Source: Bacteroidales bacterium (lineage in GTDB: Bacteria; Bacteroidota; Bacteroidia; Bacteroidales; UBA7960). From it: DNA of 36,321 nucleotides. The stretch is taken from contig SLIL01000460.1 of assembly GCA_007135645.1 (NCBI GenBank), positions 1 through 36,321 of the forward strand. The letters are read 5' to 3'. The notes under the pieces were generated by a model. It had not been told where the DNA came from. It made no database searches and was given only the letters and a program-made list of their open reading frames with translations. Below, in pieces: positions 1 to 36,321 of this stretch. The stretch's first letter is position 1, and each line of letters opens with the position of its first letter. A program made the translations under genes and the position numbers.

Positions 1-130
1 AAAAATCAAAAAATAAAACCCATAAGCATCTGATATACTGACACATGTAACACATGAGGGGATTTTAAAAAAATAAATTGCCAGGAAGTTATTGTGGTAA
101 TTACTTAAAAAAATTTTAGTAAATAAACGG

Positions 131-162
131 ATTGATTAAAGATTTTACCTATACTATATTTG
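131..162 (+). promoter_or_regulatory. Candidate sigma-ABfr-type promoter in the first intergenic region
   Basis: ATTG at 131-134 lies 20 nt before TATATTTG at 155-162, which fits the Bacteroidota arrangement (TTTG, about 19-21 nt, TAnnTTTG). No protein gene follows on this strand, but a strong plus-strand terminator lies at 561-594. The site may therefore drive a non-coding transcript. The -33 box is one base off consensus and the region is AT-rich, so chance is a real alternative. Confidence 0.3.
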
Positions 163-492
163 ACTTGTAAATGTTCTTTAAAGATTTGAGGCTAAAATAT
201 TTCGACATATAAAAATATTACATAGCGACTTGCCTGAAAATAGTTATTAGGCATGACTGGAAGTTAGACAATATGATAGATGAATCAACGTAGATGCGAT
301 GATGGTAGTTGAAGACCGGTTTAATGAAAAGCATGTCGGAGAATCAGACAAAATCTTCAAGTGTTGTCGGATACATTTTGAATAGCAGATGTCTTTTTCT
401 CTCTGAATGGGGAGGTATCAGAGTTTATCTATTGGACGGCAAGTTGCTTGTTTCTTTATTGTTTGTAGGTTATTCTGCCACAATAACCGGGC

Positions 493-522
493 AAAAAAAT
501 TGGATTTCTGAAAAGAAATCCA
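493..522 (-). terminator. Intrinsic terminator of the response-regulator gene, probably bidirectional
   Basis: An 8 bp perfect stem (TGGATTTC with GAAATCCA, 501-522) encloses a 6 nt loop. Read on the minus strand it is followed by A and then seven T (complement of 493-500). It lies about 75 nt past the minus-strand stop codon at 596, where a terminator for the NarL/LuxR regulator is expected. The plus-strand side is also T-rich after position 524, so it may work in both directions. Confidence 0.6.
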
Positions 523-560
523 TGTTTTTGGTTTTATTGTTTTACAGTGTTAGTGGTGTG

Positions 561-594
561 AGGGTTGTCTTTGTGAAAAGACAACCCTTTTTTT
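561..594 (+). terminator. Strong intrinsic terminator, plus strand
   Basis: A perfect 12 bp stem, AGGGTTGTCTTT (561-572) with AAAGACAACCCT (577-588), has a 4 nt GTGA loop and runs into seven T (588-594). The T run is only on the plus-strand side, so it should stop rightward transcription entering the response-regulator gene antisense. No rightward protein gene is visible upstream in the window, which is the main reason to suspect a small RNA. Confidence 0.65.
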
Positions 595-595
595 G

Positions 596-1246
596 TCAGA
601 GGGAAATCGCATTGTTTTTCAGAGCGAAGCTTACCAATGCGGCTGTATTTTTTAATCCTGATTTGGAAAGCATATTGTTTCGGTGGCCTCCCACCGTGCG
701 TGGACTAATCCCCAGTTTATCAGCAATATCAGCATTGGAATATCCCTGGCTAACCAGTTGCAATACTTCCAGTTCACGCCTTGTAAAACTATCGAGGATG
801 TTTTTTTCTTTACTTTCCTGTTTGGCGTTAAAAACTTTGCGGGTTACCATAACCAGAATCTCATCACTGAAGTAACCTTTCTCCTGCGAAATATTCTCAA
901 TGGCTTTTACGAGCTCATCCTTCCCAATGTTTTTTAGCAGGTAACCCAATGCTCCCGCCTGAAGCATTTCTTCCACATACTCATTTTCCCCAAACATACT
1001 AAGAGCAAGTATTTTAAGATCGGGATTCATTTCCAGGGCCTTTCTGGTAGTCTCAATACCATTCATTCCCGGCATTTTGATGTCCATAAAAACGATATCT
1101 GGAGACACCGAGGGCAACATTTCCAGAAACTTTTCACCAGACTCAGCCTCTCCGACTATTTCAATTTCCGGTATCTCAGCCAGCAGATCTTTTAACCCAT
1201 TTCTGAATATAAAGTGATCGTCAACAATTACTATTTTATGTGCCAT
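596..1246 (-). CDS. NarL/LuxR-family response regulator
   Basis: A DNA-binding response regulator of 216 aa. The N-terminal receiver (about 1-120) has the acidic pair D9-D10, phosphoacceptor D55 in the MDIKMPG motif and the conserved Lys in LLKN. The C-terminal LuxR-type helix-turn-helix (about 149-210) begins FTRRELEVL and has the recognition-helix motif SPRTVGGH. The frame is open 34 codons further upstream, but that extension has no family similarity, and the ATG at 1246 puts the receiver at its usual position. NarL-type regulators are normally partnered by HisKA_3 kinases, and one lies directly upstream (1470-4385), so they are very likely a cognate pair. The 223 nt gap holds a possible own promoter and a 12 bp palindrome. 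Target genes are unknown. Confidence 0.93.
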   Translation of the reverse strand: MAHKIVIVDDHFIFRNGLKDLLAEIPEIEIVGEAESGEKFLEMLPSVSPDIVFMDIKMPGMNGIETTRKALEMNPDLKILALSMFGENEYVEEMLQAGALGYLLKNIGKDELVKAIENISQEKGYFSDEILVMVTRKVFNAKQESKEKNILDSFTRRELEVLQLVSQGYSNADIADKLGISPRTVGGHRNNMLSKSGLKNTAALVSFALKNNAISL

Positions 1247-1345
1247 ATCGCAAGATTTTTTTGGTGCTATTACTAATTTGTTGCAGCGCGTTAAAAAAGA
1301 AAAATTCAACCAATCAAAACGTAAACAACAAATCTTAAATCGGTT

Positions 1346-1353
1346 CAAAAGTA
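1346..1353 (-). promoter_or_regulatory. Candidate -7 box for the response-regulator gene
   Basis: On the minus strand this reads TACTTTTG, an exact TAnnTTTG match, about 100 nt upstream of the ATG at 1246. The -33 region is T-rich without a clear TTTG. It would let the regulator be transcribed separately from the kinase. Confidence 0.35.
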
Positions 1354-1435
1354 ACCAATAAAAAGTAAGAAAACATCCGTATTTATATGTAAAAATAAAA
1401 TTTTTTTAAAAATAATATTTCGCTTAACATTTTTG

Positions 1436-1447
1436 TCAACATGTTGA
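1436..1447. promoter_or_regulatory. 12 bp perfect palindrome, possible operator
   Basis: TCAACATGTTGA is self-complementary. It lies between the kinase stop codon (1470) and the regulator's candidate promoter (1346-1353). Dimeric NarL-type regulators bind inverted repeats, so autoregulation is possible, but only one copy was noticed. Confidence 0.25.
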
Positions 1448-1469
1448 TTACCTGCAATATACATTTAAA

Positions 1470-4385
1470 TCATTTTACAGGCACAAAAATTTTAATTAAA
1501 ACACCCTCGCCAGGATTGCTGGTAATGGATATGGTTCCATTAAGAGAATGTATGCGGTTATAGATATTGTTAATGCCCATCTGGGTCCCACTGGTTTCAG
1601 AAACCGGATTTTTTATATCAAACCCTTTCCCATTATCCCTATAAAATAACGAAAGGATGTTTTTCCTGATATCAATGGATATTTCAACCAGGGTGCATTC
1701 AGCATGTTTCAGTGCATTATTTATCAACTCATTTACAATTCTGAAAACCGCCACAGAAAGCTCACTCTCAACAACATCGAGTGGCACTTTTATTTTCAAA
1801 TCAATGGCGAAACTGCTGACGAGGTTGATTTTTGCAATATGGGAGTTAAGCGCTTTTTCCAGCCCAAAATCATTGAGTACATTGGGGGTAATATTGTTGG
1901 CAATGCTTCTGATCTGGTTTATGGCATCGTTCACAAGTTCGCGGCAATAATTAAGAACCTTCAGCTGATTATCATCCATATTTCGGTTCAGACTCTCCTG
2001 CTGAAGGTACATTTTAATTCCTGACAACAAAGGCCCGATTCCGTCATGAAGATCTTCAGCAAAACGTTTTCTCTCTTTCTCTTCAGTGTTGATTATCGTT
2101 TTCATAAAACTCTGCTCCAGTTTTCTTTGCTGGGTAACATCCCTTGCAACGCCAAATATTTCAATGGGTTTCATCCTTGGCGAATACTTAATTATTCCAC
2201 CAATCTGAAAAAAGATAATCTCCCCAGATTTCGACAGCATCCTGGTTTCAAATGTAAAAGAAGGTTTTCCCGAAGCAATAAGTTCCTTTATCTTTTCTTT
2301 GTTCAGATGCCTTTCTATGGGCAAAACGAACTTCCATATACTTTCACCTACAAATGAATCGTATCCCAGAGTTTTTGATGCTGCTGCATTTACCTGTAAC
2401 AGGACCCCATCTGCATCGGTTTTAAATACAATATCCAGTACATTGTCAAAAAGCTCTTTGAACCTTGTTTCACTATGCCTGAGTTTTTCTTCTGTTTCAA
2501 TTTTGGTAAGATATGTGCCAAGCATATCACAAACTGCACTGAGCAACACTCTTTCATTTTCCTCGATATAGTCAATTAATGGGTGGGAAGCAACCTTCTC
2601 ATCTCTGTATACCTCAATGACTCCAATATTGTCCATTCCAAAAGGAAAAGACATCAAAGTGCTTTTGGCAGGTATTCTGAATTTCTGGCACTTATACTCT
2701 TTATCACCATACCTAATGCAGGTAAATGTTGTCTTTGGATTCAAAAAACTTCGTGAAATCTCATCGGTAAGAACAGAAAATAACTGATCCGGCTTCATGT
2801 TCTGGTTTATATGCTGAGAAAGCCCATAAAGCAAACTTAATTCTTTTACCTTTTCATTGAGTCTTACCAGAAGTTCCTGATTTTCATTCTCCTTTTCAAC
2901 AATTGCGGTAATATCCCGACCCACAGACTGAACCTCAGAGATCTTACCAGCTTTATTAAAAATCGGACTATTGAGCCATTGATAGTACTTTCGCTCTTCA
3001 TTACTGCTCAGCAGTTCTGTTTCAAATACCCCGGTTTCCTTATATCTTATCCACTGATCTATCTTACTGATTATCTGCTCTCTGTCGCTGTGCTTAAAAA
3101 GTCGGGTCCAGTCTTTTCCCAAAAGATCCTTTTCAGTTTTATTAAAGAATTTCCGAAAACTGGTATTGACAAATGTGATGGCATGGTCAGGTTTCCAGCG
3201 AACTACCAGATCATTCTGATCCTGTACCATTGCTTTGTATCTTGACTCACTTTCCTGCAGCAGGTTTTGCGTATTTCTTATTTCATCAATATCAAAACAA
3301 CTGCCCATATATCCGTTGAAAATTCCTTTTAGATCAAACAAAGGTTGACAATAGTTCTTCACACAGCGGTAAGTACCACTTACATGAACAAGCCGATACT
3401 CTATTGAGAATGGCTTGTGCTCAATAAACCTTGAGTTTATTTCGGCTATAACACGATCTTTGTCATGGGGATGAATTCCTTCGTACCAGCCTGTTCCAGC
3501 CTCTTTTTGTGCGTCCCTTCCGGTAAACTCCACCCATTTTTTATTGAAATAGTCAAATTTTTTTAACGAGTTGCAACGCCATATGGGATTAGGAAAATAA
3601 TCCAGAACCTTCAGATAAAAATCAAGACTATCCTTTACCTGCTTTTCTGATTTCACCATGGAACTTATATCCCTGATCACTACCGTTACTCCATCAAACT
3701 TATTTTCAATAGTGTAGCGTGGCGATAGTTTTGCCTGATAATAGAATTCACCTCCAAAGGCTTTTATAGAATAGTTAATCTGCTGTGTTTTATTTTTAGA
3801 CTCACAGTCCTCAAGAGCGTCTAGAAAAAGTAGTGCCACATCGGAAGGAAAACCTGCTTCCGTTAAATTACTGCCTACAATAAATGAGGGGTTTATTCCA
3901 ACTGGAAATAGCCTTTCTTCTTCATCGCGATAAAGCTCTGAAAACCTACCTTTTTTATCCAGAACAAAAACAACATCATCCATGGATTGAAGCGTGGTTC
4001 GCATAACTTCAATCTGTCTGAAGAGATTCTTTTGATTGTTATCCGTATGATTTTTCAAGGGTAAAAGCAGGCCCATCACTCCGCTTTCTTGTTTATGGCG
4101 AATGTAGACAGAGAATAGCAACTCCTGTCCTGATACATTTTTCAAAGGAAGTAAAAAACTACTTTCTTTCCCCGTTTTTATAAGATATTCAAAATTCTCT
4201 TTTACCAGATCAGCCTTTGCTGGTTGAAGAAGATCAAAAATATTTTTTCCTAAAAAGTATTGGGGAGACTTTTGAAAATAACTAATAATATTTTCTGAGA
4301 TGTATTTGATTTCGCCCTGAACTGAACAGTTAATAAATAGAATAGAGTTACTGTCAAAGTTTGTTATGAACTCTTCATCTTTCAT
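1470..4385 (-). CDS. Multi-PAS sensor histidine kinase, HisKA_3 (NarX/DegS-like) class
   Basis: A predicted cytoplasmic sensor kinase of 971 aa; no signal peptide or membrane helix was seen. Domains in order: PAS about 8-110, PAS 128-240, PAS_3-type 255-368 (YFNKKWVEFTGRD, then IHPHDKDRV), PAS about 380-500, a GAF-like region about 515-640, PAS about 645-765, HisKA_3 dimerisation/phosphotransfer domain from about 768 with His780 in the AEDLHDGIG motif, then HATPase_c about 870-971 with NELINNALKH (N box), DNGKGF (G1) and a terminal GEGVLIKI motif. HisKA_3 kinases phosphorylate NarL/LuxR regulators, and the next gene is one. PAS domains 2 and 3 are clearly homologous to those in the kinase at 5036-7684. 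The signal is unknown; internal PAS domains suggest a redox, ligand or small-molecule cue. Confidence 0.92.
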   Translation of the reverse strand: MKDEEFITNFDSNSILFINCSVQGEIKYISENIISYFQKSPQYFLGKNIFDLLQPAKADLVKENFEYLIKTGKESSFLLPLKNVSGQELLFSVYIRHKQESGVMGLLLPLKNHTDNNQKNLFRQIEVMRTTLQSMDDVVFVLDKKGRFSELYRDEEERLFPVGINPSFIVGSNLTEAGFPSDVALLFLDALEDCESKNKTQQINYSIKAFGGEFYYQAKLSPRYTIENKFDGVTVVIRDISSMVKSEKQVKDSLDFYLKVLDYFPNPIWRCNSLKKFDYFNKKWVEFTGRDAQKEAGTGWYEGIHPHDKDRVIAEINSRFIEHKPFSIEYRLVHVSGTYRCVKNYCQPLFDLKGIFNGYMGSCFDIDEIRNTQNLLQESESRYKAMVQDQNDLVVRWKPDHAITFVNTSFRKFFNKTEKDLLGKDWTRLFKHSDREQIISKIDQWIRYKETGVFETELLSSNEERKYYQWLNSPIFNKAGKISEVQSVGRDITAIVEKENENQELLVRLNEKVKELSLLYGLSQHINQNMKPDQLFSVLTDEISRSFLNPKTTFTCIRYGDKEYKCQKFRIPAKSTLMSFPFGMDNIGVIEVYRDEKVASHPLIDYIEENERVLLSAVCDMLGTYLTKIETEEKLRHSETRFKELFDNVLDIVFKTDADGVLLQVNAAASKTLGYDSFVGESIWKFVLPIERHLNKEKIKELIASGKPSFTFETRMLSKSGEIIFFQIGGIIKYSPRMKPIEIFGVARDVTQQRKLEQSFMKTIINTEEKERKRFAEDLHDGIGPLLSGIKMYLQQESLNRNMDDNQLKVLNYCRELVNDAINQIRSIANNITPNVLNDFGLEKALNSHIAKINLVSSFAIDLKIKVPLDVVESELSVAVFRIVNELINNALKHAECTLVEISIDIRKNILSLFYRDNGKGFDIKNPVSETSGTQMGINNIYNRIHSLNGTISITSNPGEGVLIKIFVPVK

Positions 4386-4420
4386 CAGAAATAATTAATT
4401 TAAGTCATTGGATTGATGCT

Positions 4421-4472
4421 ACTTGCATGTAATAATTTTATTGCCTGCTTGAATTACTGTGCTCATGCAAGT
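4421..4472. repeat. 9 bp inverted repeat between receiver and kinase genes
   Basis: ACTTGCATG (4421-4429) and its exact complement CATGCAAGT (4464-4472) are separated by 34 nt, in the 182 nt gap upstream of the HisKA_3 kinase. They could form an mRNA stem or be paired operator half-sites. No TAnnTTTG box was found in this gap. Confidence 0.3.
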
Positions 4473-4568
4473 TTCATAAAACATCTTTTACTTTTTCTGA
4501 AAACGAAAGAACACACTACTTAAAATCAGAAAGGTTGGTCGGTAAATCCCACTGAAAAAGCTGCAGCA

Positions 4569-4964
4569 TTATACGTTAACAAGATTGATCACAGCTTCTT
4601 TCTGTAGTGGTTTATTGAGAAATTGTTTTACAAAGCGGTTGTCCATTGCTTTTTTATAATCTTCTGCATCTATAGAAGAAGAAAGCATAACAATCTTGGT
4701 TTGCTTGTGTATGACCTCTGGCAGGGAATCAAACATCTCAAGAAAACCAAATCCATCAATCTCAGGCATTCTGATATCCAGGAAAATAACATCAGGAATC
4801 TGTTCCTGTCCGTCAACAGTGAGTTCTTTCAGATAATTATACGCTAACTCGGCAGAATTTTTCACAACTATATGTGACGATAACCCGGCTTTTTCAACAA
4901 CCCTTTTATTAACCATGTTATCGATATCACTGTCATCTATTAATAGAACTTTCTCAAGTCTCAT
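4569..4964 (-). CDS. Stand-alone receiver (CheY-like) response regulator
   Basis: A single-domain receiver of 131 aa with no output domain. The acidic pair is D10-D11 (LLIDDSD), the phosphoacceptor is D63 in FLDIRMPEIDG, the Ser/Thr switch residue falls in VMLSSSID near 95, and the conserved Lys is K118 in LNKPL. Such proteins act by protein contact or as phosphate relays or sinks. It lies 71 nt downstream of the HisKA-class PAS kinase (5036-7684) on the same strand and 183 nt upstream of the HisKA_3 kinase. The simplest reading is that it is the partner of the first kinase, which has no receiver at its own C terminus. Confidence 0.9.
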   Translation of the reverse strand: MRLEKVLLIDDSDIDNMVNKRVVEKAGLSSHIVVKNSAELAYNYLKELTVDGQEQIPDVIFLDIRMPEIDGFGFLEMFDSLPEVIHKQTKIVMLSSSIDAEDYKKAMDNRFVKQFLNKPLQKEAVINLVNV

Positions 4965-5035
4965 AGTACATGGTTTTAAATCAATACTTTGAAGAAAAAT
5001 TAAGTAAGTTTGCGACTCACTAAAGGTTTTTAAAG

Positions 5036-7684
5036 TTACAAATTATTATCATTTGCCACAGAAAGGGATATCATTTTATAATTTCTGATAATAAGGTTTG
5101 GAATATCTACCATAAAAGTAGTTCCTTTGCCTGTTTCTGATTTTACATCGATGGACCCTCCGAGCTTTTCCACAATTTCTTTTACAATATACAACCCTAT
5201 ACCACTGCCTTTACTCTGCTCTGTTCCCCGGTAAAACATTTCGTAGATTTTGGGCAGGTGTTTTTCCTGGATTCCAACACCATTGTCAGTAATGGTTATA
5301 ACGGCATTGGCATGAGAGGTTTTTACCTTTATTTCTATGAAAGGATCTTTCTGCTCAAAATTATGAAACCTGAGGCTGTTTGAAATAAAATTATTGATGA
5401 TGATCTCAATTCTCTTTTTATCTGAAAGAAACGGTACACTTTCCACCACATCGGTAACAAACCGAACCTTCTCAAAATTATCGATAAACTTCAGGTTCTG
5501 AATAGTTTTGTCTATCATTCGGCTAAACTCAATCTTTTCATTCATGAGCCCCATACGCGAATTTCTTGAGTAATCGATGATGTCATGAATAATTTTATCC
5601 AAACGTGAGATAGACTCCCGAATCATGGAAAGATAGGTTATTCTTTCTTCATCATCCACATCCGCTTCCAGCAGATTTAACAAACCCAATACTGACATAA
5701 GCGGAGAGCGCAACTCGTGGGATGTTGAGTAAACAAACCTGTCCAGCTCTTCATTGGTTTTCTGAAGTTGTTTATTTTTTTCACGAAGGGTTTTCTCAAC
5801 TTCTTTGGTATTGGTGATATCGCTTAAAACGGCCACGAAATGCTCATTGTCATGCTGGCGGTTTTTTACAGGAGCCATGTCTACCAGTCTCCATTGTTTT
5901 TTATCCTCGGCTTCAAGCGTAAAAAACTCTCCTTTAAAATTATTCTTGGTTTGCAAAGACTTGAGCATGCCTTTCCATATCTCTCCTTCCACCGGGCACC
6001 CCAGAATGTTCAGGAAAGACTGTCCAATGATCTTGGTTTCATCGATCTGTGTGAGCCTTGCAAGCTCCTTGTTGGCATAAATAACAGGGTAGTCCTGGTT
6101 GTCATCTTTAATGATCATGATGCCCTCCAGAGCTGATTCCATGGCACTCTTTTGCAGATATAGTAACTCTTCTGCCTTTCTCTTCTGGCTAATATCATAA
6201 CAGGCACCAATAAACCCGGCAAACTGACCATCGAGGTTATAAAACGGGCGTCCGGCATTGATCACCCACCGGTATTCACCTGACTTGTATTTGAGGCGAT
6301 GCTCCAGTTGAAAGAACTGCTTGTTTTTGTAGGCATTGGATAATACAGAACTGAAGTTGCCTATATCAGAGGGATGGATCTTCTCTTTCCAGTCTTTTCT
6401 CATTTCTGAATCAAGATCATTGCCCGTAAAATCCAGCCAGGTTTTATTGAAATAATCGGGTCGTCTGGTCAGATTTGTTTTCCAGATCATTATGGGGAAA
6501 TCGGCCAAAAGGGTGAGATAAAAGTCTCTCGCCTTCTTGAGGTTTTCCTCGGTTTTCTTTTGCCGGGTTACATCGCTGCAAATTACCGTAACTCCGTCAA
6601 TTTCACCAAATGCATTTTTACGGGGCGATATTTTTGCTTCATACCACAATCTTGATCCAAAGGCTTCCAGGTAATATTCAATCCGTTCCTGGATATCTTC
6701 GTAAATAACGGTATCAATGGTCTGGATATATTTTCGGGCCACATCAAGAGGAAACCCAACATCGTAAATATTTTTCCCCACAAACACATCGGCCGATAGC
6801 GACAAATGGTTGTAACCCGAGGGCTGATAATACTCCAGGAAGTCTCCGTCCTTGTTAAGAGAAAACACAAGATCGTCAATTGACTCCAGCGTGCTCCGAA
6901 GCATTTCGGCTTGCTGGTAAAACAGCTCGTTTGATTTTTCTTTCTGTGTTACATCTTCAACATTGAGATAAACCATTTTCTCATCACCAATGACCACCGG
7001 ATCCATGATATACTCCAGTTCTATGCTTTTCCCTTTTACTTCTTCAGGAAGCTTCAGGTTCAGCACAATACGACCCTCTTCCAGGGATTTTTCCAGATAA
7101 GTAAGGATCACATCATAACTATCGGGGTGCATTCTTTTGAGGGTACTTCCCAGTAAATCATCAAGCTTGATATCGAATAAGCTGGCTGCAGCAGGGTTGG
7201 CATCTACAATTCTGGCCTCATCAGGTGTAACCAGCAGCTTGGATTGCGGGCTGTTTACAAAAAGCGACTTGTGCTTTTGCATGATCTTTAACTGCTCAAA
7301 CCTGCGTGTTGCAGCAACTGTTTTTTGCCTGATCTGCATCTGAAATACTTCTGGAGTGCAGGGGAAACATATAAATGAAACATTATCGGGAAGGTGATTT
7401 TCTTCCGTAATGTTTTCCATTACTACCTTATCCGCGATAAGAAGTATCTCGGAGAAATCACCCAGGAATGTGATCTTGGGATCCCCGGTAAATAATTTCA
7501 GGCATGAGTAATCCAGCAAGAGGCAAGAAGGAGATTCAATTATTTTCCTTCTGAACTCTTCTTCAACAAGTTGTGCAGGTTTTATAAAAGAAAACTGCTC
7601 TCCTGCATCTTTTGCGAGATTTTTTATCTCACCGGTAAGAGAAGGTTCCCCTAAGGTTACAAACACGAGAGGTTGTTTACGCAT
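5036..7684 (-). CDS. Multi-PAS sensor histidine kinase, HisKA class, with N-terminal pseudo-receiver
   Basis: A predicted cytoplasmic kinase of 882 aa. Residues 1-130 look like a receiver fold with Asp58 (CLLLDYS) but without the acidic pair and without the Lys-Pro motif (FPCTPE near 107-112), so it is probably not phosphorylated. PAS domains follow at about 145-250, 263-372, 385-500 and 505-630. The HisKA domain starts near 645 with His656 in STSHELRSPL. HATPase_c covers about 755-865 with NNFISNSLRF (N box), TDNGVGI (G1) and GSGIGLYIVK (G2). Residues 263-500 match residues 128-368 of the kinase at 1470-4385. There is no C-terminal receiver; the CheY-like protein directly downstream (4569-4964) is the likely partner. 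It lies 74 nt after the MBL-fold hydrolase gene and could be co-transcribed with it. Confidence 0.92.
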   Translation of the reverse strand: MRKQPLVFVTLGEPSLTGEIKNLAKDAGEQFSFIKPAQLVEEEFRRKIIESPSCLLLDYSCLKLFTGDPKITFLGDFSEILLIADKVVMENITEENHLPDNVSFICFPCTPEVFQMQIRQKTVAATRRFEQLKIMQKHKSLFVNSPQSKLLVTPDEARIVDANPAAASLFDIKLDDLLGSTLKRMHPDSYDVILTYLEKSLEEGRIVLNLKLPEEVKGKSIELEYIMDPVVIGDEKMVYLNVEDVTQKEKSNELFYQQAEMLRSTLESIDDLVFSLNKDGDFLEYYQPSGYNHLSLSADVFVGKNIYDVGFPLDVARKYIQTIDTVIYEDIQERIEYYLEAFGSRLWYEAKISPRKNAFGEIDGVTVICSDVTRQKKTEENLKKARDFYLTLLADFPIMIWKTNLTRRPDYFNKTWLDFTGNDLDSEMRKDWKEKIHPSDIGNFSSVLSNAYKNKQFFQLEHRLKYKSGEYRWVINAGRPFYNLDGQFAGFIGACYDISQKRKAEELLYLQKSAMESALEGIMIIKDDNQDYPVIYANKELARLTQIDETKIIGQSFLNILGCPVEGEIWKGMLKSLQTKNNFKGEFFTLEAEDKKQWRLVDMAPVKNRQHDNEHFVAVLSDITNTKEVEKTLREKNKQLQKTNEELDRFVYSTSHELRSPLMSVLGLLNLLEADVDDEERITYLSMIRESISRLDKIIHDIIDYSRNSRMGLMNEKIEFSRMIDKTIQNLKFIDNFEKVRFVTDVVESVPFLSDKKRIEIIINNFISNSLRFHNFEQKDPFIEIKVKTSHANAVITITDNGVGIQEKHLPKIYEMFYRGTEQSKGSGIGLYIVKEIVEKLGGSIDVKSETGKGTTFMVDIPNLIIRNYKMISLSVANDNNL

Positions 7685-7758
7685 AGCGATGTTTGTCAGT
7701 CAGCAAATTAATTATTTTTCCAATTCCACAATATAGTTCACACTTTTTTACCCTTATA

Positions 7759-8598
7759 TTATACTTGATTTAATGCAAAAGGGTTACCTCCTCTGATACC
7801 TTTTTCGGTTTTTTCCAGCAAAACGCACTCATTATAATAGTCATGCTCAAAAAATAATATGTACTGTTGCTCATAAGCCCGGTTAAGAAATTCTTCTTTT
7901 TCCTGCATCGATTTTACAGGGTCAATATCAAAACTGGGAACATATGCCAGGGGAATATTCATTACTGAAGCAATAAAATCAGCAGTAAATACCACTTTTT
8001 TTCCTTTCCAGGAGATGATGGGGATCATCTGCCCCAGTGTATGTCCATTTTTGATTTCCAGATCAACCCCTTTACAAAATGCGGTGTCTTCATAAATAAA
8101 CTCCAGCCTTCCTTCTTCAAAAAGAGACATGTAATTCTCAGGAAAATAAGATGCTTTCTCCCTTGGATTGGGATTATTGGCAGTATCCCACTGGGCCTTG
8201 CTGCAGTAGTAGGTTGCGTTGGGAAAAACTGCCTGTGGGCTTACACCGTCTTCAGCATATTTTACTGCACCACCCACATGATCAAAATGCAAGTGGGTTA
8301 AGATAACATCTGTAATATCATTGGGGGAATAACCAATCTTTTCAATGGCCTTTTCAAGCCCAATCCGGTCAAACAGGTAATAAAAGCTGTAATATTTTTC
8401 GCTTTGCTTGTTTCCCAGTCCTGTGTCAATAAGGATCCGCCTGTCGCCGGTATCTGCCAGAAGGCAACGGGAGGACAGGTTTACCATATTATTTTCATCG
8501 CAGGGAACATGTTTAGACCAGATAGCCTTAGGAACTACACCAAAACATGCTCCTCCATCCATTTTAAAGTTTTCAGGAACCACAGGAAATAATTGCAT
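7759..8598 (-). CDS. MBL-fold metallo-hydrolase, lactonase-like
   Basis: A metallo-beta-lactamase-fold hydrolase of 279 aa with a complete di-zinc site: HLHFDH at 102-107 (H102, H104, D106, H107), H186 in NGHTLGQ, D207 in FTADF and H252 in FFEHDYY. Overall length and motif layout resemble the AiiA-like and other broad-specificity lactonases of this superfamily, but substrate cannot be read from sequence. There is no signal peptide, so it is probably cytoplasmic. It is the first gene of a same-strand run leading into the PAS kinases, with 74 nt before the next start, which suggests but does not prove a link to signalling. A TACTTTTG box lies about 78 nt upstream. Confidence 0.88.
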   Translation of the reverse strand: MQLFPVVPENFKMDGGACFGVVPKAIWSKHVPCDENNMVNLSSRCLLADTGDRRILIDTGLGNKQSEKYYSFYYLFDRIGLEKAIEKIGYSPNDITDVILTHLHFDHVGGAVKYAEDGVSPQAVFPNATYYCSKAQWDTANNPNPREKASYFPENYMSLFEEGRLEFIYEDTAFCKGVDLEIKNGHTLGQMIPIISWKGKKVVFTADFIASVMNIPLAYVPSFDIDPVKSMQEKEEFLNRAYEQQYILFFEHDYYNECVLLEKTEKGIRGGNPFALNQV

Positions 8599-8675
8599 AA
8601 AATATCAGGTATTTCTTATTGTTACAATTTATTGTAAATCAGACACATCTAATAATATCGATTTGTTATAATAAG

Positions 8676-8683
8676 CAAAAGTA
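8676..8683 (-). promoter_or_regulatory. Candidate -7 box for the MBL hydrolase gene
   Basis: The minus strand reads TACTTTTG, an exact TAnnTTTG match, 78 nt upstream of the ATG at 8598. A clear -33 box was not found. If used, this promoter may serve the whole MBL/kinase/receiver run. Confidence 0.38.
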
Positions 8684-8790
8684 CAAAAATTGAATTGAGA
8701 TAAATTACGTGTAATACGGAATTTAGACCGAACTAAATATGAATACACCTGATTTTAAATATTTTTACGTTAAAAAACCCATTTAATCCA

Positions 8791-8821
8791 TCAACCCCAA
8801 TTACAGGATAGTACGGGTTGA
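8791..8821. promoter_or_regulatory. 7 bp inverted repeat overlapping the mpl promoter
   Basis: TCAACCC (8791-8797) and GGGTTGA (8815-8821) are exact complements 17 nt apart. The repeat ends 10 nt before the mpl -7 box, so it covers the expected -33 region. An operator is possible; a chance repeat is also plausible. Confidence 0.25.
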
Positions 8822-8831
8822 AAACATCCAC

Positions 8832-8839
8832 TATCTTTG
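8832..8839 (+). promoter_or_regulatory. Candidate -7 box for mpl
   Basis: TATCTTTG is an exact TAnnTTTG match 25 nt before the mpl ATG, giving a short leader of about 20 nt. No good TTTG sits at -33; an inverted repeat (8791-8821) occupies that region. Confidence 0.5.
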
Positions 8840-8864
8840 GAACAAAAAAAATAATAACAATACC

Positions 8865-10235
8865 ATGAAAGTTCACTTTATTGCCATCGGGGGGAGTGCC
8901 ATGCACAATCTGGCCATTGCATTGCATAAGAAAGGTTACCGGGTTAGCGGCTCCGATGATGAAATTTTTGAGCCATCGCGTGGAAGGCTTGCAAAATATG
9001 GATTGCTTCCCGGCGAAACCAGCTGGAATCCCTCAAATATCACCGATGATCTTGATGCAGTTATCCTGGGCATGCATGCCAAAGGCGACAATCCCGAGCT
9101 GGCAGAAGCCAAAAAAAAGGGGTTGAAAATTTATTCTTATCCTGAGTTTCTCTATGAGCAATCCCGCGAAAAAACCCGCATCGTTGTGGGTGGCAGCCAC
9201 GGAAAAACAACCATTACATCGATAATCCTGCACGTTTTTAATTATCATGCGGTGGACACCGATTTCATGGTTGGAGCACAACTGGAAGGATTTGAGGTAA
9301 TGGTAAAATTATCGGAAAATACCCAATACATGGTACTGGAAGGTGATGAATACCTGAGTTCTGCTCTGGACAGAAGGCCCAAATTTCACCTTTACAAACC
9401 ACATATAGCCCTGTTAAGTGGTATTGCATGGGATCACATCAATGTTTTTCCCACATTTGATAACTACCTGGAACAGTTTCGCATTTTTATTGACCTTATT
9501 GAAGAGAACGGAACCCTTATTTATTGCAACAATGATAAAACACTTGCCGATATCTGCATTGGCAGCACCAGGAACGACCTACGGATGATTCCCTATTCCC
9601 TGCCCGATCATACCATAGAAAACGGAAAAACCTACATTCACCACAATGGCAGGTCATGGCCTGTAACCATTTTCGGAAAGCACAACTTGCTGAACCTGGC
9701 CGGGGCAATGCATGTTTGCAAAAGTGCAGGCATTACTGAAGAAATGTTCCTGGAAGCGGTGCAATCCTTTAAAGGGGCGAGCAACCGCCTTGAACTGCTG
9801 GCAGAATCAAGCGATACAGTTGTTTACAAAGACTTTGCCCATGCTCCCTCCAAACTCAAAGCAACTACCCAGGCGGTAAAGGAACAATACCCCGGGAGAA
9901 AGCTCATTGCCTGCATGGAGCTTCACACCTACAGCAGCCTGAACAAGGATTTCCTGGTACAGTATAAAAATGCTATGGAAAATGCCGATCAGGCAATCGT
10001 TTTTTACAATCCTCATGCCTTGAAGATAAAAAGGCTGCCCGACATTAACCCGGAAGATATCAGGGAAGCTTTTGGAGGAACCAACCTGATGGTGATTAAC
10101 GATGTTGAGGTGCTGAAAAACACAATCATGGAAAATAAACAACCTGATTCTTCATTTTTATTCATGAGCAGTGGCAATTTCGGCAATATTGACCTGAAAG
10201 CCATTGCTGCTACTCTTATTAATAACAAATCATAA
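8865..10235 (+). CDS. mpl: UDP-MurNAc:L-alanyl-gamma-D-glutamyl-diaminopimelate ligase (Mpl)
   Basis: A cytoplasmic Mur-ligase-family enzyme of 456 aa, the usual Mpl length. It joins recovered murein tripeptide to UDP-MurNAc with ATP, feeding peptidoglycan recycling. The N-terminal Rossmann motif is IAIGGSAMHNLA (about 6-18), the ATP-binding P-loop is GGSHGKTT (109-116), and the central domain has EGDEY and WDHINVFP. MurC is close in sequence, but the GSAMHNLAIAL start and YSYPEFLYEQS fit Mpl better. The ATG at 8865 follows a TATCTTTG promoter box directly. Only 21 nt separate it from ung, so the two are probably co-transcribed. The salvage-type enzymes at 28.7-36.3 kb would supply related material, although they are 18 kb away. 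Confidence 0.88.
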   Translation: MKVHFIAIGGSAMHNLAIALHKKGYRVSGSDDEIFEPSRGRLAKYGLLPGETSWNPSNITDDLDAVILGMHAKGDNPELAEAKKKGLKIYSYPEFLYEQSREKTRIVVGGSHGKTTITSIILHVFNYHAVDTDFMVGAQLEGFEVMVKLSENTQYMVLEGDEYLSSALDRRPKFHLYKPHIALLSGIAWDHINVFPTFDNYLEQFRIFIDLIEENGTLIYCNNDKTLADICIGSTRNDLRMIPYSLPDHTIENGKTYIHHNGRSWPVTIFGKHNLLNLAGAMHVCKSAGITEEMFLEAVQSFKGASNRLELLAESSDTVVYKDFAHAPSKLKATTQAVKEQYPGRKLIACMELHTYSSLNKDFLVQYKNAMENADQAIVFYNPHALKIKRLPDINPEDIREAFGGTNLMVINDVEVLKNTIMENKQPDSSFLFMSSGNFGNIDLKAIAATLINNKS

Positions 10236-10256
10236 CAACCAGATATAAAACAAGAT

Positions 10257-10940
10257 ATGCAGGTAAATCCCCAGATAGATGAGAGCTGGAAAGAAGTTTT
10301 GAAGGATGAATTTGAGAAACCTTACTTTCCACTGCTTAAAAAGTTTTTACTTGAAGAAAAACAACGTCATGTGATCTACCCACAGGGACCGCAGATCTTT
10401 TCTGCCTTTAACCTTACCCCTTTTGAGAAAGTCTCTGTGGTGTTGCTTGGACAGGATCCCTATCATGGGCCGGGTCAGGCACACGGGCTATGCTTTTCTG
10501 TTCCCCGGGGTATTGCTCCGCCCCCTTCGCTGATCAATATTTTTAAAGAACTGAAAAGCGATCTGGGTATTCCTTTTCCGGGACATGGTAACCTAACCGG
10601 CTGGGCCCGGCAAGGGGTTTTGCTGTTAAATGCTACCCTAACAGTGCGGGCCAACCAGGCCGGTTCGCACCAGAAAAAAGGCTGGGAAACCTTTACTGAC
10701 AAAGTAATTGAAACCCTTTCCATGAAACGCAAAAAACTTGTTTTTCTCTTGTGGGGCAATTACGCACAGCAAAAAAGCGCATTGATTGATTCTGGCAAGC
10801 ACCTCATCCTCAAATCGGTGCACCCTTCTCCCCTGGCAGCTTCCAGGGGATTTTTCGGATGCAGACATTTTTCCAGAACCAACGAGTACCTTGAAAAAAA
10901 CGGAAAAGAACCCATAGACTGGAATCTTAACAATACCTGA
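10257..10940 (+). CDS. ung: Uracil-DNA glycosylase, family 1
   Basis: Removes uracil from DNA at the first step of base-excision repair. At 227 aa it has the full family-1 length. The water-activating motif GQDPYHG (65-71, Asp67) is present, followed by AHGLCFSVP (uracil pocket), LLLNATLTV, the [12 protein letters not shown] segment and the DNA-intercalation loop [13 protein letters not shown] starting at His189. It lies 21 nt after mpl and ends 3 nt before the next start codon, so it belongs to a mpl-ung-Omp85 operon by spacing. No functional tie to its neighbours is apparent. Confidence 0.97.
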
Positions 10941-10943
10941 TGG

Positions 10944-12662
10944 ATGAAAAAAACAACCGGATATCTGTTGCTGTTTCTTGTTGCCCTTGCAGCAGGGGAT
11001 TATCCGTTGTTTGCCAGCCCGAAAGATACAATTAACAGGCACAACGGGGTGATCGCCATTCCCGCACCAACCCTTGAAATTGCAGAAAACCTGGCCGCAA
11101 AGCAACTTGAATTACTTTTTACAGATGGCTTTCTTAAGGCACAAACGGACAGCATAACAGATTCCGGAGATCATTGGATTGCACACATCAGCACCCACCA
11201 GAGATTTTACTACCATATCGGGGATATTCGCTTTAAGGGAGCAGGTTTGCCCCATATGGGCATGGATAAAATCACACTGTCGCAACCCCTCCGCTTCGGG
11301 GAATTCAATTTATTCCTTGAATCCTTGCTTACCCAATACAGTATTCATGGGTATCCCTTTGCGCGCATTGAAAAGCAGGATATTCAATTCAGGAAAAACA
11401 TCATTCATGTAAACCTTGAGGCAGATCCTGGTGAAGTTATTGTTTTTGATACCCTTTCCATAACCGGTGACGCCCGGCTGAGTAGCTTTTTCCTTGAAAA
11501 CTATCTGGAAATAAGACCAGGGAATTTATTCAACGAAAAACTGGTAAATGATGCAGGAGATAAACTCAGCGATCTGGATTTCGTAGATCTCACCGCACCG
11601 GTGGCCATTTCTTTTTCTCCCGGAAAAGCTAAGGTTGCCCTGCCATTGCGCAACCGGCCTTCCAACCGTTTTGACGGACTTGCCGGACTTGCGGGAGGAG
11701 GTGATGTTAACAATCCTGTTCGCCTTACCGGAATTCTGAATCTCTATTTATCCAATGCATTTGCTTTGGGCGAACATCTTGATCTGGCCTGGCAGGGGCC
11801 CGGCTCAGGAACACAGCTGTTGAACCTGAGTGGAGGAATGCCTTATCCATTAAGGCTTCCCCTTGAAACAGAGGTATCATTTTCACTGCATAAGCAGGAC
11901 ACCAGCTGGCTGCAGGTGCAGTTTAAGCCTGGCATCCTGTTTCGTATTTCGCCCCGATCGCGTGCCGGGGTGTTCTGGCACTACACCCAAAACAATCTCA
12001 TAAGCACCCCTGCAATACCAGCCAATGCCGTGCTTCCTTCCATTCTTGATTTCAGGAGCGATCTCTACGGACTGGAATACAGATTTGCCACACGGGGTTT
12101 TACCCGCCAGCTATTATCACCCGGATCTCAGGTATGGATTTCGACATCAGCCGGTACACGTGAGATACGCAGGAACAGCAACCTACCCGATGAGCTTTAC
12201 CAGGGGGTTGAAAAACGACAATCGCAGTTCAATCTGGAAACAAGGCTCAAACAGCGGTGGCAAACCGGCACCAGGAGCACTTTTTCTGTTTCTGTGCGTG
12301 GGGCATACCTTTCCGGCAAAGACCTTCCTGTGAATATGATGTACCGGTTAGGTGGGTTTAAAACGCTGAGAGGTTTTGATGAATTGTCTTTAATTGCATC
12401 TTCCTATGCACTGGGATATGTTGATTTCAGGTTTTTTACTGCTGAAAACAGTTTCTTCAGTTTCTTTGCCAATGGCGGCTGGCTTGAACAAAAAACATCC
12501 GGAAACTATTACAACGATTTTCCTGTTGGTGTGGGTACGGGGCTAAACCTGCAGACGCAGGCAGGGATCTTCTCCATTAACCTGGCCCTTGGGGCATTGA
12601 AGGAAAGCCCTGCACTGCTGCGCAATGCTAAGGTCCATGTGGGGTATATTTCCAGTTTTTGA
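10944..12662 (+). CDS. Omp85-like outer-membrane protein (BamA/TamA-type barrel)
   Basis: An outer-membrane protein of 572 aa. A Sec signal peptide ends near residue 25 (LFAS then PKD). Residues about 60-230 look like one or two POTRA-type domains (for example VIVFDTLSITGDARLSSFFLENYL), and about 235-572 is rich in alternating beta strands. The segment GGFKTLRGF matches the (V/L)RGF loop-6 signature of Omp85 barrels, and the protein ends in Phe like typical Bam substrates. It is much shorter than BamA and has fewer POTRA domains, and no TamB-like gene is adjacent, so it is probably a lineage-specific paralogue. Its start lies 3 nt after the ung stop, indicating translational coupling. It converges with the LRR gene, leaving 8 nt between stop codons. 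Confidence 0.75.
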   Translation: MKKTTGYLLLFLVALAAGDYPLFASPKDTINRHNGVIAIPAPTLEIAENLAAKQLELLFTDGFLKAQTDSITDSGDHWIAHISTHQRFYYHIGDIRFKGAGLPHMGMDKITLSQPLRFGEFNLFLESLLTQYSIHGYPFARIEKQDIQFRKNIIHVNLEADPGEVIVFDTLSITGDARLSSFFLENYLEIRPGNLFNEKLVNDAGDKLSDLDFVDLTAPVAISFSPGKAKVALPLRNRPSNRFDGLAGLAGGGDVNNPVRLTGILNLYLSNAFALGEHLDLAWQGPGSGTQLLNLSGGMPYPLRLPLETEVSFSLHKQDTSWLQVQFKPGILFRISPRSRAGVFWHYTQNNLISTPAIPANAVLPSILDFRSDLYGLEYRFATRGFTRQLLSPGSQVWISTSAGTREIRRNSNLPDELYQGVEKRQSQFNLETRLKQRWQTGTRSTFSVSVRGAYLSGKDLPVNMMYRLGGFKTLRGFDELSLIASSYALGYVDFRFFTAENSFFSFFANGGWLEQKTSGNYYNDFPVGVGTGLNLQTQAGIFSINLALGALKESPALLRNAKVHVGYISSF

Positions 12663-12670
12663 AAACGGGA

Positions 12671-13579
12671 TTACTTTTTCTCAATAAGATTTGCCAGGTG
12701 AGAAATTCTATCCTGCAGGCTTCGCATCTCGTCCATCTTATCGCTCAATGATCTGCTCACGGTTGACAACTGCTCGCGCAGCTCCACCAGTTGCAGTTCG
12801 AGCATAGCTTTGCCGTCTTTTTTGTATTCAGCAAAAGATTTCTGCCCGATATTGGTTTTGATAAAACTCATGAAATCAAGCAGATACTTTTCCATTTCTG
12901 CATCAATATCACCTGCAGCAGAAAAGTCCTGCTTAATAAATTTGACATCAAAGTTCACATCGTGATCCCTGGCCGAAGAAACAAGGTCATTAAAGCACTC
13001 AATATATTCAGTAAAGGGTGTGATAAGGTCCCTGGGCATGTTATAAACCTGCATAATAACTTTGGCAGATTCTTTTTTCCTGATCTCACCAAAAAGGAAA
13101 TGCATGGTGGCATAAAGCCCTCTCTTTATAACCTTTTCCGGGGGGAATTCGCTGGGGTTATTTTCAAGGTACAGTTTTTTAAGCCCGGTAAGGTTTACAA
13201 AATTCAGGGGAAGCTTTTTCAGCTGATTATAACTAAGATCAAGATGCACCAGGTTATTCATTTCCCCGACAGATTCGGGCAGGGAACCGATCTTGTTGTT
13301 GCTCAGATCAAGGTTGCTGATATGGATCAGATTGCCAAAGCCTGCCGGAAGGTCCTGCAGTTGATTGTGATTAAGATAAAGCGATCTTAAATTGGTCAGA
13401 TGACAAAACTCTGCCGGGAGACTGCTTATGCTGTTGTAAGAAAGATCGAGTTTCTGAACAAGATTTAACTTACCTATTTCGGGAGGTAATTCTGTAATAC
13501 CCCGGTTTGATAAGCTTAATTTTTTTAATTTTTGCTCTTTAGCCACTGCAATGGCTTCCAATACTTCGTCTCTATCCAT
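12671..13579 (-). CDS. Leucine-rich-repeat protein with Roco-like cap and C-terminal coiled coil
   Basis: A cytoplasmic protein of 302 aa without signal peptide. Residues about 16-150 are five to six LRRs of about 23 aa (LxxLxLSxNxIxxLPxx), of the SHOC2-like class. They end with NPSEFPPEKVIKRG, which resembles the LRR-to-ROC linker of bacterial Roco proteins, but no P-loop or GTPase motif follows. Instead there is an unrecognised alpha/beta region (about 168-245) and a coiled coil (about 255-302, heptads ending LANLIEKK). The start was set at the ATG at 13579 because a TACTTTTG promoter box at 13597-13604 lies inside the longer open frame. Function is unknown; LRRs suggest protein binding. 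Confidence 0.8.
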   Translation of the reverse strand: MDRDEVLEAIAVAKEQKLKKLSLSNRGITELPPEIGKLNLVQKLDLSYNSISSLPAEFCHLTNLRSLYLNHNQLQDLPAGFGNLIHISNLDLSNNKIGSLPESVGEMNNLVHLDLSYNQLKKLPLNFVNLTGLKKLYLENNPSEFPPEKVIKRGLYATMHFLFGEIRKKESAKVIMQVYNMPRDLITPFTEYIECFNDLVSSARDHDVNFDVKFIKQDFSAAGDIDAEMEKYLLDFMSFIKTNIGQKSFAEYKKDGKAMLELQLVELREQLSTVSRSLSDKMDEMRSLQDRISHLANLIEKK

Positions 13580-13596
13580 GTTGTAAATTGTTTTTT

Positions 13597-13604
13597 CAAA
13601 AGTA
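13597..13604 (-). promoter_or_regulatory. Candidate -7 box for the LRR gene at 12671-13579
   Basis: The minus strand reads TACTTTTG, 18 nt before the ATG at 13579. Transcription would begin near 13590, which excludes the longer possible start at 13633 and supports the shorter protein. The -33 box is not evident. Confidence 0.42.
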
Positions 13605-13691
13605 TAAAATGTTTTATTGCGGTAATTACGCATTTTTCATGAAAAGTGCACGTTAAAAATACAGGTACCACGGCTTTGTGTTGATATTGAT

Positions 13692-13724
13692 TTTGTTTTC
13701 GGCTTAACATTATCTTTATCTTTG
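13692..13724 (+). promoter_or_regulatory. Promoter of the GWxTD/rlmB/lutA-like operon
   Basis: TTTG at 13692-13695 and TATCTTTG at 13717-13724 are separated by 21 nt, an essentially complete match to the Bacteroidota -33/-7 consensus and the best two-box site seen here. It implies a leader of roughly 105 nt before the ATG at 13838. Confidence 0.62.
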
Positions 13725-13837
13725 CACATTAAAACCTGTTTTGTTGAATTTCCCGCTCCCTGAAAAGGATTTTTGATTGCCTGAGGGGCAAAAGATAAGG
13801 GTTTTGCAGGATATTCAACTTTTTAAACTGAACTTCC

Positions 13838-15097
13838 ATGAGACCTGTCCTGGGTATCCTTTTACTTGGCTTAGTGCTTGCAGGTTGCAGCACAATAACC
13901 AATATATCTGTTATTAACCTGGCCCATCAATACCATCCTGAAACCAACAGGCTTACCCCCTCCTACCAGATCACACATACCGATGAAGCATTGAGCAAAT
14001 TAAGCATCCGCATCCCTTCAAATCAGCTGCTTTATGTGCGCGATGCCAGAGAAGAATATTTCCTGGCCCGGTTTGAAGTTTCTCTGTCAGTTCATGAATC
14101 TTATGGGAGAAGAGGCCAGGTATTCAGGAATGAAATTCAGTTGATGGACACACTTTATCTGGATGAAGAGAGAATCGTAAAAAGGGATGTTACCTTTCCC
14201 CTGGCTATGGGTAAACAGTATATAGTTCACGTTTCCTTCACAGATCTCAACCGAAGATTGGCCCACAAATCGCTGATCAACACGGATAAGTCAACCCTTT
14301 TCAGCAGGGATTTTTTCCGCTTTACCGCTGAAAGAAATGATCAGACAGTTCCTCTTCCTCACAATGCCCTGCCATTAAATGAGGAAATAACCCTTGAGCA
14401 TACCACAGGAAGGGATTTTTTGCTGGAAGCATTCCATTACCAGCTCAGCAACAACTTTCCCCTGGCCCCTTACGTAATTGCCGAAGGATCACAGCCAGAA
14501 AATATTCCAGCCCGAACAGATACCCGGCTTGACATTGCACTGACCAATGGATCCGGCACCCTTTCCCTGCCTTATCACGGAGTTTACAGGATCTCCAAAG
14601 CAGGGTCCGTTTCTGATGGATTCCATGTTGCCAGTTTCTGGGAAACATTCCCCAGCATACCTGCCAACAATCAATTGCTTTATCCTTTGCGCTATATCAC
14701 TTCCCTGAGCGAATTTGAGTCTTTGTTTGCATTGGGAGATGCCGAACTTGCCGCCGAGCGGTTCTGGACCCGCTCAACCGGAAATCCTGACCGTGGAGCT
14801 GCGCTCATGAACAGATACCTTAACCGGGTAGCAGAGGCAAACGTTCTTTTTACCACATTTGTGCCTGGCTGGCAAACAGACCGGGGGATGATTTACATTA
14901 TTTACGGGCCACCGCAAATGGTCTACCGCAACGATCAGGGCGAAACCTGGCACTACCGTGAAACCATGAACACACCCTATCTCGAATTCAATTTCATAAG
15001 AATACAACCTTTTTATACTGAATTTGAGTTAATTCTTGAAAGAAAAAGCCAGTACCGTAGCAGCTGGAACCAGGCTGTCAGTCGCTGGAGAAGATAA
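13838..15097 (+). CDS. GWxTD-domain lipoprotein
   Basis: A secreted lipoprotein of 419 aa. The signal peptide ends in the lipobox LAGC (Cys17). The C-terminal part contains the name-giving GWQTD motif (344-348), followed by RGMIYIIYGPP and TWHY, typical of the GWxTD family found mainly in Bacteroidota and related phyla. The preceding sequence (about 30-270) is beta-rich and less conserved. Biochemical function of the family is not established. It opens a same-strand run: rlmB starts 24 nt later. A two-box promoter lies about 115 nt upstream, divergent from the LRR gene. Confidence 0.85.
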   Translation: MRPVLGILLLGLVLAGCSTITNISVINLAHQYHPETNRLTPSYQITHTDEALSKLSIRIPSNQLLYVRDAREEYFLARFEVSLSVHESYGRRGQVFRNEIQLMDTLYLDEERIVKRDVTFPLAMGKQYIVHVSFTDLNRRLAHKSLINTDKSTLFSRDFFRFTAERNDQTVPLPHNALPLNEEITLEHTTGRDFLLEAFHYQLSNNFPLAPYVIAEGSQPENIPARTDTRLDIALTNGSGTLSLPYHGVYRISKAGSVSDGFHVASFWETFPSIPANNQLLYPLRYITSLSEFESLFALGDAELAAERFWTRSTGNPDRGAALMNRYLNRVAEANVLFTTFVPGWQTDRGMIYIIYGPPQMVYRNDQGETWHYRETMNTPYLEFNFIRIQPFYTEFELILERKSQYRSSWNQAVSRWRR

Positions 15098-15120
15098 CAT
15101 ACCATCAAAAAATCATTGCT

Positions 15121-15858
15121 TTGGAAAATTACATATTTGGAATCAGACCCCTGATGGAAGCCCTAAGGGAAGGAAAAAAACCTGAAAGAGTATTTATTCA
15201 GAAAGGACTTACAGGAGGCACTTTTCAGGAGTTGTTTAAGCTGATCAGGGATGAAGGGATAAATTACCAGATGGTGCCCCAGGAAAAGCTCAATCGCATT
15301 ACCCGGAAGAACCACCAGGGAGTGATTGCACAGGTGGCTGTCATTGAATATCACACCCTTGAACAGGTTCTTCCTTCCATTTACGACCAGGGAGAAACCC
15401 CGTTGCTGGTGATCCTTGACCGCATCACTGATGTGCGCAACCTGGGAGCCATTGCCCGTTCAGCCGAAGTGGCCGGTGCTCATGCCATTGTTATTGGAGA
15501 AAAGTCCAGTGCACCCGTAAATGCTGATGCCATAAAAACTTCGGCAGGTGCCCTGGCCCGCATACCCGTGTGCAAGGAAAAGGATCTGTTGGAGAGCATT
15601 ACATTTTTAAGTCAGAGTGGTATTAAGGTGGTTGCTTGCACCGAAAAATCAGGAACCACGATATACGATGCTGACCTTACAGGACCTGTTGCTATTCTCA
15701 TGGGGTCTGAAGATAAGGGGATAACACCCCTTTTGCTTAAAATGGCCTCCGAAAAGGCAGCCATACCTCAAAAGGGCAAAACCGGTTCGTTAAATGTATC
15801 CGTTGCCACAGGAATTGTACTTTTTGAAGCTTTAAGACAAAGGGGCTTTTATTCTTAA
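15121..15858 (+). CDS. rlmB: 23S rRNA (guanosine-2'-O)-methyltransferase RlmB, TrmH/SpoU family
   Basis: A SPOUT-class methyltransferase of 245 aa using S-adenosylmethionine; E. coli RlmB methylates G2251 of 23S rRNA. The N-terminal substrate-binding domain starts YIFGIRPLMEAL. The catalytic domain has motif 1 DRITDVRNLGAIARSAE (about 100-116), motif 2 GSEDKGI and motif 3 IPQKGKTGSLNVSVATGI, including the cofactor-knot residues. The start is TTG at 15121: it keeps the conserved YxxGIRP segment, whereas the next ATG (15153) would delete it. Other TrmH-family 2'-O-methyltransferases share these motifs, so the exact nucleotide is inferred. Confidence 0.9.
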   Translation: MENYIFGIRPLMEALREGKKPERVFIQKGLTGGTFQELFKLIRDEGINYQMVPQEKLNRITRKNHQGVIAQVAVIEYHTLEQVLPSIYDQGETPLLVILDRITDVRNLGAIARSAEVAGAHAIVIGEKSSAPVNADAIKTSAGALARIPVCKEKDLLESITFLSQSGIKVVACTEKSGTTIYDADLTGPVAILMGSEDKGITPLLLKMASEKAAIPQKGKTGSLNVSVATGIVLFEALRQRGFYS

Positions 15859-15880
15859 ATAACCATTAACCCGGAAATTC

Positions 15881-16660
15881 ATGGAAGCAGGCATTTTTAT
15901 CCCATGTTTTATTGATCAGGTTTATCCGCAAACAGGCATGAACATGGTGAAATTACTGGAACAGGCCGGCATAACCCCAAAATACAATCCTTCACAAACA
16001 TGCTGTGGCCAGATGGCGTTTAATGGCGGATACTGGGAAGAAGCACGGTGCGTGGCAGAGAAATTCATCCGGGACTTTATGGATTATCCGCTGGTGGTGG
16101 GCCCTTCGGCATCATGTATCGGGATGGTACGCAATTACTACCCGGGAATGTTTGACAACTCCACCATGCACAACCACAACCGGCAACTGGGAAAGAAGAT
16201 CTATGAACTCACCGACTTTCTGGTCAATTATCTTAAAAAAGAAGATTTTGGCGCTGTGTTTCATGCCAGGGCCACTATCCATGACTCCTGTGCTGCCCTG
16301 CGCGAATATGGGCTGAAAGACGAACCGCGCAAGTTGCTTGCAAAGGTAAAGGGGCTGGAAATTATTGAAATGGACCATACCGATGTATGCTGCGGATTTG
16401 GCGGAACCTTTTCTGTGAAACACGAAGCCATTGCAACAGCCATGGCAGAGCAAAAGGTTGAAAATGCCCTGAAGACAGAAGCAGAATATATTATCAGTAC
16501 AGAAGCATCCTGCCTGATGCATATTCAGGGGTATATTGACCGTAACAACCTTCCGTTAAAAGTAATGCACATTGCCGATGTTCTGGTGAAAAGGGATGAA
16601 ACTCACCAAATAATTTTACAGGAAAATGAGCAAAACAACAATTCAGAACAATCTGAATGA
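15881..16660 (+). CDS. LutA/YkgE-like (Fe-S)-binding oxidoreductase subunit, two CCG domains
   Basis: A cytoplasmic protein of 259 aa with two cysteine-rich CCG domains. The first has Cys9, Cys41-Cys42-Gly and Cys79 (GPSASCIGM). The second has HDSC, VCCGFGG and EASCLMH. This is the layout of LutA in the LutABC L-lactate oxidation complex and of GlpC/HdrB-type subunits that hold a non-cubane Fe-S cluster. No lutB or lutC lies nearby, so the partner is unknown and the gene symbol is withheld. It starts 22 nt after rlmB and is probably in the same operon. The last 20 residues are a hydrophilic Asn/Gln/Glu-rich tail. Confidence 0.82.
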   Translation: MEAGIFIPCFIDQVYPQTGMNMVKLLEQAGITPKYNPSQTCCGQMAFNGGYWEEARCVAEKFIRDFMDYPLVVGPSASCIGMVRNYYPGMFDNSTMHNHNRQLGKKIYELTDFLVNYLKKEDFGAVFHARATIHDSCAALREYGLKDEPRKLLAKVKGLEIIEMDHTDVCCGFGGTFSVKHEAIATAMAEQKVENALKTEAEYIISTEASCLMHIQGYIDRNNLPLKVMHIADVLVKRDETHQIILQENEQNNNSEQSE

Positions 16661-16728
16661 TTCCTTTGGTTCAAAAATTAATAATGCACAGTAACCAATT
16701 TCTAACCCGTTAGTTCCACTAAATCTCT

Positions 16729-17943
16729 ATGAAAACCTTCTCTTACATCTCAAAACTTCCAATTGTAATTATCACTCTTTTACTTTTCTTTAGTAACCAA
16801 AGCAATGCCCAAACAGAGCTGGATGATCGGGCAGTGATTAATTTTGATGAAGGAATAGGGTTTTTAAATCCCGACAGCCTTTATGGGGTAAACCTGCGCT
16901 TCCGGATGCAAAACCGGGTAGGGATGAACACCGTTAGTGGTCAGGATATGAATCCGGCTAACTTTGAAGCCCAGGTAAGAAGGCTCAGGCTGCGGTTTGA
17001 TGGGTTCATGGGTGAAAATAATTTCACCTATTACCTGCAATTATCATTTACCAGGGGCGATCAGGATTGGGACAACAGTGGTTTTCCTGGTATTGTGCGT
17101 GACGCTATGGTTTTTTACACATTCAACGATCACTTTTATATCGGTTTTGGGCAAGGTAAACTGCCTGGAAACCGACAGCGTGTAGTCTCCAGTGGTTCAT
17201 TGCAATTCTCTGACCGGTCGGCTGTAAATGCCATTTTCAACATAGACCGCGATTTTGGCCTCATGGCTTACTATAGCAATCGACTGGCGGGCATCGATTA
17301 CAATATTAAAACCGCTGTGAGCAGTGGAGAAGGAAGAAACATCGCACATACTGATAACGGATTAAGCTATACCGGAAGGCTGGAGCTATTGCCCCTTGGA
17401 AAATTTCTTTCCTCGGGCGATTTTTTTGAAGGAGACCTGATGCGCGAACCTACTCCAAAGTTTTCTTTAGCTGCAGGAGGCTCATTTAATCACAAGGCAA
17501 CACGTGTTGCCGGCCAGCGGGGACAGTCCATCCCCGGTAGTCAGGATATCCTTTCTTTTTTTGCCGATATAATGGCCAAATACAATGGATGGGCCCTGTC
17601 TCTTGAATATGCTTCACGCGTTGTTGAACAACAGCAAATATTTGTGGTAGATGATAACAATCTTTATTCCTATACCGGCTGGGGATTTAACGGGCAGCTG
17701 AGCTATATTTTCCCTTCTAACTACGAAATTGCTGGCCGATACACCTATATCAGGCCTGATAATACCATTAAGTGGTTTGAGAACAGACAGGAGATCTTTA
17801 CCCTGGGGCTTTCAAAATATTTCCAGGAACACCGCAACAAGCTGCAGTTCAATGTATCATACAACCAAAATCCCGGCCCGGCATTTGCTGCCGGTAGCCG
17901 GGATTTCTGGAATTTCATGATACAGATAGAAACAGGAATCTGA
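16729..17943 (+). CDS. Porin, phosphate-selective OprO/OprP-like
   Basis: An outer-membrane beta-barrel protein of 404 aa. A signal peptide ends at about residue 28 (SNAQ then TELDD). The mature part consists of alternating strands with the family hallmark RRLRLRFDGFMGENNFTYYL, followed by RDAMVFYTFNDHFYIGFGQGKLP, typical of the porin_O_P family. Despite the family name, substrate specificity in Bacteroidota is unproven. It lies 68 nt after the LutA-like gene on the same strand with no obvious promoter between, so read-through is possible. It converges on hflC with 28 nt between stop codons. Confidence 0.83.
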   Translation: MKTFSYISKLPIVIITLLLFFSNQSNAQTELDDRAVINFDEGIGFLNPDSLYGVNLRFRMQNRVGMNTVSGQDMNPANFEAQVRRLRLRFDGFMGENNFTYYLQLSFTRGDQDWDNSGFPGIVRDAMVFYTFNDHFYIGFGQGKLPGNRQRVVSSGSLQFSDRSAVNAIFNIDRDFGLMAYYSNRLAGIDYNIKTAVSSGEGRNIAHTDNGLSYTGRLELLPLGKFLSSGDFFEGDLMREPTPKFSLAAGGSFNHKATRVAGQRGQSIPGSQDILSFFADIMAKYNGWALSLEYASRVVEQQQIFVVDDNNLYSYTGWGFNGQLSYIFPSNYEIAGRYTYIRPDNTIKWFENRQEIFTLGLSKYFQEHRNKLQFNVSYNQNPGPAFAAGSRDFWNFMIQIETGI

Positions 17944-17971
17944 TTCCCATTAACTTAAGCCTGTACGAATT

Positions 17972-18910
17972 TTACCTTGATCCTTTGAGGAACCTGTAAA
18001 GTTCGCTGTCGGTTGTAAGGATAATACTGGTTTCTTTATCAAAGGATTTCTCCAGGGCCTCCATAGAGCGTAGAAAGGTATAAAGGTCTCTGGACATGGC
18101 TGTGCGATTGTATGCTGCAGAGTATAATGAGGTAGCTTCTGCGTCGGCTTTACCTCTGATTATTTCAGCCTCTCTGAAGGCTTCTGAGCTGATCTGAGCC
18201 AGATCACGTTCTTTGTCTCCTTCAATCCGGCGGGCTTCGCCCTGGCCTTCCGATCTGAACTGATCGGCTATCCGGTTGCGCTCACTGATCATCCGGTCAT
18301 ACACATTACGCCTTACTTCATCCACATAATTCATCCTTTTAAACCGGAAGTCAAGTACCCTGATACCCAAGTCGGAAGTACGCTCATTGGCGCGTTCCAG
18401 GATAATCTTTTCTATGTGTTCACGTCCCACGGTAATTTCTTCAAGCTCTTCAATATCCTGCAAATACTCTTCATATACTTCAGGTTCGCGATTTGAAGAC
18501 CTTACAAGATCCAACAGTTCGTGACTGGCCACGGCATTACGGGTTTCTCCGTCAAGAATATCATCCAGCCTTGACTGGCCTGAACGTTCATCCCTGAGGC
18601 GAATAAAAAACTGCAGGGGATCAACAATTTCCCATCGGGCATAGGTATCAACAAAAATAAATTTTTTGTCTTGGGTGGGCACCTGGTTGGGATCACCGTC
18701 CCACTTCAGATACCTTTTGTCAAAATATTGCACTTTGTGGATAAATGGTGCTTTAAAATTCAGGCCGGGTTCAGTGCGGGGGCCACCCACAGGCCGGCCA
18801 AACTGAGTTACAATGGCCTGCTGGGTTTCATCAAGGATAAATATGCTACTAAACCCAACAATGGCAAATACGCCAATTAATATGAGTAAAATTATATTTT
18901 TAGGCTTCAT
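17972..18910 (-). CDS. hflC: Protease modulator HflC (SPFH/band-7 family)
   Basis: A membrane-anchored protein of 312 aa that, in E. coli, pairs with HflK to form the large cage around FtsH protease. One N-terminal membrane helix (about 5-25) precedes the SPFH domain (about 26-200: DETQQAIVTQFGRP, GLNFKAPFIHKVQYFDKR). A helical part with EGQGEARRIEGDKERD follows, and then DLYTFLRSMEALEKS. The C terminus (TDSELYRFLKG) is the HflC signature. It starts 19 nt after hflK, in the canonical hflK-hflC order, and is co-transcribed with it. Confidence 0.94.
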   Translation of the reverse strand: MKPKNIILLILIGVFAIVGFSSIFILDETQQAIVTQFGRPVGGPRTEPGLNFKAPFIHKVQYFDKRYLKWDGDPNQVPTQDKKFIFVDTYARWEIVDPLQFFIRLRDERSGQSRLDDILDGETRNAVASHELLDLVRSSNREPEVYEEYLQDIEELEEITVGREHIEKIILERANERTSDLGIRVLDFRFKRMNYVDEVRRNVYDRMISERNRIADQFRSEGQGEARRIEGDKERDLAQISSEAFREAEIIRGKADAEATSLYSAAYNRTAMSRDLYTFLRSMEALEKSFDKETSIILTTDSELYRFLKGSR

Positions 18911-18929
18911 AATTACTTTTTTATATGAT

Positions 18930-19907
18930 TTACGGATTCTGAAGTCTTTGTTTGTCTATGTTGAGCAGAGGCAACACGTTGGTCCCCTTCTCGTCAACGA
19001 TAATCTTGTTGCCCAGCTTTGGAATAATACGTTCCATGGTTTCCAGGTATATTCTTTTACGGGTTACATCAGGGGCTCTTACATACTCTGTATAAAGGGC
19101 ATTGAACCTTTCTGCCTCACCCTTTGCACGGTTCACTCTGTTCAAAGCATAAGCGTTGGCCAACTCAATGGTTTCAATGGCTTCACCCCTGGCCCTTGGG
19201 ATTACCCTGTTATACTCAGACTGGGCTTGGTTGATCAGTGTTTCGCGCTCCTGCTGGGCCTGGTTTACTGCATTAAAGGAGGGTTTTACCGGTTCTGGTG
19301 GGTTCACATCCTGAAGTACCACCTGGTCGATCCTGATGCCGTTTTCGTATTCATCGCACATGGACTGAAGCAAAACTTCCACCGTTGATGCCACCTCCTG
19401 GCGGCCCACTGTAAGTACTTCATTTACCGTGCGGTCTCCAACAATTTTTCGCATAGCAGCTTCCGACATATCCCTGAGGGCATCTTCGGCATCGCGCACC
19501 CTGAAAAGGAATTTGTAAGAATCGGTAATACGGTATTGTACTACCCACTCCACATCAGCCAGGTTAAGGTCGCCGGTAAGCATGAGCGATTCGTCAGCGA
19601 AACTGCCCGTAGCATAACGGGTGCGGGTATCGGCTTGTACTGTACGGAAACCAAATTCCTGCTTCAGTTGCCTTTGCACCGGTATTTTGTACATTCTTTC
19701 AATACCAAGGGGTAAAATAAAATTGAGGCCGGGCAGCAAGGTACGGTTGTATTTTCCCAACTGTACCACCACGCCCTCCTCTTCAGGGCCTACCGTTTTT
19801 ACCGAAGTAAACAAAACGATAAGACCAAACAAAACAATAAGGACTTTTTTGATATTTTTCCTTATCATATCCGAATAATACTGGACTTGTTGTTCAGGAG
19901 TTCTCAT
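18930..19907 (-). CDS. hflK: FtsH-protease modulator HflK (SPFH/band-7 family)
   Basis: The HflK partner subunit, 325 aa. It has one membrane helix (about 19-38), then the SPFH domain (VGPEEEGVVVQLGKYNRTLLPGL, about 41-63) and the HflK-type stretch MRKIVGDRTVNEVLTVGR. A long helix includes QAQSEYNRVIPRARGEA, and the end is GTNVLPLLNID. It is about 90 aa shorter than E. coli HflK because the Gly/Pro-rich cytoplasmic N terminus is missing. The ATG at 19907 sits about 35 nt after a predicted transcription start; Met14 is a possible alternative. hflC follows after 19 nt. Confidence 0.93.
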   Translation of the reverse strand: MRTPEQQVQYYSDMIRKNIKKVLIVLFGLIVLFTSVKTVGPEEEGVVVQLGKYNRTLLPGLNFILPLGIERMYKIPVQRQLKQEFGFRTVQADTRTRYATGSFADESLMLTGDLNLADVEWVVQYRITDSYKFLFRVRDAEDALRDMSEAAMRKIVGDRTVNEVLTVGRQEVASTVEVLLQSMCDEYENGIRIDQVVLQDVNPPEPVKPSFNAVNQAQQERETLINQAQSEYNRVIPRARGEAIETIELANAYALNRVNRAKGEAERFNALYTEYVRAPDVTRKRIYLETMERIIPKLGNKIIVDEKGTNVLPLLNIDKQRLQNP

Positions 19908-19947
19908 AATTTTTTTCGGGGTTAAAGTATACTATTTCTTATCACAG

Positions 19948-19978
19948 CCAAGGTAAAACAAAAAAGTATACTGACAAA
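19948..19978 (-). promoter_or_regulatory. Candidate hflK-hflC promoter
   Basis: On the minus strand, TTTG (19978-19975), 19 nt and TACCTTGG (19955-19948) match the -33/-7 consensus with one mismatch in the -7 box. The implied leader is about 35 nt. It is divergent from coaW. Confidence 0.48.
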
Positions 19979-20043
19979 GGATTTTCATCAAGCACTTGTT
20001 TTAAAAAAGGACTTTGCAGTTATTCCTCAATAAAAAAAATCCT

Positions 20044-20051
20044 TACATTTG
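20044..20051 (+). promoter_or_regulatory. Candidate -7 box for coaW, very close to the start codon
   Basis: TACATTTG is an exact TAnnTTTG match only 4 nt before the ATG at 20056. A TTTG at 20013-20016 is 27 nt upstream, longer than the usual spacer. If this box is used, transcription would start at or within a few bases of the ATG, giving a leaderless or near-leaderless mRNA. Confidence 0.42.
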
Positions 20052-20055
20052 AACC

Positions 20056-20868
20056 ATGATAATAGGAATTGACATAGGTGGGAGCACCACCAAGATTGTG
20101 GGTTTCAGTGGTAAAAAACTGCTGGAACCGCTCTCTGTTGAAGCCAATGACCCGGTGGCATCGGCAGCAGGGGCATTGGGCAAATTTCTCAATAGCAACA
20201 ATTTGTCTATCCGCGAGATCAGGCTTATCAGGATGACAGGTGCCGGGGCCACTTTTATTCAAAAAGAGATACTGGGGATTGCTGTGGAAAAAGTGGAAGA
20301 GTTTATCGCCCTGGGCCACGGCGGGCTTTACCTTACCGGGTTGGAGAAAGCGGTGATCGTAAGTATGGGTACGGGTACTGCCATTGTAAAAGCCCATGGC
20401 AAATGCATCTCGCACATTGGAGGTACCGGAGTGGGTGGCGGAACCATATTGGGATTGTCCAAAGCCATGCTCAACCTTTCTGACTTTGACAATATTGTAA
20501 GTCTTGCCGAAGAAGGGGATCTTTCGCTGGTAGATTTAAGCATCGGAGATATTACCCAGGGCGATATTGGCAACCTTCCCCCTACGCTTACTGCTTCCAA
20601 TTTTGGAAAAATGAGCGACAAAGCGGGCAAAAACGACCTGTTGCGAGCTATTCTGAACATGGTATTTCAAACCATTGGCATGATGGCGGTGCTGGCGGCC
20701 AAAGTGGAAAAAGACCAGAATATCGTGATGACCGGTAACCTGGTAAAAGTTGCACAGGCCCAAAAAACCTTCGGGGAGCTTTCCAAACTCTATAAAGTAA
20801 AATTTCATACCCCAAAATATGCCCGGTATTGTACTGCCATAGGAGCTGCCATTAGTTATGGCCAATAG
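20056..20868 (+). CDS. coaW: Type II pantothenate kinase
   Basis: Phosphorylates pantothenate, the first step of coenzyme A synthesis. The 270 aa length is that of bacterial type II enzymes. The ASKHA-fold phosphate-1 motif is IGIDIGGSTTKIVGF (3-17), then MTGAGA, the adenosine-loop segment SMGTGTAIV and the GGTGVGGGTILGLS glycine-rich motif; the end AIGAAISYG is typical. Type II enzymes differ from CoaA and CoaX in fold and feedback control. The predicted promoter lies almost on the start codon. The GNAT gene follows after 26 nt, probably in the same transcript. Confidence 0.9.
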   Translation: MIIGIDIGGSTTKIVGFSGKKLLEPLSVEANDPVASAAGALGKFLNSNNLSIREIRLIRMTGAGATFIQKEILGIAVEKVEEFIALGHGGLYLTGLEKAVIVSMGTGTAIVKAHGKCISHIGGTGVGGGTILGLSKAMLNLSDFDNIVSLAEEGDLSLVDLSIGDITQGDIGNLPPTLTASNFGKMSDKAGKNDLLRAILNMVFQTIGMMAVLAAKVEKDQNIVMTGNLVKVAQAQKTFGELSKLYKVKFHTPKYARYCTAIGAAISYGQ

Positions 20869-20894
20869 CTTTATTGTTGACCAGACCTTTACTT

Positions 20895-21320
20895 ATGGAA
20901 AACATCACCATACGAGACTATCAACCCGAAGATTATCCGGCTATTGAAGATCTGTGGGATTTAACCAGCCTGGGTGGCGCTATCAGGGGCGACGATAAAG
21001 CTACCATTGAAAGAAGTCTTGCTCTGGGTGGTAAACTTCTCGTAGTCGAGGATGATCAAAAAAAGTTAATAGCCACTTCGTGGATGACTTATGATGGCCG
21101 CAGGCTTCATCTTCATCATTTTGGTGTGTTACCCCAATACCAGCGAAAAGGGATTGGAAGGCTGCTGGCTATGCGATCCATTGAATTTGCCCGCAACCAT
21201 GGCACACAAATCAAGCTGGAAGTTCACAAATCCAATATTGCCGCCATTGAGCTTTACAAACAACTGGGTTTTCAGTACCTGGGGGATTACCTGGTTTATA
21301 TTATCAGACAATTTGATTAA
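20895..21320 (+). CDS. GNAT-family N-acetyltransferase
   Basis: An acetyl-CoA-dependent acetyltransferase of 141 aa. Beta-1/alpha-1 is ITIRDYQPEDYPAIEDLW, and motif A for acetyl-CoA binding is VLPQYQRKGIGRLLAMRSIEFA (Q/RxxGxG/A type). The C-terminal motif B region is VHKSNIAAIELYKQLGFQYLGDYL. The ATG at 20895 was chosen over a TTG at 20874, since it places the first strand at the N terminus as usual. The substrate is not predictable. It lies 26 nt after coaW. A 7 bp hairpin (21337-21354) without a T run follows the stop. Confidence 0.87.
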   Translation: MENITIRDYQPEDYPAIEDLWDLTSLGGAIRGDDKATIERSLALGGKLLVVEDDQKKLIATSWMTYDGRRLHLHHFGVLPQYQRKGIGRLLAMRSIEFARNHGTQIKLEVHKSNIAAIELYKQLGFQYLGDYLVYIIRQFD

Positions 21321-21375
21321 TAAGTGCCTGCAAGAAAACACCAATTGTGGTGTTGGGCTTGTCTTCAAAACAGTT

Positions 21376-21399
21376 ACTTCGACAAGCTTAGCACAGGCT
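21376..21399. repeat. REP-like palindromic-element fragment
   Basis: The segment with core CTTCGACAAGCTTAGCACAG resembles a short repeat (CTTCGACAAGCTCAG type) that I recall as common in intergenic regions of many bacterial genomes. Only one copy is visible in the window, with no inverted partner nearby, so the assignment rests on memory of the motif. It lies in the 292 nt gap after the GNAT gene. Confidence 0.35.
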
Positions 21400-21612
21400 A
21401 TTTACGAAAAGTAAACTCTTTTTTTCTGCCCATTACAAGGATCCCTTAGTTTTTTCTTGGAAAAACAAATCATTTGCATTACTATTGCACTACGGAAATG
21501 GACTTCGAGTAGAAATGGATTCATAATCAATAAATGATTATAGATAGGATATGGTATGTTATTTGGTATTGGTACCATTAATTCCTGTCTTATATTCACT
21601 AAAAGGGAAAAA

Positions 21613-21996
21613 ATGGATGTATCAATTTGTAATGTTGAAAATGGCAAAAGCATCATAAGTTGTGGCTATAAAGGCCCAATTGAGTTAAAGGATATTGCTG
21701 GTGACTGGCAAAAAGTAATTGCACATGAAAAATTCAATGATATTGATACGCATTTGCTTTTTGACTGCCGGGAGGCAGAATTTGCTTTTTCACTGGACGA
21801 ATGCCATGGCATAGAGAGTTTCTTTGCGCAATTTTCAGATGTTTTGATTGATAAGAGAATTGCAATCATCGCGGTCTCAACCCTGAATACTGCATTTGCA
21901 ATATACATTGAGTATAAACTTAAATTTGGGTTTGGTTTCGATATAAAGGTTTTCTCCACCAAAGAGGCGGCCATTGAATGGATAGAGAACTATTAA
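21613..21996 (+). CDS. Small SpoIIAA-like (STAS/SEC14-type) protein
   Basis: A cytoplasmic protein of 127 aa. The alternating strand/helix pattern (THLLFDCREAEF, then KRIAIIAVSTLNTAF, then FDIKVFSTKEAAIEWIENY) resembles SpoIIAA-like or STAS-fold proteins of Bacteroidota, where the ending VFSTxEAAxEWL is frequent. No catalytic residues are evident, and function is unknown. The ATG at 21613 is preferred to one at 21556, because the upstream extension has no family pattern. A 7 bp inverted repeat (ATAATCA/TGATTAT, 21523-21541) lies 72 nt upstream. It converges on rmuC with 26 nt between stop codons. Confidence 0.6.
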   Translation: MDVSICNVENGKSIISCGYKGPIELKDIAGDWQKVIAHEKFNDIDTHLLFDCREAEFAFSLDECHGIESFFAQFSDVLIDKRIAIIAVSTLNTAFAIYIEYKLKFGFGFDIKVFSTKEAAIEWIENY

Positions 21997-22022
21997 TGGT
22001 GCTAAATTCACCCATACGATCC

Positions 22023-23420
22023 TCACTCTTCTTCATCAGAGATTTCCAGCAAACTGGGTGGCAAATTCTTACGCGTCTTTACCCCCAGCTGCCTTAGCTT
22101 TTCTGCCTGTCCGATAAGGTTGCCCCGGCCTGATTTAAGCTGACCAAACGCATCATTGTAACTGCCCTGGGCTTTATCCAGATGTTTGCCCAGATTTTCC
22201 AGGTTTTCAACAAAACTTACAAACTTGTCATACAATTGCGAGCCCCTGTCGGCAATGGCCTGGGTGTTCTGGTGCTGATGCTCCCTTTTCCAGAGGTCTT
22301 CAATAAGTTTAAGTGCTGCAATCAGGTTGGTGGGTGATATGAGCAGGATCTTTTTCCGGTAGGCGTAACCCCACAAATTGGAATCTTCTTTAAGTGCCAG
22401 CAGATAGGCAGGCTCCACCGGCACAAACATCATCACAAAGTCAAGTGTTTCACCATACTCATGATAGCTGGCATTGCTCAGGCTGTCTACATGCTTTTTG
22501 AGTGAGTCGATGTGCTCTCGAAGTGCCTTCTTTTGTTCTGTCTCATCGGCAGCTTCCGTATACCGGGTATATGCTACCAGGGATACTTTTGAATCAACTA
22601 TCACTTTACGGTTGTCGGGGTACTGGATAATAACATCGGGCCTCATGCGCTGCCCCTGTTCATTGCGGATCTTATTTCCATCCTCATCCTTAAGGTACTC
22701 CTGAACAAAATATTCCCTGCCTTCTTCCAGGCCCGATTGCTCAAGGATATTCTTAAGCACCATTTCTCCCCAGTCGCCCTGGATTTTGGCACTTCCTTTG
22801 AGCGCCCTGGTGAGGTTGTTGGCCTCCTCACTTACCCGCTGGTTGAGCTCAACAAGCCTTTCAAGCTCTTTGCCCAGCGAAAATCGCTCCTTGGCCTCAA
22901 TGGAATAGACCTCTTCCACCTTCTTACGAAAATTCTCAATATTTTCACCCAGTGGTTTGAGGATATTTTTCAGGTTTTCCTGGTTCTGGGTTGTAAAACG
23001 CGATGATTTTTCATCAAGAATACGGTTGGCGATATTTTCAAACTCGGTATTGAACTTGCGGCCCATTTCTTCTATCTCTTTTTTCTGCACCTGAAGCTTT
23101 TCATCCAATGCTTTGTTTTCAGCAGTCAGCTGTGCCTTTATGCTGTTCAATTCATTAAATTCAGATGTTTTTGTACTGAGCTCCTCTTTCAACCGGGTTA
23201 CTTCGTTTTTCAGCTCTTCAACGGTTTGCAAAGATGCTTCATACCTGGCCTGTACCCTTGAATTCTCTGCTGTAAATGCAGCCTTTTCTTCGGTATGGGC
23301 ACTTATGGCTTCATCCAGCCTTGAGCGATCCACCATTTTCATTTTCAAGGACATACGGGCCATAAACCAGGCTACCACTCCCCCTGCGATCATTCCGGCA
23401 ATAAGAATTACAATTTCCAT
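22023..23420 (-). CDS. rmuC: DNA recombination protein RmuC
   Basis: A protein of 465 aa of the RmuC family, a predicted nuclease-like protein that limits inversions at short inverted repeats in E. coli. One N-terminal membrane helix (about 3-20, VILIAGMIAGGVVAWFM) is followed by a long coiled coil (about 30-150). The RmuC domain (about 150-430) has SAKIQGDWGEMVLKNILEQSGL, YPDNRKVIVDSKVSL, FVMMFVPVEPAYLLAL and LLISPTNLIAALKLIEDLWKRE. Length and order are normal for the family. It is divergently arranged with the TonB-dependent receptor gene. Confidence 0.95.
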   Translation of the reverse strand: MEIVILIAGMIAGGVVAWFMARMSLKMKMVDRSRLDEAISAHTEEKAAFTAENSRVQARYEASLQTVEELKNEVTRLKEELSTKTSEFNELNSIKAQLTAENKALDEKLQVQKKEIEEMGRKFNTEFENIANRILDEKSSRFTTQNQENLKNILKPLGENIENFRKKVEEVYSIEAKERFSLGKELERLVELNQRVSEEANNLTRALKGSAKIQGDWGEMVLKNILEQSGLEEGREYFVQEYLKDEDGNKIRNEQGQRMRPDVIIQYPDNRKVIVDSKVSLVAYTRYTEAADETEQKKALREHIDSLKKHVDSLSNASYHEYGETLDFVMMFVPVEPAYLLALKEDSNLWGYAYRKKILLISPTNLIAALKLIEDLWKREHQHQNTQAIADRGSQLYDKFVSFVENLENLGKHLDKAQGSYNDAFGQLKSGRGNLIGQAEKLRQLGVKTRKNLPPSLLEISDEEE

Positions 23421-23438
23421 AGTCTGTTATTTTTGCTG

Positions 23439-23446
23439 TAAAGATA
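23439..23446 (-). promoter_or_regulatory. Candidate -7 box for rmuC
   Basis: The minus strand reads TATCTTTA, one base off TAnnTTTG, 19 nt from the ATG at 23420. A GTTT at 23467-23470 lies 20 nt further upstream. Confidence 0.28.
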
Positions 23447-23547
23447 CGGAATTGGAGGTTGGTGAGAAACATTAAAATGTGGTGGAAGCAATATGAAGAA
23501 TGCCTCCCTTTCATGAACCATCCCCCCTGCCCTGTTGTTAGAGATGC

Positions 23548-25701
23548 ATGAAAAACATTTATTTCTGCACCACAATACTATTCTTTTTCACCGCAATGAT
23601 TCCTTCCATTGCCAGGGAAAAATTTCAGGCTTCTGAAAACAGCCCTTTATTTCAGGATACTACACAAATAAGAACTGATACGATTATGGATGCCCGTGAT
23701 ACCCTGTTGCGGGAACTGGATGAGGTGGTCGTAACGGCATTTAACCGCCGGCAGGAGATCATCCAGATCCCCGGGGCACTGAGCTCTGTGGGGGCGCTGG
23801 AACTGGAGCGCGAAAGACCTGTGGTGAATATTCTCCCGGTTTTTCAATATACTTCCGGGGTTTATGCCCAGCAGGGTGCCACCAATACCAGCCGTGTAAA
23901 TATCCGCGGTACCGGCGCCCGGGTGCCTTATGCCACGGGGAAGATCAGGGCCTACTTCAACAACATCCCTCTTACCAATGCATCGGGCTTTACATTCATT
24001 GAAGATATCGACCCTTCGGTGGTTGAAAGCATGGAAGTGATCAAAGGGCCTGCCCCCAGCGTTTATGGCGCCGGTCTTGGAGGAACCATTGTATTGAATG
24101 CCAGGCAACCCCGGGCCAGGCAAACAGGCATTAATAACACCTCTACGGTGGGCGAATGGGGACTGTTTCGCAACAGCACCACTTTGGATCTTGTACAGCA
24201 AAACAGGGCGATGAGTCTGGTTTACAGCCATACCCAGAGCGATGGTTACCGCCAGAATAATGAGTTGCGTCGCGATGCCATCACTTCCGTGTTGCAATTT
24301 TCATTGCCCCGGGACATGGACCTGACAGCACTGGTATCGTTCAGCAACCTTAAATCCCACATCCCCAGCTCCATCGACAGCATCACTTTTGCAGATAGTC
24401 CCCGCTCGGCTGCAGCCAACTGGTTTCGCACCAGGGGCTATGAAGATGCTCGTAGGGCACTGGCCGGTGTCAATGTTTCCAGCGATCGGGAGCAGCGTAT
24501 TGCTGCTGAACTGAGCATCTTTGGACTGTGGCACGACGAAAAGGAGATGCGCCCGTTTGATGTTTTTTATGAAGAACGCTATACAGCAGGAAGCCGTTTC
24601 AGGGCAATCTATCAGCCAGCCTTTGACGGACTGGAGCTATCTGCCGGAGGTGAACTGTTTCTTGACAGGTATTTTCACAGCAACCATGAGAATATTGATG
24701 GTGAAGGGGAACAAGGTGTACCCTTTTCTGATAACCGGGAGGATGTGAGCTCGTATAATCTGTTTACCCAGGCCGACGGCAACTTCGGCCCCTGGAACCT
24801 GTCGGCAGGAGTCAACCTGAATTTTGCACAGCGCGATTACCAGGATCGTTTCAATACCGGTCAACAGAACCTCTCGGGAGTTTATGATTACGGATGGATC
24901 CTTTCACCACGCATTGCGGCAGGTTACCTTTATGCTCCCAGGCATGCAGTTTATCTGAGCCTGAGCCATGGCTTTGCACCCCCCTCGCTGGATGAAACCC
25001 TTACTCCTGAAGGCACTGTTAACCCTGATATCAGGCCGGAAAAAAGCTGGAATCTGGAGTTGGGATTGCGGGGTAAACTTTTTCAGGAACGACTGTTTTA
25101 CGACCTGAGCCTTTATCGCATGGTGGTTGAAGACCTGCTGGTGGCCGAGAGGGTTGCCGAAGATGAGTGGATTGGAAGAAATGCCGGACAATCACTGCAC
25201 CTGGGCCTTGAAGCCGAAATGCAATGGCTGATCATTGGGCAGCATGACCTTGCCGGCCCCTGGCTTGAAGAACTGTCACTGAGGTCAACTTATACCTTCA
25301 GCCATTTTACCTTTACTGATTTTACTGACCGTGGCAATGACTATTCAGGCAATACCATTCCCGGAGTTCCTGACCACATGTTCTTCACCCGCCTGTTTGC
25401 CCGGTCACCACAAGGATTCTACCTTATGCCAGCACAGCGGATGGTGGGCTCCATGACCATGAACGATGCCAATACCCGTTTTTCAGAATCTTATCATGTC
25501 ACTGACCTCACTGCAGGGTATCAGTCAGTTATTGCCGACCGTGTTCGAATGGATATCTACTTAAGGGTAAATAATCTTTTTGATGCCACTTACAGTTCCA
25601 TGATCCTGGTCAATGCCCCCTCCTTTGGCAACAACCCACCCCGGTATTACTACCCCGGATTGCCCCGCCATTTTGTGGTTGGTTTGCGATGGGGGTTATA
25701 A
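23548..25701 (+). CDS. TonB-dependent receptor, siderophore/cofactor type
   Basis: An outer-membrane active-transport receptor of 717 aa. The signal peptide covers about 1-22. A TonB-box-like DEVVVTA lies at 58-64. The plug domain (about 65-190) contains RVNIRGTGAR, DPSVVESMEVIKGPAPSVYGAGLGGTIVLN. The C-terminal barrel includes GFAPPSLDE, VNPDIRPEKSWNLELGLRG and RVNNLFDATYSSM, and the gene ends at GLRWGL. It lacks the N-terminal carboxypeptidase-regulatory domain and any adjacent SusD gene, so it is not a SusC glycan porter; iron-siderophore, haem or corrinoid uptake is more likely. No riboswitch or Fur box was recognised upstream. A MATE exporter follows 94 nt later. Confidence 0.9.
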   Translation: MKNIYFCTTILFFFTAMIPSIAREKFQASENSPLFQDTTQIRTDTIMDARDTLLRELDEVVVTAFNRRQEIIQIPGALSSVGALELERERPVVNILPVFQYTSGVYAQQGATNTSRVNIRGTGARVPYATGKIRAYFNNIPLTNASGFTFIEDIDPSVVESMEVIKGPAPSVYGAGLGGTIVLNARQPRARQTGINNTSTVGEWGLFRNSTTLDLVQQNRAMSLVYSHTQSDGYRQNNELRRDAITSVLQFSLPRDMDLTALVSFSNLKSHIPSSIDSITFADSPRSAAANWFRTRGYEDARRALAGVNVSSDREQRIAAELSIFGLWHDEKEMRPFDVFYEERYTAGSRFRAIYQPAFDGLELSAGGELFLDRYFHSNHENIDGEGEQGVPFSDNREDVSSYNLFTQADGNFGPWNLSAGVNLNFAQRDYQDRFNTGQQNLSGVYDYGWILSPRIAAGYLYAPRHAVYLSLSHGFAPPSLDETLTPEGTVNPDIRPEKSWNLELGLRGKLFQERLFYDLSLYRMVVEDLLVAERVAEDEWIGRNAGQSLHLGLEAEMQWLIIGQHDLAGPWLEELSLRSTYTFSHFTFTDFTDRGNDYSGNTIPGVPDHMFFTRLFARSPQGFYLMPAQRMVGSMTMNDANTRFSESYHVTDLTAGYQSVIADRVRMDIYLRVNNLFDATYSSMILVNAPSFGNNPPRYYYPGLPRHFVVGLRWGL

Positions 25702-25712
25702 AGAACATTTTG

Positions 25713-25720
25713 TATCTTCG
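25713..25720 (+). promoter_or_regulatory. Candidate -7 box for the MATE gene
   Basis: TATCTTCG, one base off TAnnTTTG, lies 76 nt before the TTG start. It overlaps no gene and follows the receptor stop by 11 nt. No good -33 box was found. Confidence 0.28.
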
Positions 25721-25795
25721 CGCGGCAAAAAAAGGCTTTTGTTATTGAGTTGAACTGAACCATAAACGTCAGGATCATTAATCAACAGAATACCA

Positions 25796-27118
25796 TTGTA
25801 TAACCTACGCGACATCTGGAAAATTTCGCTGCCTATCATCGTGGGCCAGGTAGCACAAAATATCATGCTGGTGATCGATACCGCCTTCCTGGGCCGTGTA
25901 TCAGATATTACCCTTGGTGCAGCTGCCATAGGAGGAGTATTCTATTTATGCATGGTGATGTTGGGCACCGGGTTTTCTATTGGGGCACAGATCATGATTG
26001 GCCGACGCAATGGCGAAGCCCGGTATCGTGCCATTGGGAAAGTGTTTGACCACACCCAGTTATTTCTTGCCCTGATGGCTTTGCTGTTAATGCTGCTGCT
26101 AAGCTTTGCAGCGCCACCTTTGCTTGAAGTTTTTATCACCTCCCCTGCCATCCTTGAGGAGAGCCTTATTTTTATCAGCTACAGGAAATACGGCCTATTG
26201 TTTGGGTTCCTGGTCCTGGGATTCAACGCGCTCTATGTGGGCAACACGCAAACCAAAGTCCTCACCATGAGCACATTTGTAATGGCAGCCATCAATATTG
26301 TGCTCGATTACCTGCTTATATTTGGTCATTATGGATTTCCGGAAATGGGGATCGCAGGGGCCGCGATTGCTACCAATATTGCCGAGCTTTTTACCTTCGC
26401 ATTCTATATCACCTGGTCGCTTACGAGGGGAGATTATAAGCGCTACCGGCTGTTTCATTTTAAAAAACCCGACTTTATCCTTTTGTCATCGCTGCTAAAG
26501 CTCGCTGTACCGGTTATGTTCCAGTATTTCTTTTCTTTTTCAGCATGGTTTGTATTTTTCCTGATCATTGAGCATATCGGGGAAATTCAGCTTGCCGCCT
26601 CCAATGTAACCCGCAGTGTTTACATGGTTTTGATGATTCCTTCCTGGGGGTTGAGTATGGCTGTGAATACCCTGGTGAGCAACACCATTGGAAGGGGGCG
26701 GATTGAGGAAGTTATGCCACTGATTTACAAAGTTCTGGGGATTGGCCTACTGATCAACATTGTACTGGTGCAGATCATCATCTTTGCACCCATGCCCATC
26801 ATTGCTTTCTATACCGGAAGTGAGCCGGTTATCCAGGCTTCCCTGCCCCTGTTCCGGGTGATCAGTGTGGCATTGATCGCTTTTACCTTTGGAATGATTG
26901 TATTTAATGGTCTTTCGGGAACCGGGAAAACTATGCTGGCCCTTAAAATTGAAATACTGAGCATCATTTTCTATTTACTTACAGCTCTTTTTCTTGCTTT
27001 TTACCTGAAAGCACCGGCTCCTGTGGTATGGATGGTGGAGATCGTCTATTTTTCGCTCATGGGATTGTTTTCATGGATAGCCCTTAGAACCGGAAACTGG
27101 AAAGAACTGAAGGTATAG
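25796..27118 (+). CDS. MATE-family multidrug/metabolite efflux transporter
   Basis: An inner-membrane antiporter of 440 aa with about 12 hydrophobic segments in two halves. The N-terminal half starts with IWKISLPIIVGQVAQNIMLVIDTAFLG, the MatE signature; the second half starts near residue 235 (LLKLAVPVMFQYFFSFSAWFVFF). Substrate is probably an organic cation or metabolite driven by Na+ or H+. The start is TTG at 25796: it lies just before the first membrane segment, and the next ATG (25865) would remove part of that segment. It is on the same strand as the TonB-dependent receptor, but a separate promoter is possible. It converges on the LRR gene. Confidence 0.9.
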   Translation: MYNLRDIWKISLPIIVGQVAQNIMLVIDTAFLGRVSDITLGAAAIGGVFYLCMVMLGTGFSIGAQIMIGRRNGEARYRAIGKVFDHTQLFLALMALLLMLLLSFAAPPLLEVFITSPAILEESLIFISYRKYGLLFGFLVLGFNALYVGNTQTKVLTMSTFVMAAINIVLDYLLIFGHYGFPEMGIAGAAIATNIAELFTFAFYITWSLTRGDYKRYRLFHFKKPDFILLSSLLKLAVPVMFQYFFSFSAWFVFFLIIEHIGEIQLAASNVTRSVYMVLMIPSWGLSMAVNTLVSNTIGRGRIEEVMPLIYKVLGIGLLINIVLVQIIIFAPMPIIAFYTGSEPVIQASLPLFRVISVALIAFTFGMIVFNGLSGTGKTMLALKIEILSIIFYLLTALFLAFYLKAPAPVVWMVEIVYFSLMGLFSWIALRTGNWKELKV

Positions 27119-27142
27119 AACTGATGCTGTGCAACTTATTCA

Positions 27143-28426
27143 TCAATGTATTTCCACATCAATACCCGGTAAAGACCTGATGATCTCATCCCGGTTGCGT
27201 GTACCTGAAGCGATGGTAAGTTGCTTGAGTTTCTTAAACTTTTTAAGGCCATACACCGGCTTATTGATGGGGTTACCGCCAAAGAACAACCCCTCCAGGG
27301 GAGAGCCCTCTGTTTCTTCAATGAAAATATCTTTCAGATTGTTTTCTGTAAGGCCAAGGTATGCAAGATTTTTCATGGTGAATACCCATGTGGGAAGGGT
27401 AAACAATCTGTTGGCGCCAAAATATAGTTCTTTTAGCTGATCCATTTTCTCCAGGCAATCGGGTAAAACAACAATATGGTTAAATCGCAGATTCAAATGC
27501 CTTAACCCTTTTATCTGACAAACCACATCAGGAAAATCCATAAAAGCATTTTCAGAAAGATCAAGATACTGAAGATTTTCCAGGAGCGAAAACGACTCAG
27601 GAAGCTCCGAGATCCTGTTGCTTCGCAAAATCAATGTTTTCAGGCCTGTGAGCTGGCAAAACCCTTCCCCGATATCTGAAATCAGGTTGTTATGCACATC
27701 CAGATGATTCAATACCGGCAATTTACCCAGGTCAGATTCCAGCTTTTTAATCTTGTTCCAGCTTAAATTCAATTCCCATAAAGAAGGCAGCTCATAGATA
27801 CTGGAAGGAACAAACTCAAAGTTGTTTTCAGCAAGGGATAATTTTTGCAGAAGAGATAAACCTGAAACAGAGTCCGGCAGATCGGACAGTTTGTTCCAAT
27901 CCAGATTTAGTCCACGAAGTGAAAAGACCCTGCCCAGGTTTTCGGGCAAATGACATATCTTATTATTCTGAAGGTTGAGGAACTGAAGGCGTTGAAGATG
28001 CTCAAAGGAAGCAGGCACTGAACGCAGTGTATTCCATCCCAGGTCAAGTTCTTTAAGATTCTGCAGTTTTTCTATACTTTCCGGGATATCAGAAATCTTA
28101 TTATCCCGTAAGTCAAGATGCTCAAGGGATAAAATACTATTTACATGGGTGGGATAATCCATCAACCTGTTTTGAGAAATAACCAGCTTCTTAAGATTCT
28201 TCAGGTTGCTTATATGCTTTGGGATGCTGTTTATTTTATTCTTATGAAGAATTAGGTCTTGTAAATTGACAAATTTTTCAATCTCTTCCATAGGCAGGTC
28301 CTGGAGTGATTGCTCACTGAGATCCAGGTAAACCACTTTTGAAGGGTTCTTCAAAGCCTCTTCCAGAGAGTAGAATACCGGCGGTGAGATAATACCGTTT
28401 TTTGAAAATTCATCCACAAGATTCAT
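27143..28426 (-). CDS. Leucine-rich-repeat protein (nearly all LRR)
   Basis: A predicted cytoplasmic protein of 427 aa made of about 16 LRRs of 23 residues (LxxLxLxxNxIxxLPxxLxxL, SHOC2-like). A short N-terminal segment (FYSLEEALKNPSKVVYLDLS) and a C-terminal cap (LKQLTIASGT then RSLPGIDVEIH) bound the repeats. No signal peptide, membrane helix or catalytic domain is present, so a scaffold or binding role is inferred. It is the second LRR gene here; the other (12671-13579) has a different C-terminal half. It is divergent from the NagZ fusion gene. Confidence 0.88.
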   Translation of the reverse strand: MNLVDEFSKNGIISPPVFYSLEEALKNPSKVVYLDLSEQSLQDLPMEEIEKFVNLQDLILHKNKINSIPKHISNLKNLKKLVISQNRLMDYPTHVNSILSLEHLDLRDNKISDIPESIEKLQNLKELDLGWNTLRSVPASFEHLQRLQFLNLQNNKICHLPENLGRVFSLRGLNLDWNKLSDLPDSVSGLSLLQKLSLAENNFEFVPSSIYELPSLWELNLSWNKIKKLESDLGKLPVLNHLDVHNNLISDIGEGFCQLTGLKTLILRSNRISELPESFSLLENLQYLDLSENAFMDFPDVVCQIKGLRHLNLRFNHIVVLPDCLEKMDQLKELYFGANRLFTLPTWVFTMKNLAYLGLTENNLKDIFIEETEGSPLEGLFFGGNPINKPVYGLKKFKKLKQLTIASGTRNRDEIIRSLPGIDVEIH

Positions 28427-28494
28427 AGATAAATGGAGTTATTGTTTCGTGTTCTATAAATATTTTTTAGGGATGTTCCACTATAATTACCCGG

Positions 28495-28502
28495 CAAATA
28501 TA
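28495..28502 (-). promoter_or_regulatory. Candidate -7 box for the LRR gene at 27143-28426
   Basis: The minus strand reads TATATTTG, an exact TAnnTTTG match, 69 nt before the ATG at 28426. No clear -33 box was seen. Confidence 0.42.
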
Positions 28503-28623
28503 ACTAATTCTATGACATGATAGCAGCACGTAATGAAAAACAGGTAAATAACACGATTTAGCACACGATATTTCTTCGATTTTAATCCGTGTTTTTACCC
28601 GTATTTTATGATTTTCTTATGGT

Positions 28624-28631
28624 TATTTTTG
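28624..28631 (+). promoter_or_regulatory. Candidate -7 box for the NagZ/beta-lactamase fusion
   Basis: TATTTTTG is an exact TAnnTTTG match about 105 nt upstream of the ATG at 28737. The -33 region is T-rich at a long spacing. Confidence 0.38.
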
Positions 28632-28736
28632 TAACTCTTGCTGCAATAAACAGGTAAAACTATACGTAGTAGGTGTGGACGTGGTCAATTGGATAGTTTT
28701 TTGTTATTACCGGATCATTAAAGTGTTTTGTTTACG

Positions 28737-31700
28737 ATGAGGATTTTACGACTGCTTACAATATATCTCCTTTTTTCAGGATTATTTTTTCCGGGCTCAA
28801 CATCAGCAGAAACTTTTCTGCTCTCTGATATTTACCAAACGCGCACACTTGATCCCCCTCCCGGCTATTCAACCCCCTGGGTAGATTCTGTTTTTCAAAC
28901 CCTATCCCTGGAGGAAAAAATTGCCCAGCTACTTATGATTGAAGTAAGCAGTAATCAAAACAGGGCCTATTACAACCGTATAGAGCGTTTGATCCGAACC
29001 TATAATATTGGAGGCGTAGTTTTTTTTAAGGGTGGGCCGGTATCCCAGTTAAATCTTACCAATCAGTGGCAGCGGCAGGCAAAAACACCACTGCTTGTGG
29101 CCATGGATGCTGAATGGGGATTATCTATGCGGCTGGATAGCACCATTAGCTTTCCGCGCCAGATAACCCTGGGGGCCATTACCAACGAACGCCTGATCTA
29201 TGAGCTTGGCCTGGAAATGGGTCGCCAGAGCAGGAGAATGGGGATTCACATAAATTTCTCCCCGGTAGTGGATGTAAATTCTAATCCCAACAATCCTATT
29301 ATCAATTCAAGAGCTTTTGGCGAATGCCGGTACAATGTAACCCGAAAGGGTATGGCCATGATGTTTGGCATGCAGGATGCCGGGATCATTGCTACGGCAA
29401 AGCACTTTCCCGGGCATGGGGATACCGATGTAGATTCTCACCATGCTCTGCCTCTGATCAACCATCCGTATCCCAAACTCGATTCCATCCATTTATTCCC
29501 TTTCCGGCATCTGATTGACAAAGGTTTGCTGTCGGTAATGGTGGCCCACCTGAATGTACCGTCACTGGAACAAACCAAAGGGCTCCCCTCCAGTCTTTCC
29601 AGGGAGATCGTAACCGGATTGTTGCAGGAAGATATGGGTTTCAACGGCCTGATCATTACCGATGCTCTGAATATGAGGGGTGTTTCTGACTCACACCGCC
29701 CCGGCGAACTGGAAGTTGCAGCCCTGCTGGCAGGTAACGATATTCTGCTCATGCCCGATGATGTTCCCCGTGCAATCAATGCCATAAAAAGGGCCATTGA
29801 AAACAATGAAATTGATGAGGAATATCTCAACCTGAAATGCCGTAAGGTGCTTTACTTTAAAGAGGTGGCTGGCTTAAACCGTTACAGACCTCTGTCAACC
29901 AATAATCTGATCAGCGATTTGAATGCCGACAGGGTACATAACCTCAACAGAAGACTTGCCGAACAAGCCATCACCATTATCCAAAATGACGATGACCTTT
30001 TACCACTCACCCACCTGGATACCCTGAATATAGCCGCCCTGACCATTGGATCATCTGTTGAGAATCCCTTTCAGGCGATGCTGGCCAATTATGCTCCTGT
30101 TAAAATGTTCAGCTTGCCCAAAAATCACACCCCTCAGCAGGCGCGAGCCCTCATTGCCGATCTCAGCAAATACAACCTGGTAGTGGTTTCCATTCAGAAT
30201 AACAGCATGTTCCCCGGACGTAATTATGGCATCAACCGGCAGACCATTGACCTGGTAAATGAGTTATCCAAAAACAACAATATTATACTCAATGTATTTG
30301 CAAACCCATACAGCCTGTCAGCTTTTGGAGAAGATCTTCTCAATGCCAAATCTATTGTGGTTTCTTACCAGGATGGCAGAGATTACGAAGAGGCTTCTGC
30401 ACAGGTGATCTTTGGGGCATTGCCAGCAAGAGGCCGCCTGCCTGTTTCTGTTTTGCCCTGGTTTTCCATTTACACCGGTATTCAGACCCAGGGCCGCATG
30501 CGGGTAAGATACAGCGATACCGGACCACCCACCCTGAACACCATGATGCTTCAACGAATAGACAGCATTGTAGCACATGCCATAGAGGAAAAGGCATTTC
30601 CGGGATGCCAGATCGCTGTGATTAAAGACGGGGTAATGGTGTACAACAGATCATTCGGACATCACACTTATGATAAGAAAAGAAGGGTCAAAAATTCTGA
30701 TATTTATGATCTGGCCTCCATTACAAAGATCGTGGGTACCACTGCAGCCATTATGAGGCTTTATGATGAGGGACTGATTGACATAGACAAACCTCTGAGT
30801 TATTATCTTCCCCATCTGGAGGATTCCAATAAAAAAAATCTGGTGATCCGTGAGATCCTTGCACACCAGGCCCGTTTTCGCTCCTGGATCCCGTTTTTCC
30901 TTGCAACCCTCATTGACGGAGTTCCCAACGATACCATTTACAGAACCAGTCCGTCGGAGGAGTTCCCCATACAGGTAGCCAAAAATCTTTATATCCATAA
31001 AACCTATAAAGATTCGCTTCTGCAGGTGATCAGTGATTCTGACCTGCTGAGCAGACGAAGATACATATACTCTGATCTGGGTTTCATCCTCTTTGCAGAA
31101 ATGATCGAAAAAGTCACCAACGAACCCTTTGACAGTTATCTCGACAGGGTGTTCTTCAAACCTTTGGGTCTTCAAACCATGGGATTCAATCCATTGAAGC
31201 GTTTTGAGGCATCACGGATAGTGCCCACAGAGAATGACACCCTTTTCCGCAGGCAGTTGCTTCGGGGACATGTACATGACCCGGCAGCAGCAATGCTCGG
31301 TGGTGTATCAGGCCATGCGGGGTTGTTTTCCAATGCTTCCGACCTGGCAATTTTTATGCAGATGCTTCTGGAGGAAGGGAGTTATGGAGGTGTTGATTTT
31401 ATCAATCCGGAAACCATCAGGGAGTTTACTTCCACCCAGTATGCAGGCAACCGCAACCGTCGTGCACTTGGGTTTGACAAACCCACCATCAGGCCCGACA
31501 ACAGCAGCCCAGTATGTGAGAGTGCATCGCAGTTAAGTTATGGCCACAGCGGTTTTACCGGCACATATGCATGGGTAGATCCAAAAGAGGATCTTGTGTA
31601 TGTATTTCTTTCCAACAGGGTACACCCCAATGCATCAAATCGCAAGATCTCACAGCTGGAAGTCAGAACAAGGGTGCATCAGGCAATATACGATGCCATC

Positions 31701-31739
31701 TATTTCGAAAGGTTTATCCACACCAATCGCCTTCCCTGA
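28737..31739 (+). CDS. Secreted NagZ-type GH3 beta-N-acetylglucosaminidase fused to a serine beta-lactamase-fold domain
   Basis: A two-enzyme fusion of 1000 aa. A signal peptide covers about 1-24 (no lipobox Cys). The GH3 domain (about 50-375) has the NagZ motif KHFPGHGDTDVDSHH (222-236), with the Asp/His acid-base pair, and nucleophile Asp309 in IITDALNMRG. A GH3_C-like region covers about 400-590. The C-terminal beta-lactamase/PBP4-like serine hydrolase (about 605-990) has S661-x-x-K664 (SITK), YSD at 778-780 and a HSG triad motif (YGHSGFTG). The first half should remove GlcNAc from murein fragments. The second may be a D-amino-acid or amide hydrolase, or an esterase. Fusions of this type occur in Bacteroidota. 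ATG at 28737 was preferred to TTG at 28728. Downstream is a convergent AbgT gene. Confidence 0.9.
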   Translation: MRILRLLTIYLLFSGLFFPGSTSAETFLLSDIYQTRTLDPPPGYSTPWVDSVFQTLSLEEKIAQLLMIEVSSNQNRAYYNRIERLIRTYNIGGVVFFKGGPVSQLNLTNQWQRQAKTPLLVAMDAEWGLSMRLDSTISFPRQITLGAITNERLIYELGLEMGRQSRRMGIHINFSPVVDVNSNPNNPIINSRAFGECRYNVTRKGMAMMFGMQDAGIIATAKHFPGHGDTDVDSHHALPLINHPYPKLDSIHLFPFRHLIDKGLLSVMVAHLNVPSLEQTKGLPSSLSREIVTGLLQEDMGFNGLIITDALNMRGVSDSHRPGELEVAALLAGNDILLMPDDVPRAINAIKRAIENNEIDEEYLNLKCRKVLYFKEVAGLNRYRPLSTNNLISDLNADRVHNLNRRLAEQAITIIQNDDDLLPLTHLDTLNIAALTIGSSVENPFQAMLANYAPVKMFSLPKNHTPQQARALIADLSKYNLVVVSIQNNSMFPGRNYGINRQTIDLVNELSKNNNIILNVFANPYSLSAFGEDLLNAKSIVVSYQDGRDYEEASAQVIFGALPARGRLPVSVLPWFSIYTGIQTQGRMRVRYSDTGPPTLNTMMLQRIDSIVAHAIEEKAFPGCQIAVIKDGVMVYNRSFGHHTYDKKRRVKNSDIYDLASITKIVGTTAAIMRLYDEGLIDIDKPLSYYLPHLEDSNKKNLVIREILAHQARFRSWIPFFLATLIDGVPNDTIYRTSPSEEFPIQVAKNLYIHKTYKDSLLQVISDSDLLSRRRYIYSDLGFILFAEMIEKVTNEPFDSYLDRVFFKPLGLQTMGFNPLKRFEASRIVPTENDTLFRRQLLRGHVHDPAAAMLGGVSGHAGLFSNASDLAIFMQMLLEEGSYGGVDFINPETIREFTSTQYAGNRNRRALGFDKPTIRPDNSSPVCESASQLSYGHSGFTGTYAWVDPKEDLVYVFLSNRVHPNASNRKISQLEVRTRVHQAIYDAIYFERFIHTNRLP

Positions 31740-31787
31740 ATGCGGGAAAAGCTTACTGGCGATAAGAACCTACCAGCCGGATTATTT

Positions 31788-33380
31788 TCAGTTGAGATAA
31801 ATCCCCTCACCAACACCGATGGGGAGGTTCAGGCCATACCACAAGAACAGCAGCAACACCCACATTATAAACAGAATTGCAGCATAGGGCAAAAGCAGGG
31901 AAACTACAGTCCCGATACCCACCCGTTTGTCGTATTTATGTATCCAGCCCAGCAACAATGGGAAATATACGTAAAGCGGAGTGACACAATTGGTAATGGA
32001 GTCGCCAACCCGGTACATGAGCTGCACAAAAGCAGGGCTGTAATTGAGCTGGGCCAGCATGGGGACAAATATAGGTGCAAAAATGGCCCATTTGGCAGAG
32101 CCACTTCCCAGGAATATATTCAAAATAGCCACGATGATCATAAACACGGTAAACAAAACCGGACCGGTAAGCCCCGTTGACTGGAGAAACTCAGCTCCAT
32201 AGATAGAAACGATCTTATCCAGATTTGACCAGCTAAACAGCTCAATAAACTGTGCAACGATTAGCATAAGCACAATATATCCCGACAATCCTTTCATCCC
32301 AAACTCCATGTGCTTGAGTATATCATTGGACTTTACAATGGTGCCGGTTGCCTTCCCATAGTAATAACCGGGAATGGCGAAGAAAAAGAAAAGAATGGGA
32401 ACAAGCCCCCTGAGGAACGGTGAAGGGACAATACCCCCGGTTTCGGGATCGCGCAATGGCCCCCACGCAGGAACAACCAGTATGGCAATAAGAATAACAT
32501 AAAGTAGTAAAGAGATACCGGCATGTCTGAGTCCTATTCTTTCATCATCGGTCATGCCTTTGTTTTGTTCCAGCTCGGCTTCATCAATCATGCCACCCCC
32601 GGCAAAAGCATTGCAGCGGGGAATGGTAAATCTCCTTACAATGAATGCACCGCCAATACCCAGCATAAACGTAGAAGCGATCATAAAATACCAGTTGGCC
32701 GTAGCACTTACCTCGATACCACCATTAATCCCTGATGCCACCTGGGTGCTGATCCCCGCAAGCATCACATCGGTGCCTGCAATGAAGAAGTTGGCCGTAA
32801 ACCCGGCTGTAGCACCTGCATAGCCTGCCACCAGTCCGGCAATGGGATGCAAGCCCATCTTGGAAAAGATCAGCGCTGCAATAGGAGGCACAATCACAAT
32901 TCCTGCATCCGATCCAATGTTTCCACAAGCTCCGATGATGAAGATCACCGGCATTACAATCTGTTTGGGAACTGCAAAAGCAATGTTTCGCAGGGCAACA
33001 GCAAGCAAACCGCTTTGTTCGGCAATGGAAACCCCCATCAACATCACCAGCACCAGCCCGAAGGGAGCAAAATGGGCAAAATTGGTGACCACGTTTTCAA
33101 GGAACCATCGCAATCCGTCGCCTGAGATCAGGTTGCGGGCAGTAACGGTTTCTCCTTTCCCGGGATCAATGGCACTTACACCCAGATAACTGGTTATACC
33201 ACTGATCACTACAATAAAAATGCAGATCCAGACAAACATCCAGAATGGGTGAGGTAATTTATTGCCCATTCGTTCCACCCATCCAAGAAAACCTTTGGCA
33301 GATTGGGTTTGAATATCTTCTGAGGAATCTGCAGGAGAGTTTTTCATCTCCTCCTGGTTGGTATCGTTATTTTTTGACAT
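31788..33380 (-). CDS. AbgT-family transporter
   Basis: An inner-membrane transporter of 530 aa with about 11-13 hydrophobic segments. Family signatures are GNIGSDAGIVIVPPIAALIF in the first re-entrant hairpin, GSGSAKWAIFAPIFVPML in the second, and YRVGDSITNCVTPLYVYFPLLLGW near the C terminus. E. coli AbgT imports p-aminobenzoyl-glutamate; other members export sulfonamide-type antimetabolites. The first 40 residues are hydrophilic. The gene lies between a NagZ fusion and a DigH-like hydrolase, and no aminobenzoyl-glutamate hydrolase (abgA/abgB) is present. Transport of a Glu-containing or amino-sugar cell-wall product is therefore worth considering, but it is inference. Confidence 0.92.
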   Translation of the reverse strand: MSKNNDTNQEEMKNSPADSSEDIQTQSAKGFLGWVERMGNKLPHPFWMFVWICIFIVVISGITSYLGVSAIDPGKGETVTARNLISGDGLRWFLENVVTNFAHFAPFGLVLVMLMGVSIAEQSGLLAVALRNIAFAVPKQIVMPVIFIIGACGNIGSDAGIVIVPPIAALIFSKMGLHPIAGLVAGYAGATAGFTANFFIAGTDVMLAGISTQVASGINGGIEVSATANWYFMIASTFMLGIGGAFIVRRFTIPRCNAFAGGGMIDEAELEQNKGMTDDERIGLRHAGISLLLYVILIAILVVPAWGPLRDPETGGIVPSPFLRGLVPILFFFFAIPGYYYGKATGTIVKSNDILKHMEFGMKGLSGYIVLMLIVAQFIELFSWSNLDKIVSIYGAEFLQSTGLTGPVLFTVFMIIVAILNIFLGSGSAKWAIFAPIFVPMLAQLNYSPAFVQLMYRVGDSITNCVTPLYVYFPLLLGWIHKYDKRVGIGTVVSLLLPYAAILFIMWVLLLFLWYGLNLPIGVGEGIYLN

Positions 33381-33406
33381 ACACTAATATTTTTTGATTG
33401 GCTGCG

Positions 33407-33438
33407 CAAAAATGAAATTTTTTTTTGGTTTTTCCAAT
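33407..33438 (-). promoter_or_regulatory. Candidate AbgT-gene promoter
   Basis: On the minus strand, ATTG (33438-33435), 20 nt and CATTTTTG (33414-33407) approximate the -33/-7 consensus with one mismatch each, 27 nt before the ATG at 33380. Confidence 0.3.
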
Positions 33439-33524
33439 TTATTGAGAAAAGAAAAATATCCGGCTATAACCCCGTATGGGTTGATTAAAAAGTATTCGCA
33501 ACATCAGACCATAAAAAATTTCCT

Positions 33525-33532
33525 TATATTTG
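33525..33532 (+). promoter_or_regulatory. Candidate -7 box for the DigH-like gene
   Basis: TATATTTG is an exact TAnnTTTG match about 48 nt before the ATG at 33581. The -33 position has no clear TTTG. It is divergent from the AbgT gene. Confidence 0.45.
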
Positions 33533-33580
33533 GCGCCACATTCTGTAAAACAGTAAAAACACTTTTAACTCTTAAATTCA

Positions 33581-35098
33581 ATGGGCAGAAAACTTTTACT
33601 CTCCTTTATTATTTGTCTCCTGGCCGTATGGTTTGTTACTGATAACTCAACAGCAGCTCCCAAAAGGGAAATGCGGGCCGTGTGGATAGCCACTGTTGCC
33701 AATATCGACTGGCCCTCACGAAGCGGCTTATCTACCCTTGACCAGCAACGCGAACTCATCGAATTGCTTGACCTGGTGAAAGAGTGGAATATGAACACCA
33801 TTATCTTTCAGATAAGACCTGCTGCAGATGCCTTTTTCCCTTCTGAACTTGAGCCCTGGACACAATACCTTACCGGGACTCAGGGACAGGCTCCTGAGCC
33901 CTTTTACGATCCACTGCAGTTTGCCATTGACGAATCCAGAAGAAGGGGAATAGACATTCATCTGTGGCTCAACCCTTACCGGGCCGAAATTGATACCGCC
34001 CGCAATGCCCTCTCCGATAATCACCCCATAAAAAAACACCCGGAATGGTTTGTCAATTATGGAAGGCTAAGCTATTTCAATCCCGGCCTTCCAGAAACCA
34101 GGGATCATGTTTCCAGGGTTGTAGCCGACCTGGTGCGCCGTTATGACATGGATGCGATCCATTTCGATGATTATTTTTACCCCTATCCGCTGCCAGGACT
34201 TGAATTCCCTGACAGTGCTGCTTTTGCAAAGCATCCCAGGGGTTTCAGCTCTGATGAAAAAGAGGCATGGCGCCGCGACAATGTGGATCTGATCATAAAG
34301 CAGCTTCAAGACACCATCAAATCCATAAAACCCCATGTGGAGTTTGGAATTTCTCCTTTTGGCGTGTGGCGCAATTATGACAAAGACCCCAGGGGATCCT
34401 ATACCCGGGCAGGAGTTACCAATTATGATGATCTGCATGCCGATATTCTGAAATGGCAGAAAAAGGGATGGATAGACTATGTTACCCCCCAGCTTTACTG
34501 GCACATTGGTATGGAACTGGCCGATTATGCCATTCTTGCCCAGTGGTGGGCAGACAACACTTACGGTTGCCCCCTGTATATTGGCCATGGCCTCTACCGG
34601 ATAGGAGCCGATTCGCCCAATGAAGAGTGGAGATCATCTGAAGAAATCGGCAGACAGCTGGATATCCTAAGGGGTATTCCCAATATTGAAGGCAGCATGT
34701 ACTTCAGTGCCCGGTTTTTACGTGCCAATACCTTTGGGCTAAAAGAACGTTTACTGGCTAATCACTACAGGTACCCGGCATTGCCCCCCATCAACAACAG
34801 GGTAAAACAATACACTGTGGAGCCACCGGAAAATCCTGTTATGACGGTAAGCGATTTATCCATCCATCTGACATGGGAAAGAAGCGAGGATCATAAAGGA
34901 TATGCAGTTTACAAATTCAGGCATGGCATTGCTGCTTCCATTGAAAATGCTGAAAATTTAATGCTGGTGACAGGCGAAAATTCGGTTAGCATCCCACTTA
35001 CGGGCAAAACCTCCCAGGAGTATTACTATTACATGGTAACTGCCCTGAGCAAATCCAACCAGGAATCAGTTCCGGTATTTTTTGATGAGAGGATGTAG
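33581..35098 (+). CDS. DigH-like secreted glycosyl hydrolase (GHL10/DUF187) with C-terminal FN3-like domain
   Basis: An exported hydrolase of 505 aa. A signal peptide covers about 1-26. The GHL10 domain (about 29-335) begins with the family hallmark REMRAVWIATVANIDWPS, then IIFQIRPAADAFFPSELEPW, GIDIHLWLNPYRA, DAIHFDDYFYPYP and VTPQLYW, consistent with a TIM barrel. Acidic catalytic candidates lie in HFDDYFYP. Residues about 410-505 form an FN3-like sandwich (DLSIHLTWERSEDHKGYAVYK, then YYYMVTALSKSNQES). E. coli DigH (YddW) of this family cleaves glycan strands stripped of stem peptides. Homology to it is clear at the motif level, but identical specificity is inferred. The NagX-like gene follows after 92 nt on the same strand. 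Confidence 0.83.
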   Translation: MGRKLLLSFIICLLAVWFVTDNSTAAPKREMRAVWIATVANIDWPSRSGLSTLDQQRELIELLDLVKEWNMNTIIFQIRPAADAFFPSELEPWTQYLTGTQGQAPEPFYDPLQFAIDESRRRGIDIHLWLNPYRAEIDTARNALSDNHPIKKHPEWFVNYGRLSYFNPGLPETRDHVSRVVADLVRRYDMDAIHFDDYFYPYPLPGLEFPDSAAFAKHPRGFSSDEKEAWRRDNVDLIIKQLQDTIKSIKPHVEFGISPFGVWRNYDKDPRGSYTRAGVTNYDDLHADILKWQKKGWIDYVTPQLYWHIGMELADYAILAQWWADNTYGCPLYIGHGLYRIGADSPNEEWRSSEEIGRQLDILRGIPNIEGSMYFSARFLRANTFGLKERLLANHYRYPALPPINNRVKQYTVEPPENPVMTVSDLSIHLTWERSEDHKGYAVYKFRHGIAASIENAENLMLVTGENSVSIPLTGKTSQEYYYYMVTALSKSNQESVPVFFDERM

Positions 35099-35190
35099 TC
35101 TTTAACAATAGAATTGTTGTCCTATATTACAGGAAGCAATATTTTTTGGTTACCCCTTAACTCCATAAATCAAAACATAAAAACAGTTCT

Positions 35191-36315
35191 ATGCAAAAAT
35201 CCCAACGATACCTGGCGCTGGACGTTCTGAGAGGAATGACCATTGCGTTTATGATCCTGGTAAATACACCCGGAAGCTGGCAATATGTTTATGCCCCCCT
35301 GTTGCATGCCGAATGGCACGGCTGCACCCCTACTGATCTTGTTTTTCCGTTTTTCCTATTTGTAGTGGGGGTTTCCATGTTTTTCTCCTTTGCCAAATAC
35401 GAGAACTCTCTCAACAAAGCCACCCTTAGAAGGGTTGGAGAAAGAACCTTCATGATCTTTATTATCGGACTGTTTATCAACTCTTTCCCGCAATGGTCAC
35501 AGGATTTCTCCCAGTTGCGCATTATGGGTGTATTGCAGCGAATTGCGCTGGCATATGGTATTGCAGCCATAATTGTACTGGCTTTCTCAAGAAGAAACAT
35601 TCTAATAATCGGTACCTCCCTTCTGTTTATATACTGGGCCATTTTGTATTTCCTGGGAGGAGACGACCCCTACAGCCTTACCGACAATGTTGTGAGGGCC
35701 TTTGATAGCGCAGTGCTGGGTGACCGGCACCTTTATATGGGGTTCAGAGAAGGTGGTGAAGCCATACCCTTTGACCCCGAGGGGCTGCTCTCAACCATTC
35801 CTTCGGTGGTAAGTGTGCTCACCGGATATTTTGCCGCGATCATGATCAAAGAAACCCAACGGGAAAAAGTACCCTTAAAACTCATTCTGTATGGTGCTGT
35901 CTTTACTTTTGCGGGCTGGCTCTGGGGATTGGTGCTGCCCATTAACAAGCCTCTGTGGACCAGTTCCTATGTGCTCTATACTTCCGGGCAGGCGGCAATT
36001 CTGTTTGGCATCCTTATTTATATTATCGACATTAAAGGCTATAAAAAATGGTCTTCATTCTTTGTCGTGTTCGGGTTAAATCCGTTATTCATTTACGCAC
36101 TTTCGGGGATATGGGCAAAAGCATTGTGGATGCTTATCAGGATAAAAGATGCCGAAGGGAATGTAATGTCGGGATATGGCTGGTTGTATCAGAATGTTTT
36201 TGTGCCCCTGGCCGGCAATCTCAACGGATCACTGCTGTTTGCTATAACTCATATCATTTTCTTCTGGCTGATAGGATATATCCTTTACAAGAAAAAGATT
36301 TTTATTAAAGTATAA
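35191..36315 (+). CDS. NagX/HGSNAT-like multipass acyltransferase (DUF5009, COG4299)
   Basis: A polytopic inner-membrane protein of 374 aa with about ten hydrophobic segments. The N terminus has the family hallmark LALDVLRGMTIAFMILVNTPGSW, followed by the conserved HAEWHGCTPTDLVFPFFLFVVGVS (with a His likely relevant to acetyl transfer), and RIMGVLQRIALAYG. The family is related to lysosomal heparan-alpha-glucosaminide N-acetyltransferase and to NagX proteins in bacterial GlcNAc loci, suggesting transmembrane acetylation or handling of an amino sugar. Length is complete: the stop codon ends at 36315, just inside the window. It lies 92 nt after the DigH-like gene. Confidence 0.85.
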   Translation: MQKSQRYLALDVLRGMTIAFMILVNTPGSWQYVYAPLLHAEWHGCTPTDLVFPFFLFVVGVSMFFSFAKYENSLNKATLRRVGERTFMIFIIGLFINSFPQWSQDFSQLRIMGVLQRIALAYGIAAIIVLAFSRRNILIIGTSLLFIYWAILYFLGGDDPYSLTDNVVRAFDSAVLGDRHLYMGFREGGEAIPFDPEGLLSTIPSVVSVLTGYFAAIMIKETQREKVPLKLILYGAVFTFAGWLWGLVLPINKPLWTSSYVLYTSGQAAILFGILIYIIDIKGYKKWSSFFVVFGLNPLFIYALSGIWAKALWMLIRIKDAEGNVMSGYGWLYQNVFVPLAGNLNGSLLFAITHIIFFWLIGYILYKKKIFIKV

Positions 36316-36321
36316 AAGATT

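Follow-up and report, generated by a model that had tools for sequence, protein, structure and literature searches.

Two adjacent histidine kinases of different phosphotransfer class with a related tandem PAS sensor cassette in a Bacteroidales genome

The window, by which we mean the whole stretch of DNA that was analysed (36,321 nucleotides), is an entire contig (C109) of a Bacteroidales genome of 4.09 Mb, which is 92.1% complete in 477 contigs and whose close relatives with named records are Bacteroidales or Bacteroidetes MAGs. On its minus strand, a run of genes is headed by a metallo-beta-lactamase-fold hydrolase (8598-7759) and continues, after 74 bases, with a histidine kinase called here HK2 (7684-5036), a CheY-like response regulator (4964-4569), a second histidine kinase, HK1 (4385-1470), and a NarL-type response regulator (1246-596), for which we chose as start codon the ATG that aligns with the starts in relatives. 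The best model for the hydrolase, a YtnP lactonase, scores far under its cut-off (182.8 vs 425 bits), and the gene was used as a synteny anchor.

An earlier note on this DNA had proposed that the two kinases belong to different phosphotransfer classes, and Pfam agrees: besides PAS folds in both, HK1 carries HisKA_3 of the NarX/UhpB type (PF07730, 34.0 bits against a cut-off of 24) followed by HATPase_c (PF02518, 42.9 bits), and HK2 carries HisKA (PF00512, 50.3 bits) with HATPase_c (PF02518, 89.1 bits). HK2 has 882 amino acids and begins with a degenerate receiver-like domain (7295-7684, minus strand, as are all the kinase parts given here), which has no Pfam match and is receiver-like in its predicted fold (AlphaFold2 pLDDT 83.8; best fold match the StyR regulator, E 1.4e-5); where the window has the Asp of this domain, the single aligned sequences from genera g5 and g6 have Gly. 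There follow PAS1 (6935-7294), the PAS2-PAS3 pair (6173-6919, residues 256-504), PAS4 and the HisKA plus HATPase_c core (5039-5794). HK1 has 971 amino acids and consists of PAS1, the PAS2-PAS3 pair (3270-4022, residues 122-372), a stretch of PAS4, a linker domain with no Pfam match and PAS5 (2100-3269, residues 373-762), and the HisKA_3 plus HATPase_c core (1473-2099).

The regulator adjoining HK1 combines a receiver with a GerE/LuxR DNA-binding domain (GerE, 63.0 bits). The CheY-like protein, 131 amino acids long, is a receiver domain only (PF00072, 54.6 bits), with the usual acidic pair, Asp, Ser and Lys; all 10 copies examined have this set, with Ser/Thr at the fourth place, and its nearest solved regulator chains by sequence are 4xlt_A and 3ilh_A, neither of which is named as a chemotaxis protein. 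As described in PMC8199190, a D-x-x-x-Q phosphatase motif adjoins the phosphorylated His in HisKA_3 kinases. HK1 does not have it: eight copies at the locus read HDG(I/L)GP, with Pro replacing Gln, as do many related kinases, and since the Gln of the motif is missing, HK1 may be a poor phosphatase by this route.

The second proposal of the earlier note was a match between residues 128-368 of HK1 and 263-500 of HK2 over two successive PAS domains. We find the strong part of the match at almost the same borders (122-372 and 256-504, 37% identity), and the full-length proteins align in BLASTP at 199 bits (E 4e-57), with 28% identity over 497 columns. The motifs that had been named for the match, DFYL, DYFNK, W.(E/D)FTG and IHP, do occur in both kinases in the order claimed, and all four fall within the second PAS domain, PAS3. 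Elsewhere in the phylum, proteins carry this second-PAS type unaccompanied by the first, so the four motifs alone would be weak evidence.

For a domain-by-domain comparison, both kinases were split at borders placed by eye, each domain was aligned over relatives, and all were compared with all by hhalign, the best five matches per query being considered. PAS2 of HK1 matches PAS2 of HK2 with scores of 235-242, and PAS3 matches PAS3 with 261-267; the remaining PAS comparisons between the two kinases score at most 60 among the best five per query. The common unit is thus PAS2-PAS3 with sharp borders, the other domains of the two kinases not matching strongly. PAS1 of HK2 is homologous to the single PAS domain of a short kinase of g6 genomes (136-158), and its degenerate receiver matches the N-terminus of that kinase weakly (35-40, in one g6 sequence); the HK1 linker domain (105-110) and PAS5 (142-153) match the kinases G026:C17 and G023:C285, which belong to other genera. 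HK1 PAS1 and HK2 PAS4 gave neither a strong match nor a clear source among their best five. The pair is kept in every variant of HK1, including those that lack PAS4 and the linker domain (G002, G008, G009 and G010) or PAS1 (G005), and in G011 a contig end cuts it.

Searches within the window's own genome separate these two pairs from the rest. Searched with the HK1 pair, the genome returns HK1 itself at 562 bits and HK2 at 183, followed by a place at 73 bits that covers part of the query. A profile of both pairs, which favours HK1 and HK2 because it was built from them, scores these two at 411 and 382 bits; two partial matches come next (146 and 103), and the best nearly full one has 90, among 26 matches at E 1e-5. 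Across 345 genomes of the phylum, own genome counted in each case, the PAS-pair profile has matches in 19 and PAS2, the rarer type of the two, in 10 (at 1e-13); the best outside match to PAS2 reaches 93 bits vs 172-190 for the copies of the window. The best outside matches to the pair profile, those of family f41 (178-204 bits), are of the type in their second PAS only; their first scores at most 13 bits, or nothing, with the PAS2 profile. Among the fetched loci, PAS2 directly followed by PAS3, both above 100 bits, is seen in HK1 and HK2 copies only, and the best other protein with both types, at L142, has 54 and 39 bits.

Phylogenetic trees were built for the pair and for each of its halves. 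The tandem tree comprises 41 rows, 22 of them outside sequences, taken from matches in the fetched loci that span model positions 25-235; near-copies were left out, and so were partial rows such as the truncated G011 HK1 and G003 HK2. In it the HK1 pairs (8) and HK2 pairs (11) form one clade with support 100/98, within which HK2 has 100/99 and HK1 93/71, and long branches lead to ten of the outside rows. Taken singly, the two domains give weaker trees: in the PAS2 tree (44 rows) HK1 and HK2 are joined at 66/28, and in the PAS3 tree (49 rows) HK1 lies among outside rows when left free, with a grouping of HK1 and HK2 not rejected (p 0.56; the constrained tree is better than the free one by 1.24 log units). 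Site patterns differ likewise. For PAS2, four columns are common to HK1 and HK2 only, two have HK1 equal to the outside with HK2 different, and none shows the reverse; for PAS3 the corresponding numbers are two, eight and two, and some outside PAS3 domains are nearer to the HK1 PAS3 (up to 51%) than the HK2 PAS3 is. When the HK1 pair of G015 is the query, full-length HK2 copies score 234-262 bits and the best outside match in the fetched loci 164, among the matches listed. The common ancestry that the earlier note had assumed finds support in the tandem tree. Since that tree places all 19 pairs of the two kinases in a single clade, PAS2-PAS3 was most likely copied as one unit, in one duplication before the split of genera g1 and g5; the PAS3 sequences by themselves do not show this. 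We also considered gene conversion between HK1 and HK2 and found no support for it, as identity within genomes (PAS2 38.8%, PAS3 37.1%) equals that across genomes (38.7% and 37.4%) in six genomes.

HK1 was found in 9 of 59 genomes (G000, G002, G005, G008, G009, G010, G011, G015 and G021), and in all nine HK2 and then the CheY-like gene stand directly before HK1 or its start, so the adjacency, which the earlier note had named as a supporting check, is conserved. A contig end cuts HK1 in G010, G011 and G021. In G011 the apparent rest of HK1, together with NarL, lies on a different contig; in G021 a second contig has a full HK1 and NarL, and over 700 bases its start agrees with the truncated copy at 95% identity; for G010 the NarL of the locus was not found. 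Two relatives have HK2 and CheY and no HK1 at the locus: in G001 NarL follows CheY after about 60 bases, and in G004 the next feature is the candidate RNA gene described below, with neither HK1 nor NarL beside CheY. These two genomes indicate that the HK1/NarL and HK2/CheY branches need not occur together, and from them we infer that HK1 was lost there and not that it had never been present. The relatives are draft genomes, and absences of HK1 hold at the locus. The contig of G003 stops inside HK2, and in the congeneric relatives G006 and G007 the hydrolase and the HK2 core both went undetected at the thresholds used. A genome scan with HK1 alone returned 15 pattern matches, no relative among them; of the 22 stretches that a scan with the HK2 alignment returned, 15 were relatives, and a general HisKA match in Enterococcus came last.

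Comparison of the same chromosomal site in relatives shows different degrees of its occupation. In three other genera, at L067 (g3), L073 (g4) and L071 (g7), the order is hydrolase-cysH-SDR, with kinases absent between cysH and SDR, whose reading frames are about 34 bases apart in L067, about 16 in L073, and overlap by 36 bases in L071. Between cysH and the next gene, three g6 genomes (G016, G022 and G030) have a short kinase with one PAS domain (397-489 residues), to which the HK2 core of the window is about 55% identical, and a CheY-like gene; the fourth g6 genome, G027, has the hydrolase and cysH and no match to the HK2 core. In g5 and g1, both the PAS cassette and PAS4 are present in HK2, and CheY is followed by HK1 and NarL, apart from the exceptions described earlier. 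On these comparisons the locus was built up stepwise: cysH-SDR, then a short HisKA kinase with CheY, and then the PAS pair, HK1 and NarL. At E 1e-40 cysH has a match in 38 of 59 genomes and none in the window's genome (92.1% complete), which nevertheless has both kinases; this makes a cysH-linked (sulfur) signal less likely.

The HK1 core and its regulator have relatives elsewhere. The core is 44-47% identical to the kinases of G026 and G023, which at another locus directly precede NarL-type regulators that are 53-55% identical to that of the window. In the NarL tree the nine copies from the locus group together (94/87) with the G026 and G023 regulators as sister (97/96). The HisKA_3-core tree leaves the HK1 cores of g1 and g5 ungrouped, their grouping not being rejected (p 0.525). 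The case for one origin of HK1 at this site therefore comes from synteny together with the NarL and PAS trees. Of the 48 HisKA_3 cores outside the locus, 18 places were read; in 12 the kinase has a NarL-type neighbour matching over 170 or more aligned positions, and in 6 it does not, at least one of these being at a contig end. With the HK2-type core and CheY occurring without HK1 and NarL in g6, each core is thus seen with its own kind of regulator in places that lack the other pair or have it at a different site. This gene history supports the partners predicted earlier, HK1 with NarL and HK2 with CheY, partner choice and the direction of phosphate flow being inferred. The description of the second branch as non-transcriptional stands in so far as the CheY-like protein has no output domain; the protein could still hand its phosphate on.

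The end of the window next to NarL is itself conserved. On the plus strand at about 168-594, convergent with NarL, lies a candidate gene for a structured RNA, a neighbour of the cluster whose ends are estimated from a promoter-like block and a terminator, both included in the RNA alignment. In six relatives identity is 68-73% over about 500 bases. In the predicted structure 97.2% of cells are paired, and 12 of 71 pairs have changed on both sides, compared with 4.1 in shuffles and 2-5 when the structure is slid, a result favoured by the structure having been derived from the same alignment; further pair types show no excess (26 vs 24.4 in shuffles). The g5 and g6 versions have two core motifs in common, and the closing helix is made of different letters; the expected helix is found in 9 of 12 sequences, with other helices, likely by chance, in G001, G021 and G030. 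Rfam gave no match near the gathering score for one sequence from each of g1, g5 and g6. A model of the RNA core, with filters that lose some weak matches, has matches in 15 of 59 genomes, in g1, g5 and g6 only, and 14 of these 15 also have HK2 or the short g6 form; G006 has the RNA without HK2, and G003 has HK2 with no RNA match. This co-occurrence follows kinship and does not imply joint function. One could imagine a layered unit with the RNA at its centre, in which the HK2-type kinase, CheY and the RNA came jointly between cysH and SDR, CheY, having no output domain, acts through the RNA, and HK1-NarL is a later transcriptional arm with a copy of the sensor. Sites in other genera lack the HK2-type kinase, CheY and the RNA alike, and of the 15 genomes that have HK2 or the short form, 14 have the RNA, as does one genome without either; we give this idea little credence.

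For the cluster as a whole we favour, with moderate confidence, the reading that the cassette was duplicated between two kinase classes, that the separate partners were kept, and that related cues are read twice in parallel. HK2 would be a HisKA kinase of older standing, paired with a CheY-like regulator of its own, and HK1 a HisKA_3 kinase belonging with its own NarL-type regulator, the tandem PAS2-PAS3 sensor cassette having been duplicated between these neighbours of different class. HK2 would then phosphorylate the output-less CheY-like protein and HK1 would drive transcription through NarL in parallel, and, with a common input module and separate phosphotransfer partners, related cues would be read twice. 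What the sequences show directly is the common ancestry of the tandems, their sharp borders, the conserved adjacency, the separate relatives of each unit and the loci free of HK1.

Less probable, and still to be taken seriously, is that the cassettes are of common ancestry and now read different cues, their proximity being a relic of the duplication. The 37% identity of the pairs in the window suits this reading, as does the small number of invariant columns (36 of 251 across 15 rows). The HK1 pair also changes faster than the HK2 pair: between G000 and G005 identity is 58% for HK1 and 74% for HK2, between G000 and G002 47% and 73%, and between G000 and G015 45% and 61%, and each time NarL is conserved better than any other part; from the G000-G005 values, the binding of HK1 may have drifted. 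Against this reading, both PAS halves are in register across HK1 and HK2 copies, and the GFP, FG and FT positions are invariant and common to both kinases. The predicted structure of the pair (pLDDT 85.4, pTM 0.59) finds several kinds of tandem PAS structure in a fold search (DosP, FixL, MmoS and NifL), and because the matches include oxygen, redox and light sensors among others, the search names no ligand. The earlier note had gone further than duplication, to one signal split between two branches. Ancestry, adjacency and partner history agree with that view; the split itself does not follow so readily, in view of the 37% identity, the faster HK1 pair and the two relatives without HK1. A single signal split in two is possible; the least certain part of the favoured reading is that the two cassettes still have one ligand in common.

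Tandem PAS domains often dimerize, and the fold matches include dimeric FixL PAS structures; HK1 and HK2 may be made together, as both genes are in one same-strand run. From this it might be argued that the PAS pair serves chiefly for dimerization or docking, through which mixed HK1-HK2 dimers tune each other in place of separate sensing, but HK2 occurs without HK1 at the locus in G001 and G004, and we consider the argument improbable. That the pairs were recruited independently from the large PAS pool and merely resemble each other would agree with the many other phylum proteins having the PAS3 type and with the weak single-domain trees, and is very hard to reconcile with the tandem clade (100/98), the gap between 183 and 73 bits in the own genome, and the G015 search (234-262 bits for HK2 vs 164 outside, among the matches listed).

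On the duplication reading, the locus lets one follow how a second output may be added to a bacterial pathway, through one cassette in two phosphotransfer classes, the steps having survived in living relatives at a single chromosomal site. The locus suits tests of signal branching by separate partners and a common input, for which the natural absences of one branch provide a comparison.

Among known systems, the E. coli regulators NarL and NarP both bind DNA; at this locus the NarL-type regulator alone has a DNA-binding domain, the CheY-like protein having no output domain. The NarX/NarQ-NarL/NarP network, as described in PMC8199190, has two kinases with homologous sensors, both of the HisKA_3 class, and two response regulators. 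The two kinases of our locus resemble NarX and NarQ in having homologous sensors; unlike them, HK2 is a HisKA kinase with an output-less partner, and the common sensor is a PAS pair. Shuffling of input domains is described in PMC4603909 as a general route to new kinase sensors, quick after duplication; that paper regards domain shuffling as rare, loss followed by gain of a domain being likelier than direct shuffling from protein to protein. In contrast to that picture as outlined there, one cassette is found here in two adjacent kinases whose other domains show no strong match, and the stages can be read at a syntenic site. A search by titles and the starts of abstracts found no sensor common to adjacent kinases of two classes, which does not prove absence from the literature. 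Within the relatives, the HK2 core and CheY form a two-gene unit like the g6 pairs of a PAS-HisKA kinase and a single-domain regulator, differing from them in its larger sensor, in which the cassette and one more PAS bring the number of PAS domains from one to four. HK1 directly before its regulator is like the HisKA_3 and NarL-type pairs of G023 and G026, members of the same family, whose kinases, at their other locus, differ in having no PAS2-PAS3 match at the thresholds used (with a weak PAS3 similarity in G023). The locus is a new arrangement of known parts and a fresh instance of domain shuffling of a known sort, and not a new kind of system.

On the forward strand of the window, a candidate structured RNA gene (168-594) lies near the NarL-type regulator gene, bounded by a promoter-like block and a terminator; its helices covary and its core motifs are conserved. 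It was found in 15 of the 59 genomes compared (the window's own included), all of which belong to the two genera with the locus of the HisKA_3 kinase (HK1) and the HisKA kinase (HK2), g1 and g5, or to g6, the genus with a short one-PAS kinase and a CheY-like gene. Its length is about 430 nt in g1, and the g5 and g6 versions are shorter; when one sequence from each of these three genera was searched against Rfam, no match was obtained.

Between its PAS pair and PAS5, HK1 gains and loses modules among relatives: in four genomes (loci L031, L032, L033 and L034) it is shorter, lacking PAS4 as well as the linker domain. HK2 starts at its N-terminus with a degenerate receiver-like domain (7295-7684, reverse strand), in which the Asp is not conserved. 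HK1 can also be absent from the locus: in genome G001 (L039:7400-7600) the NarL-type gene comes immediately after the CheY-like gene, leaving this regulator without its neighbouring kinase, and in G004 (L038:1-530) the locus contains neither HK1 nor the NarL-type gene, and the next gene after the CheY-like one is the RNA gene. In relatives, cysH (PAPS/APS reductase) sits between the MBL-fold hydrolase gene and HK2, e.g., L031:8223-8948; it is absent from the corresponding gap of the window (7685-7758), and the window genome gave no cysH match at E 1e-40.

Elsewhere in the window, a leucine-rich-repeat-like protein (12671-13633) matched NCBIfam effector and internalin models, probably through its repeats alone, because the scores were far under the cut-offs of these models.
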